From Citreicoccus inhibens (GTDB lineage: Bacteria; Myxococcota; Myxococcia; Myxococcales; Myxococcaceae), in the NCBI RefSeq assembly GCF_019039035.1, contig NZ_JAHNZT010000010.1:62001-126000 (forward strand): a DNA stretch of 64,000 bases. The letters are read 5' to 3'. This document shows, piece by piece, positions 1 through 64,000 of the stretch. Position 1 is the first letter of the stretch. Each line of letters opens with the position of its first letter. The notes below the pieces were generated by a model. The model had not been told where the DNA came from, ran no database searches, and was given only the letters and a program-made list of their open reading frames with translations. Both the position numbers and the translations under genes were made by a program.

Positions 1-669
1 CTCCAGCGCCACGTCGAGCCGCTTGTAGGGCGCGAACGCCCCGAGCCACAGGAAGTACCCCCCCTGCCCTCCGCCATCCAGCGGCAGCCGCGTGAAGCGT
101 TCCAGTTCCACCGGCGGGTGGACGACGGAGGCCTCGCGGCCCCAGAAGCGACGAATCTTCCCGGCGATGTGGCGGCTGTTCGCGACGAAGCGGTCCACGC
201 CCGCCGCCGTGGTGCGGTCCCACCGCTGGAGGTACGGACGCACGGCTCGCGCCGCCGCGCGCACGGGCACGCTCGCTCGACCCGGGCCGAAGTAGTCATC
301 GAAGAGATCCCACATGTACCGCATGGGCGCGTGCACGTAGCTCAGGTGGGGCACGTCGCTCGGGTGCCGCAGGCCCTTGGCCACGCAGTGGCTGGACGAG
401 AGAACCAGGTCGTAGCGCCCCTCCAGCCGCAGGGACTCGATGGCGCGGGGAAAGAGTGGGAGGAAGTGGCGGTAGCGCGCGTGGATGCCCGGGATGTGCT
501 GGAGGAAGGACGTGATGATGCGTCGCTCCTCGATGCGCGGGGGCTGGCTGCCGGGCTGGTGGACGAGGGTGTAGAGGTCCGCGTCGGGGTACAGCTCGCA
601 GAGGGCGTCGAGGACGCGCTCTCCGCCGCGGTGGGTGACGAGCCAGTCGTGGACGAGGGCGACCTTCAC
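1..669 (-). CDS. Glycosyltransferase family 4, N-terminal part (cut by window edge)
   Basis: Reading the minus strand from a GTG at 669 gives an open frame that runs off the window start, about 223 residues. It begins VKVALVHDWL, continues with GGERVLDALCELYPDADLYT and later has SSSHCVAKG and SYVHAPMRYMWD. These are typical of the N-terminal Rossmann half of WbaZ/mannosyltransferase-type GT4 enzymes, which move a sugar from a nucleotide donor onto a growing glycan at the inner face of the cytoplasmic membrane. The C-terminal donor-binding half begins near the edge (a WLGAFAPYKR segment is present) but is mostly missing. An AAGG six bases upstream supports the GTG start. The gene is divergent from the second GT4 gene at 788, with about 118 bases between them, so the two may share a control region. 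The substrate cannot be told from sequence. Confidence 0.85.
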   Translation of the reverse strand, partial: MKVALVHDWLVTHRGGERVLDALCELYPDADLYTLVHQPGSQPPRIEERRIITSFLQHIPGIHARYRHFLPLFPRAIESLRLEGRYDLVLSSSHCVAKGLRHPSDVPHLSYVHAPMRYMWDLFDDYFGPGRASVPVRAAARAVRPYLQRWDRTTAAGVDRFVANSRHIAGKIRRFWGREASVVHPPVELERFTRLPLDGGGQGGYFLWLGAFAPYKRLDVALE

Positions 670-787
670 GGGGCGCGCCTTGTAGCACCCAGCGCCGCGC
701 CGCGCCGCCCTTCCCGCCCCAGTCCGCCCGTTCGCGCTCGGGGCACGTGGCGCGCCAGGAGCACCCGCCGTGTGGTAGGGCGGGAGT

Positions 788-1876
788 GTGGCCACCCTCC
801 TCATCGACCTGCGCATGGTGCGAGGCCGCTTGCATGGCATCGCGCGCTACGCGCTGGAGCTGGCGCGTCGCCTGCCCGCGCTCGCCCCGGACCTGCACTT
901 CGCCGCCCTCGCGCCACCCGAGGGCCTGCCCACGGACCTGGGCGAGCTGACGCCGCGAATGCCGGTGCACCGCGCGCTGGCGGGGTTCCTCTCGCCCTGG
1001 GAGCAGCCCGCGCTGGCGGCCGACCTGGCACGCCTGTCGCCTCGGCTGTTCCACGCGACGTCGTTCTCGCTGCCCCTGCTGTGGCGCGGCACGCTGGTCG
1101 CCACGCTGCATGACGCCAACCACGTCGCGCTGCCGGAGAACTACTCGCCCGCCCAGGCCCTCTACTACCGCGCGATCGTCGGCCCGAGGGCGCGCCGGGC
1201 CTCCGCGCTCCTCACCGTGTCCGAGTTCTCACGCGAGGAACTCGCGCGTCACCTGGGCCTGTCCCCGTATCGCATCCAGGTCATCCACAATGGCGTGGAC
1301 GCGCGCTTCCAGCCGCCGTCCGCCAGCGAGGCGCGGGCCTTCCGCGAGCGCCATGAGCTGCCCGCCCGCTACGTGGCCGCGGTGGGCAACGCCAAGGCCC
1401 ACAAGAACCTCGCCCTCCTGCGGCACGTGGCCCCCGAGCTGCCCGTGCCCGTGGTCCTCCTGGCGGGCCGGGGCGCGGTGGCGCACGAGTTGGGGCTGCA
1501 CGAGAACGTGGTGGACCTGGAGGAGCTTCCCGAGTCCGACATGCCGCTGTTCTACGGCGCGGCGGCGGCGCTCTTGCTGCCCTCGAAGTACGAGGGATTT
1601 GGCCTGCCCGCCCTGGAGGCCATGGCCACGGGCTGTCCCGCGCTCGTGGCGGATGCGACGTCGCTGCCCGAAGTGGTGGGGAACGCGGCCGTGCGCCTGC
1701 CCCCAGATGACGTCCAGGCATGGAAGGACGCGACGCTGCGCATCCTCCGGGACGAGCCCCAGCGTCGCGAGCTCATCGAGCTGGGGCGCGAGCGCGCCGC
1801 GCGCTTCACCTGGGACGACTGCGCGGTGCGCACGCTGGCGACCTACCGGCGCGCGCTGGCGACCACGCCAGGCTGA
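788..1876 (+). CDS. Glycosyltransferase family 4
   Basis: A 362-residue cytosolic or membrane-associated glycosyltransferase of the GT-B fold. The N-terminal half (about 1-165) has the glycine-containing MVRGRLHGIARYALEL segment. The C-terminal half has the retaining GT4 donor-site motif KYEGFGLPALEAMATGCP near residues 263-280, with the E-x7-E pair, followed by LPEVVGNAA. It is close to the family's usual length. The GTG at 788 is the start giving a complete protein; a GGGAG lies almost against it, so the ribosome site is either very short-spaced or the TAGGG a few bases further upstream. The neighbours are another GT4 on the opposite strand and an O-antigen-ligase-like protein convergent eight bases downstream, pointing to LPS O-antigen or exopolysaccharide assembly. 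Donor and acceptor are unknown. Confidence 0.88.
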   Translation: MATLLIDLRMVRGRLHGIARYALELARRLPALAPDLHFAALAPPEGLPTDLGELTPRMPVHRALAGFLSPWEQPALAADLARLSPRLFHATSFSLPLLWRGTLVATLHDANHVALPENYSPAQALYYRAIVGPRARRASALLTVSEFSREELARHLGLSPYRIQVIHNGVDARFQPPSASEARAFRERHELPARYVAAVGNAKAHKNLALLRHVAPELPVPVVLLAGRGAVAHELGLHENVVDLEELPESDMPLFYGAAAALLLPSKYEGFGLPALEAMATGCPALVADATSLPEVVGNAAVRLPPDDVQAWKDATLRILRDEPQRRELIELGRERAARFTWDDCAVRTLATYRRALATTPG

Positions 1877-1884
1877 GTCCACCG

Positions 1885-3180
1885 CTACGCGCGGGGACCA
1901 TCCGCGCTGGAGTGGGCCTCGCCACGAAGCACTTCACTGCCATCGGCCAATCCCAGGCCCCAGACGAACATGAACGACAGGTGCACGCTGGGGTGGAATG
2001 GCAGGTAGTGCACCAGCGCCAGCACGTGGAAGCCCACGAAGGACAGCAGCGCGCCCGTGGCCGCGAGCGAACCCGCGCGGTGCCTGCGAACCAGCGCGCG
2101 CGCCAGGGCCCCGTGCATCAGCGCGAGCAACACCAGACCCACCAGCCCCGTCTCCGCCCAGGCCGTCAGCCACAGGTTATGGGAGTCCGTGGCCAGGAGG
2201 TCCGTGATGCCCGTCTCCGCCTGCGTCGCGAGGGCCGCCGGCTTGTGGTTGCCGAAGCCCACGCCCACGAGCGGATGCTCGCGCACGAGCTGCCAGCCCA
2301 CGGACATCGCCAGCGAGCGCTCGCCGCTGCCGAACAGGTTGTCCACCGCCTTGGCGAAGCGCTCGCGCCACGCGGGGGTCACCGCCACGGCGACCACCAT
2401 CGCCATGGCCACCACCAGGCCCGCGCGACGGGGCGTCCCGCGCAACAGGAGCAGCAGCGCCAGCACGCACACGCCCAGCGCCGCGCCCAGAGCAGCCCGC
2501 GCGAACGCGCCGTAGAGAGAGACGAGCAGGCCCATCACCACCGCGCCCGCCAGCAGGCGGCGGCGCAGTGAGCGCGCCTCACCCAGCACCGCGAGAGCAG
2601 GCCCCAGCGCGGCGATGGCGCCGTGTGCGAAGCGCAGGCGGTGGAAGAAGAAGCCCCCGGCGGCATAGCGCGGCTCGTCTTCCGTGCCGAAGTTCTCGTG
2701 CAGCCGCGACAGGTTGAGCTTGAGGAATCCAGGCGGCTCCCACGGCCAGCGCACGCGGTGCTGGAAGAAACCAAGCGCTGCCGCCACGAGCCAGCCACCC
2801 GCGACGATGGCCGCCAACAGGAGCCACGGCACGCCCAGCGTCCCCACGCACGCCACCGCCGCGCCCGCCACGGTGTCGAGCGACTGTCCATAGCGCGCAC
2901 CGCGAGGCCACTTCGAGGCCGCGCCCGTCATCAAGGCCACCGCCGGAGACACGAGCTGCCACCCGCACAGCGCCACGCTGGCCAGGACGAAGGCGCGCAC
3001 ATCCGACGCGAGCCGCAGACGTCGCGACACCGCGAGCCAGAGCGCCACCGCCGTGCACAACACCGCGCCAGCTTGGAGCACCGCTTCAGCGAGGACGAGC
3101 CCCACCGCGTACAGGCCCAGGACGAAGGAGACAAGGCGACCCAGGCGAGCGCTGGAGGGACGAAGGTGTTCAGGGTTCAT
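1885..3180 (-). CDS. O-antigen ligase family membrane protein (WaaL/Wzy-like)
   Basis: A 431-residue polytopic membrane protein with about ten hydrophobic segments. A large periplasmic-type loop near residues 290-335 contains REHPLVGVGFGNHKP and then DSHNLWLTAWAETG. This pattern (HPL.G.G, then HN..L....E.G) is the hallmark of the Wzy_C/O-antigen ligase family, whose members join preassembled polysaccharide to lipid A core or polymerise repeat units. The ATG at 3180 was chosen over the GTG at 3192 because a GAGG sits six bases before it. The gene follows lptG by about 100 bases on the same strand, so it could be read from the purH-lptG operon or from its own promoter. Ligase cannot be separated from polymerase by sequence alone. 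Confidence 0.82.
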   Translation of the reverse strand: MNPEHLRPSSARLGRLVSFVLGLYAVGLVLAEAVLQAGAVLCTAVALWLAVSRRLRLASDVRAFVLASVALCGWQLVSPAVALMTGAASKWPRGARYGQSLDTVAGAAVACVGTLGVPWLLLAAIVAGGWLVAAALGFFQHRVRWPWEPPGFLKLNLSRLHENFGTEDEPRYAAGGFFFHRLRFAHGAIAALGPALAVLGEARSLRRRLLAGAVVMGLLVSLYGAFARAALGAALGVCVLALLLLLRGTPRRAGLVVAMAMVVAVAVTPAWRERFAKAVDNLFGSGERSLAMSVGWQLVREHPLVGVGFGNHKPAALATQAETGITDLLATDSHNLWLTAWAETGLVGLVLLALMHGALARALVRRHRAGSLAATGALLSFVGFHVLALVHYLPFHPSVHLSFMFVWGLGLADGSEVLRGEAHSSADGPRA

Positions 3181-3282
3181 GGCGGGCCTCACCCACGCGA
3201 GGCGCCGCGCAGGCTACCTCACCGCCAGCCGTCGTCGCGGATGTCGTGAACGCCCCCCCGCCAGATGGATGGGAGGAGCGGA

Positions 3283-4398
3283 CTAGCGCAAGGCGAACCA
3301 ACGACGCGGCAGGTGGACCCAACCCTCGCCGCGCAGCCACAGGGCGGCGGCGGCCACGGACAACAAGAACATCGGCATCCAGGCCGCCACCGAGGGCGAC
3401 AGCCGCTCGGAGAGCACCAGCGTGCGGCAGATGACGATGAGGCCCCACATCGCCACGGTGATGAGCAGCCCCTCGACGATGGCGGCGGTCAGGTGGCCTC
3501 GGCGGCTCGTACGCAGCGCGAGCCCCACGGCCAGCAGCGCGGCCGGCAGCCCGGCCAGCGAGTAGGCAAAGCGGCTGTGCATCGCGAGCTCGTACTGGCG
3601 CGTGTCCAGGCCCACCTCCGCGCGCGCCACCACCTGCTCGCGCAGCTCGCGCACCCGCATCTGCTCGGGCCGCCCCGGACGGATGCGGAACGTGCGCGCG
3701 CCCACGCCCAGGTCCACTTCGCGGGATGCGTCCTGCCGGACCTGCGTGTGCCCGTCGTCCGTGAAGGAGCGCTCGATGACGTCCGTCAGCTCCCAGCGCG
3801 TCCCGTCCACGGACTGCATGTGGGCCGCGTCCAGCCGACTGCGCAGCCGGAAGTCCTTCGTGAGCGTGAGGACAGAGACGTTGTCGAAGCCGCCCTGCGC
3901 GTCCCCCCCCCGCAGGAAGAAGATCTGATTGCCCCGGCGGAACCACTGCTTCGGCGTGTAGTAGAGGCCCCAGTCGCCCCAGCGATTGAAGCGCTGGGTG
4001 GTGATGTCGTCCACGCGGCGCCCGGCATGCGTGGCCACCCGCTCCTCGAAGAACACGAGCCCCACGCACGCCACTGCCGCACACACGCCAATCGGGACAT
4101 AGAGCGCTGACGGCCCGAAGGTGAGCGCGCGCATCGCCGTCACCTCGCCCCGCTTGCGCAGCGAGGACACCGTGGTCCCCGCGGCCAACAGCAGCGCCGC
4201 GGGCCCGAGCTGCTGCACGGCCACCAGCCCCTTGTAGCCATACAGCTTCATCACGTCCCACACCCAGCCCTCGCCGCCATACGCCTTCGCTCGATCGACG
4301 AAGTCCACGACGAGGAACACCGCCACCACGCCCGCCAGGATGCCCACGAAGCTGAGCAGGTACGTGCGCAGCACGTAGCCGAAGAGCGTGCCCTTCAC
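3283..4398 (-). CDS. lptG: LPS export ABC transporter permease LptG
   Basis: A YjgP/YjgQ-family permease of 371 residues, starting VKGTLFGYVLRTYLLS. The family forms the LptB2FG complex that extracts lipopolysaccharide from the inner membrane and feeds it to the LptC-LptA bridge. Three hydrophobic helices in the first 110 residues, a periplasmic beta-jellyroll (about 130-270) and three C-terminal helices match the family layout. A longer open frame extends to 4659 but reads through lptF as low-complexity Arg/Ala/Gly sequence. The GTG at 4398 overlaps the lptF stop by four bases (GTGA), the standard sign of translational coupling, so that start was chosen. Which of the two adjacent genes is F and which is G rests on order and resemblance only. 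Confidence 0.88.
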   Translation of the reverse strand: MKGTLFGYVLRTYLLSFVGILAGVVAVFLVVDFVDRAKAYGGEGWVWDVMKLYGYKGLVAVQQLGPAALLLAAGTTVSSLRKRGEVTAMRALTFGPSALYVPIGVCAAVACVGLVFFEERVATHAGRRVDDITTQRFNRWGDWGLYYTPKQWFRRGNQIFFLRGGDAQGGFDNVSVLTLTKDFRLRSRLDAAHMQSVDGTRWELTDVIERSFTDDGHTQVRQDASREVDLGVGARTFRIRPGRPEQMRVRELREQVVARAEVGLDTRQYELAMHSRFAYSLAGLPAALLAVGLALRTSRRGHLTAAIVEGLLITVAMWGLIVICRTLVLSERLSPSVAAWMPMFLLSVAAAALWLRGEGWVHLPRRWFALR

Positions 4399-5501
4399 CG
4401 CACCGTCCCCGAGCGACTCACGCGCACCATCGCCACCACGCCCAACACCATGAACAGCACGTTGGCGAGCTGCCCCGACAGCAGCACCGGCATCTTCCCC
4501 TGCTGGCCGAGCTGCTCGAACGCGCGGCTCAGCAGGTAGTACAGGACGTATCCACCCAACGTGAGCAAGTAGCCCCAGGCCCGTCCCGCCTGCCGTCGCC
4601 CGATGGCGAGCGGCGTGGCCAGGAGCGCGAACGCAACGGGCGCGAGGGCATTGCCCCACCGGCTGTGCAGCGCCATCAAGAAGGGCTTGGGGTCCTCTTG
4701 CCGCTCCTCCGCGTCCCTGGCCGCGGCGATCAACTCCACGGGCGTCAGCTCCTCCTTCGGCGAGCGGAAGCGGTTGCGCCGCGTGAGCGAGCCTCCGATG
4801 CCCACGTTCATCTCCGCCCGCTCGAAGCCGACGACGCTGTAGTCCACTGAAGAGCGATTGGCCCGGTGCACCTCGCCCTCCTCCAGCGCGATGGTGAGCC
4901 CCTCGCCTTTCGACGCTCCCACCTTCCCGCGATGCGCGAGCACCAGCAAAGGAGCGCTCGGGTCACGGTCGTCATGGAGCAGGACGTTCGTCCATGCGCC
5001 CCCGGGCGTGACTCGCTCCGCGTACAGCGTCAGGTCGCTCAGGTCCTCGTAGAACACGCCGGACTTCACGTCACCGGCGACGTTCTTCTGGATGACCTCG
5101 TTGACCAGCTCCTTCACGCTGGTGAGCCCCCACGGCTCCGCGGTGGACGTGAGCAGCCCCATGAGCGCGCTGAGCACCAACCCCACGCCCAGCGGCGCCG
5201 CCAGCAGCTGCATGGGCCCGATGCCCAGGGCCTGGAGCGCGGTCAACTCCCGGTCCTCGCCCAGCCGCCCCAGCCCCAGCAGGATGGCCAGCAGGAAGGC
5301 GATGGGCAGCGCCATCACCAGGAAGTGCGGCGACAGGTACGCGATGAGCCGCCCCAGGTCCCCCAACGTCACCGCGGATCCAAGCAGCACCTCCGTGCCG
5401 CGCAGGAACTGCATGACGAAGAGCAACAGGAACATGAACGCCAGCCACACCGCGAGGGGGACCAGCAGCTCCCGGAGCAGGTAGCGCGCAAGCAGCTTCA
5501 C
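4395..5501 (-). CDS. lptF: LPS export ABC transporter permease LptF
   Basis: A 368-residue YjgP/YjgQ-family membrane protein, MKLLARYLLRELLVPLAVW at the N terminus. It has a three-helix N-terminal block, a periplasmic region (about 115-270) and a three-helix C-terminal block that includes AFALLATPLAIGRRQAGRAWG, a segment strongly conserved in LptF. It pairs with LptG and the ATPase LptB to lift LPS out of the inner membrane; lptB is not in this window. The start is GTG at 5501 and it overlaps the purD stop by four bases (GTGA), while the lptG start overlaps its own stop in the same way. The three genes are therefore expected to be translated in series from one message. Confidence 0.9.
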   Translation of the reverse strand: MKLLARYLLRELLVPLAVWLAFMFLLLFVMQFLRGTEVLLGSAVTLGDLGRLIAYLSPHFLVMALPIAFLLAILLGLGRLGEDRELTALQALGIGPMQLLAAPLGVGLVLSALMGLLTSTAEPWGLTSVKELVNEVIQKNVAGDVKSGVFYEDLSDLTLYAERVTPGGAWTNVLLHDDRDPSAPLLVLAHRGKVGASKGEGLTIALEEGEVHRANRSSVDYSVVGFERAEMNVGIGGSLTRRNRFRSPKEELTPVELIAAARDAEERQEDPKPFLMALHSRWGNALAPVAFALLATPLAIGRRQAGRAWGYLLTLGGYVLYYLLSRAFEQLGQQGKMPVLLSGQLANVLFMVLGVVAMVRVSRSGTVR

Positions 5502-6757
5502 GGACTCGCCCGGAGCCCCCGCGCGCCAATGTCCGAGCGGAAGTGCATGCCCTCGAAGCGCACCGCCGACACGGCCGCGTAGGCCCGCTCACGCGCCTGC
5601 ACGAGGTCATCGCCCCGCGCGCACACCGTGAGCACCCGGCCACCCGCCGTCACCAGGTCGCCTTCCTTCTGCGCCACGCCCGCCAGGAACACCCTGCCGT
5701 CGGCCGGCACCGCGTCCAGCCCGTCGATGCGCTGGCCCTTGCGCGGCGCCTCGGGATAGCCCTCCGCCGCCATCACCACGCCCACCGACACCCCGGGCCG
5801 CTGAACCAACGGGCGCGACACCAACGTCCCTCGCGCGCAGGCATCCAGCAGGGGCAGCAGGTCCTCGCCGAGCTGGAGCATCAACACCTGCGTCTCCGGG
5901 TCTCCGAAGCGCGCGTTGAACTCCAGCACCTTGGGCCCGCTCTTCGTCAGCATCAGCCCGGCGTAGAGCACGCCGCGCAGGGGTGTGCCGCGCGCCTTCA
6001 GCGCCGCCAGCGTGGGCGCGATGACGCGCTCGCCCGCCTCGATGAGCGCGTCGCCGGTGAGGAACGGCACGGGGCAGTACGCGCCCATGCCTCCCGTGTT
6101 GGGGCCCGCGTCACCGTCCCCCACCCGCTTGTGGTCCTGCGACAGGGGTAGCAGCACGTAGCGCTCGCCGTCGCAGAGAGCCATGAGCGACACCTCCTCG
6201 CCCTCGAGCAGCTCTTCCAGGACCATGCGCTGGCCCGCCGAGCCCATGGCGCCCACCGCGCGAACCCCCTCGCGAGCGGTCGCGACATCCGGCGCCACGA
6301 TGACGCCCTTGCCCGCCGCGAGTCCGTCCGCCTTCACCACGATGCGGCCCTGGGCGACTGCGTAGGCCTCCGCCTCGGCCACGTCCGTGAACACGCGGAA
6401 GGCCGCGGTGGGCACCCCCGCCTCGGCCATGATCTCCTTGGCGAAGGCCTTGGAGCCCTCGATGCGCGCGGCGGCCGCCACGGGCCCGAAGCAGGGGATG
6501 CCCGCGGCACCGAGCGCATCCGCCACGCCCGCCACCAGCGGCGCCTCCGGGCCCACCACCACCAGGTCCACCTTCTCCGCGCGCGCCAGCGCGACGACGG
6601 CCTCGGGGGACTCGGCGTTCACCGGCACGTTGGTGCCCCACTGCGCGGTGCCCGGGTTGCCGGGAGCGCACAGCAGCTTCGTGAGCCGGGGGCTCTGGGA
6701 CAGCTTCCACGCGAGCGCGTGCTCACGTCCACCCGAGCCAAGCAGCAGGACCTTCAC
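5498..6757 (-). CDS. purD: Phosphoribosylamine-glycine ligase (GAR synthetase)
   Basis: A 419-residue GAR synthetase, the second step of de novo purine synthesis: ATP, glycine and 5-phosphoribosylamine give glycinamide ribonucleotide. The N-terminal motif GSGGREHALAWKL, the PGNPGTAQ segment and the ATP-grasp core (VKADGLAAGKGVIVA near residue 145, GPNTGGMGAYCP near 230, EFNARFGDPETQV near 285) are all intact, and the length is normal. It acts in the cytosol. The GTG at 6757 lies one base after the stop of the TPR gene, and the purD stop overlaps the lptF start. It is thus sandwiched between a zinc-finger/TPR membrane protein and the LPS exporter, an unusual setting for a purine gene. Confidence 0.95.
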   Translation of the reverse strand: MKVLLLGSGGREHALAWKLSQSPRLTKLLCAPGNPGTAQWGTNVPVNAESPEAVVALARAEKVDLVVVGPEAPLVAGVADALGAAGIPCFGPVAAAARIEGSKAFAKEIMAEAGVPTAAFRVFTDVAEAEAYAVAQGRIVVKADGLAAGKGVIVAPDVATAREGVRAVGAMGSAGQRMVLEELLEGEEVSLMALCDGERYVLLPLSQDHKRVGDGDAGPNTGGMGAYCPVPFLTGDALIEAGERVIAPTLAALKARGTPLRGVLYAGLMLTKSGPKVLEFNARFGDPETQVLMLQLGEDLLPLLDACARGTLVSRPLVQRPGVSVGVVMAAEGYPEAPRKGQRIDGLDAVPADGRVFLAGVAQKEGDLVTAGGRVLTVCARGDDLVQARERAYAAVSAVRFEGMHFRSDIGARGLRASP

Positions 6758-6758
6758 G

Positions 6759-9635
6759 TCAACCTCGCTGGTTCAACAGATAGAGCAACCGCTTGGCGGG
6801 GAGGTTCTCCGCGTCCAACCCCACCACGCGCAAGAGCGTCGCGCTCGAAGTCGCCGGATGCGTGTCCACCTCCAGCTCCGCCAGCTTCACCTGCGCGGTC
6901 ACGAGCGACTGCGACAACCGGAGCGCCTCGCGCAGCGAACGCTTGGCGGGCTCGACCTGACGCGCATCGGCCAGCGCGAGCCCCAGCGCCAGATGCGCCA
7001 CGGGAAGCTGCCGGCCCACCGTCACGGCTTGCGTCGCCAGGGAGCGCGCCGCCGTCGCATTGCCCGCGCGCAGCGCGATGAGCGCGCGGTATGCCAGCGC
7101 GTTCGCGTTGTTGCTGTCCACCTCGAGCACGGCCTTGAAGTGGCGCTCCGCCACGTCCACCGCGCCCTGCTCGAAGCGCAAGAGGCCCTCGTACAGCAGG
7201 GGACGCACGTCCTCCGGGTGTCCCTCGCCGAGCGCGAGGATGACGCCCTCGATCCCCTCCAGCGTGTCCTCGGGACGCAGCCAGAAGCGCGTCACCGCGG
7301 GCCGAGGCGCCAGCCGCAGCGGATCCGCGTCCTGCGCCTGGAAGAGAATACGGAAGGTCTCGTCCCGTCGGGTCCCGCCAGCCGCCGCCGCCACGCCCGC
7401 CAGCAGCTTCGCGTCCAGCCTCCGCGCGTCCAACTCCACCGACTGCTGGAAGCGCTCCAGCGCCTCGGCGGGCTTCTTCTCCAGGAGCAGCACGCGGCCC
7501 TCCAGGAGCTTCTCGAGCGCGGCGTCCTCCAAGCGTCCCTGGCAGGCCGCCCAGTGCGTGCGCGCCTTGGCCACATCCTTGGCTGAATCCTTCCGGCCCA
7601 GCGCGACCAACAGGAGCTGCAGGTGCGCCTCGGGCAGATTGGGCATCAGGCCCAGGGCCTCGTCCGCGGCCTTCACCGCGGCCTCTGCATTGCCCGCCGT
7701 CCGCTCCGCCGCCGCCAGATGCGCGAGCACCTCGGCGACCTCACGCGGGGCATAGCGAGCGCGGCCCTTCAGCAGCGCGCGAAGCTCTCGCGCCGCGGCG
7801 CCGGGACTTCCTTCGCCCTGGTAGCGCAGCACCGCGAGCGCCAGCGGAGCCCGCAGGTCTCCCGTCTGCGACTTCACGCGAGCCTCGTACAACCGCCGCG
7901 CCTCGGCCGGCTCGCCCACTTCCTGGTAGATGCGCGCGAGCGCCGCCAGGCTGTCCCAGTCCGTGGGGTCCAGCTCCAGCCGCTTGCGCAGCTTCTCCAG
8001 CGCGAGCGAGTACTCGCCCGCGGCCTCGTGCGCGAGCGCACGGTAGAAGTGCACGCGCTTGAGGTCCGGCGCCAGCTCCAGCGCCGAGTCGAACCGCTCG
8101 CGGGCCAGCTCCTTCGACGTGGACAGGTACGCGCGCCCCAACACCAGGTACGCCTCGGCCTTCTGCGCCGGCGTGGCCGTCTTCAAGGCCAGCACCGAGT
8201 CAGCCAGCGTGCGCGCCCGCTCCCACAGTTCCGGCTGGCGCGTGCGCGTGAGCAGCAGGTTCGCGTGGGCCACCAGCAGCGCCGGCAGATGGTCCGTGCG
8301 GCCTTCCGAGGCCTCCACCAGCGCGCGCGCCTCCTGGAACGTAGCCTCATCCATGCCCGCGCCCTGGCCCAGCGCCACGGACTGGACATAGCCGGCCACG
8401 GCCGCGTCGTTGTTCGGGTCCAACAGCAGCGCCTGCTGGAAGGACTCCTCCGCCTCCGCGTACGCGCGCCGCTGCTCCCTGGCCAGCAGGGCCACGCCCT
8501 CGGCGTACTGCTCCTCGCTGGTGCCCGACAGGTCGAGGTACTGGAGGCGCCAGCGCCCCAGCGCCGCCTCGATGGCCTCGGGAACCGCCTGCGAGCGCGC
8601 CGCCGTCGCCCCCTTCCCCGCTTCGAGCTGACGCGGCTTCAGGACGAAGAAGTACCCACCCGCGCCCGCGGCCCCGAGCAACAGGACGCCCAGCGCCACC
8701 CATGGGCCCTTGCCGCGGCCCGAGTCGAGCCGGGCCACCCGCGCCGGCGCGACCGCCACATGCGAGCTCCGGGTGATGGTCCGAGCCCCGCTGCGAGGCT
8801 CGGCCCCCAGCGCGGGAGCCGGCGCGGCCCGAGAGCCACTCCGAGGCTCCACGCTCAGCGCGGGCGCATCGCCGTCCGGCGCCGACAACAGCGGAAGATC
8901 CAGGTCCGACCCCGGCGCCGAGCGAGCGACGACCGCGGGCGACGGAGCCGGCGCTCGCTGCCGGCAGTCATCACACATCCCGAGGGCCTGATCGAACGGA
9001 TCCGTCAACGGCTTGCCGCACGTGCGGCATCCCGAAGTGGCCTCGACCTGGGCCGGGGCGGCGGCAACGGGAGCGGGGGTTCGCTGGCCCAGCGAGACGA
9101 CGACCGCCGGCGCGGTGCGTCCCGACACGGGCGCGGGCGGCAGCTCCTGCGGCGGCGGGCCCAGGAAGTCGAGCAACGGATCGCCCGACGACGCGGCTGG
9201 CGGCGCGCCCAAGTCCGCGAACGGATCCGCCTGCGCCGCACCCGGCCCCTGAGGCGCGGGCGCGGCGAAGTCCGCGAAGGGGTCCGCCTGGGCCACCGGA
9301 GTCCGGGGGGCGGCACGGGGCGCGGGAGCAGCCCGTCCCCCCGCGCCCGGCGAGGCACCCGGCCGAGGACCACTGCGAGGCTCGGGGCTCAGCGTGGGCG
9401 GCGCGGCGCCTCCGCTGCTTCGCGGCTCGGCACCCAACGCGGGCGCGGCGGCGCTGTCGGGATTACTCCGAGGCTCGGCCCCGAGGGCCGGAGCCCCCGC
9501 GGCCGAAGCCGTGGGGTCTCGCTTGACGAGCTGGAGGTGCCGACAGCGCGGGCACTGGGCACGGACACCCTTGGGCGAGATCAACCGATCGTCGATCGCG
9601 TAGGCGGCCGCGCATTTCTGACAGACGATGCGCAT
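6759..9635 (-). CDS. Zinc-finger (MJ0042-type) TPR membrane protein
   Basis: A 958-residue protein of unknown function. It opens with an MJ0042-type zinc ribbon (Cys5, Cys8, Cys28, Cys31) and continues through a Pro/Ala-rich disordered region. A second CxxC...CxxC knuckle lies near residues 204-223 (CRTCGKP, then CDDC). One membrane helix ([20 protein letters not shown]) sits near 315-335, and a long alpha-helical region of TPR repeats fills the rest. The layout predicts a cytoplasmic N terminus with zinc-binding modules and a periplasmic TPR scaffold. Similar zinc-ribbon/TPR proteins are common in myxobacteria; some are linked to gliding or polarity, but this is context, not proof. It sits between purH (four bases upstream) and purD (one base downstream). 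The linker repeats the motif EPRS about five times. Confidence 0.8.
8789..9500. repeat. Dispersed intragenic repeat coding for (P)AL(G/S)xEPRS
   Basis: Within the linker of the zinc-finger/TPR gene a unit of about 30 bases recurs: two copies near 8789-8865 and three near 9370-9490. Each codes for a variant of PALGAEPRS. The copies differ mainly at third positions, so the peptide is conserved more than the DNA, which suggests selection on a short linear motif rather than recent slippage. Confidence 0.55.
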
Positions 9636-9639
9636 GGAT

Positions 9640-11184
9640 TCAGTGGCGGAAGTGTCGCACTCCCGTCACCACCATGGCCATCCCCTGTTCGTCCGCGGCG
9701 GCGATAACCTCCGCGTCACGCACCGAACCTCCTGGGTGGATGACAGCCGTGGCCCCGGCTCGGGCCGCCGCGTCGAGTCCGTCCCGGAAGGGGAAGAAGG
9801 CGTCCGAGGCCACGGCGCTCCCCTTGAGCGCCTCGCCGCCCCGGGACTGGGCGATGCGCACCGAGTCCACCCGGTTCGTCTGCCCGCCGCCTTGCGCCAA
9901 GAGCTGCGCCTCCGAGGCGAAGACGATGGCGTTGCTCTTCACGTGCTTGCAGACCTTCCACGCGAAGCGCAGCGCCCGCTCCTCGTCCGGCGTGGGGGCG
10001 CGCTTGGAGACGACCTTCCATTCCAGCGGCGGCTCCACGGCGTCGCGGTCCATCAGCAGCAGCCCGCCCGACACGCTGCGCCCATCCAGCTGAGCGCGCG
10101 GACGCGCGGTGGCAGACGCCAGCGCGGGGCCCGCCTCCAGCAGCCGCAGGTTCTTCTTGGTCGCCAGCACCTGGAGCGCGGCCGGCGAGTACGACGGCGC
10201 GATGACCGCCTCCAGGAAGGTCTCCGCCATGGCCTTCGCCACGGACTCGTCGACCTCCCGGTTGAGGGCGACGATGCCGCCGAACGCGGACACCTCGTCC
10301 ACCTTGCGCGCGGTGCGGTACGCCGTCTCCAGCGAGTCATCCACCGCCACGCCACACGGGGTGTTGTGCTTGATGATGACGGCGCACGGCCGCTCGGGGA
10401 ACTCGAGGACGAGCCCCAGCGCCGCGTCCAGGTCCAGGATGTTGTTGTACGAGAGTTCCTTGCCCTGGAGCACCTTCGCGAACGCCACCGTCGGCTCGGG
10501 CGGAGCCAGGCGCTCGCGGTAGAAGGCGCCGCGCTGGTGGGGGTTCTCGCCGTAACGCAGGCCCTGGGCCTTCTCGAACGTGAGCGACAGCTCCTCGGGG
10601 AACGGCTCGCCCGCCTGCGAGGACAACCACCCGGAGATAGACGCGTCGTAGGCCGCGGTGTGCGCGAAGGCCTTGCGCATCAGGCGGCGACGGGTCGCCT
10701 CACCGACCGCCTTGCCCGCCTCCAGCTCGGCCAGCACCGCCGGATAGTCATCCGGATCCACCACCACGGCGACGTGCTTGAAGTTCTTCGCGGACGCGCG
10801 GACCATCGCCGGACCGCCGATGTCGATCTGCTCGATGATCGCGTCCTCGGACGCGCCCGAGGCCACCGTCTGGCGGAACGGATAGAGGTTCACGGCCACG
10901 AGCGAGATGGGCTCGATGCGGTTGGCCGCCATCTCCGCCCGGTCGCTCTCCAAGTCGGGGCGACCCAGGAGTCCACCGTGAATACGGGGATGCAGCGTCT
11001 TCACCCGGCCGCCAAGAATCTCGGGGCTCTGGGTGTGCTCGGAGACCTGCGTCGCGGGGACCCCCGCGCCCTTCAAGGTCTCCAGCGTGCCCCCGGTGGA
11101 CAGGAGGCGGAAGCCCAACCGAACCAGGCCTTGGGCAAAGGGAACCAGACCGCGTTTGTCGGAAACGCTCAGTAGGGCCAGCAC
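9640..11184 (-). CDS. purH: Bifunctional AICAR transformylase/IMP cyclohydrolase
   Basis: The last two steps of purine synthesis: formylation of AICAR by 10-formyl-THF, then ring closure to IMP. The IMP cyclohydrolase domain (about 1-190) has [35 protein letters not shown] and VAVNLYPF. The AICAR transformylase domain has [36 protein letters not shown] and the C-terminal HPGGSVRD segment. GTG at 11184 is preferred over the TTG at 11223 because GAGG stands seven bases upstream and because homologues begin at this point; it gives 514 residues, the usual family length. It is the first gene of the purH-TPR-purD-lptF-lptG run and is preceded by a long inverted repeat. Confidence 0.94.
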
Positions 11185-11233
11185 GTCTGCGCCTCGGTTT
11201 GCGGGAGGCGGCGGTCCTAGCAACCACCCCCCA

Positions 11234-11261
11234 GGGTGTCAACGCAACACGTTGGACACCC
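11234..11261. promoter_or_regulatory. purH: Inverted repeat in the purH leader
   Basis: A near-perfect inverted repeat: arms 11234-11244 and 11250-11261, one bulged base, loop CAACA. It lies 50 bases upstream of the purH start and 30 bases after the sigma-4-like gene. It has no T-run, so it is not a classic intrinsic terminator. The core ACGCAACACGTTG recalls the Escherichia coli PurR box in outline, but a PurR orthologue is not expected here. It may be an operator, a leader hairpin or an attenuator element. Confidence 0.5.
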
Positions 11262-11291
11262 GTCCGCAGGCGACACCACGCTCGACTCCCC

Positions 11292-11780
11292 TCAGGGCTT
11301 GCGAGCGGACACAGGAGGATCGGTCTCGGTGGCCTCGCGCAGCTTCATGAGCCCGCGCGTTTCCACCTGACGAATGCGCTCGCGCGTGAGGTTCATGATC
11401 TCCCCCACCTCCTCGAGCGTGATGCCCCCCTTCTCCGCCACGTCCAGGGCGCAGGTGTGCTCCAGCTCCCAGATCTCCTTGTCCGGGAAGTTCAGCTTGA
11501 TGGAGCCCGTCTCGGGGTTCACGTCCAAGTAGAGGTTGTGCTTGCAGGAGACGAAGAGGCACGGACGCGGGCCGTTGACGCAGTCCGCGCGCGTGCGCGG
11601 GCGCTCGTCATCCACGGTCTTGAGGAGGTCACCCTCCTCCGGGTCCAGCTGGCCCGCGAGCCGGCGACGGCGCAGGTCCCTGGCCATCTCCTTGCGCGAC
11701 ATCGTCTTGGAGCGGCGGCGCTCCGCGGGCTGCTCCTCCGCTTCTCCCCCATCGCCCTCTAGCTGCTTCACTTCCGACAT
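11292..11780 (-). CDS. Sigma-70 region 4-like DNA-binding protein with Cys cluster
   Basis: A 162-residue protein. The C-terminal third ([20 protein letters not shown], then QVETRG) is a clear sigma-70 region 4 helix-turn-helix, the part that reads the -35 box. No region 2 is present, so it is not a full sigma factor. The middle holds [14 protein letters not shown] and later HTC, a four-cysteine set (C-x6-C-x4-C plus one) that could bind zinc or an Fe-S cluster. An Arg-rich helical segment ([12 protein letters not shown]) lies near residue 40. The ATG at 11780 has a strong GGAGGGG a few bases upstream. It follows the MerR gene by about 50 bases and is probably co-transcribed. Related sigma-factor-like proteins occur across delta-type proteobacteria; the role is unknown. 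Confidence 0.8.
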
Positions 11781-11829
11781 GTCCCCTCCAGAATCTTTGG
11801 AGTCTATCCGGTTCCCTGGGGCCGGCATT

Positions 11830-12354
11830 CTATTGCGAACGGATCGTTTCGTCTTCGCGAGCCGTGACAGCGCTGCCTAGCCGGGCCACATCCCGGACCA
11901 GATCCTGCGCTCTTTGCCTCAGCGTTGCCAACTCCGCCTCGAGCACACGCCGGTGTGACCCGGCCGAACTCCGCTCCCCCAGCTCCTCCTGAAAGCCATC
12001 GAGCACCTCGGCCAGATCGCGCTCCAACTGGTCGATGTGGTTGCGGTGAAACACGAACGAGCGGCGGATGTCCTCCAGGGTGTGCCCCTCCGCCATCATC
12101 CGCTTGATGACATTGATGCGGCGCACAGCTTCCACCGGATAGAGCCCGAGGCTCCCCTGGTGCTTGCCCTTGCGCCCCACCCGACGGCTGCGCGGTAGCA
12201 GGCCAGCCTGGACGTACTTGCGAAACGTCGCCTCCGAGAGGCGAACCCCCCGAGGTCGAAAGATTTCCAGGATGGCCGTCGCGGGCAGCCCCCCCGCGTT
12301 CTCGCGCTCGATGCGTTCGAGCTCGTCGGGGTCGAGCAACTCCATGGATTCCAT
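11830..12354 (-). CDS. MerR-family transcriptional regulator
   Basis: A 174-residue protein with an N-terminal MerR winged helix: helix-turn-helix [20 protein letters not shown] near residues 28-48, then [19 protein letters not shown] long C-terminal coiled coil (about 105-170) for dimerisation follows. No metal-binding or drug-binding tail is visible, so the signal is unknown. The ATG at 12354 was chosen because the 41 upstream codons of the longer frame look non-coding; an internal ATG at 12345 is also possible. A TATATT lies directly before the first ATG, so the message may have almost no leader, and a CCATT...AATGG inverted repeat spans the start, suggesting autoregulation. It is followed by the sigma-4-like gene. 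Confidence 0.82.
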
Positions 12355-12375
12355 TGAATATAACCTACTGAATGG
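12351..12375. promoter_or_regulatory. Putative MerR-type operator over the start of the regulator gene
   Basis: CCATT at 12351-12355 and AATGG at 12371-12375 form an interrupted inverted repeat in an AT-rich island, with TATATT on the minus strand between them. Position and size fit a MerR autoregulatory operator, but the arms are short and the assignment is tentative. Confidence 0.3.
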
Positions 12376-12562
12376 AGCGCATGTGTGCCAGAACGGCCCC
12401 ATCGGTGTCAAGGTGGACCAGGACGAAGGGCGAGCAGGCGTGACGACGCGCACGCGACGAGGAAGACCTCGACGCAACGAGTCAGATCGCGACTGGAGAC
12501 GGCACGGGCCGGAGCGGCGGAGGGCTCACGCTCGCGTCACGCCTCCGTGAAGTGCGAAGGAC

Positions 12563-15118
12563 TCAGCGCCCGGTGGTGGCGCGGAAGTCTCGCGACACGG
12601 AGCCGTTGGCGGGGATGGTGACGGTGAGCGACTTGGCGCCGCTCGGGTGTTCGAAGGTGAGCCGATAGGTGCCCGCGGTGAGGCGGTACGACGCCAGGCC
12701 CTGCACCTCGCCCAGACGTTTCCCGTCGAGGAAGACGGTGGCGTACGGCGAGGCGCGCAGTTTGAGGGTGCCCAAGGCCACCACTCCCGCATCTGCTGGA
12801 GCGGACGCCTCGGTGGGCGACTTCGCGTTCGGACGCCGAGGCTCGTCAGCGAGGGCGGACTCGCGCTTGAGGCCCTCGACCTCGGCGTCGGACTCCGACG
12901 CGGTCTTCCCCTGCTCCGTGGAACTGCTCGGTTGAGTGGGGACAGCTGGAGCGGACTCACCCGGCTTCGTCGGGTGCGCAACGGTGTCCGCCCGAGGGGT
13001 GACGATTGGAGCGGACTCGGTCGGCTTCGCCTGTTGCGCGGCGTGTTCGGGCGCCGCGTCCGTGCTCGCCACGACGGTGGGCGACTTCGCGGACGGCGCC
13101 ATGGGAGACCCACCTTGCGATGCGTCCGAGGTGCGCGTCCGCGGAATGGCCACGAACCCGACGAGCGCCGCGAGCCCGAGCGCGCCCGCGCCGAGCCAGG
13201 GCCACGCCTTGCGGCCCTTCGACGCCGCGAGCGAAGAGACCGCGGCCGGAGTCAATTCCGAGGCAACTGCTGCGTTCGGCCCCTGCGCGCGGGGGGAGCC
13301 GGCTTCACTGGGTCGTGATGACTGAACCGCCGGAGCGCCAACCACCTCCAGGAGCGACGGCTTCGAGACATCCCCAGGTGCTCCGCGCGAATGCGCAGAC
13401 GAGCCTGCGGCAGCGGCGACGCCCCCCTCCGCTGCGACCGGAACGCCGCCCTTGCCTGCCAGCGCGACCTGCCCCGCAGAGGAGGCATCGGCCTCACCCG
13501 AATGCCGTCCCGGCGCTGCGGATGCATCGGACCCACTCGAATGGCTTCCCTCTGAGACCGGAGCACCGGCGCTACCCGAATGCCGCCCCGACGCTGCGGA
13601 TGCATCAGCCCCACGGGAGTGGCGTCCCTCTGCGGCCTGTTCACCGGCCCCCTGCTTGAGTTCTGCCGGCTTTGAAGGACTCTCGGGCCGACGCGGGAGC
13701 TCGGCTTGCGCCGCGCCCACACCGGCATTCGCGTGTTCGAGTGATGCATCCGCGCGGAGGCCTTGCGCGCCTTCCCTCAATGCCGGCACCGAAATGGTCG
13801 ACGCATCTTCGCCGCGAGGCGTGCGCTCAGCCGCTCCTCGGTCCGCCTGCGCCGCATCGGGAGGGCCCGCTCGCACCGCGGCGATCGGCGCGGCCACGGG
13901 CGGCAGCGCAGCGGCCGCGCCTCCCGCGGGGCGCACCGACAGACGCACCGCGGGCAGCGGCATCATTGGCGTCGCAGCGGGAGGAAGCTCCGGAGATCCA
14001 TCCTCGCGACGCGGCAACACCACCGTGGCCGCGTCCACATCTTCATCTGGAGAGAGCCGCGAGGACGCGAGGGGACGCTCGCGCCCGGGCCGCATCACCG
14101 CCGTGGGCTCCCGCGCCACGGGAACGACCGGCGACTCCACGCCGCCCTGCCCCACTTGAGAGCGGTCGCGCACCGCGGGCAGCGCCACATACGTGGCGGC
14201 CTCGGGGAACAGGCGGCGCAGGAACATTCCCACGTTCGTGTCATCCACCGAACGCGCATGCTGGAGCGCGCTCTGCGCCAACGCCCGCTCCAGCTCCGAG
14301 GCGGTCTGGAAGCGTGCGTTCGGGTCGCGCTGGAGCGCTCGCATCACCGCGGCATCCAGGTCCGCGGGCACGTCGGGATTGAGCCGAGCCGGCGGCGGAA
14401 TCAGCGAGTGCTGCACCGCGCGCAGCACCGCCACCTCGGAGTCGCCGTCGAAGAGGCGGCCGCCCGTGAGCATCTCCCACAGCACCACGCCCAGCGCGAA
14501 GATGTCCGTGCGCGCGTCCACCGCTTCGCCCCGAGCCTGCTCGGGCGACATGTACGCGAACTTGCCCTTGAGAACGCCCGGCTGTGACAGCCGGTTGCCC
14601 GCCTTCGCGATTCCAAAGTCCGTCAGCTTCACGGCGCCATCGAAGGACAGCAGCACGTTGTGCGGCGTGACGTCGCGGTGCACGAGGTGGAGGTGCTCGC
14701 CGTTGATCTTCAGGCGATGCGCCGCGTGCAGCGCCCGAGCGATCTCCGCGCCCATGTACGCCACCAGCGTCGGCGGGATGGGCGTCAGGTGCTCCTTGCA
14801 CCGCTTGCGCAGCTCCCACAGCGAGCAGCCTCGCACGTACTCCATGGCCAGGTAGTACGTGTCCTCGTGCTTGTCGAAGTCGAAGATCTGCACCACGTTG
14901 GCGTGGTTCAGCCGCGAGGCCAGCCGCGCCTCCGCGATGAACATCTGCACGAACTCGGAGTCGCTCGCCAGGAACGCGCGCACGCGCTTGATGACGACTT
15001 CCTTCTCGAAACCCTCGGGCCCTCGGGCCGTGCACAGATAGATCTCCGCCATGCCGCCCTCGGCGAGCTTGCGGCGGACGACGTACTTCCCAATGCGGGT
15101 CCCAGCTTCGAGCGTCAC
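12563..15118 (-). CDS. Transmembrane Ser/Thr protein kinase with PEGA domain
   Basis: An 851-residue Hanks-type kinase. The kinase domain (about 9-290) has the glycine loop EGGMAEIY (19-27), Lys44, Glu63, HRDVTPHN with catalytic Asp149, DFG at 167-169 and the APE-equivalent [10 protein letters not shown], so it looks active. A very long Pro/Ala/Ser/Glu-rich linker follows, with an imperfect repeat around GRHSG..DAS. One membrane helix ([20 protein letters not shown]) lies near residue 640, and a C-terminal PEGA domain (about 780-850: [20 protein letters not shown]) should sit outside the inner membrane. PEGA domains are thought to bind surface components. The GTG start follows the stop of the other kinase by 18 bases, so the two kinases are one transcription unit. 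The substrate is unknown. Confidence 0.9.
13465..13640. repeat. Imperfect tandem repeat in the kinase linker
   Basis: Two copies of a unit around CCCGAATGCCG(T/C)CCCGGCGCTG plus GGATGCATC, about 85 bases apart, code for GRHSG and DAS-rich linker peptide. A degenerate third version is seen between them. This is a low-complexity extracytoplasmic or juxtamembrane linker. Confidence 0.4.
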
Positions 15119-15136
15119 GCGGGCATCCGAGGCGGC

Positions 15137-17569
15137 CTAGTCGAGCTTCACGCTCACCACGTTGAGGTCGATGGGCCGGACCTCGATGCGGCGGCTCACG
15201 GTCCGCTTTAGCTCGGGGTTGGAGAACTTGCAGTCATACGTGCCCACCCGCAGCTCGACTTCCTTGAACGGAGTCTCGCCCAGCTTGCGCCCGTTGCAGC
15301 TCACCTCCGCCCAGGGCGTGGCCACGAAGCGCACCAACGCCATGCGGTCGGCAACCTTCGGCTCCGCACGCACCACCTCACGCACGGGAGCCGCGCGGGG
15401 CTCGGCCGGCTTCGGCTCCGTGCGGGCCGGCGCCACGGGGCGCGGAGGAGTCGCTTCGCGCGGCGCGGCCTGCGGCGCAGCCACGTGGGCCGGAGCGGTC
15501 TGGTCGGCCGGGGCAGCCGCCACGGTCGGCGCGGGCGTCGGCTGCGTCGATGGCGTCGTGCCGGGCGCGGTCTCCGCGGGCGCATTCGTCGCGGGTACCA
15601 CCTGCGTCGCAGCGCCCTGCTCAGGCGGGGGCTGCGTCCTCGCGGGAGGAGGCGGCGGCCTCAGCGCGGGCGGGTTCAGGGGCACGGTGCCCGCGGGCTC
15701 CGCATCGGGGCGCAGCAGCAACCACAGCGCGAGCACCGCCAATACCACCGCCGCGCCGATTCCGCCCCACAGACCCACGCGGTTCGAGCGGGCCTCGCCT
15801 TCGGTCACCGACAGCGTCGCGTGCTCCGTGAGCGTATCGGTCCGCGGAGGAACCGAACGCATCGCCGGCACGGACATGCGCGACGGACCGCGAACAGCGA
15901 CCGCGGGCGAAGGCTCCGCCACCGGAACTCCCGCCCGAGACACCCGCGCCTCGGGGCCCGGGGTCGCACGGGCGATGGACACCCCGGAGCGCGACGCCGC
16001 GCGGGGCTCCCCCACGGGCCCGACATCCGCCGCGGGCATGCCACGCGTCGCGGTGGGCGACGGCCGGGCCACCGCCCGCGCATCCATCGTGGGCGCGTCC
16101 TCCTCCACGGAGCGGATCGGCTGACGCAGCGACACCGTGGCACTGCGAGACGCCGCGCGCTGATCCAACGTGGGCGCGTCCTCGTCCTCCGCGAGGTCCG
16201 GCCGCGCCGTCGGCGGGAAGCTCAGGCCGCGCGGCTCCATCATCGCCAGGGTGGGCGCGTCCTCCTCCACCACCGGCGGCATCCCCGAGCGAGACGGGCG
16301 CGCCTCCGCGCCGGGCAGCCCCTCGCCCTCCGGACGCTGGGCGGGGACCATCCGCGAGGCCCGAGCCGGGGTGACCGACTCCACCGCGCGTCGAGTCCCC
16401 GTGGGCGCGCGGGGCGGCTCGGCCTCGGGCTCGTCGCGGCGCAGCTCCGGGCGGCTGGGACGATTCGCGTGGGCCGTGCGCGGCCTCAACGTGGCGGTGG
16501 GCTCGCTCTCCGAGCGCCCCGTGTTCGGCGGCAGCGCGGGCTTCAACCCCGTGCGCCGCGCGGGGCTGGCGGAATCCGCCCGGGCCGAGGACGGCGCCGA
16601 CTCCGAGTCCTCGACGAGGAACTCCCCCGCGCGCGACTCCTCCGCCAGGCGCTCGGCGAAGGCCTCCTTCATGAACGCGCCCAGGTGCGCGGTGGAGGAC
16701 GGCAGCCGGTTCTGGCTCAGCCAGTCCTCGAGGGCCAGCTGTAGATGCAGCGCCTCTTGGAAGCGGGCCTCGGGCTCCTTCGCGAGCGCCTTGAGCACGA
16801 TGGCGTCCAGGCTCTGCGGCACCCGAGGCGCCACCTGCGACGGCACCGCCACCTGGCACTCCGCCACGGCCGCCAGCGTCTGAAGATCCGACGGGCGCTT
16901 GAAGAGACGCGCCCCGGTGAGCAGTTCGTACAGCACCACGCCCAGCGCGAACACGTCCGAGCGGCAGTCCACGCGCATCCCCGCGGCCTGCTCCGGGGAC
17001 ATGTACGAGTACTTGCCCTTGAGGACTCCGGAGCGCGTGACGGTGGCCTGATCCGCCGCCTTGGCGATGCCGAAGTCCACCACCTTCACCCCCCCCTCGA
17101 ACGTCACGAGGATGTTCTGCGGGGACACGTCCCGGTGGACGATGCCCAGGGGCCGCCCCGCCGCGTCCGCCTTCTTGTGCGCGTAGTCCAGGCCCGCGCA
17201 CGCCTCGATGAGGATGCGGCACGCCAGGGGGACCGGCAGCGGCTGGCCTACCGCCTCGGACTGCTTCCACACGCGCCGCACGTCCGCGCCGTGGATGTAC
17301 TCCATGGCGATGAAGTACGTGTCCCCTTCCGCCCCCAGGTTGAAGATCTGCACCACGTTGGGGTGGTTGAGCCGAGCGGCGATGCGCGCCTCGTCCAGGA
17401 ACATCCGGACGAACTCCGCGTTCTCCGTCAGGTGCGGGAGGATCCGCTTGAGGACCAACAGCTTCTCGAAGCCCTCCGGGCCCTGCTGGCGCGCCAGATA
17501 GATCTGCGCCATCCCGCCCATGGCGAGCCGCTTGAGGAGTTGGTAGCTGCCGTAGGTTTCGATGGACAC
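15137..17569 (-). CDS. Transmembrane Ser/Thr protein kinase with PEGA-like tail
   Basis: A Hanks-type kinase of 810 residues from GTG 17569. It has a glycine loop MGGMAQIYLA, Lys41, Glu60, HRDVSPQN with Asp147, DFG 165-167 and YMSPEQAAGM, so it is expected to be active. The linker is Pro/Arg/Glu-rich with repeated EEDAPT/EDAPTL motifs. One membrane helix (GIGAAVVLAVLALWLLL) lies near 610. A Pro-rich spacer leads to a C-terminal PEGA-like domain (TPWAEVSCNGRKLGETPFKE). A longer frame from GTG 17629 has GGAG seven bases upstream, but its first 20 codons use TTT, GAT, CCT and GCT, unlike the rest of the gene, so 17569 is preferred. It precedes the second kinase by 18 bases. Signals and substrates are unknown. 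Confidence 0.9.
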   Translation of the reverse strand: MSIETYGSYQLLKRLAMGGMAQIYLARQQGPEGFEKLLVLKRILPHLTENAEFVRMFLDEARIAARLNHPNVVQIFNLGAEGDTYFIAMEYIHGADVRRVWKQSEAVGQPLPVPLACRILIEACAGLDYAHKKADAAGRPLGIVHRDVSPQNILVTFEGGVKVVDFGIAKAADQATVTRSGVLKGKYSYMSPEQAAGMRVDCRSDVFALGVVLYELLTGARLFKRPSDLQTLAAVAECQVAVPSQVAPRVPQSLDAIVLKALAKEPEARFQEALHLQLALEDWLSQNRLPSSTAHLGAFMKEAFAERLAEESRAGEFLVEDSESAPSSARADSASPARRTGLKPALPPNTGRSESEPTATLRPRTAHANRPSRPELRRDEPEAEPPRAPTGTRRAVESVTPARASRMVPAQRPEGEGLPGAEARPSRSGMPPVVEEDAPTLAMMEPRGLSFPPTARPDLAEDEDAPTLDQRAASRSATVSLRQPIRSVEEDAPTMDARAVARPSPTATRGMPAADVGPVGEPRAASRSGVSIARATPGPEARVSRAGVPVAEPSPAVAVRGPSRMSVPAMRSVPPRTDTLTEHATLSVTEGEARSNRVGLWGGIGAAVVLAVLALWLLLRPDAEPAGTVPLNPPALRPPPPPARTQPPPEQGAATQVVPATNAPAETAPGTTPSTQPTPAPTVAAAPADQTAPAHVAAPQAAPREATPPRPVAPARTEPKPAEPRAAPVREVVRAEPKVADRMALVRFVATPWAEVSCNGRKLGETPFKEVELRVGTYDCKFSNPELKRTVSRRIEVRPIDLNVVSVKLD

Positions 17570-17669
17570 GGCCCGGCCGCGCGAGAAAGGCCCCCGAGCG
17601 TAGGCGGCCCGGCCAGGGGAATCAAACACCCTGACGCTCCGCGCGGGTGGAATGCGCCCAACCCGCCGC

Positions 17670-18005
17670 CTAGCGCCGGGCGGCGCGAACCTCGCGGGTC
17701 TCCCGCATCAGCGCTTCCAACTCGTCCAGGTGACGCCGCAGCACCGGCATCAGGACGGGCGCGGCGTCCACCCGGTCGAACAAATCCAGGATGCGATCCA
17801 CCTTGCGCTCGATTTCCCCGGCCCGAGCCGGGGTGATCCGCCGGAGGAGCATGTCCGCGCCGGCCTCCATCAGCACGCGCGCCACGGCGTCTCGGGAGGC
17901 GAGCGGCTCCTCCCTGCGCTGACCCTCGCCCCGGATGACGCGAAGCCCGGCCGCGCGGAAGCCCGCTGGGGACGTCGAGTTGCCTTCGGACATCTGGGAG
18001 CTCAC
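17670..18005 (-). CDS. Small conserved-looking helical protein upstream of kinase pair
   Basis: A 111-residue soluble protein with no recognised family. After a 30-residue polar N terminus it is predicted to be almost entirely alpha-helical, with amphipathic stretches (AGEIERKVDRILDLFDRVDA, then LRRHLDELEALMRETREV) that could form a helical bundle or coiled coil. The GTG at 18005 has a perfect AGGAGG six bases upstream, so translation is expected to be strong. It ends about 100 bases before the first kinase on the same strand and may be its adaptor, regulator or substrate; that link is inference from position only. Confidence 0.7.
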   Translation of the reverse strand: MSSQMSEGNSTSPAGFRAAGLRVIRGEGQRREEPLASRDAVARVLMEAGADMLLRRITPARAGEIERKVDRILDLFDRVDAAPVLMPVLRRHLDELEALMRETREVRAARR

Positions 18006-18179
18006 CGGGTGCCTCCTCGACAGCGGCTACAGGGACGACCTCAGGGTACTCACCGCCGGAGGTCCTCCAATTTTCTGGTCATCCGCACAGATGACTGCAG
18101 AGCTGTAGCACCTGGGACTGACATGAACGTCCGAGGCCGGATTCCCGGCCCTTCGCGTGCCTCACACTCACGCCGCGCC

Positions 18180-21131
18180 TCACCGGGCCGCGCACGAGCG
18201 CCGATACGAGATGTCCACCTTCGCGCCGGGCGGGGGCACCTGGGTGAAGATGACGCTGTGGGTTGCCCCGTCGTAGCGCCACCCGTTGAGCACCCGCACC
18301 CCGTCCACCGTGACCTTGATGGTGCCCGCATCCGGCAGGTCGCTCAGCGGGAAGCGGTCCTGCGCGCTGAAGGCCTTGTTGGCCACCGTGCGCAACAGCG
18401 GCGCGTAGTCCCCCGCGCAGATGTTGAGCGTCTCGCCGCCCGTGCGGGCCGTGGCCTCGGCGTAGCGCGTGCCCGTCCCGCCCGCGGTGGCGCAGGCCTG
18501 TGCCGTGGGCGCGATGGCGTAGAACGTCGCGCGCTGCGGCTGGTTGATGCCTTTGCGCTGATGCGCCCACTGCACGTAGGTCTCCACCGCGTCGGGGGAG
18601 TGGTCGTCCTCGTCGCCCACGAACACCACCACCAGCGCGGCCTCGTCGCGAAGGAAGCCCGCGTTGCCGTCACCCGGCAGCGGCGTGCGCGGATCATCCG
18701 CGTTGTTCACCAGCGGGATGCTCAGCGCGCGCCGCATGGCCTCGAGGCCTTGCTCCACCTGCGCGCACCGCCCCACCTGCACGTTGTTCTGGAGCAGCGT
18801 GGCCAGGTCCGGCATCGCGCTCGTGAGGATGCGCGGGGCGCTGTTGTCCACCGGGAAGAAGCGGCCCGCCTCCCCCCCCAGCGCTCCGCCCGGACACGCG
18901 CCCGACACCGGCGAGATGCCCGTGGTCGTCACCGCCACGTGCATGTCCACACCCTTGCCCTCGGCCGCGTTCACGAACGCGGGGATGGCGGAGATGAGCC
19001 GCGGCTGCTCCTCGACCATGGACGCGGTGTTGTCCACCACGAACAGCACGTCCACCTTGCTCACGTCCTGCTGCACGAAGCTGTCCGTCTTGTCCGTGCG
19101 GTTGGACGACTCGCCGATGAGCGGCACCAGCAGTGGCGCGGGCAAGTCGTCCGAGGCCACGAACAGCGGCGACAGGTTCATCCCCTGCACCTGCGCGGCG
19201 TAGTCCACCTCGATGGTGAACGAGGCCCCGGGCTGCAGCAGGAACGTCGGCGGCGCGGGATGATCGAGCAGCGTGAACTCCGAGTCCGTCGTCCCCGGGC
19301 CAATCCACACATTGCGCACGCCGACAGGGTCCACGCAGGCGTTGAGGTAATTCACCTCGCGCGGCCGGGGCGGACAGTCCTTGCGAGCAATGCCCCAGTC
19401 CACGAAGCCCGGCGAGGCCACCAGACACGCCATCTGCGAATGCGCCTTGAGCGGCACATGCAACACCGGCCGCGCCGGCTCCATCTGCTCAATCTGCAGC
19501 GAGCCATGGAAGTCCCCGCCCGTCAGCGGCGACAAGAAGGCCACCTCGAAGCTGAACCAGTCCCCCGGATACAGGATGCCGCCATACAGGTCGCCGCCCG
19601 GCATGGTGAACACGCCGCCCGCGTTGTCCGTGAGGCGGATGTTCTTCACCGGGCACAGGTCCGTGCCCCGGTTCTCCAGCTTGATGCCCAGCACCGCGCC
19701 CTGCCCCGGTGGCACCGTGCCGAAGTCCAGCTCCTGCGGCGTCATCACCAGCACACAGGGCGCATGGGGCTCGGCGGTGCCGCGGAAGTCCATCTGCACC
19801 GTGCCCGCGGCGAACGCATCCGTCGTCAACACCAGCGAGCCCGTGGCCGGCCCCTCGCGCAGCGGCTCATAGAAGACGTCGAGGTTGATCTCCGCGCCGG
19901 GCGCCAGCGTGTAGGGCAGGTTCACCGGCGTGTGGTTGAACTGCGGGGCGCCCGTGGGGTCCGCCCGCCACTCCAGCCCCTGGAGCGTGAGCATCCCCGC
20001 GTTGGACGCGCCGCAGTTCTTCACGTTGACGCGCACCCGCGTCTTCGAGCCGAGCGGCTGCGGTCCAAAGTCATACGCCACGGGTGATACGCACAGCTCG
20101 GCCGCGCCGCCGTAACCCTTGAGCTGCACGGGCAGCTCGGGGTGGCGCTTGCTGTCGACGTGATACAGCGCCTCATCCTCCGCGGGCCCCATGTGGCCTG
20201 GGCTATAGACAAGCTCGAAGCCCCGGACCTCGCCCGGCTGGAGCACGAGCGGGAAGCCAGGATTGGACTGGCTGAAGGACAGGTCCATCCCCGCCAGCGT
20301 CAGCGCGGTGAGCGTCACCGGCTCCGTGCTGATGTTGTGAACCCGAGACTCGCGCTGCGCCTCGCGGTCCACCGGCACCGGGCCAAAGTCCAACACCTCG
20401 GGCTCGGCCACCACCGCCCGCTCGAGCGCCTCCGCGGCGATGAGCACCGGGACGTCCGCGCAGCCGTGACACGGGGCCACCACGAGCGCCACCTGCTTGA
20501 GCCCCACGCGGACAGGATTGAAGGTGAGGAGCAGCTCCGTCTTCTCGCCAGGGCCCACCGTCACGGGCTCGGCGGTGAACTCATCCTTGTCCGCGCCGAG
20601 CATCCGCGGCGTCACCTCCACCGCCAGCTCCGTCGGGTTCTCCAGTTGGAGGCCGAGCGTCTTGGTGGACTCCGCCTCGATGCGTCCGAAGTCCAGCTGG
20701 GTGGGCGTCACGCGCGCCCAGGCGTCCACGCCCGCGCCCGACAACGGGATGCGCAGCAGCGGCTCCAGCCGCGTGTCCGAGCGCACCACCAATGTGCCCG
20801 CCAGTCCGCCCGCCGCCTGCGGCGCGAAGCGGACCTTCAGCGTGCAATCGCGGCCGGGCGCCAGGCTGTGCGGCCCATCCTCCGTGAAGCCCGCCAGGTA
20901 GGAGCCATCCGGCCCCTCCACCCAGGCTTCGTTCACGGTGACGCGCGCGCGCCCCACGTTGCGCAACGTCACGGCCGCTTCGCGCGCATCGAAGATGGCC
21001 ACCCGTTGGAAGTCCACCCCACCGGGCGTCGCCGTCAGACGCCCATCCGCCAGCGTCGAGCGATCGCGATCCGCGCACCCACACAGCAGCCCCACCATCA
21101 CGAGGCCCCACCAGCCCCAGCGCCCCTTCAT
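18180..21131 (-). CDS. Lipoprotein with ASPM/HYDIN-like (choice-of-anchor D) repeats and VWA domain
   Basis: A 983-residue exported lipoprotein. The signal peptide MKGRWGWWGLVMVGLLCGC ends in a lipobox. Five or six Ig-like modules follow, in which the pattern LDFG or YDFGP ... V.NVG recurs, typical of the ASPM/SPD-2/Hydin family. The C-terminal part is a von Willebrand A-type domain with VLFVVDNTASMVEEQ (a MIDAS-like DNTAS) and VVVFVGDEDDHSPDAV. Such proteins are probably adhesins or surface scaffolds. The start is ATG 21131, which places the signal peptide correctly; the longer frame from 21194 adds Gly-rich non-signal sequence. It lies upstream of the kinase group on the same strand, with about 170 bases between. 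The ligand is unknown. Confidence 0.82.
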   Translation of the reverse strand: MKGRWGWWGLVMVGLLCGCADRDRSTLADGRLTATPGGVDFQRVAIFDAREAAVTLRNVGRARVTVNEAWVEGPDGSYLAGFTEDGPHSLAPGRDCTLKVRFAPQAAGGLAGTLVVRSDTRLEPLLRIPLSGAGVDAWARVTPTQLDFGRIEAESTKTLGLQLENPTELAVEVTPRMLGADKDEFTAEPVTVGPGEKTELLLTFNPVRVGLKQVALVVAPCHGCADVPVLIAAEALERAVVAEPEVLDFGPVPVDREAQRESRVHNISTEPVTLTALTLAGMDLSFSQSNPGFPLVLQPGEVRGFELVYSPGHMGPAEDEALYHVDSKRHPELPVQLKGYGGAAELCVSPVAYDFGPQPLGSKTRVRVNVKNCGASNAGMLTLQGLEWRADPTGAPQFNHTPVNLPYTLAPGAEINLDVFYEPLREGPATGSLVLTTDAFAAGTVQMDFRGTAEPHAPCVLVMTPQELDFGTVPPGQGAVLGIKLENRGTDLCPVKNIRLTDNAGGVFTMPGGDLYGGILYPGDWFSFEVAFLSPLTGGDFHGSLQIEQMEPARPVLHVPLKAHSQMACLVASPGFVDWGIARKDCPPRPREVNYLNACVDPVGVRNVWIGPGTTDSEFTLLDHPAPPTFLLQPGASFTIEVDYAAQVQGMNLSPLFVASDDLPAPLLVPLIGESSNRTDKTDSFVQQDVSKVDVLFVVDNTASMVEEQPRLISAIPAFVNAAEGKGVDMHVAVTTTGISPVSGACPGGALGGEAGRFFPVDNSAPRILTSAMPDLATLLQNNVQVGRCAQVEQGLEAMRRALSIPLVNNADDPRTPLPGDGNAGFLRDEAALVVVFVGDEDDHSPDAVETYVQWAHQRKGINQPQRATFYAIAPTAQACATAGGTGTRYAEATARTGGETLNICAGDYAPLLRTVANKAFSAQDRFPLSDLPDAGTIKVTVDGVRVLNGWRYDGATHSVIFTQVPPPGAKVDISYRRSCAAR

Positions 21132-21273
21132 GGCACCCGTCCCTTCCCCGCCGTCCCCACCCTGCCCTCCGACATTCCAATACATGGAGGTCAAGGGGAG
21201 CTGGTGGCGAAGCTAGGCACCCAGGGCGGGCCGGGCAACCGCCCACACCTGGGAATTCTCAGGGAGCTGCCGG

Positions 21274-21924
21274 CTACACCTTGGGAATGCGCAGGGTCTT
21301 GCTGATCATCGCGCTTCCACTGGCGACGTAGAGCAGCGCCAGCGGGTGGAGCCCGAAGGGCCCCCACTGCCACAAACCGCCCGCCAGCTGCGCGCCGATG
21401 CGGCCCTGCCACGTCAGCACCGCCAACACCATCACCAGCAGCAGACTGGTGGGGATGGGCGTCCCCTCGAAGTACTTCACCTTGCCCGTCTCGTCGGAGA
21501 GCGCCGCGGAGGTGACATTGAAGCGCGCCAACCGGCTGATGCCACACGCCACGAAGTACAGCAGGGCCGCCACGTCCCATCCGCCACGCAGGCCCGCCGC
21601 GAACCCCAGCGCCGCGGGCGCCATGCCGAACGAGATGACGTCCGCCAGCGAGTCGAGGTCCGCCCCCAGGGGTGACTTCTTGAAGCGCCAGCGGGCAATC
21701 CGCCCATCCGCCACGTCCATCACCAGCGCCACGGGCATCAACCCATACGCCAGCCACAGGAAATCCAACGCGCCCGTCGCCAGGTACTGCATGGCGGCCA
21801 GGATGCTGCCCGCCCCGGCAAAGCCATTGCCGAGCGTCACGAAGTCAGCCAGCACGAAGGTGCGAATCATCGAGAAGTGACGCCGCGGGCGACGGGCCCG
21901 GGGCTGCGGCTGCTCGGTCGTCAT
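21274..21924 (-). CDS. pssA: CDP-diacylglycerol-serine O-phosphatidyltransferase
   Basis: A 216-residue integral membrane enzyme that makes phosphatidylserine from CDP-diacylglycerol and serine, the precursor of phosphatidylethanolamine. The CDP-alcohol phosphotransferase signature D-G-x2-A-R-x8-G-x3-D-x3-D is complete (DGRIARWRFKKSPLGADLDS then LAD, about residues 71-94), with both metal-binding aspartates. Several transmembrane helices surround it. The family includes phosphatidylglycerophosphate and cardiolipin enzymes, but the pattern TLGNGFAG..I near the N terminus, the SRLARFNV segment and the size favour PssA. The ATG at 21924 has AGGAG nine bases upstream. It diverges from the acylase gene at 22069. 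Confidence 0.88.
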   Translation of the reverse strand: MTTEQPQPRARRPRRHFSMIRTFVLADFVTLGNGFAGAGSILAAMQYLATGALDFLWLAYGLMPVALVMDVADGRIARWRFKKSPLGADLDSLADVISFGMAPAALGFAAGLRGGWDVAALLYFVACGISRLARFNVTSAALSDETGKVKYFEGTPIPTSLLLVMVLAVLTWQGRIGAQLAGGLWQWGPFGLHPLALLYVASGSAMISKTLRIPKV

Positions 21925-22068
21925 GGGACCCTTCTCCTAACACACGCCCTGTTCTCCCTGTCTTCCAGAACTCATGGCGCACCGCGTCTCCCACGTGGAG
22001 CGCGTGAAGAGTCAAATCCCAGAAACATTTTGACGGTGGAATCACCGCGTCTCTAGGCTCGGGCCGCC

Positions 22069-24591
22069 ATGCACGACCGCAATTCCCCATCGCTCCCTCG
22101 CGGCGCGGCCCGGTTCTTCCGAGCCTCCCGTTGGCAACTTCCTCTCTTCGCATCGCTGGCACTTGTCACCGCCGCGGGCTGTGGTGACGACGACGTCAAG
22201 CCGCCCGTCACCCCGCCGCCCTCGCCTCCGAAGTACGAGGCCACCATCCGCCGCACCAGCCACGGCATCCCGCACATCACCGCGAAGGACATGGGCAGCC
22301 TGGGCTTTGGTCAGGCCTACGCCTTCGCGCAGGACCACGTCTGTACCCTGGCGGATCAGATCGTGAAGGTGCGCAGCGAGCGCGCGCGCTACAACGGCCC
22401 CGGCGCGGGCAACGCCAACGTCGGCTCGGACCTCGCGTACCTGTCGCTGGACATCTACAACAAGGCGCGCACGGCGTTCGAAACGCAGCCGGATGAGATC
22501 AAGGAGCTGCTGCGCGGCTACGTGGTCGGCTACAACAAGTACGTCGCGGAGACGCCTCCGGAGAAGCTGCCGGCGCCCTGCACCAAGGCCGCCTGGGTCA
22601 AGCCCATCACCGAGGTCGACCTGCTGGCGTACGATCTCAACATCACCCTCACCGGTGGCGTGAACCAGCTGGTGCTGGCCATCGCCGCGGCCACCCCGCC
22701 GGCCGCCACGGGCGCCCAGCGCCTGGTGGAGCCGTCCATGGAGCAGCTCAAGGAGCTGCGCAAGGCGGACTTCGGCAGCAACGGTTGGGCCATTGGCGCC
22801 GAGCGCTCGTCCACGGGACGCGGCATGGTCATGGCCAACCCGCACTTCCCCTGGGAAGGCGAGCTGAAGCTCTGGGAGAGCCAGCTGACCGTCCCCGGCC
22901 AGATGAACATCTACGGCGTGGGCCTGCTGGGCGTGCCCGCCGTGCTCATCGGATTCAACGAGCACATCGGCTGGACGCACACGTTCTCGTCCGGCGCGCG
23001 CATGACGGTGTACGGGCTGTCGCTCGTCCCCGGCAAGCCGACCAGCTACTACTACAAGAAGGAAGACGGCACGGTCGAAGAGCGGGCGATGACGGCGCGC
23101 ACGTTCAGCATCCTGGTGAAGCTGCCCGAGGGCTCGCTCACCACCATCACCCGCACGCTCTACAGCAGCCACTACGGCCCCATCATGGCCATCCCGGGCA
23201 CGGCCGACTGGACCACCAAGTCGGTGCTCGCCGTGCGTGACGCCAACATCGACAACGCCACGTTCCTCGATCAGTTCCACTCGATGAACAAGGCCAACAG
23301 CATGGCGGAGTTCCAGGCGGCCTACGCGAAGGCACAGGGCATCCCCTGGGTGAACACCATGGCGGCGGACAAGGATGGCAACACCTGGTACGCCGATGCC
23401 TCCCCCACCCCGAACCTGAAGCCCGAGGCCCAGGCCACGTGGAACTACGCCAAGGGCGTGGATCCGGCCACCAAGACCTTCTGGGATTCGCTGGGCGTGG
23501 TGCTCCTGGACGGCAGCACCGCGCTGAACGAGTGGCAGAACGACACGAGCGCGCCCACGCGCAGCCCCGGTCTGGTGCCCTTCAGCAAGATTCCGCAGAT
23601 CTCCCGCCGCGACTTCGTCTTCAACGCCAATGACAGCTACTGGCTGGCCAACCCCAACCAGCCGCTGACGGGCTTCTCGCCCATGCACGGTCTGGAGAAG
23701 GTTCCGCAGACCACGCGTACGCACATGAACCTCATCACCCTCACCGAGACGGGCGTGAACGCGGCCTCCGGCGAGGATGGGAAGTTCACGATGGACGAGC
23801 TGAAGACGGCGGTGTTCAGCAACCGCAGCAGCACCGCGGAGGCGCTGCGCGCGTCCGTGGCCGAGCGTTGCGCGGGCAAGACGACCATCCCGTACAACAG
23901 CAAGAACGTGGACATCAGCCGCGCGTGCACCATCCTGACCGCGTGGAACGGCCGCTTCGACGCGGACGCCAAGGGCGCCATCATCTGGCGCGAGCTGGGC
24001 GGCACGGTCCCCGAGCTGAGCCTCATGAACGCCGGTCCGTTCTTCGCGGTCCCGTTCGATCCGGCCAACCCCATCACCACGCCGAACACGCTGACCCCGG
24101 CCCCCGCCACGGGTGACGACCCGGTCCTCGTGAAGCTCGCGCAGGCCGTGGACACGCTGAACACGGCGGGCATCGCGCTGGACTCGACGCTGTCCTCCGT
24201 CCAGTTCACCGCGCGCACCGGTACGCGCATCGGCCTGCACGGTGGCATGTCGCGCGACGGCGTCACCAACGTCGTCTCCTACGGCACGCTCAAGTCCACC
24301 CTGGACGCGACCGCCGCGCGCGGCCCCGTGCTCAGCACCCGCACGGGCCTGACCAAGGACGGCTACATCATCAACAACGGCAGCAGCTTCGTCATGGCCA
24401 TGCAGTTCACGGACAGCGGCCCGACCGCGCAGGCCGTGCTGACCTACAGCGAGTCTGACGACGCCACCTCGCCGTTCTTCGCGGACCAGACGCACCTCTT
24501 CTCCCAGAAGCAGTGGCGCCCGATCCTGTTCACCGACGCGGACGTCAACGCCAACCTGCTGGCCCCCGCCGCCACCATCACGGGCGGCTAG
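22069..24591 (+). CDS. Penicillin acylase family (Ntn-hydrolase) lipoprotein
   Basis: An 840-residue member of the penicillin/AHL acylase family. The signal peptide ends LVTAAGC, with Cys38 as the likely lipid anchor, followed by a Pro-rich spacer. The alpha-chain region spans about 55-236. Gly236-Ser237 in DFGSNGWAIG is the expected autocleavage site, and Ser237 would become the N-terminal nucleophile of the beta chain. MANPHFPWEG then matches the conserved beta-chain NPH segment. Members hydrolyse amide bonds of beta-lactams, acyl-homoserine lactones or lipopeptides in the periplasm or at the surface; the substrate cannot be read from sequence. A strong terminator follows. The length suits the family. 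Confidence 0.88.
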   Translation: MHDRNSPSLPRGAARFFRASRWQLPLFASLALVTAAGCGDDDVKPPVTPPPSPPKYEATIRRTSHGIPHITAKDMGSLGFGQAYAFAQDHVCTLADQIVKVRSERARYNGPGAGNANVGSDLAYLSLDIYNKARTAFETQPDEIKELLRGYVVGYNKYVAETPPEKLPAPCTKAAWVKPITEVDLLAYDLNITLTGGVNQLVLAIAAATPPAATGAQRLVEPSMEQLKELRKADFGSNGWAIGAERSSTGRGMVMANPHFPWEGELKLWESQLTVPGQMNIYGVGLLGVPAVLIGFNEHIGWTHTFSSGARMTVYGLSLVPGKPTSYYYKKEDGTVEERAMTARTFSILVKLPEGSLTTITRTLYSSHYGPIMAIPGTADWTTKSVLAVRDANIDNATFLDQFHSMNKANSMAEFQAAYAKAQGIPWVNTMAADKDGNTWYADASPTPNLKPEAQATWNYAKGVDPATKTFWDSLGVVLLDGSTALNEWQNDTSAPTRSPGLVPFSKIPQISRRDFVFNANDSYWLANPNQPLTGFSPMHGLEKVPQTTRTHMNLITLTETGVNAASGEDGKFTMDELKTAVFSNRSSTAEALRASVAERCAGKTTIPYNSKNVDISRACTILTAWNGRFDADAKGAIIWRELGGTVPELSLMNAGPFFAVPFDPANPITTPNTLTPAPATGDDPVLVKLAQAVDTLNTAGIALDSTLSSVQFTARTGTRIGLHGGMSRDGVTNVVSYGTLKSTLDATAARGPVLSTRTGLTKDGYIINNGSSFVMAMQFTDSGPTAQAVLTYSESDDATSPFFADQTHLFSQKQWRPILFTDADVNANLLAPAATITGG

Positions 24592-24640
24592 TCCCCGCAT
24601 GCAGCCTCCGTCCCAGCTCGGGGCGGAGGCGGTGCCCCAC

Positions 24641-24677
24641 CCCGGGAGCCCTCAAGGCTCCCGGGGTTTTCTTTTTT
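24641..24677 (+). terminator. Intrinsic terminator of the acylase gene
   Basis: A perfect 10-bp stem (24641-24650 with 24656-24665), loop CTCAA, followed by TTTTCTTTTTT. This is the clearest rho-independent terminator in the window and ends the acylase message. Confidence 0.9.
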
Positions 24678-25031
24678 CTGATTTCTGTCTTGAATTCAGT
24701 CTCACGGCGTTTGGCGACTGGGATTGGACTCGCGGGTGCGGACGCGGCGGGGGATGTCGCAGGCGGGCGTGCAAATCCAGACGCCCTCCAGTCCGAGGTC
24801 TCCGTCCAATGTCAGACAGTGCAATGGGCCAGACTGCGCCCTGGCAACACTGCAGGCGCTCGAGGGCACATCATGTGTTGTCTGCGCAATGTCAGCCCTT
24901 GGGGCTACTTTCGTCGCCCAGGGGCAAGCGCAGGATGCCGCTAGCCCCGCCGAGTCAGCACCGCGGTTGCTCGACGAGACGCAACGGACCGGGACGGGCC
25001 CGGCCCATCAACCAAGGAGTCACGGGACGCC
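24678..25031. other. Intergenic region without a gene
   Basis: Together with the terminator this makes a 440-base gap. Open frames crossing it read as low-complexity or mixed-frame sequence, so none is called. The segment presumably contains the promoter of the small gene at 25032; no consensus elements stand out. AAGGAG at about 25014 is the likely ribosome site, rather far (12 bases) from the ATG. Confidence 0.5.
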
Positions 25032-25481
25032 ATGGCACCTCCGGTTTACAGGACTGACATCATCGACAAGGTCTTCTTCCTCCGGTGGGACTCGCCACCG
25101 AACCAGGATGAAGTCCTGTCGGTCTTCACGAAGATGCAGCAGGCATATCAGCAGTTCCAGCAGCCGATGATCCTGGTGTCCAGCACGGGTTCGAAGGCGG
25201 CGGTGCCCAACAGCGAGCAGCGCCGGACGCTGTCCAACATGCTGTCGGACGCGCGGCCGTTCTTCTCGGAGATCCACGTCATCATCGAGGGGAGCGAACT
25301 GCAGCACAACCTCCAGCGCGTCATCGTGTCCGGGATGCTCATCGTCACGCGCACGTACGATGATCAATTCATCCGGGTGCACAAGAGCGCCGAGGGGGCC
25401 GCGCCGTTCATCGCCAAGCGGCTGGGCGTGGACGGCGACCGCATCATCAGCGAGGCGCGCACGCGCGGCGTCGTGGCCTGA
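25032..25481 (+). CDS. Conserved-looking small cytosolic protein, possibly STAS-like
   Basis: A 149-residue protein with no signal peptide or membrane helix. The sequence alternates predicted strands (IDKVFFLRWD, PMILVSSTGS, FSEIHVIIEG) and helices (EVLSVFTKMQQAYQQFQQ, QRRTLSNMLSDARPF), a pattern that recalls STAS/SpoIIAA-like domains. That fold suggestion is weak because no phosphorylatable serine motif can be assigned with confidence. Such domains act in partner-switching or as localisation modules. It is a single gene: a hairpin terminator follows and the next gene is convergent. Confidence 0.75.
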   Translation: MAPPVYRTDIIDKVFFLRWDSPPNQDEVLSVFTKMQQAYQQFQQPMILVSSTGSKAAVPNSEQRRTLSNMLSDARPFFSEIHVIIEGSELQHNLQRVIVSGMLIVTRTYDDQFIRVHKSAEGAAPFIAKRLGVDGDRIISEARTRGVVA

Positions 25482-25506
25482 GCGAGCCGGGGCCGCGGCC
25501 CTCCCA

Positions 25507-25550
25507 AGCCCCCGCTTCCTCGTGCCATGCGGGGAAGACGGGGGCTTTGT
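25507..25550. terminator. Hairpin between convergent genes
   Basis: Arms 25507-25519 and 25533-25546 pair over 13 bp with one bulged base, followed by TTTGT. It lies between the convergent genes ending at 25481 and 25561. The T-tract is short, so it mainly serves the plus-strand gene. Confidence 0.65.
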
Positions 25551-25560
25551 CGTGGGGTGC

Positions 25561-26385
25561 TCAGCGCCGCGCCGTGCGCGCCTCCGCCCCGGTGCGCGAG
25601 GCGGGGATGGACGCACGCACGTAGCGGTGATCGAAGAGGTCCACGTAGAGGTACTCGGGCCAGGACACCATCTGGGAGGGCCCCAGCATCACGCCGCGCA
25701 TGATTTCACTCACCATCAACCCGGCCGCGGTGGTGGCGCCAATGACACACGTGGGCGCGTGGCCTCGGCCCTGATAGCAGGCGTCCATGTATTCCTGGAG
25801 CATGTAGCTGCCCAGGTGGGGGATGATCTTCGGCAGGTCGATGCGGCCGTCCGGCAGGATGTAGAGCTCCTCGTAGAGCGGCGCATCCGGCTGGAAGACA
25901 TGGAGCGCGGCGCCGAACCCCAGCATGAGGCCCGTCATGATGGGGACCTTGCGGCGGCGGCACGCCTGGTGGAGCGACTCCTTGGCGCGCGCGCCCGCGA
26001 TGTCGATGACCTCCACCACGTAATCCACGGGAGGCAGGCCCTCCGCGCCGGCGAGCACGTCTTCGATGTTCTCGTCGGTGATGCCCTGGAGCACGCGGCG
26101 CAGGCGCAGGTCCGGGCGGATATCCAGACACATGCGGCCCACCACCTCCACCTTGGATTGGTTCAAGGTGCTCTCGAAGCACCCCACCTGGCGGTTCATG
26201 TTGTGGCGCTCGTAGACATCGAAGTCCGCCAGGGTGAGGCAGCCGAAGCCCAGGCGCGTGAGGTCCACCGCGCACTGGCCTCCCGCGCCGCCCACGCCCG
26301 CCACGAGCACATGGGTCTGCGAGAGTCTGTGAAGCAGCTCCGGGGTCATCACGCCGAGGTTGCGTTGGAATCGCGGGTCGACCAT
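25561..26385 (-). CDS. ThiF/E1-like adenylyltransferase family protein
   Basis: A 274-residue Rossmann-fold enzyme of the ThiF/MoeB/HesA superfamily, which adenylates the C terminus of a ubiquitin-like carrier or a carboxylate. The nucleotide loop VLVAGVGGAGGQCAVDL (about 25-41), the acidic ADFDVYERHNMNRQ segment with the conserved Asn and Arg-Gln, and the later APTCVIGATTAAG match the family. No paired CxxC zinc motifs, ubiquitin-like protein, JAB protease or rhodanese are present here. It could act like the stand-alone TcdA-type enzymes, but it differs from them in sequence. ATG 26385 has GAGGAGGG a few bases upstream. It follows the methyltransferase by 13 bases in one operon. Confidence 0.82.
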   Translation of the reverse strand: MVDPRFQRNLGVMTPELLHRLSQTHVLVAGVGGAGGQCAVDLTRLGFGCLTLADFDVYERHNMNRQVGCFESTLNQSKVEVVGRMCLDIRPDLRLRRVLQGITDENIEDVLAGAEGLPPVDYVVEVIDIAGARAKESLHQACRRRKVPIMTGLMLGFGAALHVFQPDAPLYEELYILPDGRIDLPKIIPHLGSYMLQEYMDACYQGRGHAPTCVIGATTAAGLMVSEIMRGVMLGPSQMVSWPEYLYVDLFDHRYVRASIPASRTGAEARTARR

Positions 26386-26398
26386 GGGGGTGCCCTCC

Positions 26399-27115
26399 TC
26401 ACTTCTCCATGCAGACGTAGAAGTTCTCGCCGTAGTAGTCGTCTCCGTCGACGACGAGCGCGCGGCGGAAGCCCACGCGCTCCAGTTCCGCTACGAGCGC
26501 GTCAGGTTCGTAGAACGTCACCATCTCGTTGGGGTCCGTGGTGAGGCGGCGCGCGCACGACTCGTGGTGTGTCACCGCGGCCTGGAGCGCCTCGCCCCAG
26601 CGCCCCTCGGCCTTCCACTCCTCGATGGAGTGGCGCAGCACCTTCTGGAGATCCGGCCGCGGGCGCTTGTTGCTCGTGGCCAGCAGGACGCCGCCGGGCT
26701 TCAGGTGCGTGAAGGCCTCGCGCAGCGCGCGCACGGGCTCGCGCACATAGAAGAGGACGTTGTTCATCACCACCGCGTCCGCGTCGCCCGCGACGTCGGG
26801 CGGGAACTCCGTCACGGTGCCCGGCTGCACCCGCCAGCGCGCGCGCACGCTGTCCGGCTCCGCGGCCTGCTTCAACACCGCGCGCGCCAACATGGCCGGG
26901 TTGTTGTCGAAGCCAGACACGGTGTGGCCGCGCCGCGCGAGCCGCTCACTCGCCAGGCCCGTGCCGCAGCCCGCGTCGATGACATACGGGCGATCCAACG
27001 TGTCTCGCAGAATCTTGCCGAGCTGACGCTTGTAGCAGGGCAGCTCCGGAATCATCTGATCGTAGCTGTGTGCGAATTCGGTCCAGATGTTGTCCACGAG
27101 GACTGGGTTCGACAT
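26399..27115 (-). CDS. SAM-dependent class I methyltransferase
   Basis: A 238-residue cytosolic methyltransferase. Motif I VIDAGCGTGLASERLARRG (about 46-64), the acidic end of beta-2 GFDNNPAML, motif IV ADAVVMNNVLFYV and post-motif LKPGGVLLATSNK are complete. It is of the small-molecule type rather than a protein or RNA methylase, but the substrate is unknown. ATG 27115 is preferred over the longer frame from 27241 because GGGAGG precedes it at five bases and the extra N terminus is low-complexity. It is the first gene of a two-gene unit with the ThiF-like enzyme, suggesting they act on the same substrate. Confidence 0.85.
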   Translation of the reverse strand: MSNPVLVDNIWTEFAHSYDQMIPELPCYKRQLGKILRDTLDRPYVIDAGCGTGLASERLARRGHTVSGFDNNPAMLARAVLKQAAEPDSVRARWRVQPGTVTEFPPDVAGDADAVVMNNVLFYVREPVRALREAFTHLKPGGVLLATSNKRPRPDLQKVLRHSIEEWKAEGRWGEALQAAVTHHESCARRLTTDPNEMVTFYEPDALVAELERVGFRRALVVDGDDYYGENFYVCMEK

Positions 27116-27608
27116 GGGGCCTCCCGCTGGGGTGGTGGGGCCTTTCTTTGTCGGTCCTTTCCCACCTCTCCCGCGAGGGGTTCCCCCTAGCGTGTGTTGA
27201 GCACTCCCCCAGTTCCGCCTCCGCTGTCCGGCGCCCATCACTTCCAGCGTTGAGTTCCTGTCTCAGTATTCATGTCTTGCGTTGTGAGCACGGACATGTT
27301 CACTTGCGGACAATTACCGCCCTGATGCATTGCGGCACCGGAGGCGTCCGCGGCTCTGCGGACCCAGTGCGGCACTGGTGAGTCGCATGCATCAGCGGTG
27401 AAGGGCCGGAAGACGCCAACAATGGCGAGGGGTTGTGCCGAATCCCGCCCCACTGGACTTCGCGGGTGAAGTCCGACCCTGAAGGGCATTTCCAGTCTTT
27501 TCAGGGGGTTAGCTGCTGGCGCGGAATCTGCTCAAGGCGGGACCGCGTCTGGGTCAGGGCCGGAAGGGATGCTTCCCTGTGTCACACACATCTGGATTCG
27601 AGGTCGGT
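27116..27608. other. Intergenic region between divergent genes, with several hairpins
   Basis: This 493-base stretch separates the methyltransferase and the lipoprotein esterase, and must hold both promoters. No protein-coding frame is convincing. It is more AT-rich than the surroundings in its middle part (27240-27340). On the plus strand four short inverted repeats follow one another: 27346-27363, 27455-27474, 27477-27506 and 27562-27576. They could form a structured leader upstream of the hydrolase gene. Confidence 0.5.
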
Positions 27609-29045
27609 ATGCGTTCCATGTTGAGCTTTGGCATCGCGTGCGCCCTGCTGGGGCTTGGCTGTGGCGAGGGCGTGGTTCCCGCGGGTGAGGAGGGGGCCTG
27701 GCAGGTCCCGGCCGCGGCGGAGGTCCAACAGGCACTGACGGTCCAGGCGGGTGCCCAGGCGCAAGAGGACCTGACGGCGCGCCTGGCCAGTCAGGTCCCC
27801 GAGCGGGAGTGGCTGTTCGGTAACGTGGCGCACTACACGTACCGGCTCCAGGTGGGGCCGAGTCCGTATGACGTCCTCGTGGTGCACCGCGTGGTGAAGG
27901 AGCTGCTGCCCTGGCACGCGCTGCGCGGGGGCAAGGCCGTCTTCATGATTCACGGAGACCTGTGGGGCTTCACCTCGGCGTTCCTGTCGGGGGCGAGGAC
28001 GCAGCAGGTGTCCGTCCGGCAGTCCATCGCGGCGTACCTGGCCGACGAGGGCCTGGACGTCTGGGGCATGGACATGCGCTGGGTCAACGTGCCGCTGGGC
28101 CTGACCAACTTCGACTTCATGGCGAACTGGTCCATGGAGACCCACGTGCAGGACGTGCGCGTGGCGCTGTCGCTGGCGCGGGCCATGCGTCAGCCGGGCC
28201 TGGGCAATCCGGACCGGATGTTCCTGCTCGGCTGGAGCCGGGGCGCCGCGGTGGGCTACGCCTACTTGAATGCCGAGTCCCAGTGGCCGCGCGCGCTGCG
28301 GCAGGTGGATGGCTTCATCCCCATGGACATGGCGGTGCGCTTCTCGCCCCAGGATGATCAGCAGCGCCAGTGGGCGTGCGACCGGTATGTGCAGCTCGCG
28401 CAGACGCGGAGCCAGAAGGTCTATGAGGGCGGGCTGCTGGGCACCGCGCCCGGGACGACGGTGAAGCTGATTGGCCAGCTCGCGAGCGCCGCGCCGAACG
28501 CCCCGTCGCCCATCCCGTTCACGGACGGGTCGGGGATGGCGCCGCCCACCAACCGCCAGTTCGCCATCATCGCCGCGGCGGCCACGGGCTCTCTCTTCGT
28601 GCCCCGGCGGCTCAACCCGATGACGCCGGGCTACCACCTCACGGCGGGCATCCCGGACACGTCCACGAACATGCCCGAGGCGCTCACGTTCACGCGCGAG
28701 TCGTACCTCTTCGACTACCTCCAGATGAGCGCGCCCTACCAAAGCCTCACCGAGGTGGTGGAGCTGGAGGGCCAGCTGTGCGGCGACTTGGACGTCCCGT
28801 ATGACGACCACCTCAAGGATGTGCGCGTGCCGGTGCTGTACGTGGGCGCGGCGGGCGGCATCGGACGCTACGGCGAATACTCGCTGAGCCTCCTGGGCAG
28901 CACCGACGTGACGGTGCGCATCATCCGCACGCAGTCGTCGGAGAACTCGCGCGCGCTGGACTACGGCCACGCCGACCTGTTCCTCGCGAGCGACGCGAAG
29001 GACCGGGTGTGGCAGCCCATCGCCCAGTGGATCCGCTTCCACTGA
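27609..29045 (+). CDS. Alpha/beta-hydrolase fold lipoprotein or exported protein
   Basis: A 478-residue exported hydrolase. The signal peptide MRSMLSFGIACALLGLGC is followed by GEG; Cys18 may be lipidated, though the lipobox is imperfect. The fold shows the oxyanion strand VFMIHGDLWGF (about 110-122), the nucleophile elbow LGWSRGAA with Ser210, an acidic residue in the C-terminal third and a terminal DYGHADLF whose His probably completes the triad. It could be an esterase, lipase or peptidase; the substrate is unknown. ATG 27609 has GAGG five bases upstream and yields a good signal peptide; the frame also opens at 27579. It is convergent with the sigma-54 activator, with nine bases between the stops. 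Confidence 0.8.
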   Translation: MRSMLSFGIACALLGLGCGEGVVPAGEEGAWQVPAAAEVQQALTVQAGAQAQEDLTARLASQVPEREWLFGNVAHYTYRLQVGPSPYDVLVVHRVVKELLPWHALRGGKAVFMIHGDLWGFTSAFLSGARTQQVSVRQSIAAYLADEGLDVWGMDMRWVNVPLGLTNFDFMANWSMETHVQDVRVALSLARAMRQPGLGNPDRMFLLGWSRGAAVGYAYLNAESQWPRALRQVDGFIPMDMAVRFSPQDDQQRQWACDRYVQLAQTRSQKVYEGGLLGTAPGTTVKLIGQLASAAPNAPSPIPFTDGSGMAPPTNRQFAIIAAAATGSLFVPRRLNPMTPGYHLTAGIPDTSTNMPEALTFTRESYLFDYLQMSAPYQSLTEVVELEGQLCGDLDVPYDDHLKDVRVPVLYVGAAGGIGRYGEYSLSLLGSTDVTVRIIRTQSSENSRALDYGHADLFLASDAKDRVWQPIAQWIRFH

Positions 29046-29054
29046 GCGACGACT

Positions 29055-30857
<1,803 letters not shown>

Positions 30858-32116
30858 TGTACCGGCCTCGTTCGCAGCGACGCGGGTATTTCTGGATGAC
30901 AGCGGTTGCCCCTTCTCCGCGGAAGTCTCGATCTTGTCCGCGATCAGACCCTTCGGGAAGCCGGGTGGCCACCCACCCGCTCCGAGCGTGCGCGTCATGG
31001 GCCCATCGCCCACCACCGCGAGCGCCCCGCAGGACGAACGCCCACGTCGACGCGTCCGGCCTCGACCGCGCGCGCCATTCCAGCCGCGATGCGCCATGCC
31101 CACGGCCCTCCCCCCGCGTCCCCGGGCGCTCGATCGCGGACGCGGGCCAATGACTGCCATTTCTCTGCCCGACGCCATATCGCCCCGCAGGGCTGCCCGG
31201 GCCACCAGCCCCTGGGTCCGCGCCCCCGGAGGCTTCGCCACGCCCCCGTCACGCCAATGCCTCGCATCCCCCGCGCGCCATGTCTGCCCATGCCGACCGC
31301 CGCGCCCCACTCCGGCGCGCGGACATCGCGCCGTCAGGCCCGAATCCGGCCTTCAGCCATGCCTCGCAAAGACAATCATCCCAGACAGCCTGGACAGCCA
31401 TTCCCAAACAGAGCGGTGCGGCGATCGCCGCGGGCCGGGGCCGGCTCGGGACCGCGCCGGAGCGCATGACACGAACCAGGCGTCACGTGGAGACGGCCTT
31501 CGGGCCCGGTCAGCGCCTCTCCGCGCTTCGCGGCGACGATGAGCAACCGAGCGAGCCCCCTCGGGCCCACCCCTCGAAGGGCGAACTCCCGCTCGAAGTC
31601 GAGTCCGGCTGGAGCGGAGCGCCGCGGAGGGGCCTCTCGCGGCCGGGATTCTCGCGCGCGACCTCAGGTCATGCCGCGAGACCCGGGGTGGAGTCCCGTG
31701 GCTCGCGGAGACGGCGGCACGGACCGTCTGAGCCACGGAATGACTCACGGCGCGGGCAGGCAACTTCAGACTGTGGACATGCTGCATGTTTTCACTCTCG
31801 CGGCCGAAACCCGGTGTCTGTGATTCGGTGCGCTTCTTACTGAGCATGCAGGCGTGTTCAGCATTGGTTGTGCTCAAAACAAAACTTCGCTACACCCTTC
31901 CTCACTTGGAGCCCCGGAGGCCATCTCGGCCACCGGACGGAGAAAGCCTCACCCCACAGAGACGGCGTGGTCTCACCCTCGGTCGCGGGCACCTGTCCGC
32001 CATGCCGCGGGTGTCCTGTCCGCGCTTGCCACCGCAACGCCAGACGTCCCTCGTTCCTCGTCCGCGCGTCCCCCACGCGCGTTTCATCCACGACTGTCTT
32101 TCCCCCCCGACCCCTC
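30858..32116. other. Long gene-free region with an isolated palindrome
   Basis: In these 1.26 kb no open frame looks like a real protein on either strand: the long ones are Arg/Pro/Ala-rich shadows, and the plus and minus frames show no conserved motif. A perfect 6-1-6 palindrome (ACATGC-T-GCATGT) lies at 31777-31789 in a locally AT-rich part, suggesting a promoter zone for the lipoprotein at 32117. The segment 30860-31740 could hold a non-coding RNA, a decayed gene or simply spacer. Confidence 0.5.
31777..31789. promoter_or_regulatory. Perfect palindrome ACATGC-T-GCATGT
   Basis: A six-base inverted repeat around a single T, about 330 bases upstream of the discoidin/lyase lipoprotein, in a stretch that is AT-rich for this genome. 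Another GCATGC occurs about 60 bases downstream. It may be an operator; there is no direct evidence. Confidence 0.3.
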
Positions 32117-33382
32117 ATGAAGAAATCCCTTCTGCTGGTCGAGTCGTTGCTTGTCACCGCCGCGCTGGGCTGCGGCGCTCCTGAGTTGGTGAACGCGGAG
32201 TCGACATCCGAATCCGCGGACTCTGTCTCAGCGATGGCGAGCGCCACCGCGGCGCTCACCACCCAAGGCTGCACGCAGCTCTCCATCGTCGCCGTGAAGG
32301 CCAGCGGAGACGACGGCAACGGCCCAGGGAACACCCTGGACGACAAGACGACGACGCGCTGGAGCAGCCTCGGCAAGGGTCAGTGGATCGACTACGACCT
32401 GGGCACCCTCCAGAACGTGAATGGCGTGTCCATCGCGTGGCATCAAGGCAACCTGCGCGCGAGCACCTTCACGGTGTCGCTGGCGCCGGACGGCTCCAGC
32501 TACACGCAGGTCTACAGCGGCAAGAGCTCCGGCAAGACGACCGCGGCCGAGACGTACACCTTCACGGGCCGCTCGGCCCGCCGGGTGCGCATCACCGTCT
32601 TCGGCAACACCCTCAATGATTGGGCGAGCATCGCCGAGGCCCGAGCCTGTGGCACCGCCGCCAGCCCCGGGACGGGCAGCGGGACGGGGACGGGCACGAC
32701 GCCGTCGACCAATCCCAACCTCGTCTGGAGGGGCGACTTCGAGACGGGAGACCGCAGCCAGTGGGACCGCGCGCAGATGGTCAGCGCGGATCGCCTCCAG
32801 GTGGTGACGTCGCCCACGCGCGATGGCCGCTACGCGCTCCAGGCCACGGTGAAGCAGGGAGACGACCCCATCAACGCCAGCGGCAACCGCAACGAGCTGG
32901 TGAAGATGACGCGCGAGCCCGCGGGCTCCGAGTACTACTACCGCTGGAGCAACCTGTTCGCCTCGAACTACCCGAGCGCCAAGACGTGGCAGCTCTTCGC
33001 GCAGTGGCACCACGAGGGCAATGACGGCTCGCCGCCCGTCGAGTTCTATGTGAATGGCGAGGAGATCCTCCTCAAGGTCGGCGGCAGCGGAGGCACCATC
33101 GTCTGGCGCACGCCGCTGGTGCGCAACGCGTGGCAGGACTTCATCTTCCACGTGCGCTGGTCACCCAATGCCTCGGTGGGCTTCGTGGAGCTGTATCACA
33201 ACGGCAAGCTCGTCCTGCCCAAGCGCGCCATGGCCACCCAGTACTCCGGCATGCTGAACTATTTGAAGGTGGGCCTGTACCGCAACGACACCATCGTCCC
33301 CGTCGGCGTCGTCTACCACGACGGCTGGGTCATGGGCCGCACGCTCCAGGACGTCCTCAACACCACCTACAAGGTGAACTGA
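32117..33382 (+). CDS. Lipoprotein with F5/8C (discoidin) domain and heparin-lyase-like domain
   Basis: A 421-residue exported lipoprotein. The signal peptide MKKSLLLVESLLVTAALGCG has the lipobox ALGC. Residues about 50-175 form an F5/8 type C (CBM32/discoidin-like) module: TLDDKTTTRWSS, WIDYDLGTLQNVNGVSIAW and RRVRITVFGN. After a Gly/Thr/Ser linker, residues about 195-420 resemble the heparin lyase I-like polysaccharide lyase fold: RNELVKM, YYYRWSNLF, QLFAQWHHEG, FHVRWSP and the terminal KVGLYRND. It probably degrades or binds an acidic polysaccharide outside the cell, its own matrix or that of prey. No clear ribosome site precedes ATG 32117; a hairpin terminator follows. Confidence 0.8.
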   Translation: MKKSLLLVESLLVTAALGCGAPELVNAESTSESADSVSAMASATAALTTQGCTQLSIVAVKASGDDGNGPGNTLDDKTTTRWSSLGKGQWIDYDLGTLQNVNGVSIAWHQGNLRASTFTVSLAPDGSSYTQVYSGKSSGKTTAAETYTFTGRSARRVRITVFGNTLNDWASIAEARACGTAASPGTGSGTGTGTTPSTNPNLVWRGDFETGDRSQWDRAQMVSADRLQVVTSPTRDGRYALQATVKQGDDPINASGNRNELVKMTREPAGSEYYYRWSNLFASNYPSAKTWQLFAQWHHEGNDGSPPVEFYVNGEEILLKVGGSGGTIVWRTPLVRNAWQDFIFHVRWSPNASVGFVELYHNGKLVLPKRAMATQYSGMLNYLKVGLYRNDTIVPVGVVYHDGWVMGRTLQDVLNTTYKVN

Positions 33383-33390
33383 GCGGACGG

Positions 33391-33437
33391 AAAGCCGGCG
33401 CTCCGTGCCCTCCAAAGGGCGCGGGGCGCCGGCCTTT
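33391..33437 (+). terminator. Hairpin terminator after the lyase lipoprotein gene
   Basis: GCCGGCGC at 33394-33401 pairs with GCGCCGGC at 33426-33433; the inner bases CCCT and AGGG extend the stem. AAA before and TTT after make it nearly symmetric, so it may act in both directions. Confidence 0.7.
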
Positions 33438-33490
33438 CATCACGCGGCGATTCCCGGGTAATCTCGGCTGAACTCCTGGGGGTTGTCTCC

Positions 33491-34018
33491 ATGCGCTTGG
33501 GCGCATCGCTCGCCGCCGTGCTGCTCACCACCGGTTGTTCGACCATGTACGCCATCCCGCGCTCGGAGCTGCCGCGGCTGGATGGCTGGAAGGATGACCG
33601 CAGCGTCCGGCTGACGGAGCTGGGGGACATGCGGCCGGGGGAGGCCAAGGAGACGCGCTCGCTGCGCGACGTGGCGGGCACCGAGCACACCTTCAGCGCG
33701 GACACGCCGCTCGTGCTCGTGCGCCGTGACGGCGCCACGGTGGAGGAGCGCTTCGTGCAAGTGCACGTGGACGCCACGCGCTTCGTAGGCGTCCCGCTGT
33801 CACGGCCGGAGCAGCCCGTGGAGGTGCCCATGGAGCAGGTGCAGGCCGCGAGCGTGCGCCACTTCAACCTGGCGCGCACGCTGCTGGTGTCGGGAGGCGT
33901 GGCCGCCGGGGTGTTGGCGTCCGTGGCGACGCTGGCCGTGCTCCTCGCGCCCAAGGGGCACGGGGGCAACGGCACCACGGGGGAGAACCTGCCGTGCACC
34001 CACGCGTGCCATCAATGA
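33491..34018 (+). CDS. Small lipoprotein with C-terminal membrane helix
   Basis: A 175-residue protein of unknown function. The signal peptide MRLGASLAAVLLTTGC has lipobox TTGC, with Cys16 as the acceptor. Residues about 20-125 are soluble and mostly beta-like. A long hydrophobic segment (LLVSGGVAAGVLASVATLAVLLA) near 130-153 would anchor it a second time, and two cysteines (CTHAC) stand near the end. No family is recognised. It is a single gene flanked by a terminator and a convergent thioesterase. Confidence 0.7.
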   Translation: MRLGASLAAVLLTTGCSTMYAIPRSELPRLDGWKDDRSVRLTELGDMRPGEAKETRSLRDVAGTEHTFSADTPLVLVRRDGATVEERFVQVHVDATRFVGVPLSRPEQPVEVPMEQVQAASVRHFNLARTLLVSGGVAAGVLASVATLAVLLAPKGHGGNGTTGENLPCTHACHQ

Positions 34019-34051
34019 CAGCCCACGCGGCACCGGTCGTGCCACCGCGCG

Positions 34052-34921
34052 TCAGGGTTTGTCCTGGCGCAGGCGCAGCAGTCCTTCCTGGGTCACCGAG
34101 GCGACGAGCCGTCCGTCGCGCGTGAAGACATGCCCGCGCGCCAGCCCTCTCGCGTTGCCAGCCCACGGACTGTCCATGCTGTACAGGAGCCAATCGCTCA
34201 CCCGCAGGTCTCCGTGAAACCAGAGCGCGTGGTCCAGGCTGGCCATCTGCATGTTGCGCTGCATGAAGCTGGCGCCGTGCGGATGCAGCGCGGTGGCGAT
34301 GAGGTTGAAGTCCGAGGCATACGCCAGCACCGAGCGATGAATCTGCGGGTCCTCCGGGAGCGGGCCGTCCGCGCGGAACCACACGTGTTTGATGGGCGCG
34401 GTGCGCTCGGGGGCGAACGGATCCACCCACGTCACGGGCCGCATCTCGATGGGCTTGGCGCACAGGAACTTCTCGCGCACGCGCTCGGGGATGAGGTGCG
34501 ACTGGCGGCCCAGCAGCTCGATGTCCGTGGGGAGGGACTCGGGCGGCGGCACATCGGGCATGGGCGTCTGGTGCGAGAAGCCGGGCTCGTCCCCCTGGAA
34601 CGAGGCCATCAGCGTGAAGATGGGCTGTCCCTTCTGGATGGCCACCACGCGGCGCGTGGTGAAGCTGCCACCGTCGCGCACCCGGTCCACGGTGTAGACG
34701 ACGGGCAACGCGGCATCACCGGGGCGCAGGAAGTAGCCGTGCAGCGAGTGCACGTGACGCTCGGGCTCCACGGTCTGGCTCGCGGCGGACACGGCCTGCC
34801 CCAGCACCTGCCCCCCGAAGAGCTGGCGGAAGCCCAGGTCCTGACTGCGCCCCCGGAACAAGTTCTCCTCGATGGGCTCCAGCTTCAGCAGCGACACCAG
34901 CTCGTCCAGCACGCGACTCAT
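34052..34921 (-). CDS. tesB: Acyl-CoA thioesterase II
   Basis: A 289-residue double-hotdog thioesterase that hydrolyses acyl-CoA to free fatty acid and CoA in the cytosol. The N-terminal hotdog has FGGQVLGQAVSAA and HSLHGYFLRPGD, then RVRDGGSFTTRRVVAIQKG. The C-terminal one has RSVLAYASDFNLIATALHPHG, ASLDHALWFHGDLRVSDWLL and GHVFTRDGRLVASVTQEGL, with the catalytic Asp/Thr/Gln expected in this family. ATG 34921 has GGAGGG directly upstream and is preferred to GTG 34933. It diverges from the GT-C gene at 35038 with 116 bases between. Confidence 0.92.
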   Translation of the reverse strand: MSRVLDELVSLLKLEPIEENLFRGRSQDLGFRQLFGGQVLGQAVSAASQTVEPERHVHSLHGYFLRPGDAALPVVYTVDRVRDGGSFTTRRVVAIQKGQPIFTLMASFQGDEPGFSHQTPMPDVPPPESLPTDIELLGRQSHLIPERVREKFLCAKPIEMRPVTWVDPFAPERTAPIKHVWFRADGPLPEDPQIHRSVLAYASDFNLIATALHPHGASFMQRNMQMASLDHALWFHGDLRVSDWLLYSMDSPWAGNARGLARGHVFTRDGRLVASVTQEGLLRLRQDKP

Positions 34922-35037
34922 TCCACCCTCCACGCGCGAGCCCCGCGCTCGCGCCCAGTGGCCGCCACGCTACCGCGTCCACGCCGCCCGCGCGCACTCC
35001 CGCGGTGTCGCGCCACGAACATCTCCGCGAGGTTTCC

Positions 35038-36537
35038 ATGGGCCAGCTCTCCCTGCGCGCCGTGAGTGAGCCGCTGCGCCGCCATCCAGTGTGGGCTGGC
35101 GTGACGGCCACGTTCCTCGCGAGCCTGCTGCTGCGCTGGCTCTACCTGCTGGGAGCGCCGGACCGCGACTGGCCCTTCTCCATCTTCTTCTACGGCGACT
35201 CGCGCTTCTTCCACACCGCGGCGCTGGCGTGGGCCCGAGGCACCGAGCCCGAGGCCACCCTGCCCTACCACCCGCCCCTGTTCCCCTGGTTCCTGGGCCT
35301 GCTGTACCGCGCGCTCGGGGAGCCGCAGGGCAGCGCGTACCCCTACAAGCTGGGCCTCGCGGTGCTGGGCTCCGGAACGGTGGCGCTCACCTGGGCGTGG
35401 TGGCGCAAGCTGCTGGGCACCGGCTGGAGTCTGCTGGCGGCGGGACTCTACGCGTCCAGCTTCGGGTGGCTGGTGCTGTCCACCACGTACAGCAACGAGG
35501 TCCTCTACGCGCTCTTGCTCTCCGCGACCTGCGCGCTCGTGCTCGCCGGTCCGCGGTCCTGGCGCGGCGCGCTCGCCCTGGGCGCGGTGATGGGGCTGGG
35601 CACGCTCACCCGCGCCGAGCACCTGTCGTTGTGGCCCTTCCTCGTGGGCTTCGCGTGGCTTCGGCGCGAGCCCTCCACGCCGCCGCGCGCCTGGCTCTCA
35701 TGCTGGGGCGTGGCCCTGGCGGTGTCGGGGCTGGTGCTGCTGCCCTCGGCGGTGCACAACGCGCGCGTGCTGCGCGAGCTCAATGCGCGCACGCCCCAGC
35801 TCGAGCCCCTGCCCGAGTTCACGCCCGTCACCGTCTACGGCCCCATCAACTTCGCCATGGCCAACCACACCGGAGCCACGGGCGGCTTCGCGCCGGACCT
35901 CATCAACCAGGGAGGCCACAACGGCCAGCTCGACGCCACCTTGCCCGAGCACCGCCGACTGCTGTTGCACGGCTATGCCGAGGGCCTGCGCTGGCTCGTC
36001 GAGCACCCCGCCGACGCCGCGGGCCTGTTGGGCGCCAAGCTCAGCCGATGGCTGGATGGCCTCAGCCTGGGGCTCGGCGTCTCCAACCTGCCGGCGGGAC
36101 TGAGCGGCAATCGCGCGCCGGTGGATGTCTTCGTCCCCGACAGCCCCGGGCTCAAGTGGCCCCTGGCGCTGTTGCTGCTGGCGGGTATGGGACTGTCCCT
36201 GCGCGCCGCCCACCGAGACTTCCTCCTGCTCACCGGTGTGGTGGCGCACCGGCTGCTCATCACCCTGGCCTTCTTCGGCTACAGCCGCGGGATGCTCGCC
36301 GTCTTTCCAGCCCTGCTTCCCTTGCTGCTGCTCCCCCTGAAGGCCCTCGCCCAGCGGCGCGAGGCGCTCGCCGAGCGCCTGTGCGTGATCGCCACCGCCG
36401 CGCTCCTGCTCCTCTGGGTAGAGGCCGGGCTGGCGAGCGAGGGCCCGCCTCGCCGCTTCATGGCGACGGGCAGCACCGACACCGTCAGCGGCCGCCTCAT
36501 CCAGGATGACTGGGTTCGCGTCTGGCCCCGGCCCTGA
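35038..36537 (+). CDS. GT-C (family 39-like) membrane glycosyltransferase
   Basis: A 499-residue integral membrane protein with about ten hydrophobic segments and a first periplasmic loop that carries the acidic motif FFYGDSRFFH and a later YHPPLFPWFLGLLYR. This arrangement (a D or E in the first loop, then a polar-aromatic segment) is typical of GT-C enzymes such as PMT, ArnT and related families, which use polyprenyl-phosphate sugars. They glycosylate lipid A, proteins or polymers on the periplasmic side. ATG 35038 has GAGG five bases upstream; an upstream in-frame ATG at 35005 lacks this. The acceptor is unknown. Confidence 0.78.
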   Translation: MGQLSLRAVSEPLRRHPVWAGVTATFLASLLLRWLYLLGAPDRDWPFSIFFYGDSRFFHTAALAWARGTEPEATLPYHPPLFPWFLGLLYRALGEPQGSAYPYKLGLAVLGSGTVALTWAWWRKLLGTGWSLLAAGLYASSFGWLVLSTTYSNEVLYALLLSATCALVLAGPRSWRGALALGAVMGLGTLTRAEHLSLWPFLVGFAWLRREPSTPPRAWLSCWGVALAVSGLVLLPSAVHNARVLRELNARTPQLEPLPEFTPVTVYGPINFAMANHTGATGGFAPDLINQGGHNGQLDATLPEHRRLLLHGYAEGLRWLVEHPADAAGLLGAKLSRWLDGLSLGLGVSNLPAGLSGNRAPVDVFVPDSPGLKWPLALLLLAGMGLSLRAAHRDFLLLTGVVAHRLLITLAFFGYSRGMLAVFPALLPLLLLPLKALAQRREALAERLCVIATAALLLLWVEAGLASEGPPRRFMATGSTDTVSGRLIQDDWVRVWPRP

Positions 36538-36583
36538 CGCTGACCGCCCTGTAATACTCCGAGAGAGGCGGATTTTACCACAA

Positions 36584-36596
36584 GTGGATCGTCCAC
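36584..36596. promoter_or_regulatory. Palindrome upstream of the metallopeptidase gene
   Basis: GTGGA-TCG-TCCAC, a perfect 5-3-5 inverted repeat about 160 bases upstream of the peptidase start, within the most AT-rich intergenic segment nearby (36540-36690). It is a candidate operator for a secreted-protease regulator. Confidence 0.3.
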
Positions 36597-36757
36597 ATGC
36601 GGACAGTCCTACCCCGCATAAATCCAGGAGTTCGTTAAATTCAAGCACTTTAAGGAATAGCCGACATTCAAATTAAACGGAGACACGGCTACTCCGGTGG
36701 CGCTCCATCCCGGAGCGACGCAGCTCCTAACGGCTCCCGTCCGCAGTGGAGAATCGC

Positions 36758-39700
36758 ATGCGCCACTTGAGGTCAGCAGCGTGTTGTCTTGTCCTGATGT
36801 TGTCAGCCACAGGGCAGGCCCTTCAGCAGCCCCAACCCTCTCAACAGAGTGCCCTGGCTCCGAAGGCCTTCTACAAGCCAGAGCTCTCCCTCCCCGTACA
36901 GAACATGCCGTTGCAGAAGGCCCGCGCGCTGATGCCGACGCTGGGCGCGGACGCCTGGTCGGAGTTCTTCGCGCGCAACGGCAGCGGGTTCAATGTCTAT
37001 CTGGATCCGCGCACGGGCACGCCCACGGGCATCCAGGGCTCCGTGCCGCTCATCCCGGGTGACGGATTCAACAACCGCGTGTCGCTGGAGGCGGTGCGCG
37101 AGGAGATTGGCCGCTCGGTGGGTGGAGTGGATGAGTCGGTGGTGGCGGACCTGGTCTTCAAGTTCATCGCGGACAACCAGGCCGCGATCGGCGTGGACCT
37201 GCTCCAGCTCGGCTCGCCCCGCGTGACGCAGGTGGCGCCGCACCTGTGGCAGGTGCACATCCCGCAGGTGCTCAACGGCGTGCCCGTGCGCGACGCGCGC
37301 GTGGCGGCGACCATCAGCCACGGCAACCTCATCCTCCTGGGCACCGAGTCCTGGAAGAACGCGCGCATCGACACGAAGCCCGCGGTGGCCTCGGGCGAGG
37401 CGCTGACGGCGGGCAACACGTTCGTGGGCCGGCAGCTGGCGCCCAACAGCCTCTGGCAGCAGCCCACGCTGGAGATCGCCCCGTTCTCGAAGGACGGCGC
37501 GGCGTTTGGCGAGGGATATGGCCACCTGCTCGTGTGGAGCTATGGCTTCCAGAGCCCCGGTGAGTCGGAGCGCTGGAAGGTGACGGTGGATGCGCAGACG
37601 GGCGAGGTGCTCGCGCTCGAGGACGCCAACCACTACTTCGATGCCAGCATGAAGGGCGGCGTCTATCCGTCCACCAACATCGGGGTGTGCGCGTCCAACG
37701 GCACGTGCGGCACCATGCAGCCCGGCACGCCGATGCCGTGGGCGGACACGGGCTTCGCGTCGCCGAACAACTACACGGACGGCTCCGGCATCTACAACTA
37801 CAGCTCCGGAACGCTGTCGACCACGTTGTCGGGCAAGTACGTGAAGATCTCCGACGCGTGCGGCGCCTTCAGCGCCACGTCCACCACGGGCAGCCTGGAC
37901 CTGGGCGGCGTCAACAACGACCACGACTGCGTGGTGCCGGCCGGCACGTCCGCGGGCAACACCGCGGCCACCCGCTCCAGCTTCTACGAGCTGAACAAGA
38001 TCAAGGAAGTGGCGCGCGGCTGGCTGCCCACCAACACGTGGCTGCAGGGGCAGATCACCGCCAACGTGAACATCAACAGCACGTGCAACGCGTTCTGGAA
38101 CGGCACGACGGTCAACTTCTACCGCAGCGGCGGTGGCTGCCGGAACACGGGCGAAATTGGCGCCGTCTTCGATCACGAGTGGGGCCACGGCATCGACAAC
38201 TTCGACGCCAACGGCACGCTCAGCAACTCGAGCGAAGGCTACGCGGACATCGCGGCCATCTACCGGTTGCAGACCTCGTGCGTGGGCTACGGCTTCTTCC
38301 AGACGTCCAACCCGGGCTGCGGCATGACGCCGGACGGAACGGGCTACAACCAGCAGGAGTCGCAGGTCGCGGGGCAGTCCTGGTGCAACCTGCGCTGCTC
38401 CGGCGTGCGCGACGCGGACTGGGCCGCCAGCGCGCCCAACGTCCCGGCCACCCCGCAGAACTTCGTGTGCCCCATGTGCAGCTCCGGCACGGGCCCCTGC
38501 GGCAAGCAGGTGCACTGCGCCGCCTCGCCCGTGCGTCAGGCCGCGTGGGACCTCGTGACGCGCGACCTGGCGGGCGCGCCGTTCAACTACGACTCCAACA
38601 CCGCCTTCATGGTGGGCAACAAGCTGTTCTACCAGGGCAGCGGCAACGTGGGCACGTGGCACGCGTGCAACTGCACCGCCGGCACGTCCGACGGCTGCGG
38701 CGCGACCAACGGCTACATGCAGTGGCTGGCCGCAGATGACGACAACGGCAACCTGGCCGACGGCACCCCGCACATGACGGCCATCTACGCCGCCTACAAC
38801 CGCCACAACATCGCGTGCGCCACGCCCGCGCCGGTGAACGCCGGCTGCTCCGCCGGTCCGAGCAGCGCGCCCACCGCGACCGTCACGCCGGGCGACAGCC
38901 AGGTGGGCGTCAACTGGACGAGCGTCCCGGGCGCCAGCGAGTACTGGGTGATGAAGACGGAGGGCTTCGCGGGCTGCGACTTCGGCAAGGCGCGCGTGGC
39001 CACCGTCTCGGGCACCAGCTACAACGACCCGGAGGTCGCCAACGGCCGGCAGTACTGCTACTCGGTCGTCGCGGCCAGCTCCAACGCTTGCTACAGCACG
39101 GCCAGCGCCTGCGTGTGCACCACGCCGGTGTGCGCCGCGCCGACGGTCCCCGCGCTCGCGACGCCGGGCGATGGGGCCACCGCGGTGGAGCTGTCGCCCG
39201 CGCTGGACTGGGCGGATGTCTCCGGGGCCTCGGGTTACGAGGTCGAGGTGGCGACCGACTCGGCGTTCAGCAACAAGGTGGCCTCGGCCAACTCGCTGGT
39301 GAGCAGCAACTGGACGGTGACGACGTCGCTGACGGCGAACACGGTGTACTACTGGCACGCGCGCGCGGCCAACTCGTGCGGTGGCACGAGCTCCTGGTCC
39401 GCGACCCGCACGTTCACCACGCGCGGCTGCATCACGCTGGGGGCGCCCACGCTCTCCAGCCCCGCCAGCGGCGCGACGGGGGTGTCCCTCAACGCGGCGC
39501 TCGACTGGAGCGACGTGACGAGCGCGTCCACCTACGACGTCGAGCTGTCCACCGACCCGAGCTTCTCGCCGGTGGCCCGCTCCGCCAGCAGCCTGAGCAC
39601 CAGCGCGTGGAACGTGACGCCGGCGCTCTCCAACCTCACCACCTACTACTGGCACGCGCGCGCCAAGGACAGCTGTGGCGCGGGTCCGTGGAGCGCCGCG

Positions 39701-40324
39701 TCCAGCTTCACCACGACGAACATCTGCACCCCGGTGGCCGCCGCGTACAACAGCACGCTGAAGGCCCCGGCCTGCGGCGCGGTGTGTGGCTGCGACACGG
39801 GCACCACGCTCATCAACGGCCGTGGCACGCTGTCCGGCGGCATCGAGCCCAACCAGCCCAACACGCTGGGCGCCTCGTGCGCGGACGGCACCTCCGGCAC
39901 GTACCACTCCGACGAGAGCATCGACCGCATCTCGCTCAAGAGCGTGGACGAGGGCACCATCACCCCGGGCAAGCAGGTCAAGGTGGACGTCACCGTCTAC
40001 TGCTGGGGCACGTCGGACGCGTTGGACCTGTACTACACGACGAACGCCACCACGGCGCCCACGTGGACCACGCTGACCACGAACCTGGCCTGCACCGCCG
40101 CGGGGCTCACGACGTTCTCGTACACGCTGACGGTGGGCGCCAACACCGGCAACCACGCGGTGCGTGCGCAGTTCCGCTACGGCGGCACGGCGACGAGCGC
40201 GTGCGTGTCCGGCAGCTACAACGACCGCGACGACCTGGTGTTCAACGTCTCGTCGGCGGTCGCCAAGGCGAACGGGAAGGCGTCCCAGACGAAGCAGGGC
40301 CGCGCGACCCCGACGGCGCGCTGA
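36758..40324 (+). CDS. Secreted zinc metallopeptidase with FN3 repeats and shared C-terminal domain
   Basis: A 1188-residue secreted protease. The signal peptide is MRHLRSAACCLVLMLSATGQA. The propeptide has FTP/PepSY-like traits (about 60-290). The catalytic core has H473-E-W-G-H477 (FDHEWGHGID) with Glu493 in NSSEGYADI as the likely third zinc ligand, a gluzincin arrangement similar to thermolysin/M36 types. Many cysteines fill the catalytic part. Three fibronectin-III-like repeats follow (about 704-985). The last 170 residues (about 995-1167) form a separate domain that reappears at the end of the M28 peptidase at 43524. ATG 36758 has GGAGA six bases upstream; GTG 36746 is an alternative. 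It is probably used in prey or protein digestion. Confidence 0.86.
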   Translation: MRHLRSAACCLVLMLSATGQALQQPQPSQQSALAPKAFYKPELSLPVQNMPLQKARALMPTLGADAWSEFFARNGSGFNVYLDPRTGTPTGIQGSVPLIPGDGFNNRVSLEAVREEIGRSVGGVDESVVADLVFKFIADNQAAIGVDLLQLGSPRVTQVAPHLWQVHIPQVLNGVPVRDARVAATISHGNLILLGTESWKNARIDTKPAVASGEALTAGNTFVGRQLAPNSLWQQPTLEIAPFSKDGAAFGEGYGHLLVWSYGFQSPGESERWKVTVDAQTGEVLALEDANHYFDASMKGGVYPSTNIGVCASNGTCGTMQPGTPMPWADTGFASPNNYTDGSGIYNYSSGTLSTTLSGKYVKISDACGAFSATSTTGSLDLGGVNNDHDCVVPAGTSAGNTAATRSSFYELNKIKEVARGWLPTNTWLQGQITANVNINSTCNAFWNGTTVNFYRSGGGCRNTGEIGAVFDHEWGHGIDNFDANGTLSNSSEGYADIAAIYRLQTSCVGYGFFQTSNPGCGMTPDGTGYNQQESQVAGQSWCNLRCSGVRDADWAASAPNVPATPQNFVCPMCSSGTGPCGKQVHCAASPVRQAAWDLVTRDLAGAPFNYDSNTAFMVGNKLFYQGSGNVGTWHACNCTAGTSDGCGATNGYMQWLAADDDNGNLADGTPHMTAIYAAYNRHNIACATPAPVNAGCSAGPSSAPTATVTPGDSQVGVNWTSVPGASEYWVMKTEGFAGCDFGKARVATVSGTSYNDPEVANGRQYCYSVVAASSNACYSTASACVCTTPVCAAPTVPALATPGDGATAVELSPALDWADVSGASGYEVEVATDSAFSNKVASANSLVSSNWTVTTSLTANTVYYWHARAANSCGGTSSWSATRTFTTRGCITLGAPTLSSPASGATGVSLNAALDWSDVTSASTYDVELSTDPSFSPVARSASSLSTSAWNVTPALSNLTTYYWHARAKDSCGAGPWSAASSFTTTNICTPVAAAYNSTLKAPACGAVCGCDTGTTLINGRGTLSGGIEPNQPNTLGASCADGTSGTYHSDESIDRISLKSVDEGTITPGKQVKVDVTVYCWGTSDALDLYYTTNATTAPTWTTLTTNLACTAAGLTTFSYTLTVGANTGNHAVRAQFRYGGTATSACVSGSYNDRDDLVFNVSSAVAKANGKASQTKQGRATPTAR

Positions 40325-40367
40325 GGCTCCAGGCCCCGGAGCGCGGCCCCGCTCCGGAGCCTGAGCC
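40325..40367 (+). terminator. GC-rich hairpin after the metallopeptidase gene
   Basis: Three matched blocks pair: 40325-40329 with 40363-40367, AGG with CCT, and the 8-bp CCGGAGCG with CGCTCCGG. There is no T-run, so termination may be weak or Rho-dependent. Confidence 0.5.
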
Positions 40368-40386
40368 GCAGGGCCCGTGACACCGA

Positions 40387-40414
40387 GGGGCTCCTGGCAT
40401 GCGCCAGGAGCCCC
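40387..40414. terminator. Perfect 12-bp hairpin between convergent genes
   Basis: 40387-40398 pairs with 40403-40414 (GGGGCTCCTGGC and its complement), loop ATGC. It lies between the convergent peptidase and VOC genes and can act on both strands; only a short pyrimidine tract follows. Confidence 0.6.
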
Positions 40415-40434
40415 TCTCCCGTTCATCGAGCAGC

Positions 40435-40839
40435 CTAGAGCGCCCGCAGGACGACGGACGGGGCCGAGCGCTCCGCGGGGCCGTGGAACACCGTCTCGAT
40501 GTTGTTGCCGTCCGGATCCAACACGAACGCGGCGTAGTAACCCGGGTGGTACTTGCGCTCGCCAGGGGCACCGTTGTCGCGGCCCCCCGCGGCCAGGGCC
40601 ACCTGGTGGAAGCGGTGCACCGTCTCGCGGTCCGGCGCCTGGAGCGCCAGGTGGATGCGCGACGGCGTTCCCTCCGACGTGACGTAGAACTCATCCGTGT
40701 TGAAGAACGTGGGCCCCTCGCGCTGGAGGGTCAGCCCGAAGACCTCCATCACCGCGCGATAGAACCGCCGACTGGCCTCCAGGTCCTTCACCTGGATGTG
40801 CACGTGATCGAACAACCGGCCTCTGTGGAACTCCATCAT
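40435..40839 (-). CDS. VOC-family (glyoxalase/dioxygenase fold) protein
   Basis: A 134-residue protein of the vicinal oxygen chelate superfamily. FDHVHIQVKDLEASRRFYRAV carries the first metal-binding His, IHLALQAPD the second, and YYAAFVLDPDGNNIETVFHG the terminal Glu. The VOC module occurs in glyoxalases, dioxygenases and antibiotic-resistance proteins, so the substrate is open; at one domain it probably works as a dimer. ATG 40839 has AGGGG six bases upstream and is preferred to the start at 40863. Confidence 0.85.
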   Translation of the reverse strand: MMEFHRGRLFDHVHIQVKDLEASRRFYRAVMEVFGLTLQREGPTFFNTDEFYVTSEGTPSRIHLALQAPDRETVHRFHQVALAAGGRDNGAPGERKYHPGYYAAFVLDPDGNNIETVFHGPAERSAPSVVLRAL

Positions 40840-41001
40840 CGCTCGCCCCTGGGAACGAAACATCCGTTCAGTTCGCTTGCGGGGCTACCTTGCCGACCGC
40901 ACGGGTCCCGGGCAACCGGAAAGATGCGGCGCCGAGGCGCGCTGGGCAGCGCGCGCGCCACCGTGCTGTAGTCGCGCCACCCCTCACGCCAGGACACTCC
41001 G

Positions 41002-42327
41002 GTGATGCCACGTCGTCCCGTCGCGATGCTGATGGCCGTCATGTCCCTCTGCGCGCTCCCCGCCTTCGCGGGAGAGACGCCCGCGCCGCCTCCCGCGCTC
41101 GGGGCGTTGGACGCGCTGTACCCGGACCTGGACAAGCTCTACCGCGAGTTGCACCAGGCGCCGGAGCTGTCGCGGCAGGAGGAGAAGACGGCGGCGAAGC
41201 TCGCGGCGAGGCTGCGCGCGCTGGGCTACGACGTGACGACGCAGGTGGGGGGCCACGGCGTGGTGGCGCTGTTGCGCAACGGCGCGGGCCCCACGGTGAT
41301 GCTGCGCACGGAGATGGACGGGCTGCCCGTGGAGGAGAAGACGGGGTTGCCGTACGCGAGCAAGGTGACGGCGGTGGACGATGGCGGGCAGCGCGTCTCG
41401 GTGATGCACGCCTGCGGCCATGACGTGCACATGACGTCGTGGATGGGCACGGCGATGCTGCTTGGACGCGCGCGCGGCCAGTGGCGCGGCACGGTGATGC
41501 TCGTGGCGCAGCCCGCAGAGGAGCAGGGCTCGGGCGCGCGGCAGATGTTGGAGGCAGGCCTGTTCCAGCGCTTCCCCAAGCCGGACTTCGCGGTGGCCCT
41601 GCACGACAGCGGCACCGCCGAGGCGGGCACGGTGGAGTACACGCCGGGCTTCGCGCTCGCGAGCGTGGACTCGGTGGACGTCACGCTCTTTGGCAAGGGC
41701 GGCCACGGCGCGTACCCGCAGACGACGGTGGATCCGGTGGTGATGGCGGCGCGCACGGTGCTCGCGCTCCAGACGCTGGTGAGTCGCGAGAAGGACCCGC
41801 TGGAGCCCGCGGTGGTGACGGTGGGCTCCATCCACGGCGGCACCAAGCACAACATCATCCCCGACGAGGTGCGGCTCCAGCTCACCGTCCGCTCGTACAA
41901 GCCCGAGGTGCGCAAGCGGCTGCTCGAGGGAATCGAGCGCATCGTCAAGGCCGAGGCCCTCGCCTCCAACGCGCCACGTCCGCCCACCATCGCCGTCACC
42001 GAGGGCACGCCGGCCACCTACAACGAGCCCGCGCTCACCCAGCGGCTCGTCTCCGCCCTGGCGCGTGCGCTGGGTGACAAGAACCTGCGCGCGGCGCCCC
42101 CCGTCATGGGTGGAGAGGACTTCTCCGAGTACGGCCGGATGGGCATCCCCGCCACGCTGCTGTGGCTCGGCGCGGTGGAGCCGCAGCGCTACGCACAGGC
42201 CAAGCAATCGGGAGAGCCGCTCCCCTCCTTGCACTCCGCCACCTTCGCGCCGGACCGTGAGCGCACCCTGCGAACCGGCGTTTCGGCCCTCACCACCGCC
42301 GCGCTGGAGCTGCTCGGACGGCCGTGA
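41002..42327 (+). CDS. M20-family amidohydrolase (exported)
   Basis: A 441-residue zinc amidohydrolase of peptidase family M20D, similar to indole-acetyl-amino-acid hydrolases and hippurate hydrolases. The signal peptide is MPRRPVAMLMAVMSLCALPAFA, so it is exported to the periplasm or beyond. Metal ligands are visible in HACGHDVH, PAEEQGSGAR and HDSG, and the lid domain has GKGGHGAYPQTTVDP. HNIIPDEVRL and VMGGEDFSEY complete the catalytic domain. It probably releases amino acids from N-acyl amino acids or peptides. The start is GTG 41002 or ATG 41005, with AGGA seven bases before the former. Confidence 0.88.
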   Translation: MMPRRPVAMLMAVMSLCALPAFAGETPAPPPALGALDALYPDLDKLYRELHQAPELSRQEEKTAAKLAARLRALGYDVTTQVGGHGVVALLRNGAGPTVMLRTEMDGLPVEEKTGLPYASKVTAVDDGGQRVSVMHACGHDVHMTSWMGTAMLLGRARGQWRGTVMLVAQPAEEQGSGARQMLEAGLFQRFPKPDFAVALHDSGTAEAGTVEYTPGFALASVDSVDVTLFGKGGHGAYPQTTVDPVVMAARTVLALQTLVSREKDPLEPAVVTVGSIHGGTKHNIIPDEVRLQLTVRSYKPEVRKRLLEGIERIVKAEALASNAPRPPTIAVTEGTPATYNEPALTQRLVSALARALGDKNLRAAPPVMGGEDFSEYGRMGIPATLLWLGAVEPQRYAQAKQSGEPLPSLHSATFAPDRERTLRTGVSALTTAALELLGRP

Positions 42328-42520
42328 ACCGGCGCGTCAGTGTCCGCCACCTCACGCGAAGAGAGCAGCAAAACGCGCTTCTCGCGCCATGTCCGCCCGG
42401 CAAAACATGAAAACCACGGACTCACGGGCCGCGGCGTCATTCCAGACGCAACGGCGCGTTTGCCCTCTGCGATAATGGGAGACGGACTTCTCGTGTGTTG
42501 AGCCAACGGAGGGCGGGCCG

Positions 42521-42826
42521 ATGTGGGTTGAGATCATCGTCATGCCTCGGGACGTTGTAGGCGCGAGCGCGGCTGTGAAGAAGGCAGCGAAGTCCCTGGA
42601 CCGCCGGGCGGTGTACGAGCGGGGCGTGCAAGAGAGCCAACGATTCCGCGAGTCCCTGGTGGGCTATCTGGACGCACAGGGCCTGGCGGGAGGGGTGAAG
42701 TGGATGAGTGAGCCCGGCTCACTGCCGCAGGTGACGCTCGTCGCCAGCCCCACCGTGTTGGAGCAGCTTCGCCATGCGCCCCAGTTCGAAGCGGGCATGA
42801 CCATGCCCCTCGAGATGCTCCTGTAG
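42521..42826 (+). CDS. Small hypothetical protein
   Basis: A 101-residue soluble protein. It begins MWVEIIVMPRD and contains a helix rich in Lys/Arg/Ala (ASAAVKKAAKSLDRRAVYER) and a C-terminal half with PQVTLVASPTVLEQLRHAP, an alternating pattern that suggests a small alpha/beta fold. No family is recognised. GGAGGG precedes the ATG at a suitable distance. The next small gene starts 13 bases after its stop, so the two are probably one unit. Confidence 0.65.
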   Translation: MWVEIIVMPRDVVGASAAVKKAAKSLDRRAVYERGVQESQRFRESLVGYLDAQGLAGGVKWMSEPGSLPQVTLVASPTVLEQLRHAPQFEAGMTMPLEMLL

Positions 42827-42839
42827 TCCTCCCCCTGGC

Positions 42840-43106
42840 ATGCCCAACCTCTACAAGCGCATCGAGGTCATCCGCCGCACGCCCAATCGCGAGCTGATCA
42901 TCTATCGGTGCCTGGAAGTGTTGGGCCAGGGCGGCTACGTGGTACAGAGCGCGGACCGGCTGCGCGAGCCCTTCAGTCAGAAGGACCGCGATGTGCTGGA
43001 GCGCCAGTTCTGGGAGTTGCTCTCCGAGACGCCTCCCGAAGAGCGCTCCGCGCCGCATGCGACGCTGGAGCAGGCCATCGCGGCGTTCGAGTCGGAATTC
43101 GCGTAG
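42840..43106 (+). CDS. Small hypothetical protein
   Basis: An 88-residue acidic protein, MPNLYKRIEVIRRTPNRELI onward, with a strand-strand-helix-helix outline and a Glu-rich C terminus (LEQAIAAFESEFA). No family is recognised. No Shine-Dalgarno precedes the ATG, so it may depend on translation of the gene upstream, 13 bases away. The role is unknown. Confidence 0.62.
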   Translation: MPNLYKRIEVIRRTPNRELIIYRCLEVLGQGGYVVQSADRLREPFSQKDRDVLERQFWELLSETPPEERSAPHATLEQAIAAFESEFA

Positions 43107-43523
43107 CCCATCGCTGAGCGCATGGCCGTGAGCGCCTCACCGGCGCTCTGACGCAGCCGTTCACCTCGGTGCGTCATGCGCAACGGTCGCGCCGCGAACA
43201 GCTCCCCCCAACACACGACCTACACGTCTCACCTCGCGAGCATCGTCAGATTTTCCATGCTTCGCTGTTATCGCGCGCTTGACGTGCATATCTCGTATTA
43301 CACAGGATGCGCCACCCGCGGTGCCTGACGCCCTCTTGGGTCATGCACGGATGCGGGGCACTTGTGTCGTGCCGAAAACAGGGGGCTTCGCGCGGGGTCG
43401 GGCCGGGGGTGCGCGCGGGTAGCGCCGTTGAATCCGCCACACCGGGCACGCAGTCTCCCTGCGCTTCGGGGTCCACCCGTCCGCACAGGGCTCACGCGGG
43501 TTCAACCCGCACCGGAGGGGTTC
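43107..43523. other. Intergenic region upstream of the M28 peptidase gene
   Basis: A 417-base gap. No coding frame is convincing, although the frame of the peptidase stays open back to 43362. An AT-rich island at 43240-43310 contains TTGACG and TATTACACA in a region likely to be the promoter, but no correctly spaced -35/-10 pair can be set. GGAGGGG just before 43524 is a strong ribosome site. Confidence 0.5.
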
Positions 43524-45542
43524 ATGTACTGGAAGAGGCTGGCGGCCGTCGCCACGCTGCTCTGCTGCACCACGACGTCCGCCTGGGCAGCCGACCGCGA
43601 GGTCTGGGTCACGCTCGGCACGGACACCGTGAGCGAGGTCCAAGCGGCACTGAAGGACTCGGGCGCGGGCGTGGAGGGCCGCGAACAGAACGGCATCCAC
43701 GTGCTCAAGGTCCACGAGTCGCAGCTCGTCGTCATCGCGCGCGTGATGCACGACCGCTTCAACCGCTGCGGCGGCTTCGTGACGCACGACACGCAAGAGC
43801 AGGCGAACGCGGAGCTGCGCTCCACGCCCACCTCGCTGGCGACCGCGGTGGCCTACACCATCGACAACGCCGCGGTGGTCAACTCGCTCGTCGGCGGCCT
43901 GAGCGAGTCCACCCTGCGCGGCACCATCAGCTCGCTGGCGAGCTTCACCAACCGCTACTACACGTCCCAGACGGGCGTGGACGCGGCCAACTGGCTGAAG
44001 ACCGAGTGGACCAACATCGCGGCGGGCCGCTCGGACATCTCCGTGCAGCTCTTCACACACTCCACCTGGGCCCAGCCCTCCGTCATCCTCACCATCACCG
44101 GCACCACGAGCCCCAGCGAAGTCGTCGTGCTCGGCGGCCACCTGGACTCCATCAACCTGAACAACACGGCGGGCGTCGCGCCCGGCGCGGACGATGATGC
44201 CTCCGGCGTCGCCACCCTCTCCGAGGTGCTCCGCGCGGTGGTGGCCAAGGGCTACAAGCCGGCCCGCACCGTGAAGCTCATGGGCTACTCCGGCGAGGAG
44301 GGCGGCCTCAAGGGCTCCAAGGAGATCGCCGCCGCGTACAAGACCGCGGGCACCAACGTCGTGGGCGCGCTCCAACTCGACATGGTCAACTACCGCGGCT
44401 CGTCGTGGGAGGTGACCATCGTCACCGACAACACCAACGCCGCGCAGAACACCTTCCTCACCAACCTCATCAACACGTACACGGGCTACACGTGGACCAA
44501 CATCACGTGCGGCTACGCGTGCTCGGACCACGCCTCGTGGACCAGCCAGGGCTACCCGGCGTCCATCCCGTTCGAGGCGCTGATGAGCGAGTACAACCCG
44601 TACATCCACACGGCCAATGACACGCTGGCCAACAGCAGCGGTGGCACGGCGGACAACGCCCTCAAGTTCGCGAAGATCGCCGCCGCGTACATGGCCGAGC
44701 TCGCCAAGGGCGTCGTCGGTGGCGGCGGCCCGCCGGACACCACGCCTCCCACCGTGTCGCTCACCGCGCCGACCGGCGGCACCGTCTCCGGTTCCGTGAC
44801 GCTGTCCGCGACGGCCAGCGACAACGTGGGCGTCAGCCGCGTGGACTTCCTCGTGGATGGCGCGGTGGTGAACTCGGACTTCTCCTCTCCGTACAGCTAC
44901 GCGTGGGACTCCACCACGGCCAGCAATGCCAGCCACACCGTCTCCGCCGTCGCGTATGACGGGGCGGGGAACTCCACGGCGAGCAGCGCCGTGACGGTGA
45001 CGGTGGCCAACACCGTCTTCACCGCCGTCTACAACGCCACGCTCAAGGCCCCCGCCTGCGCCAGCGTGGGCACCGCGTGCGACTCGGGCACGCTGCTCAC
45101 CGGCCGCGGCACCATGAGCCCCGCCGAGACCAACGCGCCCAACACCCTGGCGGGCTCCCCCTGCGCGGATGGCGCGTCCGGCACGTACCACGCGGATGAG
45201 TCCAACGACCGCATCAAGGTCAGCTCGGTGAACGGAACCGCGTTCGGCGCGGGCAAGCAGGTCAAGGTCGAGGCCACCGTGTGGGCCTACTCCTCGTACT
45301 CCTCTGACAAGTTGGATCTCTACTACGCGGCCAACGCGAACAGCCCCACGTGGACGCTCATCGGCACGCTGTCTCCCACCGTGGCCGGCGCGCAGACCTT
45401 GTCCGCGACGTACACGCTGCCCGCCGGTTCGCTCCAGGCCGTGCGCGCGCGCTTCCGCTACCAGGGCTCCGCCGCCGCGTGCGGCACGGGCTCGGTCTCG
45501 TACGACGACCAGGACGACCTCGTGTTCGCCGTGGGTCCGTGA
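43524..45542 (+). CDS. Secreted M28 aminopeptidase with Ig-like and shared C-terminal domains
   Basis: A 672-residue secreted zinc aminopeptidase similar to Vibrio/Aeromonas leucine aminopeptidase. The signal peptide is MYWKRLAAVATLLCCTTTSAWA. A propeptide is followed by the M28 core with its five metal ligands: His206 in GGHLDS, an Asp in GADDDASG (223-225), Glu258-Glu259 in YSGEEGG, Asp286 in QLDMVNY and His362 in YIHTANDT. An Ig-like module (about 405-495) follows. The last 170 residues (about 499-670) match the C-terminal domain of the 36758 metallopeptidase. ATG 43524 has GGAGGGG immediately upstream and sets the signal peptide; longer starts do not. It probably digests peptides outside the cell. 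Confidence 0.9.
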   Translation: MYWKRLAAVATLLCCTTTSAWAADREVWVTLGTDTVSEVQAALKDSGAGVEGREQNGIHVLKVHESQLVVIARVMHDRFNRCGGFVTHDTQEQANAELRSTPTSLATAVAYTIDNAAVVNSLVGGLSESTLRGTISSLASFTNRYYTSQTGVDAANWLKTEWTNIAAGRSDISVQLFTHSTWAQPSVILTITGTTSPSEVVVLGGHLDSINLNNTAGVAPGADDDASGVATLSEVLRAVVAKGYKPARTVKLMGYSGEEGGLKGSKEIAAAYKTAGTNVVGALQLDMVNYRGSSWEVTIVTDNTNAAQNTFLTNLINTYTGYTWTNITCGYACSDHASWTSQGYPASIPFEALMSEYNPYIHTANDTLANSSGGTADNALKFAKIAAAYMAELAKGVVGGGGPPDTTPPTVSLTAPTGGTVSGSVTLSATASDNVGVSRVDFLVDGAVVNSDFSSPYSYAWDSTTASNASHTVSAVAYDGAGNSTASSAVTVTVANTVFTAVYNATLKAPACASVGTACDSGTLLTGRGTMSPAETNAPNTLAGSPCADGASGTYHADESNDRIKVSSVNGTAFGAGKQVKVEATVWAYSSYSSDKLDLYYAANANSPTWTLIGTLSPTVAGAQTLSATYTLPAGSLQAVRARFRYQGSAAACGTGSVSYDDQDDLVFAVGP

Positions 45543-45556
45543 CGCACTGAGCGCTT

Positions 45557-45589
45557 GAGGGACGCGGGCGTCTCCCCACCGCGTCCCTC
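45557..45589 (+). terminator. Hairpin after the M28 peptidase gene
   Basis: A perfect 11-bp stem, GAGGGACGCGG at 45557-45567 with its complement at 45579-45589, 11-base loop. A C-rich rather than T-rich tail follows. Confidence 0.6.
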
Positions 45590-45622
45590 CCCGCGCCACG
45601 CTGGCACCCTCCCCGCCTTTCG

Positions 45623-46195
45623 ATGAGACTCCGGGGCATGCCTCCTGGCCCGACCTCCACGCGCCCCTGGTTTGCCTTCTCCCTGGACCTGTCCCCCGCG
45701 TTGGCCCGAGAGCACCGGGCGGGCCTGCCGCCCATCCCCGCCCTCCCCGAGGGGGAGTTGGCCGAGGCGCTCGACGTGGAGCTCGTCTATGACGTCACGT
45801 CCCCCGCCTGGAATGGCCGCGTGGCCCGTCTGGTGGACGCGCCGGGACGCCGCCTGCTGGGACGGCTGCGCATCCTCCCCACCGAGTCCTGGGATGCCAT
45901 CGGTCGCTTCGAGGCCGTCATGGCCGAGGCCACCGAGGCGCGCTCCGTCCGCGTGCGCACCGCCACGGGCGCCACCCTGTCCGCCCAGGCCTTCACGCCG
46001 CCCGCCCGCCCCGGCCCCGCCCCCAACGGGCCGGTGAGCGAGGCCTTCCTCGTCGCCCTCGCCCTCTGCGCCGAGCGCGCCGGCCTGGCCCCCGACTACG
46101 TGGAGCGACTCCAGGCCGAGGCGCAGATCGTCCACACCCTCCAGCGCTCCCAGCCCGCCACCACCCCGCCGCCCCGGAAGCCGAATTCCAGGTGA
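45623..46195 (+). CDS. Hypothetical protein, faintly like gamma-glutamylcyclotransferase
   Basis: A 190-residue soluble protein. The WFAFSLDLSPALAREH segment and the later AWNGRVARLVDAPGRRLLGR then LRILPTESWDAIGRFEAV recall the GGCT fold (FAYGSNL ... VA.L.P.PG..V.G.L.....D...L..FE). The key glycine-asparagine of the first motif is absent here, so cyclotransferase activity is doubtful. A Pro-rich tail follows. The ATG at 45638 is an alternative start; neither has a good ribosome site. It lies just after the peptidase terminator. The function is not known. Confidence 0.6.
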   Translation: MRLRGMPPGPTSTRPWFAFSLDLSPALAREHRAGLPPIPALPEGELAEALDVELVYDVTSPAWNGRVARLVDAPGRRLLGRLRILPTESWDAIGRFEAVMAEATEARSVRVRTATGATLSAQAFTPPARPGPAPNGPVSEAFLVALALCAERAGLAPDYVERLQAEAQIVHTLQRSQPATTPPPRKPNSR

Positions 46196-46335
46196 TCGCC
46201 GCGCGCCCCCCGCGCATCGAGGGGGATTCGCAGGAAAAAGCGCGCCGTGACGCAACCAGGCGAGGGTTTCCGCCGACGATGTCCTAGCGGGGGCGCTCTG
46301 CGCACCCAGCCTTCAGGCCACGAGGACACCTCCGG

Positions 46336-47718
46336 ATGACGCTTCCAGCCACCACGCGCGCCTCGACTCCTCGCCCCACCGCCGCCGCGTCCCCCCCGCC
46401 CAAGCCCACCGTGGCGTCGCTCACCGCGACCGGGGGCGCCTGGAACCGCAGCCAGACGAAGGAGGTGGCCATCTCGGACCTCCAGCAGAAGTTCGGCTGG
46501 AGTGACGCGAGCTGGCAGGGCCGCCTCATGAAGGCCGCGGACGGCGCCGGCGCGAAGGCGCGGGGCCGCAACGGCAGCGTGTCCGCCTCCGAGTTGGAGA
46601 GCTACCTCGCCGCGCCGACGGACGCGCAGTTCCTGACCTCCACGGCGCTCCAGAAGGAGCGCGCCGCGCTGGACGCCAAGCTCAAGGGCGGGGCCCACGC
46701 CGCGGACGTGGACGCGTTCGATACGAAGTGGCAGGCGGCGGTCGCCAAGCGCGCCGACAAGCTCAGCGGCAACGGCGACGGGCAGCTCACCGTGGACGAG
46801 CTGAACGCCTTCATCAACGACTCCAAGGCCGGCAAGCTCAAGGACACCCAATGGGTGCCGGATCAAAAGGCGGCCGTCTTCGAGAGCCGCGTCGCGGAGG
46901 GCTCCGGTGAGGTGGATCCGCTCCGCCCCCAGGCCACCGGGAAGAGCGACAGCGGCATGGCGCTCATCAAGGAGTACTCCCGCGCGTCGCTCGACCAGGG
47001 CAAGAACGTCCCCACGTTCGTCAGCTACATGCTCTCCGCGTCGGACATCCGCGAGACGCCGGCCACCGTCAACCGCTCGAAGAGCACCTTCACGCGAGAC
47101 CCCGTGCTGGGCTCCAAGGGCGTCACGGACTCGGACTACAACAACACCGGCTTCGACCGCGGCCACATGAAGCCCGCGGAGGACTCGCCCACGCAGGAGG
47201 CCATGGACGAGAGCCACCTGATGACCAACATCGCGCCCCAGTACGGCAACCACAACCAGCAGGTGTGGCGCACGCTGGAGCAGGGCGTGTCGGGGCTCGT
47301 GAAGGCCACGGGCGGCAAGGCGTACATCCTCACCGGCAACCTGTTCCTGGACGCGAAGGGCAAGCCGCTGCCGCCCGAGTCCATTGAGACGACCGGCTCG
47401 AAGACGCGCCGCATCGGCGTCCCCACGCACAACTTCAAGACGGTGCTGCTGGAGCTGCCCAACGGCAACCTGACGATGTTCGCCTACCTCGTGCCCAACA
47501 CGAAGCAGGGCCCCTCGAAGAAGGAGGACATCATCCCCTTCCTCGAGTCCACCCGCGTCCCGGTGGACCGCATCGAGGAGCTGCTCGGCCAGGACCTCTA
47601 CGCCGAGCTGCCCAAGGCCGTGCAGACCAAGCTGGAGAAGGACTCCAAGGCCCTGGGCGCCTTCCAGGACGGCAGCGCGTACCAGTCGCTCACGCTGCTG
47701 AAGCAGCCCGCGTCCTGA
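46336..47718 (+). CDS. DRGH-type DNA/RNA non-specific endonuclease with EF-hand region
   Basis: A 460-residue nuclease. The N terminus is Thr/Pro/Ala-rich and lacks a signal peptide. Residues about 40-165 contain two EF-hand-like elements, the clearer being SGNGDGQLTVDEL (about 144-155). The nuclease domain has the beta-beta-alpha-metal signature GFDRGHMKPAED (about 272-283) with His277 as general base, and TNIAPQYGNHNQQVWRTLE (about 297-315), which supplies the metal-binding Asn and the conserved Glu. YILTGNLF and VPTHNFKTVLLE complete the family pattern. Such enzymes cut DNA and RNA without sequence preference. With no signal peptide it must stay inside or leave by another route. No immunity gene is recognised beside it. 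Confidence 0.85.
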   Translation: MTLPATTRASTPRPTAAASPPPKPTVASLTATGGAWNRSQTKEVAISDLQQKFGWSDASWQGRLMKAADGAGAKARGRNGSVSASELESYLAAPTDAQFLTSTALQKERAALDAKLKGGAHAADVDAFDTKWQAAVAKRADKLSGNGDGQLTVDELNAFINDSKAGKLKDTQWVPDQKAAVFESRVAEGSGEVDPLRPQATGKSDSGMALIKEYSRASLDQGKNVPTFVSYMLSASDIRETPATVNRSKSTFTRDPVLGSKGVTDSDYNNTGFDRGHMKPAEDSPTQEAMDESHLMTNIAPQYGNHNQQVWRTLEQGVSGLVKATGGKAYILTGNLFLDAKGKPLPPESIETTGSKTRRIGVPTHNFKTVLLELPNGNLTMFAYLVPNTKQGPSKKEDIIPFLESTRVPVDRIEELLGQDLYAELPKAVQTKLEKDSKALGAFQDGSAYQSLTLLKQPAS

Positions 47719-47728
47719 AGCCCCCGGC

Positions 47729-48322
47729 TCAGCGCACGGCCGGCGTGGCCTGCGCGAGCTTCAGCAGCTCGGTGCGCTTCGCGTCGCCGTAGGCCCAGAC
47801 GCGCTCGCCATGCACCTCGAACCAGCTCTGGCGAGCGTTCCAGCCTCCCGCGACGATGAGGCGCGCGCCCACCGGCGGGCCCGCGACGTGCTCGGCCGGA
47901 ACGCCCGCGGCGCGATCCGCCAGCACGGATGTCCCGCAGCGCATCTTCCCCATCTCCGGGGTGAACACCGCAGGGATGGGCTCCGTCCGCGCGGGGCCAC
48001 GGAGGACCTCCTCCACCGCGAGCCGCACGCGCGGCGGGCGGTTGCGCGTGGCCCCCTCGTCCCGCACCTCCTGGACGCGGACCACATACAGCTCGCAGCC
48101 CACCATCTCATCCTTGGCGGACGCGTCATCGCCATAGCCGGGCGTGCGCAGGCGCGGAGGCTGACACTGCGTGCTCGACCAGTCCGCCGACTCCTGCGGC
48201 AGCTCCCGGTCAATGCCCGTCGGGTGGAACCACTCCCCAGCCCCGGCTTTCCACGCGACTCCCACGCCCAGCACCGCGACCACCACCGGAATCTGGAACA
48301 AGAGCTTCTTCGAGCGTGTCAT
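47729..48322 (-). CDS. Hypothetical membrane-anchored or exported protein
   Basis: A 197-residue protein. An N-terminal hydrophobic segment (LLFQIPVVVAVLGVGVAWKAGA, about 7-28) serves as signal anchor or uncleaved signal peptide. The rest is hydrophilic with three cysteines (CQPP, GCELYV, RCGTS) that could form disulfides in the periplasm. Part of it (ELYVVRVQEVRDEGATR, RLAVEEVLRGPART) is beta-rich and faintly recalls tissue-inhibitor/netrin-like OB folds, but that is a guess. ATG 48322 is used. No partner is evident. Confidence 0.65.
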   Translation of the reverse strand: MTRSKKLLFQIPVVVAVLGVGVAWKAGAGEWFHPTGIDRELPQESADWSSTQCQPPRLRTPGYGDDASAKDEMVGCELYVVRVQEVRDEGATRNRPPRVRLAVEEVLRGPARTEPIPAVFTPEMGKMRCGTSVLADRAAGVPAEHVAGPPVGARLIVAGGWNARQSWFEVHGERVWAYGDAKRTELLKLAQATPAVR

Positions 48323-48365
48323 ACCCTGAGTGTATCCAAATCCCTGCCTGGGGCTGGATACGACA

Positions 48366-48989
48366 TCAGGCGGACGCGGGCTGGCGCCCCAGCGACACGG
48401 CCGCGTTGACGACGAGGACCGTCCAGAACAGCGGGTAGCCCATCTTCACCGCGTGGATGAAATCCTGCCGCCCGTTGAGCGCGGGAAGCAGTTGGATCGA
48501 CAGCCAGCTCAGCGTGGGCACGGCGGCAATGCCCACGGCCAAGAGCGGCACGGTCCGCCACCGGATGGGCGCGCCCGCCCACCGCAGCGCCCCGCCCACG
48601 CTCACGCTGGCCAGCGTGAGCGCGAAGACGAGCTCCCCCGCGACCCGGGCCCACACCCACCACAGCGAGTCGCCCAGCAAGAGCACGCCCGAGCCTCGGG
48701 GCCCCAGCAGCCCCGCCACATCGCGTGTGAGGACGAAGGCCCCCAGCGACGCGGCCGAGGCCATCACGAGCGCCAGGCCCTGTCGCGCGCGCGACACGGG
48801 CGCATCCAGCACGGGCACCCAGGAGGCCACCCCGGCGAGCAGACACCCGGACACCGCCGCGAGCGGGAAGTGCAGCAGCCACTCCAGCCCGGCCCATCCC
48901 CGCAGGCCCACGACCTCCCCGAACCAACTGGCCCACGCCACGAGCGCCAGCACGCCCACGAGCAGGTGTCGTCTCCCGCGCGGTGTCAT
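48366..48989 (-). CDS. Six-helix integral membrane protein, unknown function
   Basis: A 207-residue hydrophobic protein with six likely transmembrane helices: LLVGVLALVAWASWFGEVVG, HFPLAAVSGCLLAGVASWV, ALVMASAASLGAFVL, LWWVWARVAGELVFALTLA, LLAVGIAAVPTLSWLSIQ and FWTVLVVNAAVSL. No transporter or enzyme signature is visible. ATG 48989 has AAGGGAG five bases upstream. It begins ten bases after the tetR stop on the same strand, so it is probably in the TetR operon and under its control. Confidence 0.68.
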   Translation of the reverse strand: MTPRGRRHLLVGVLALVAWASWFGEVVGLRGWAGLEWLLHFPLAAVSGCLLAGVASWVPVLDAPVSRARQGLALVMASAASLGAFVLTRDVAGLLGPRGSGVLLLGDSLWWVWARVAGELVFALTLASVSVGGALRWAGAPIRWRTVPLLAVGIAAVPTLSWLSIQLLPALNGRQDFIHAVKMGYPLFWTVLVVNAAVSLGRQPASA

Positions 48990-48999
48990 GGGACTCCCT

Positions 49000-49578
49000 T
49001 CAGCAAAGCACCTTGTCGAACGCGACGCGCAGGAAGTCATCCAGCGCCGCGCGGCTCTTGTCGGCCCGGCTGCGCAGCACCGCGCCCTCCCACGCGTTGA
49101 TGAGGAAGGCGGCCAGCGTCGCGGCGGACACGCTGTCGGAGACCTCACCTGCGCGCTGGGACTCTTGAATCACCGGCTCCAGTTCCTGGCACCACGCGGT
49201 GAAGCCCTGCGCTACCCGCTCGCGGATGAGCGCGCTGTGGTCCGCCATCTCCACCGCGAAGTTCCCCAGGAGGCACCCGCGCTCGAACTTCCACGCCACC
49301 AGGGTCTCGACCGCCACGGAGAAGTACCGCCGCAGCCGCTCGCGAGGCGCCACCGAGGCATCCGTCAGCAGCGCGGCGCGCGCGTCGGGGCCCTCCAGGT
49401 AGCGATTGATGCACTCGACGCCGAGCGCCTCCTTGCTCTCGAAGTGGTTGTAGAACGACCCCTTCGGAACGCCGGCCGCCGCGGTGATGTCCTGGACCCC
49501 GCACCCGTTGAAGCCCTGCCGGAGCAACGTCTTGAGGCCGGCGGCGACGAGCTTCTCCCGAACATTGGGTCTGGGCAT
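49000..49578 (-). CDS. TetR-family transcriptional repressor
   Basis: A 192-residue regulator. The N-terminal helix-turn-helix (LLRQGFNGCGVQDITAAAGV, then PKGSFYNHFESKEAL) is typical TetR/AcrR. The C-terminal ligand domain resembles the TetR_C branch with RGCLLGNFAVEM, which is common in repressors of oxidoreductase genes. ATG 49578 is preferred; the extra 26 residues of the longer frame overlap the operator. Two near-identical palindromes lie upstream at 49588-49603 and 49656-49671, one next to its own start and one near the promoter of the divergent NmrA gene, so it probably represses both. Confidence 0.88.
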   Translation of the reverse strand: MPRPNVREKLVAAGLKTLLRQGFNGCGVQDITAAAGVPKGSFYNHFESKEALGVECINRYLEGPDARAALLTDASVAPRERLRRYFSVAVETLVAWKFERGCLLGNFAVEMADHSALIRERVAQGFTAWCQELEPVIQESQRAGEVSDSVSAATLAAFLINAWEGAVLRSRADKSRAALDDFLRVAFDKVLC

Positions 49579-49587
49579 TCCCCCGGA

Positions 49588-49603
49588 ATACGACCGGTCG
49601 TCT
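49588..49603. promoter_or_regulatory. TetR operator copy 1
   Basis: On the minus strand AGACGACCGGTCGTAT, a near-perfect palindrome around CGACCGGTCG, ten bases before the tetR start. Bound repressor would block tetR expression directly. Confidence 0.65.
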
Positions 49604-49655
49604 GGACGCGTCAAGCACCCGAGGCCCTCTGGCCCCCATTCCCATTCGAGATTCA

Positions 49656-49671
49656 AGACGACTGGTCATCT
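49656..49671. promoter_or_regulatory. TetR operator copy 2
   Basis: AGACGACTGGTCATCT, matching copy 1 at 13 of 16 bases and centred 68 bases away. It abuts TATATT (49671-49676), the likely -10 region of the divergent NmrA gene. Confidence 0.65.
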
Positions 49672-49734
49672 ATATTCAGGCCGCCCGCTTGCCTACCGTG
49701 GCGCGCCAGCCGGGGGAACCGGAGGGAGACACAC

Positions 49735-50634
49735 ATGAGCAAGGCGGGCGAAGTCATCGTGGTCTTGGGTGCGACGGGGCAGCAGGGGGGCGCGACGGTG
49801 CGCCAACTGTTGGCGGAGGGCTGGAAGGTCCGGGCGCTGGTGCGCCATCCCGCGCACGAGGCGGCGAGCGCGCTGGCTCGGGCGGGGGTGGAGTTGGTGC
49901 CGGGCAACATGGGCGATCGGGGTTCGCTCGACGCGGCGCTGCGGGGCGCGCACGGGGTGTTCAGCGTGCAGCCCAGCCAGGGGCAGGTCGCCGCGGGGGT
50001 GACGTCAGCGGATGAGATCCGCTTCGGCAAGAACGTCGCGGACGCGGCGAAGGCCACGGGCATCCGCCACCTCGTCTACACCTCCGCGGGCGGCGCCGAG
50101 CGCGGCACGGGCGCGAGCCACTACGAGAGCAAGTGGGAGATTGAGCAGCACATCGCGCGCCTCGGGCTGCGAGCGACCGTGCTGCGCCCCATGGCCTTCA
50201 TGGAGCTGTTCGCCCAACCCGAGTTCGGCGTACCCGAGGGAGTGCTCCGCTTCTTGAACCAGCCGGACCGGGGGCTCCAGCTCATCGCGGTGGAGGACAT
50301 CGGGAGGTTCGCCGCGCTCGCCTTCGCGCAACCGGAGCGCTTCATCGGAGAGGCGCTGGAGCTCGCCGGCGATCGACTGACGGGGCCCCAGATGGCACAG
50401 GCCATCGGGAGCGCCCTGGGCCGCGCCATCACCTACGCACAGGTTCCCCGTGAGCTCCTGGCGGGCAATCCCGACATGCTGAAGCTGGTGGACTTCGCCA
50501 ACGACGACGGCGGCAAGGCGGACATCGCGGGCCTGCGCACGCGACACGCGGGCCTGCTGTCCTTCGACGCCTGGCTCCAGCGCACCGGCAAGGCCCTCTT
50601 CGAGCGCAGGGCCGGTGAGACAAGGAGCGCGTAG
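49735..50634 (+). CDS. NmrA/SDR-family NAD(P)-binding protein
   Basis: A 299-residue atypical short-chain dehydrogenase. The Rossmann loop is VVLGATGQQGGATVRQLL (about 9-26), of the GxxGxxG type seen in NmrA-like proteins and isoflavone reductases. YTSAGGAERGTGASHYESKWEIE then shows Tyr-x3-Lys-like spacing, and LRPMAFME follows. Members are redox sensors or reductases. ATG 49735 has GGAGGGAG upstream. It is divergent from TetR, and the TetR operator overlaps its promoter, so it is the likely regulated target. It ends four bases from the convergent nuclease lipoprotein. Confidence 0.88.
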   Translation: MSKAGEVIVVLGATGQQGGATVRQLLAEGWKVRALVRHPAHEAASALARAGVELVPGNMGDRGSLDAALRGAHGVFSVQPSQGQVAAGVTSADEIRFGKNVADAAKATGIRHLVYTSAGGAERGTGASHYESKWEIEQHIARLGLRATVLRPMAFMELFAQPEFGVPEGVLRFLNQPDRGLQLIAVEDIGRFAALAFAQPERFIGEALELAGDRLTGPQMAQAIGSALGRAITYAQVPRELLAGNPDMLKLVDFANDDGGKADIAGLRTRHAGLLSFDAWLQRTGKALFERRAGETRSA

Positions 50635-50638
50635 CGGC

Positions 50639-53452
50639 TCAGAACACGCCGCCGTCGGCCCGGAGCCCCGGGGACGCGTTGAGGTCCGGATTGAGAGCGG
50701 TGTGGCGCACGAAGCCCCCATCGCGAGTTCCATCCGGATCCCGGTTGTCGGAGACCGCGCGGACGCTGCTCGTGTAGTCCACCTTGTCCACCGAGCCACC
50801 GTCCCGCATCTTCAGCTCCACGGTGTCGCCCCCGTTGTTGAGGCCCAGCGTCTTCGTCGAAGCCGGAACCGAGCGAACCGCGCCGGGTGGCACTCCGCGC
50901 GCCCCGCCATAGACGACGAACGAGAGCCCCGGCCCCAGGACCGTGTCCTGCGCGAACACGTGCCGCGACAGCTGCTTGTCCCAGACCGACCACCCAGAGA
51001 GGTCCACCGCGAACGGACTGCCGTTGACCAGCTCGACGAACTCGTAGTCGGGGTCGCCTTGCGTGCCGCCATCCACGATGGGCTCATTGGCCAGATACTC
51101 GTTGATGAAGACCCGCGCCGGCCCCGAGACCACCGCGAGCGGCGAAGCACTCACCGCGACGCGCGACGGCGAGGACACGTCCACCACACGCACCCAGACA
51201 TTGCTCAAGTCCGCGTTCGGGAGGGTCCACAGATAACGGCCCTCCTCCGCGGGCACCGAGGCCGCGAGCACGCCCCACGTCGAGCCCCCATCCAGCGAGG
51301 CCTCGACACGCACGTCCGCCACGTCCCACGCCGCCCACACCACCGCGACCGTGCTGCCCCCCTGATACGTCCCGCCCTGCGGCTGCTTGAGCCGCAGCGA
51401 GGGCCCGCTCTGCCCCGACAGCGCATAGGCGCTCACCACCGGGTAGTGATCGCTGACGACATTCTCGTAGTCGGGGATCCACTGATCCGGCGCGAGGATC
51501 CGCGCGGAGTTCGCCACGTAGCGCGCGGCCAGCGACTCCGTGATGAGCGTGTGGTCCACCACGCCCTCGAAGCCAATCACCGAGCGCTGCCCCGCGAGCG
51601 ACAAGGGCCGCGTCACGAACGTGTAGTGCGCGGGGTCCTCCACGAAGTTCGCATACGGCGTGGGCAGCACATTGCCCGCGCCATCATGGGAGATGGACTC
51701 GTCCACGTCGTCATTCCAATCGCCGAGGACCAGCACCCGCGCGCCCGCGAGGTTCGCGTCGAGATACCCCTTGAGGGCCACACTGGCCCGCTGCCGCGCA
51801 TCCCGCGACGTCGCATCGTCCAACGCCTTCATGTGGAGGACGATGACGACCAGCGGTGACTCGACGCCGTCGAGGGGCGTCGTGAAGTCCACGCGAAGCG
51901 GAGGCCTCCCGCTGAAGTCGGTGTTGTACTCAGTGAGGATGATGCCCGCGCTCACGAAGGTGAGCGTGTTGTCGTAGAGCACACCCGGCTTCTGCTCGTT
52001 GGTGCTGTACCAGGTCGCGCCGCCCGGAACGAAGGCCGGGTTGTTGGCCAGGAAGCCCTGCATCCCCGGGACCTGCGCCTTGAGCGCGTCGAAGTCGGCG
52101 GTGTCCACCATCTCCACGAGCCCCCACAGGTTCGCCCGCGTGTCGCGAAGGACATCGCGCGCGGCGGCGATCTGCAGGTCATCGGAGGTCCCTCCGCCCG
52201 ACGAGGAGTGGATGGGCCCCTGGGTCGCGTCTCCGAAGTACTCGAGGTTCCACTGTCCCACCGTGAAGAGCTGCGCGCCGGCACTCTGGATGGTGACCGA
52301 AACGCCTCGCGAATCCGTGCGGTTGCCTGCGTCCACCACGGAGACCGTGAACGTCGAGGTGCCCACCGTCGTCGGCGTCCCCGAGAGCACCCCCGACGCG
52401 GACAGCGAGAGCCCCGTGGGCAGCGCGCCCGAGAACGCCCACGTCAACGGCGCCCGACCTCCCGTGGCGCTCAGCACGCCTTGGTAGGACTTGCCCACCG
52501 CCCCCGATGGCAGCGACTGCGAGCTCACCTGGGGCGGCGCGACCACATCGAACGACACCGTGAGCGTGTCGGACACCTCGTTGCCATCGCTCACGCGAAC
52601 CTCGAACGATGACGCCCCCACCTGCGAGAGTGACCCCTGCAGCTCCCCGTGCGTGGACAGGGTCAGTCCCGCGGGGAGTATCCCTACTGAAGTGAACGCC
52701 CACGGGGCCTTGCCTCCCGAGACGACGAAGGTCCGAGACACCACATCCCCCACGTAGCCCTGCTGCGGCGCCACCGCCGAGAGGACCGGAGGCGCATGGA
52801 CCGTCATATGGAGCGCGCCCTGCGCGCGCGCACCGACCGCGTCCACCGCTTCGAGCACGAACTCGAATGAACCCGTCACCTCCGGCTGTCCCGACAGCGT
52901 CCCCGCCGAGCCCAAGACCAGGCCCGAGGGAAGCGCGCCCGAGGCCAACTGCCACGAATAGGGCGCCACACCTCCTGACGCCGACAGCTCGGCGGAGTAG
53001 CTCCGACCGACATACCCATCCACCGGCGACGCGGTCGTGACCGTCAGCGGATCCCAAGCGCCTGCATCCGTGGCCCCCGCATCGGGCGAACCACCCCCAT
53101 GGCCCGCGTCAGACGCAGCGCCACCGTCCGAAGTGCCCGCGTCATTCGCGCCGCCTTCGTGGCCGGCGTCAATCGTGGCGCCACCGTCCGAAGTGCCCGC
53201 ATCGACCGTGGATCCACCATCCGGTCCTGCATCGGAGGTGCCCGCATCCACCGGGGAGCCGGCATCATCCGGGCCTGCATCCACCGGGGTGCCCGCGTCG
53301 TCCCGCGCGCCGCCGTCACTTCCGGCGTCTACGACGGGGGGATGCCCTGCATCCGTCTGGCCTGGCCCATCGGGAGGCTTGGGCGGCTCGGGCTCCGAAC
53401 AGGCGCTGACCCACACGACGAGAAGCAAACCCAGGACGCGGCGGGGAGACAT
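50639..53452 (-). CDS. Cell-surface modular nuclease lipoprotein (Ig repeats, EEP, lamin-tail)
   Basis: A 937-residue exported lipoprotein. The signal peptide MSPRRVLGLLLVVWVSAC ends in the lipobox VSAC. A low-complexity linker of Asp/Ala/Gly/Thr repeats (about 20-135) follows, then three Ig-like putative repeats (each with GLPxGL or ALPTGLSL..SG.LSG). An endonuclease/exonuclease/phosphatase domain follows with QWNLEYFGD, VLGDWNDDVD and VSDHYPVVSA, containing the metal and catalytic residues. A C-terminal lamin-tail domain (FINEYLANEP, DYEFVELVN, LSGWSVWD) closes it. It should degrade extracellular DNA or hydrolyse phosphodiesters at the cell surface. ATG 53452 has GGAG seven bases upstream. 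Confidence 0.87.
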   Translation of the reverse strand: MSPRRVLGLLLVVWVSACSEPEPPKPPDGPGQTDAGHPPVVDAGSDGGARDDAGTPVDAGPDDAGSPVDAGTSDAGPDGGSTVDAGTSDGGATIDAGHEGGANDAGTSDGGAASDAGHGGGSPDAGATDAGAWDPLTVTTASPVDGYVGRSYSAELSASGGVAPYSWQLASGALPSGLVLGSAGTLSGQPEVTGSFEFVLEAVDAVGARAQGALHMTVHAPPVLSAVAPQQGYVGDVVSRTFVVSGGKAPWAFTSVGILPAGLTLSTHGELQGSLSQVGASSFEVRVSDGNEVSDTLTVSFDVVAPPQVSSQSLPSGAVGKSYQGVLSATGGRAPLTWAFSGALPTGLSLSASGVLSGTPTTVGTSTFTVSVVDAGNRTDSRGVSVTIQSAGAQLFTVGQWNLEYFGDATQGPIHSSSGGGTSDDLQIAAARDVLRDTRANLWGLVEMVDTADFDALKAQVPGMQGFLANNPAFVPGGATWYSTNEQKPGVLYDNTLTFVSAGIILTEYNTDFSGRPPLRVDFTTPLDGVESPLVVIVLHMKALDDATSRDARQRASVALKGYLDANLAGARVLVLGDWNDDVDESISHDGAGNVLPTPYANFVEDPAHYTFVTRPLSLAGQRSVIGFEGVVDHTLITESLAARYVANSARILAPDQWIPDYENVVSDHYPVVSAYALSGQSGPSLRLKQPQGGTYQGGSTVAVVWAAWDVADVRVEASLDGGSTWGVLAASVPAEEGRYLWTLPNADLSNVWVRVVDVSSPSRVAVSASPLAVVSGPARVFINEYLANEPIVDGGTQGDPDYEFVELVNGSPFAVDLSGWSVWDKQLSRHVFAQDTVLGPGLSFVVYGGARGVPPGAVRSVPASTKTLGLNNGGDTVELKMRDGGSVDKVDYTSSVRAVSDNRDPDGTRDGGFVRHTALNPDLNASPGLRADGGVF
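53060..53345. repeat. Low-complexity DAG/SDGG repeats in nuclease linker
   Basis: A run of short imperfect repeats coding for variants of VDAGTSDGGA and NDAGTSDGGA joins the lipid anchor to the Ig repeats. It is typical of surface-displayed myxobacterial lipoproteins and may be length-variable. Confidence 0.6.
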
Positions 53453-53667
53453 GCGAGGACTCCGGGCGAGGACCCTCAATCGGGAAGAGGCGACACTCTA
53501 GTTCAGCGGACCGACGAGCCGAGTACCCACCGCCCCACCCTCCTCCCGGTTCCCTCGGAGACGCGGCGCGGGAGGCCGCTTCGTGTGGCATCCAGCAACG
53601 AACGGGGGGCCCGCGCCGCATGGCCGTTGCGCCCCGCGCCCGCTGAGCGTAGGGAGTCGCCCCTCCC

Positions 53668-56616
53668 ATGTCCGCGACCGCTCAACTGCTCGAAGCCGTC
53701 CGTAAGGCCGCCCGCCCCGGCATCTGGTCCAACGGGGTCAACCTCGCGCGCGCGGGCGCCGTGGTCCTCCAGTCCCAGACGGCGTCCGAGATAGAACTTC
53801 GCGTCCGCTCACCGGGCCGGCCCGTGGCCCTCACCGTCGCGCTCTACCCGAACGACGAGGCGTGGGAGTGCGATTGCCCCAGCCGCGTGGATCCCTGCGA
53901 GCACGTCGTCGCCGCGGCCATCTCCATCCAGCAGGCCGAGAAGCAGGAGACACCGCTGGCTCCCGCCGCGAGCAAGTGGTCGCGCATCGTGTACCGCTTC
54001 ACCCGTGTGGACGGCGGCCTCCAACTGCATCGCGCCCTCGCGCACGCGGACGGCTCCGAGGAGCCGCTCGACGGCAGCATCGCCGCCATCCTCGCCCGGC
54101 CCGCGCAGGCCGCCACGCTCCAGGTCGAGCAGTCCGACCTGCTCGCGGATCGACTCCTCGAGCGCCGCACGCGAGGCGCCATCTCGCCCGAGTCCCTGGA
54201 GGCGCTGCTGCGCGTCCTGGAGCCCTCGCGCAACGTGCTCCTGGATGGTCGTCCCGTCGCCATCGCCGGCGAGGCCGTGCTTCCGCATGCCGTCGTCGAG
54301 GACCGCGGCGGTCAGCTCGTGGTGAGCGTCATGAAGGACGCGCGCGTCGAGGAGATCCTCAGCCCCGGCGTCGCGCTGTGTGGTGATGCCATCGCGCGAC
54401 TGGGCGAGACGGCCATGACGGGCCCGTGGCTCCAGCACCTGCCCATCGTCCGGAACTATGCGCCCGAGCAGCTTGGAGAAATCACCTCCAAGGTCCTGCC
54501 CGAGCTGGGCCGCCGCATCCCCGTCGAGGTGCGTAGCAAGCGCCTGCCGCCCATCGACCGCGACCTCAAGCCGCGCATCCTCATGGAGCTGAACCAGCTC
54601 GACTCTGGCCTGTCCGTGCTGCCCACGCTCGTCTACGGCGCGCCGCCCACGGTGCGCGTGGACGCGGGCCGCATGGTCTACCTGCGCGGCGCCGTCCCCC
54701 TGCGCGACGAGGCCGCCGAGCAGCGCCTCCTGCATCAACTCCGCGAGGAGCTGAACCTCGTCCCCGGGCGCCGGCTCACCGTGCAGGGGCAGGAGATGGT
54801 GCGCTTCGCGGACAAGCTGCGGCGCTGGCGCGGCGACCTCACCGGTGACGCGGCGGGCGTGGTCAGCCCCAACGTCCGCCTCCTGCCGTCGCTGCGCGTC
54901 GAGGGCGGGGCCTCCGAGTCGGGCGTCCCCGATGTCCGCTTCACCCTCGAGTTCCAGGTGGAGGGCGGCAAGGGCGGCACGCAGACCGTGGAGGCCGCGG
55001 CCGTGCTCCGCGCCTGGACCGAGGGACTGGGTCTCGTGCCGCTCGACGGAGGCGGTTGGGCGCCCTTGCCGCGCGCGTGGCTCGACAAGAATGGCCAGCG
55101 CGTGGCGGACCTGCTCGCCGCGCGTCAGGCGGATGGTCGCGTGTCCAACCACGCGCTGCCCGAGCTGACCGCGCTGTGCGAGACGCTGGAGCAGCCCCCG
55201 CCTCCAGGGCTCGACCGGCTGGCGCCACTGGTCGAGGGCTTCGAGAAGCTCCCGGCCCCCACCCTCCCCGCCGACCTCACCGCCACGCTGCGCCACTATC
55301 AGCAGCAGGGCGTCAGCTGGCTCGCCTTCCTGCGCGACGCGGGGCTCGGCGGGATCCTCGCGGACGACATGGGCTTGGGCAAGACGCTCCAGACCTTGTG
55401 CGTGCTGGGGCCTCGCTCGCTCATCGTCTGCCCCACCAGCGTGCTGCCCAACTGGGCCGCGGAGCTTCAGCGCTTCCGTCCCTCGCTCAAGGTCAGCACG
55501 TACCACGGCCCCGGCCGCGCGCTGGATGAGGGCGCGGACGTCACGCTCACCACGTATGCCATCCTGCGCCTGGATGCGGCCGTGCTGGCGGGCCGCGCCT
55601 GGAACGCGGTGGTGCTGGACGAGGCCCAGGCCATCAAGAACCCCGAGAGTCAGGTGGCCCGCGCCGCCTTCGGCCTCAAGGCGAACCTCCGACTGGCGCT
55701 CAGCGGCACGCCGCTGGAGAACCGGCTGGAGGAGCTGTGGAGCCTCATGCACTTCGCCAACCCCGGCCTGCTCGGCGGACGGCGCCAGTTCGACGAGAAG
55801 GTGGCGCAGCCCATCTCGGAGGGACGCCCCGGCGCGGCGGAGCAGCTTCGCAAGCGGATCCGCCCGTTCATCCTGCGGCGCCTCAAGCGCGACGTCGCCC
55901 CCGAGCTGCCGCCGCGCACCGACTCCGTCATGCACGTGTCGCTGGATGAGCGCGAGCGCTCCGTCTACGACGCGGTGATGGCGGCGACGCGCGCCGAGGT
56001 GGTCGCCCTGCTCAACGAAGGCGGCAGCGTCCTCAAGGCGCTGGAGGCCCTGCTCCGGCTTCGCCAGGCCGCGTGCCACCCGGCCCTCGTGCCCGGGCAG
56101 CACGCCGCGACGTCCTCCAAGGTCCAGACGCTGGTGGAGGCGCTCACCACCGCGGTGTCCGAGGGCCACAAGGCGCTCGTGTTCTCACAGTGGACGTCGC
56201 TGTTGGACCTCGTCGAGCCACACCTGAAGGCCGCGGGCATCGCGTTCGACCGGCTCGACGGCACCACCGCCAACCGAGGCGACGTCACCGCGCGCTTCCA
56301 GGGCGCGGACGGCGCTCCGGTGCTCCTCATGTCGCTCAAGGCGGGCGGCACGGGCCTCAACCTCACCGCGGCTGACCACGTGTTCCTCATGGACCCCTGG
56401 TGGAACCCCGCCGCCGAGGCCCAGGCCGCGGACCGCGCGCACCGCATCGGGCAGGAGCGACCCGTCATGGTGTACCGACTGGTGTCGCAGGGCACCGTGG
56501 AGGAGCGCATCCTCGGGCTCCAGGAGAAGAAGCGCGCGCTCTTCGAGGCCGCCCTCAGTGAGGCGTCGGCCGCGACCTCCATCACCCGCCAGGACCTGCT
56601 CGAGCTGTTCTCCTGA
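53668..56616 (+). CDS. SWIM zinc-finger SNF2-family helicase
   Basis: A 982-residue ATP-dependent DNA translocase. Near the N terminus a SWIM zinc finger (C68-x-C70, C77-x-H79: [15 protein letters not shown]) may bind DNA or protein. Middle residues (about 100-500) form a family-specific region. The helicase core has [24 protein letters not shown] (Walker A, about 566-573), the DEAQ box (about 650), and C-terminal motifs [38 protein letters not shown] and the arginine finger region RAHRIGQ. Such proteins remodel DNA-protein complexes. GGGAG stands 19 bases upstream. The ATP-grasp gene follows after about 70 bases on the same strand. Confidence 0.92.
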
Positions 56617-56686
56617 GGCTTGAATCCATGCGGGGAGGCGGAAGAACCTCTCCTCCTCGCATGGCATCCACCTCCGGAGCGCTCGC

Positions 56687-58051
56687 ATGTCCCGCAACGT
56701 GATTGCCGAAGCTGTCGCCCACTATGAGCACCTGCTCCAGGGCGATGTCCTGCACCGCACCCATGAGCAGTTGGTTCGAGCGGTCGCCTCCCGCACCTCG
56801 CTGCGACGCCAGGGCCGCTCGCTGTACCGCGCCTTGCGCCCGCGCTTCATCACGGCCGCGCAGCAACAGGAGATTCAGCGCGCGACCCTCGCGGTGAATC
56901 GCGCCTTGGAGGTGGTGTTCCAGCGCGCGTGCCGGGACGAGCCCTTTCGCCGCGAGCTGGCCTTGCCGGAGTGGGTGGACCTCCTGGCCACGGCGGACGC
57001 GCACTCGCCCCTGCCCAGTGTCATCGGGCGCATGGATGGCTTGATGGACGCGTCCGGCGTGCTGCGCTTCATCGAGTACAACACCGCGCCGGGTGGACTC
57101 TTCCGCACGCATGACCTGGCCGAGGCCTTCCACACCACGCCCATCATGGAGTCGTTCTCCCGGCGCTACGCGGTGGACGCGCCCCGCTACGCCCCCCACT
57201 ACATCGAGGCGCTGCGAGAGAACCACGCGCGCACGGGGCGCACCGGACCGCTGCGCATGGCCTTCTTCGGACCGGCGGGCCCGGACGACTCCGAGGAGGA
57301 GGATGTCCTCCAGGAGTACTTCCAGGCGCAGGGCATCCTCCTGGAGATCGTCACGTCCGAGGATGAGTGGTCGCACCGCGACGGGCAGCTCTTCCTGCGC
57401 GACCTGCGCATCGACGCCGTCACGTTCATCTCCGCGATTGGCTTTGGCGGACTCGTCATCGGCTGCGGCCCCGAGCACCCGGTCATGGAGGCCCTGCGCG
57501 CGGGCTCCGCGTGGTTCATGAACGGGCTGTTCCGCACCTGCGTGCTGCGCAGCAAGGCCCTCTTCGCCATCCTCAGCGCCCACGCGGAGACCGAGCTGTT
57601 CGACGCGGAGTCGCGCGCGGCGGTGGCGCGGCACGTCCCGTGGACGCGGCTGGTGCGCGATGGCACCACGCGCTACCGCGGCGAGGACGTGGACCTGGTG
57701 CCCTTCATCCTGGAGCACCGCGAACAGTTCGTCCTCAAGCCCACCACGGACTACGGCGGCGCCAGCGTCACGTTGGGCTGGGAGACCGACGCGGAGCCCT
57801 GGCGCACGACGCTCCAACAAGCGCGCGAGGAGACGTGGGTCGTCCAGGAGCGCGTCATCACGCCGCGCGAGCGCTTCCCCTACTTCGAGGACGGCCAGCT
57901 CCACTTCGAATCGCTCTACTCGGATCTCAACCCGTTCGTGTGGAACGACGCGAGGCAGGAGTCCTGCCTCGTGCGGCTGTCCACCGCGGCGGTGGTCAAC
58001 GTGGCCAAGGGTGGCTCCTTGACGCCCCTCGTCGTCATTCGCGAGCGCTAG
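56687..58051 (+). CDS. Circularly permuted ATP-grasp-like enzyme (glutathionylspermidine synthase-like)
   Basis: A 454-residue cytosolic protein. FIEYNTAPGGLFRTHDLAEA (about 125-144) matches the E-Y-N motif of circularly permuted ATP-grasp and glutathionylspermidine synthase-like ligases. VLKPTTDYGGASVTLGW (about 348-364) is the nucleotide/phosphate loop, and VQERVITPRERFPYF lies downstream. These enzymes join an acid to an amine with ATP. No transglutaminase or alpha-E partner, commonly found beside such enzymes, is seen here. It is downstream of the SNF2 helicase but with 70 bases between, so co-function is not implied. The substrate is unknown. Confidence 0.78.
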   Translation: MSRNVIAEAVAHYEHLLQGDVLHRTHEQLVRAVASRTSLRRQGRSLYRALRPRFITAAQQQEIQRATLAVNRALEVVFQRACRDEPFRRELALPEWVDLLATADAHSPLPSVIGRMDGLMDASGVLRFIEYNTAPGGLFRTHDLAEAFHTTPIMESFSRRYAVDAPRYAPHYIEALRENHARTGRTGPLRMAFFGPAGPDDSEEEDVLQEYFQAQGILLEIVTSEDEWSHRDGQLFLRDLRIDAVTFISAIGFGGLVIGCGPEHPVMEALRAGSAWFMNGLFRTCVLRSKALFAILSAHAETELFDAESRAAVARHVPWTRLVRDGTTRYRGEDVDLVPFILEHREQFVLKPTTDYGGASVTLGWETDAEPWRTTLQQAREETWVVQERVITPRERFPYFEDGQLHFESLYSDLNPFVWNDARQESCLVRLSTAAVVNVAKGGSLTPLVVIRER

Positions 58052-58084
58052 GGCGGTCGCACACCGTGGCCGCCGGCCCGCGTG

Positions 58085-59812
58085 TCACTCCGCGTCGGCC
58101 GCGTCCTGCCGGATCCACCACCGCTGCATGACACACGACGTGGGTGAGGGCTCGGACTCGCGTCCCTCCTGTCGGGACAGGTGCCGGGCCAGCGCGTCGG
58201 CGAACTCCGGGCTGCACCGGTAGCGCAACCGCGAGTCGAGGAGGCGGGCGAGGTCCTCCGGCGTGCCGAGCCGGTCGAGCGCCGCGGCCGCCTCCTCCGC
58301 TTCCGGCACCGGAGCCGCCACCTGTCCGCTGTCGTCCAATTGCTCGTCCAAGTCCCCCCTCGTCGCGAGACGACGCGACATGGGAGCGGCCTCGACGGCT
58401 TGATACAGGAACGGGCGACTGGCCTCGGCATCCACCGCCCCCAGCCAGCGAATGGCCTCCGCGCGGATGACGGGCAGGGTCGCGTCACGGGCACACCCGC
58501 GCAGTTCCATGAGCGCGTCCGCGTGCCCCTCCTCCCGGACCAGCCCCGCGGCGGCGCGAAGCCGGACGTAGATGTCGTTCGAGCGACGCAGGTCCAGCAG
58601 ACGCGCACGCCACTCCGCCCCGGACTCTCCCAGGACCAACAGCCCCTCCAGCGCCCAGGCCATCGCCCACGCGGCCTCCGACCGGAGCCAATGCCACAAG
58701 AAGGCACGGTCGGACTCGATGGGCGCTTGAGCCACGAGGCGGAGCACCTCGCGAACGAGCGGTGCGTTGTCGGGATAGCGCTCCGCCTCCCGCGCCCAGC
58801 GCGGAGCCAGGGCGCGGTCGTGATTGAACAAGGCCCGTACCAGGGCGCGACGCGTCGGTGTCGCCAGGTCGAGGGCACAAAGCATCTTGTGGAAGAGGGG
58901 CCGGGCCTCCCTCCAGGTCGCCAGCAGCCTCGCGGCATCGTCCAGATGTTTGGGATGAGCGACGCCGAGCGGGGTCAGATGCCATGCCCGACTGTCCTCA
59001 TGCAGCGTTTTCTTCAACGACGCCAGCAAGCCTTGCGCCCCAAGCGCATCGACCATGTCCTCGACGGGCAATAGGAGCGCGGCGACCGCCCGTTGGTGCA
59101 GCTCAGGGGATGCGAGGAACAGCCCTCGCTGCTCGGCCGGAGAGAGCTCCCGGAGGACCCACATGCGCAGCAGCCATGGTTCGAGCGTCAGCGCCCAACG
59201 CACCAGGAGGTCCAGCGTCTCCGGCCGCCGCCACGTGAGCGCGACGCCTCCGTTCTTCTCCACCCGCTCGTTGTGCGTGGCTTCGATTACAGGGCGGTCC
59301 CAGCTCCACCACTGCCGGAACAAGCGCTCGGCAAGCGTGGGGTTCGGCCCATTCGGCCGCAGCCGGGTGAGGAGGGAGGCACGTTCCGCGGGTGACTCCT
59401 GGAGCAGGAGCTCCCACGCGAGTGGCTCGGCATCCGCGTCGAGCACGAGCGCCGAGAGCGCCAGGTCCACGAGGATCGACAGGGAGGTCGTCTCGTCGGT
59501 CGCTCCGCTCGCGAGCCGGGCCAGCGCCTCGCGGGACATCTTCATCCGACGCTCGCGCCCCAGCGTGGAGAGCACCGCGGCCTCCCTCACGTCAAGGCTC
59601 TCGTGCGCGTCGAGGAACACACCAAGCAGACAGGCGTCGCGTCCGCCGTCCGGGTCGAAGCGGGCGATGAGCTCGACGATGAGCCTGCGTGCGCCCCTGT
59701 CACGCAGGGGAACCACCTCCAGCAAGGAGACAAGCTGCGCGAGGATGTGCTCGCGCGAGGTCCACTCCATCCTGGGATGGAACGAGTCATCGACGCTGGA
59801 GATCAACGACAC
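58085..59812 (-). CDS. HEAT-like helical-repeat protein, unknown function
   Basis: A 575-residue soluble protein that is almost all alpha-helical, with repeated Leu/Ala-Arg-rich helix pairs (RRLIVELIARF, VREAAVLSTLG, ILVDLALSALVL, LRRSNDIYVRLRAAAGLVRE, VIRAEAIRWLGAV), typical of HEAT/armadillo-like solenoids. Such proteins are usually scaffolds. GTG 59812 gives the longest frame but has no ribosome site; ATG 59770 is the alternative. The gene lies about 120 bases after the frameshifted gene at 59935, on the same strand. No catalytic motif is seen. Confidence 0.75.
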   Translation of the reverse strand: MSLISSVDDSFHPRMEWTSREHILAQLVSLLEVVPLRDRGARRLIVELIARFDPDGGRDACLLGVFLDAHESLDVREAAVLSTLGRERRMKMSREALARLASGATDETTSLSILVDLALSALVLDADAEPLAWELLLQESPAERASLLTRLRPNGPNPTLAERLFRQWWSWDRPVIEATHNERVEKNGGVALTWRRPETLDLLVRWALTLEPWLLRMWVLRELSPAEQRGLFLASPELHQRAVAALLLPVEDMVDALGAQGLLASLKKTLHEDSRAWHLTPLGVAHPKHLDDAARLLATWREARPLFHKMLCALDLATPTRRALVRALFNHDRALAPRWAREAERYPDNAPLVREVLRLVAQAPIESDRAFLWHWLRSEAAWAMAWALEGLLVLGESGAEWRARLLDLRRSNDIYVRLRAAAGLVREEGHADALMELRGCARDATLPVIRAEAIRWLGAVDAEASRPFLYQAVEAAPMSRRLATRGDLDEQLDDSGQVAAPVPEAEEAAAALDRLGTPEDLARLLDSRLRYRCSPEFADALARHLSRQEGRESEPSPTSCVMQRWWIRQDAADAE

Positions 59813-59934
59813 GGGAGACGCCGCGTTGGGACCGGGGGGCGACGCCGGCTGCCTGGATGCAGAAAGCTTCGCGAACGTAGACGGCCTGGCGCATCACTGG
59901 CAACCCCGCGTCCCGTCATGCCAGGGCAGGCAGC

Positions 59935-60499
59935 TCAAAGGCGCCACGTCTTGCGAAGCGATTGAAGAGTCCGCTCGCGGTTCTTCGGGGTGAGCTTCTT
60001 GATCTCACGCGGCTCCCACGGCTCCGGGTGTCTGCCCAAGATGTTCTCGTTGAACACACAGGCGACCTCATCGCCGAGCTTGGGTTCAGGGCTGGAAGCC
60101 ATGAACGGCCCCTCAAAACTCGAAAGCGGTCCGCGGGGCTCCCACTCGACGCGAAAGACCTGCTTGCGCAGCATCGGATCCACCATCTCGCCCGCATGGG
60201 TCACGCGCCCCACGAGGAGGAGGTTCTTGGGCGCTCGGTAGCGCGCCAGGACCCGGTCCTCATCGATGGGCTCGAAGGCGTGCAGTGAGAACTCGGGCGG
60301 GCCGTTCTGCTTGAGCTTCCATCCGCGTCGTGAGCGCTCGATGGCGTGGGGGCCGGCCCAGACCCCATGCTCGCGACTGCCGACCTCGGGCTGGGTGCCG
60401 AACGCCCGGGATCAGATAGGCGGTGGGCCGCTCAAACACGAACCGCAGAAAGGCGGCCTCATCCTCGGGGGCCATGAGCGTGGTGAGCTGAGCTCTCAT
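59935..60499 (-). pseudogene. Hypothetical gene broken by a one-base frameshift
   Basis: The first part reads from ATG 60499 (MRAQLTTLMAPEDEAAFLRF then VFERPTAYLIPG) and then turns into low-complexity sequence. A second frame, open from just after a TGA at 60412-60414 down to 59935, continues sensibly: AFGTQPEVGSREHGVWAGPH, then KLKQNGPPEFSLHAFEPIDE and LLLVGRVTHAGEMVDPML to the end. Dropping one base of the GGG/CCC run at 60403-60411 joins the two into about 187 residues. The second frame has no ATG or GTG near its beginning, which supports one broken gene over two genes. It is either a real mutation or a sequencing error. No family is recognised. Confidence 0.7.
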
Positions 60500-60737
60500 C
60501 CGGAAGCAATGTGCCACGAGGCACTGGAAACGCGAGGAGCAACGCGAACCGCCTCCGCCCATGCGGAGGTCGATTCCAGACACCTTCCGGCGGCCTGCTG
60601 AGCAGCCGCTCGCCGCTGAATCGTGGCATGCCGCGTCAAATCACGGGCTGACTTCCCCATGACATGGGAATGCCAGAACGCTGGGGCAAGCTTTCCCGTG
60701 GCCGGATGCCGCGGCGACTCCTCGGAGCTCCCCATCC

Positions 60738-61742
60738 ATGGAACGTACAGCGCACAGCGCGAGCAAGGACCTCATCACCCGGACGCGCCCCTTCGCCCAG
60801 TCCGACGGGGCACGGGCGAGGTGGAACATCGCCTCGACCGTGCTCGCGCTCGCGGGCGCCATGGTGATGGCCGCTGCCGCGCCTTGGCTGCCGCTGCGAA
60901 TCCTGGGCGGCGTGCTGGAGGCGCTCGTCCTGGTGCGCGCGTTCATCCTCTACCATGACTTCATGCATGGAGCCCTGGTGCCGGGCGCGTCGAAACTGAC
61001 GCAGGTGCTGTTCCATCTCCAGGGCATCCTGATGCTCACGCCCGCGCGCATCTGGAATGACACGCACAACCACCATCACGCCAACACGGCGCGCCTGTCC
61101 GCCGACGCGGCCGGCACCTTCATCACGTGGACCACCGAGACCTGGCGCAAGGCCTCCCCGCTGGAGCGCCTGGGCTACCGGGTGGAGCGCCATCCGCTGA
61201 CGCTCCTGTTCGGCTACATCACCGCGTTCCTCCTCAACCTGTGCCTGCGGCCCTTCCTGCGCGCGCCTCGGCGGTACTGGGCCTCGGGCGTGGCGCTCGT
61301 CGTCCACGTCGCGCTGTCCATCGCGGTGTGGAAGCTGCTCGGGCCCGGCGTCTACTTCACGGCCTTCGTGGGCCCGCTGTTCCTCGGCTACGCGATGGGC
61401 GCGTATCTGTTCTACGCGCAGCACAACTTCGATGACGTGAAGCTGCTCCCCGAGGAGCAGTGGACGCATGTCGAGGGCGCGCTCGAAGCCTCCAGCTATC
61501 TGAAGTGCGGTCCCATCATGGCGTGGTTCACGGGCAACATCGGCTACCACCACGTCCACCACCTCAACCCGCGCATCCCCTTCTACCGGCTGCCCGAGGC
61601 GATGGCCGCCATCCCCGAGTTGAGCACGCCGCACGTCACGACCCTGCACCCGCGCGACATCGCGACGTGCCTGCGGTTGGACCTGTGGGATCCCGTCCAG
61701 CAGCGCATGGTCCGCTACCGCGACGCCGCCGCGGCGTCCTGA
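60738..61742 (+). CDS. Fatty acid desaturase-family membrane enzyme
   Basis: A 334-residue integral membrane di-iron enzyme. The three histidine boxes are present: H73-DFM-H77, H110-N-H112-H-H114 and H271-H-V-H274-H275, plus QHNF near 228-231. Several hydrophobic helices span the membrane. Such enzymes introduce double bonds or hydroxyls into acyl chains or related lipids using O2 and an electron carrier. The substrate is not known, and carotenoid or hydrocarbon hydroxylases share this pattern. There is no strong ribosome site for ATG 60738. It is upstream of the sugar porter by about 170 bases. Confidence 0.88.
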   Translation: MERTAHSASKDLITRTRPFAQSDGARARWNIASTVLALAGAMVMAAAAPWLPLRILGGVLEALVLVRAFILYHDFMHGALVPGASKLTQVLFHLQGILMLTPARIWNDTHNHHHANTARLSADAAGTFITWTTETWRKASPLERLGYRVERHPLTLLFGYITAFLLNLCLRPFLRAPRRYWASGVALVVHVALSIAVWKLLGPGVYFTAFVGPLFLGYAMGAYLFYAQHNFDDVKLLPEEQWTHVEGALEASSYLKCGPIMAWFTGNIGYHHVHHLNPRIPFYRLPEAMAAIPELSTPHVTTLHPRDIATCLRLDLWDPVQQRMVRYRDAAAAS

Positions 61743-61913
61743 GCCTCGAGGACGCCGCCCGAGCGCTCCGCTGCCCGCCCGCGCCCGCCCCTGTCGCCTG
61801 GGGGCCGAGGCGCCGAGGAGGCAGGGGCCCACCCCGTCGTAAGTGCCGCCAGGACCGGTGCGAGGCCTACCTGTTCAGGCACGGCGGGTCGGCTCGTCCC
61901 GCGGGGGGGGCGC

Positions 61914-63338
61914 ATGGCGGAGGTCCTGGAGGTCCCAGCAGGTCGGCAGCCCACGGTCCGACCGCACACATCCACGGCGCGGATCGTCCTCATCTCCGCG
62001 GTGGCGGCGCTCGGGGGGTTCCTCTTCGGCTTCGACACGGCCGTCATCAACGGCACCGTGGGCGCGCTGGCCACCGAGTTCCGGGCGAGCGCGTGGGCCC
62101 TGGGCCTGTGTGTCTCGTCGGCCCTCGTCGGCTCGGCGGTGGGCGCGTTCTTCGCCGGGCGGCTGGCGGATCACTTCGGGCGCACGCGCGTCATGGCCAT
62201 CGCCTCGGGCCTGTTCATCCTCAGCGCGCTGGGCTCGGGGCTCGCGTTCGCGCTGTGGGACTTGAGCATCTGGCGACTCATCGGCGGACTGTCGGTCGGC
62301 ATCGCCAGCGTCGTCGTGCCGGCCTACATCGCGGAGATCGCCCCGGCCCACCTGCGGGGCCGATTGGGCTCGCTCCAGCAGCTCGCCATCGTGGTGGGCA
62401 TCTTCATGGCGCTGTTGGGGGACTTCGCCATCGCGCGCAGCGCGGGCTCCGCGTCCAACCCGCTGTGGTTCGGCATCACCGCGTGGCGCTGGATGTTCTG
62501 GAGCGGCCTGCCGCCCGCGCTGCTCTACGGCGTGGGCTCGCTCTTCATCCCCGAGTCGCCGCGCTACCTGGTGGCCAAGGGGCGCGAGCAGGAGGCGCTC
62601 GGCGTGCTGCGCGACATCATCGGAGACACCGCGCCGTCCAAGGTGGTGGAGATCCGCAAGTCGCTGCGCGCGGACCGGCCCGCTCGCATGGCGGACCTGC
62701 GGGGCGCTCGTCTGGGGCTTCAGCCCATCGTCTGGGTCGGCATCGTCCTCGCCGTGCTCCAGCAGTTCGTGGGCATCAACGTCATCTTCTATTACTCCAG
62801 CGTGCTGTGGCAGGCGGTGGGCTTCTCCGAGCAGGACTCGCTGCTCATCACCGTCATCACCAGCGTCACCAACATCGTCACCACGCTGGTGGCCATCGCG
62901 TGCGTGGACAAGATCGGCCGCAGGCCGCTGTTGCTCGCGGGCTCGGTGGGCATGGCGCTCACGCTGGGGCTCTTGGCCTATCTCTTCGGCACCGCGCCGC
63001 TGGACGCGCACGGCAACCCCGTGTTGCATGGCGCGGCCGGAACCACGGCGCTGGTGGCCGCGAACCTCTACGTCGTCAGCTTCGGGTTCTCGTGGGGCCC
63101 GGTGATGTGGGTGCTCTTGGGAGAGATGTTCCCCAATCGCATCCGCGCGCTCGCCCTGTCGCTGGCGGCCATGGCCCAGTGGATCGCCAACTTCATCGTG
63201 TCGGTGACCTTCCCCGTGCTGGCGAACGTGGGGCTGGGCTGGGCTTATGGCCTCTACACGGCGGCCGCCGTGTTCTCGTTCTACTTCACCCTTCGCCACA
63301 TCCCCGAGACGAAGGGCCGGGAGCTGGAGACGATGTAG
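61914..63338 (+). CDS. Sugar porter (MFS) transporter
   Basis: A 474-residue 12-helix major facilitator of the sugar porter family. Signatures are GGFLFGFDTAVINGTVG in helix 1, GRLADHFGRTRV (loop 2-3), the Arg-x-x-Gly motif LRGRLGS, PESPRYLVAKGR (loop 6-7), QQFVGINVIFYYSSV in helix 7, DKIGRRPLL and the terminal PETKGREL. It imports a hexose or polyol by proton symport; the substrate is unknown. GGGGGG just before ATG 61914 is the likely ribosome site. It is convergent with the branching-enzyme gene, three bases apart; both belong to carbohydrate metabolism. Confidence 0.92.
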   Translation: MAEVLEVPAGRQPTVRPHTSTARIVLISAVAALGGFLFGFDTAVINGTVGALATEFRASAWALGLCVSSALVGSAVGAFFAGRLADHFGRTRVMAIASGLFILSALGSGLAFALWDLSIWRLIGGLSVGIASVVVPAYIAEIAPAHLRGRLGSLQQLAIVVGIFMALLGDFAIARSAGSASNPLWFGITAWRWMFWSGLPPALLYGVGSLFIPESPRYLVAKGREQEALGVLRDIIGDTAPSKVVEIRKSLRADRPARMADLRGARLGLQPIVWVGIVLAVLQQFVGINVIFYYSSVLWQAVGFSEQDSLLITVITSVTNIVTTLVAIACVDKIGRRPLLLAGSVGMALTLGLLAYLFGTAPLDAHGNPVLHGAAGTTALVAANLYVVSFGFSWGPVMWVLLGEMFPNRIRALALSLAAMAQWIANFIVSVTFPVLANVGLGWAYGLYTAAAVFSFYFTLRHIPETKGRELETM

Positions 63339-63341
63339 CGG

Positions 63342-64000
63342 CTATGCCTTCTTGAACACCACGTAGCCGGCGGCGGGGATGTTCACCTTCGTGTCGGCGC
63401 TGCCCGAGAGCGTGGCGCCGTAGTTGCCGAAGTTGCTCCCGCCGTACACCGCGGCGTCGCTGTTGAGCACTTCCTTCCAGTTCCCGGGAGGCAGCGGCAG
63501 CGCGTAGCCCTCCAGGTTCTTGCGGTTGAGGCTGCCCACCACGAGGTACTCGTCGTCCCCGGACTTGCGCGTGAAGGCCATCACCGCGTCCTGGTTGTGC
63601 GTGTACACGCGCTTGACCTCCGCGTCCGAGCGGAAGGCGGGGCTGCTGGAGCGCAGCGCGATGGCGTCCTTGTAGAAGCCGAAGCTCTGCCGGCGCGTCA
63701 CGTTGAGCATCGCGCCCGTGCGCTCGCTCGCGGGCAGGGCGGCGATCTCCGTGAAGAGCTTCTTGTCGTCGGCGGAGAACGCCTGGAACTCGGCGTCCTT
63801 CGCGCGAGCCTCGGGCGGCTGCGCGAAGAGGCGCTCGTAGGTCGCCTTGCGCGCGTCGTCGAAGCGCACGCGGCTGAAGTCCACGCCCTGGCCCACCGAC
63901 TGCCAGCTCCAATCGCTGTCCCAGGTGGACGGGTTGCCCCAGCGGAAGTCGTTCTGCGCGCCGAACTCGTCGCCCTGGAAGAACATGGGGACGCCCGGCC
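63342..64000 (-). CDS. 1,4-alpha-glucan branching enzyme, C-terminal part (cut by window edge)
   Basis: The reverse frame enters from the window end as PGVPMFFQGDEFGAQNDFRW and runs 219 codons to the stop at 63342. The segment PMFFQGDEFGAQ matches the late GH13 catalytic region seen in GlgB-type enzymes, and NRKNLEGYALPLPPGNWKEV, then LNSD, matches the C-terminal beta-sandwich that follows. Such enzymes form alpha-1,6 branches in glycogen. The catalytic nucleophile region is outside the window, so the assignment to GlgB versus another GH13 amylase is not certain. The internal ATG in the same frame near 63986 is not the true start. Confidence 0.75.
   Translation of the reverse strand, partial: PGVPMFFQGDEFGAQNDFRWGNPSTWDSDWSWQSVGQGVDFSRVRFDDARKATYERLFAQPPEARAKDAEFQAFSADDKKLFTEIAALPASERTGAMLNVTRRQSFGFYKDAIALRSSSPAFRSDAEVKRVYTHNQDAVMAFTRKSGDDEYLVVGSLNRKNLEGYALPLPPGNWKEVLNSDAAVYGGSNFGNYGATLSGSADTKVNIPAAGYVVFKKA

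Follow-up and report, generated by a model that had tools for sequence, protein, structure and literature searches.

A domain shared by two peptidases of the locus

The window, a stretch of 64,000 nucleotides of Citreicoccus inhibens DNA, was found to encode peptidases of different families, with all features described here on the + strand. An HEWGH-type putative zinc metallopeptidase of 1188 aa is encoded at 36758..40324, based on the translation with an ATG start chosen; the open reading frame as listed opens upstream, with a GTG at 36746. This protein is arranged in the order of signal peptide, propeptide region, unclassified catalytic region, Ig/FnIII-like repeats, the tail under study, and a 24-residue extension. 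Only the two Ig/FnIII-like repeats scored above cut-off by Pfam (39140..39730, limits approximate; Ig_Rha78A_N in 2 stretches, E 1e-7), with a match to PepSY being sub-threshold. The catalytic region (residues 285-700; 37610..38857), which carries HEWGH at 38174-38188 and SEGYADI downstream, matched no family model of Pfam or NCBIfam and had no relative among PDB sequences, where two capsid rows at E 0.09 were judged to be chance; its AlphaFold2 model, built from 13 sequences, was unusable (pLDDT 35). Following the repeats are copy 1 of the shared domain (39731..40249; identified by BLASTP to copy 2 and by profile match in its own genome), which has three additional cysteines, and a basic 24-residue C-terminal extension (40250..40321, ending in KQGRATPTAR), which on translation and comparison of hosts was found to be restricted to HEWGH hosts. 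The M28 aminopeptidase (672 aa; 43524..45542; Pfam PF04389, E 1e-33, and PF17957, E 4e-18) has the order of signal peptide, Peptidase_M28 catalytic domain (residues 187-379; 44082..44660; PF04389, 117 bits), Big_7 Ig-like linker (residues 409-475; 44748..44948; PF17957, 66 bits), and copy 2 of the shared domain (45018..45533; BLASTP, profile, and an AlphaFold2 beta-sandwich). The NCBIfam model nearest to this protein was that of the aminopeptidase LapA, under cut-off. The residues beyond the shared domain number 24 in the HEWGH protein and 2 in the M28 protein. Between the two genes sits a third, for a secreted M20-family peptidase/amidohydrolase (41002..42327; Pfam PF01546, E 3e-32; signal peptide by eye), which is without the shared tail.

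An earlier note had placed both reading frames at these positions and had claimed that their C-terminal ~170 residues are common and their catalytic parts unrelated, all of which was borne out. When the HEWGH and M28 copies were aligned by BLASTP, 97 of 176 positions were identical (55%, E 2e-50), and the Smith-Waterman score of the two tails was 387 compared with a mean of 38 (SD 6.8) and a maximum of 80 for 1000 shuffles. Seven motifs were detected in the same order in both tails, and when all six frames of the window were scanned, the regular expression of every motif matched exactly 2 times. Upstream of the tails, no significant similarity was detected between the HEWGH and M28 proteins (best E 0.15). 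A profile search of the window's own genome revealed 2 copies of the domain, both in the window.

Position of the domain in its host proteins

The earlier note had offered sorting, anchoring, and substrate binding as functions of the tail. A C-terminal signal for sorting, secretion, or anchoring, comparable to MYXO-CTERM or a T9SS C-terminal domain, would be consistent with the secreted nature of the hosts and with the C-terminal position of the domain in 44 of the 49 placed HEWGH hosts and 43 of the 44 placed M28 hosts. However, the domain was internal in all placed S8 hosts, which are subtilases (15/15), and N-terminal in all placed RCC1 hosts (5/5), with these N-terminal copies found straight after a lipoprotein signal peptide and followed by the RCC1 propeller. 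Tandem copies were also found, as was a free-standing copy in the form of a lipoprotein of ~220 aa (L215). In two copy-rich genomes, 45 copies were distributed over 31 proteins, with the domain forming the protein end in 10 and something else in the other 21. The hosts have signal peptides or lipoboxes of their own, as judged by a hydropathy rule only, and the tails were without a C-terminal hydrophobic segment or transmembrane helix (within the final 60 residues, the highest hydropathy of any 19-residue stretch was 0.24 for HEWGH and 0.59 for M28).

Comparison with known secretion tails led to the same result, as neither MYXO-CTERM nor T9SS C-terminal models were among the NCBIfam matches listed for the tails. 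The MYXO-CTERM tag consists of a short Cys motif, then a transmembrane helix and an Arg-rich end, at the extreme C-terminus (PMC11980579); a tripartite end of this type was absent from both tails. While both are conserved features common to many exported myxobacterial proteins, with MYXO-CTERM being C-terminal, the shared domain differs in being a folded unit of 170 residues that has no transmembrane helix and is free in position. The sorting or anchoring tail was thus rejected on the grounds of position, tandem and free-standing copies, and the missing transmembrane helix, and we regard it as very improbable. Because some hosts carry it N-terminally, others internally, and others C-terminally, the domain is probably a binding or stabilizing module instead of a C-terminal sorting tag.

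The hosts were found to be of many kinds, including M28, S8 (with Inhibitor_I9), Kelch, RCC1, FG-GAP, F5/8C, metallophosphatase, BNR-like, and Pro-kumamolisin peptidase proteins. The domain is modular in the manner of an accessory domain, being joined to several unrelated catalytic and propeller hosts that are predicted to be secreted by their own signal peptides.

Distribution and repeated recruitment

Of 195 Myxococcota, 297 Acidobacteriota, and 148 DPANN-archaeal genomes, 77, 15, and 7, respectively, were found to encode the domain, with up to 25 copies in the genomes of relatives. Orthologues of the HEWGH and M28 genes are present in M. xanthus AM003. No match was detected in the plasmid sequences searched; two viral contigs (L203 and L204) encoded the domain on a Pro-kumamolisin peptidase, and these contigs are possibly cellular sequence. 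The earlier suggestion that the tail can be used to find secreted proteins held in that unrelated secreted and lipoprotein hosts were found; its restriction to "this lineage" was too narrow, since the domain also occurs in Acidobacteriota and DPANN archaea.

In a tree of 45 copies, a single origin across phyla was rejected for the HEWGH tails (p-AU 1.9e-10) and for the M28 tails (p-AU 5.2e-6). Because single origins are rejected, the pairing of the domain with HEWGH and with M28 hosts apparently arose repeatedly, by what the tree test shows as recurrent recruitment. The two window tails clustered each with its own host class and not together (99 for the HEWGH set). Recent duplication between the neighboring genes was ruled out, as the tails group with orthologous tails of their own host class. 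Homogenization within genomes could imitate repeated recruitment in the tree.

The very similar sequence of the domain across very different hosts suggests one common partner, as would be expected if the domain mediated protein-protein docking, binding a common scaffold or outer-membrane receptor in a dockerin-like manner to assemble a hydrolase complex. Consistent with this, the proteins reported from outer-membrane-vesicle fractions of M. xanthus include M28, S8, RCC1, and F5/8C proteins (PMC4158809), which may or may not be the tail-bearing ones. However, a candidate scaffold was not identified, and a docking partner specific to one lineage is disfavored because the domain is present in Acidobacteriota and DPANN archaea. 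Docking was considered to be quite unlikely.

Predicted fold, conserved residues, and relationship to known families

AlphaFold2 predicted copy 2 of the domain to be a beta-sandwich (pLDDT 86.4, pTM 0.86), with residues 31-38 of the modelled tail of poor quality. When 160 copies were aligned, four cysteines and a constellation of E, DES, W, R, and DxDD were found to be near-invariant, with most of these residues also kept in the archaeal copies. The conserved elements of the window copies include: (i) an acidic loop, CADGTSGTYHSDESIDR in copy 1 (39878..39928; invariant alignment columns) and CADGASGTYHADES in copy 2 (C49-S62; 45162..45203); and (ii) a DxDD motif, which is immediately before the last strand in copy 1 (40223..40234) and corresponds to D164, D166, and D167 in copy 2 (45507..45518).

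No match to the shared domain was found above cut-off in Pfam, NCBIfam, or PDB sequences, nor were PDB relatives of the tail detected by sequence or profile, even with E limits of 1 and 10. Furthermore, no publication describing the domain was found in the literature searched. CBM_4_9 (PF02018), a carbohydrate-binding jelly roll, is likewise a beta-sandwich that accompanies secreted enzymes as an extracellular accessory domain, and its sub-threshold matches were colinear, running over residues ~45-145 of the tail and positions 28-129 of the profile. However, the best score was 22.7 bits compared with a gathering cut-off of 25.9, with other members tried being lower or without match; and profile-profile comparison by hhalign was not significant (probability ~2%, P 0.02, against a shallow set of 7 sequences, with the score equalled by the best of 30 column shuffles). 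The shared domain also differs in its four cysteines and its own invariants (E..PNT, DES, and DxDD), and membership in CBM_4_9 by the gathering cut-off was rejected.

Membership by Pfam score in GEVED (PF20009), treated as a fibrillar-adhesin stalk domain (PMC10952558), was also rejected. The order of strand motifs, including an R...ExEDY end compared with R...DxDDL here, was suggestive by eye; however, GEVED spans ~80 residues compared with 170 for the shared domain, the motif of which is DxDD(L/V). One tail-bearing protein gave a weak GEVED match (21.1 bits compared with a cut-off of 24.4), GEVED was not among the Pfam matches listed at E 1 for any member of alignment A2, and hhalign was not significant (probability 1-3%, score within or slightly above column shuffles). 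Big_7 resembles the shared domain as a repeated extracellular module of the same hosts, yet in many of these it is a separate domain before or after the tail, and the tail has no Big_7 match.

The top fold matches were glycan-binding beta-sandwiches, including a porphyran-binding CBM and the Wzt C-terminal carbohydrate-binding domain (8dky, 6o14, and 5hno), with the latter giving the best Foldseek and VIA-align matches. The 8dky structure aligned to the tail model at Z 8.5 (VIA-align; 111 residues, 2.6 Å), where models that lack clear relatives typically give Z 7-8, and 5hno matched at E 3.7e-4 with a TM of 0.41 (Foldseek), also near background. Since the fold matches are this close to the aligner's background, the term "glycan-binding" rests on a weak resemblance. 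The Wzt domain further differs in sequence (11-17% identity) and is part of an ABC transporter, whereas the shared domain is a predicted secreted module.

The conserved residues also bear on whether the domain is structural, that is, an Ig-like spacer or cap stabilized by metal or disulfides which promotes folding and protease resistance with no ligand. The invariant acidic residues and cysteines are also expected in this case, because a structural metal/disulfide core would yield them; and the domain is positioned amid Big_7, PKD, and FnIII-like repeats, themselves spacers, and has tandem copies. Nonetheless, the constraint on the constellation across Myxococcota, Acidobacteriota, and archaea looks, in our judgement, tighter than that of usual spacers, and a mere spacer leaves the free-standing lipoprotein unexplained. 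We consider a solely structural module to be somewhat unlikely.

Proposed role of the shared domain

We propose, at about even odds, that the shared tail is an autonomous extracytoplasmic beta-sandwich accessory module that binds a common ligand and tethers enzyme and lipoprotein hosts. The extracytoplasmic location is suggested by the signal peptides of the hosts, and putative substrate binding is the best of the three options of the earlier note. The domain would be a disulfide-bearing unit with one acidic/Trp/Arg constellation, shuffled among secreted and surface proteins, and in the HEWGH and M28 peptidases the Ig-like linkers would place it C-terminally. The surface or glycan to which it may tether the endopeptidase, the aminopeptidase, and the lipoproteins would be common to these hosts, and a metal ion, e.g., Ca2+, is perhaps bound as well; given a common tether, the endopeptidase and aminopeptidase would therefore act on the same material. 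A bolder version, which we find unlikely, is that the tail represents an undescribed metal-dependent surface/glycan-recognition domain of bacteria and DPANN archaea that has a single invariant constellation for binding, was independently recruited to the same peptidase families in Myxococcota and Acidobacteriota, and holds hydrolases on prey or matrix polymers.

The domain is common in myxobacteria yet is without a Pfam-A or NCBIfam model above cut-off, and a profile of it would flag exported hydrolases and lipoproteins, many of which are otherwise unannotated. The E, DES, W, R, and DxDD residues provide a concrete site for mutagenesis. If the domain binds one ligand, this ligand would tell the target of the enzymes secreted by predatory and soil bacteria; and if metal-dependent recognition is true, one ligand would link much of the secreted arsenal of the predator.

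A shared tail on two unrelated metallopeptidases

The HEWGH protein (36758-40324; 1188 aa), a putative zinc metallopeptidase, and the M28 aminopeptidase (43524-45542; 672 aa) were found to share a tail of about 170 residues, at 39731-40249 and 45018-45533, respectively. Translation of the window located both tails exactly where the earlier note had placed them, with its seven motifs present in order in both and each detected just twice in the six frames. The tails were 55% identical across 176 columns (E 2e-50), and their alignment score was 387 compared with a maximum of 80 among 1000 shuffles. When the regions preceding the tails were compared, no similarity was detected (best E 0.15); thus, the claim of the same tail on unrelated enzymes holds. 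According to Pfam, the M28 protein is ordered as signal peptide, Peptidase_M28, Big_7, and tail, while in the HEWGH protein Ig/FnIII-like repeats precede the tail and a sub-threshold PepSY match is found. The HEWGH catalytic region (37610-38857), in which the HEWGH motif is followed farther downstream by SEGYADI, had no match in Pfam, NCBIfam, or PDB sequence searches; its Acidobacteriota homologues displayed about 45% identity across 414 residues, and its AlphaFold2 model was of low confidence (pLDDT 35). Judging from its sequence, this region may represent an unclassified peptidase family. A basic extension of 22-26 residues (40250-40321 in the window) follows the domain; it is conserved in HEWGH proteins, absent from M28 hosts, and frequently ends in (Q/R)GR...R, including KQGRATPTAR in the window and similar termini in Corallococcus and Myxococcus.

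Family, fold, and conserved residues

No match to the tail was found above cut-off in Pfam-A and NCBIfam, and PDB searches with sequences and with profiles gave none. Two families were considered as possible kin: (i) CBM_4_9, whose matches to the tail were colinear and below cut-off; and (ii) GEVED, whose order of strand motifs resembles that of the tail. Profile-profile comparison was not significant for either, leaving kinship equally unproven, and the tail is therefore assigned to a family of its own, as yet unnamed, among the extracytoplasmic accessory domains. A literature search, with thin coverage of subscription journals, found no paper describing it. The fold that AlphaFold2 predicted from 28 sequences was a beta-sandwich, with a mean pLDDT of 86.4 and a pTM of 0.86; residues 31-38 (residue 1 at window position 45018) were modelled poorly. 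The top fold matches were glycan-binding beta-sandwiches, namely Wzt carbohydrate-binding domains and a porphyran-binding CBM, at scores near the method background. Across 160 non-redundant copies, invariant or near-invariant residues included the cysteines C14, C21, C49, and C155, as well as R30, E37, P41-N42-T43, D51, G55, D60-E61-S62, W112, R143, D164, D166, and D167. This conservation suggests that the four cysteines could form two disulfides and the acidic set a metal site. Myxococcal HEWGH tails have three extra cysteines (residues 19, 91, and 121 in P0003, the HEWGH-type numbering), which co-occur in 28 copies and are almost absent from the rest.

Distribution and position among host proteins

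By profile search, only two copies were detected in the genome of the window. The domain was present in 69 of 96 genomes of the same family (maximum 25 copies per genome), 77/195 of the phylum sample, 15/297 of the Acidobacteriota sample, and 7/148 of an archaeal phylum sample (DPANN genomes) reached via a Woesearchaeota contig. Four archaeal loci had a GC content of 34-43% and retained most key residues, and are therefore not simply high-GC bacterial contamination. The DPANN copies (loci L231-L234, L166, and L185) are mostly within very large proteins (frames of ~650-4500 aa). Two putatively viral IMG/VR contigs (L203 and L204) also encode the domain, with a Pro-kumamolisin peptidase as host in L204. 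Within one family, copy number varies from 2 in the genus of the window (genomes G000 and G014) to 25 in a larger relative (G041), with 0 in several.

Extraction and classification yielded 174 distinct host proteins. Among placed hosts, which include orthologues and are thus not independent, the domain was C-terminal in 44/49 HEWGH and 43/44 M28 proteins, internal in each of the 15 subtilases, and at the N-terminus of all five RCC1-propeller proteins, where it directly follows a lipoprotein-like signal peptide. A less biased census of every copy in two copy-rich genomes, with a protein split over two loci counted once, revealed 45 copies across 31 proteins; some proteins had two or three copies, one lipoprotein of 220 residues was the domain and little else, and the last copy lay within 30 residues of the C-terminus in only 10 of the 31. 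Host types detected by Pfam were M28, S8 with Inhibitor_I9, Kelch, RCC1, FG-GAP, F5/8 type C, metallophosphatase, BNR, and Pro-kumamolisin peptidases. Overall, this architecture fits a shuffled extracytoplasmic module. At G002:C1:6788000-6820000 (L212-L213), four adjacent giant lipoproteins (~1700-2220 aa), some of them subtilases and with many Big_7 repeats, each carry two or three copies.

The suggestion in the earlier note of a C-terminal sorting tail did not survive these counts. In MYXO-CTERM, the C-terminal tag known from myxobacteria, a transmembrane helix and an Arg-rich end are both required (PMC11980579), whereas a hydropathy check found no hydrophobic segment in either window tail. 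With its position also free among hosts, a sorting tag is very improbable.

Evolution and proposed function

A tree placed each window tail beside other Myxococcaceae tails from the same class of host; thus, neither is a recent duplicate of the other. On a 45-copy maximum-likelihood tree, a single group was rejected for the HEWGH tails of Myxococcota and Acidobacteriota (p-AU 1.9e-10), although their catalytic regions are homologous, and likewise for the M28 tails (p-AU 5.2e-6). Most simply, these peptidase families would each have acquired the module more than once; alternatively, tails may have been homogenised within genomes. Conserved gene order in Corallococcus is a PMT_2-like gene, HEWGH, VOC (reverse), and M28 (loci L033-L035, L039, and L052), whereas in the window (35005-45542) an additional secreted M20 peptidase lies between VOC and M28.

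Repeated recruitment by peptidases, together with one residue constellation conserved across many kinds of host, favours a shared ligand, and the domain may well act by binding, tethering the enzymes and lipoproteins that carry it to a common surface or glycan. Our confidence in this tether is moderate since the fold evidence is weak, the similarity to CBM_4_9 is sub-threshold, and we infer the binding itself. That the domain instead stabilises its hosts structurally is possible but less probable, and a protein-docking role is unlikely. Vesicle proteomics of M. xanthus listed M28, S8, RCC1, and F5/8C proteins together (PMC4158809), the same kinds as the domain hosts, a likeness at the level of protein kind. 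As a binding module, the domain would hold enzymes and lipoproteins on one surface or glycan ligand.
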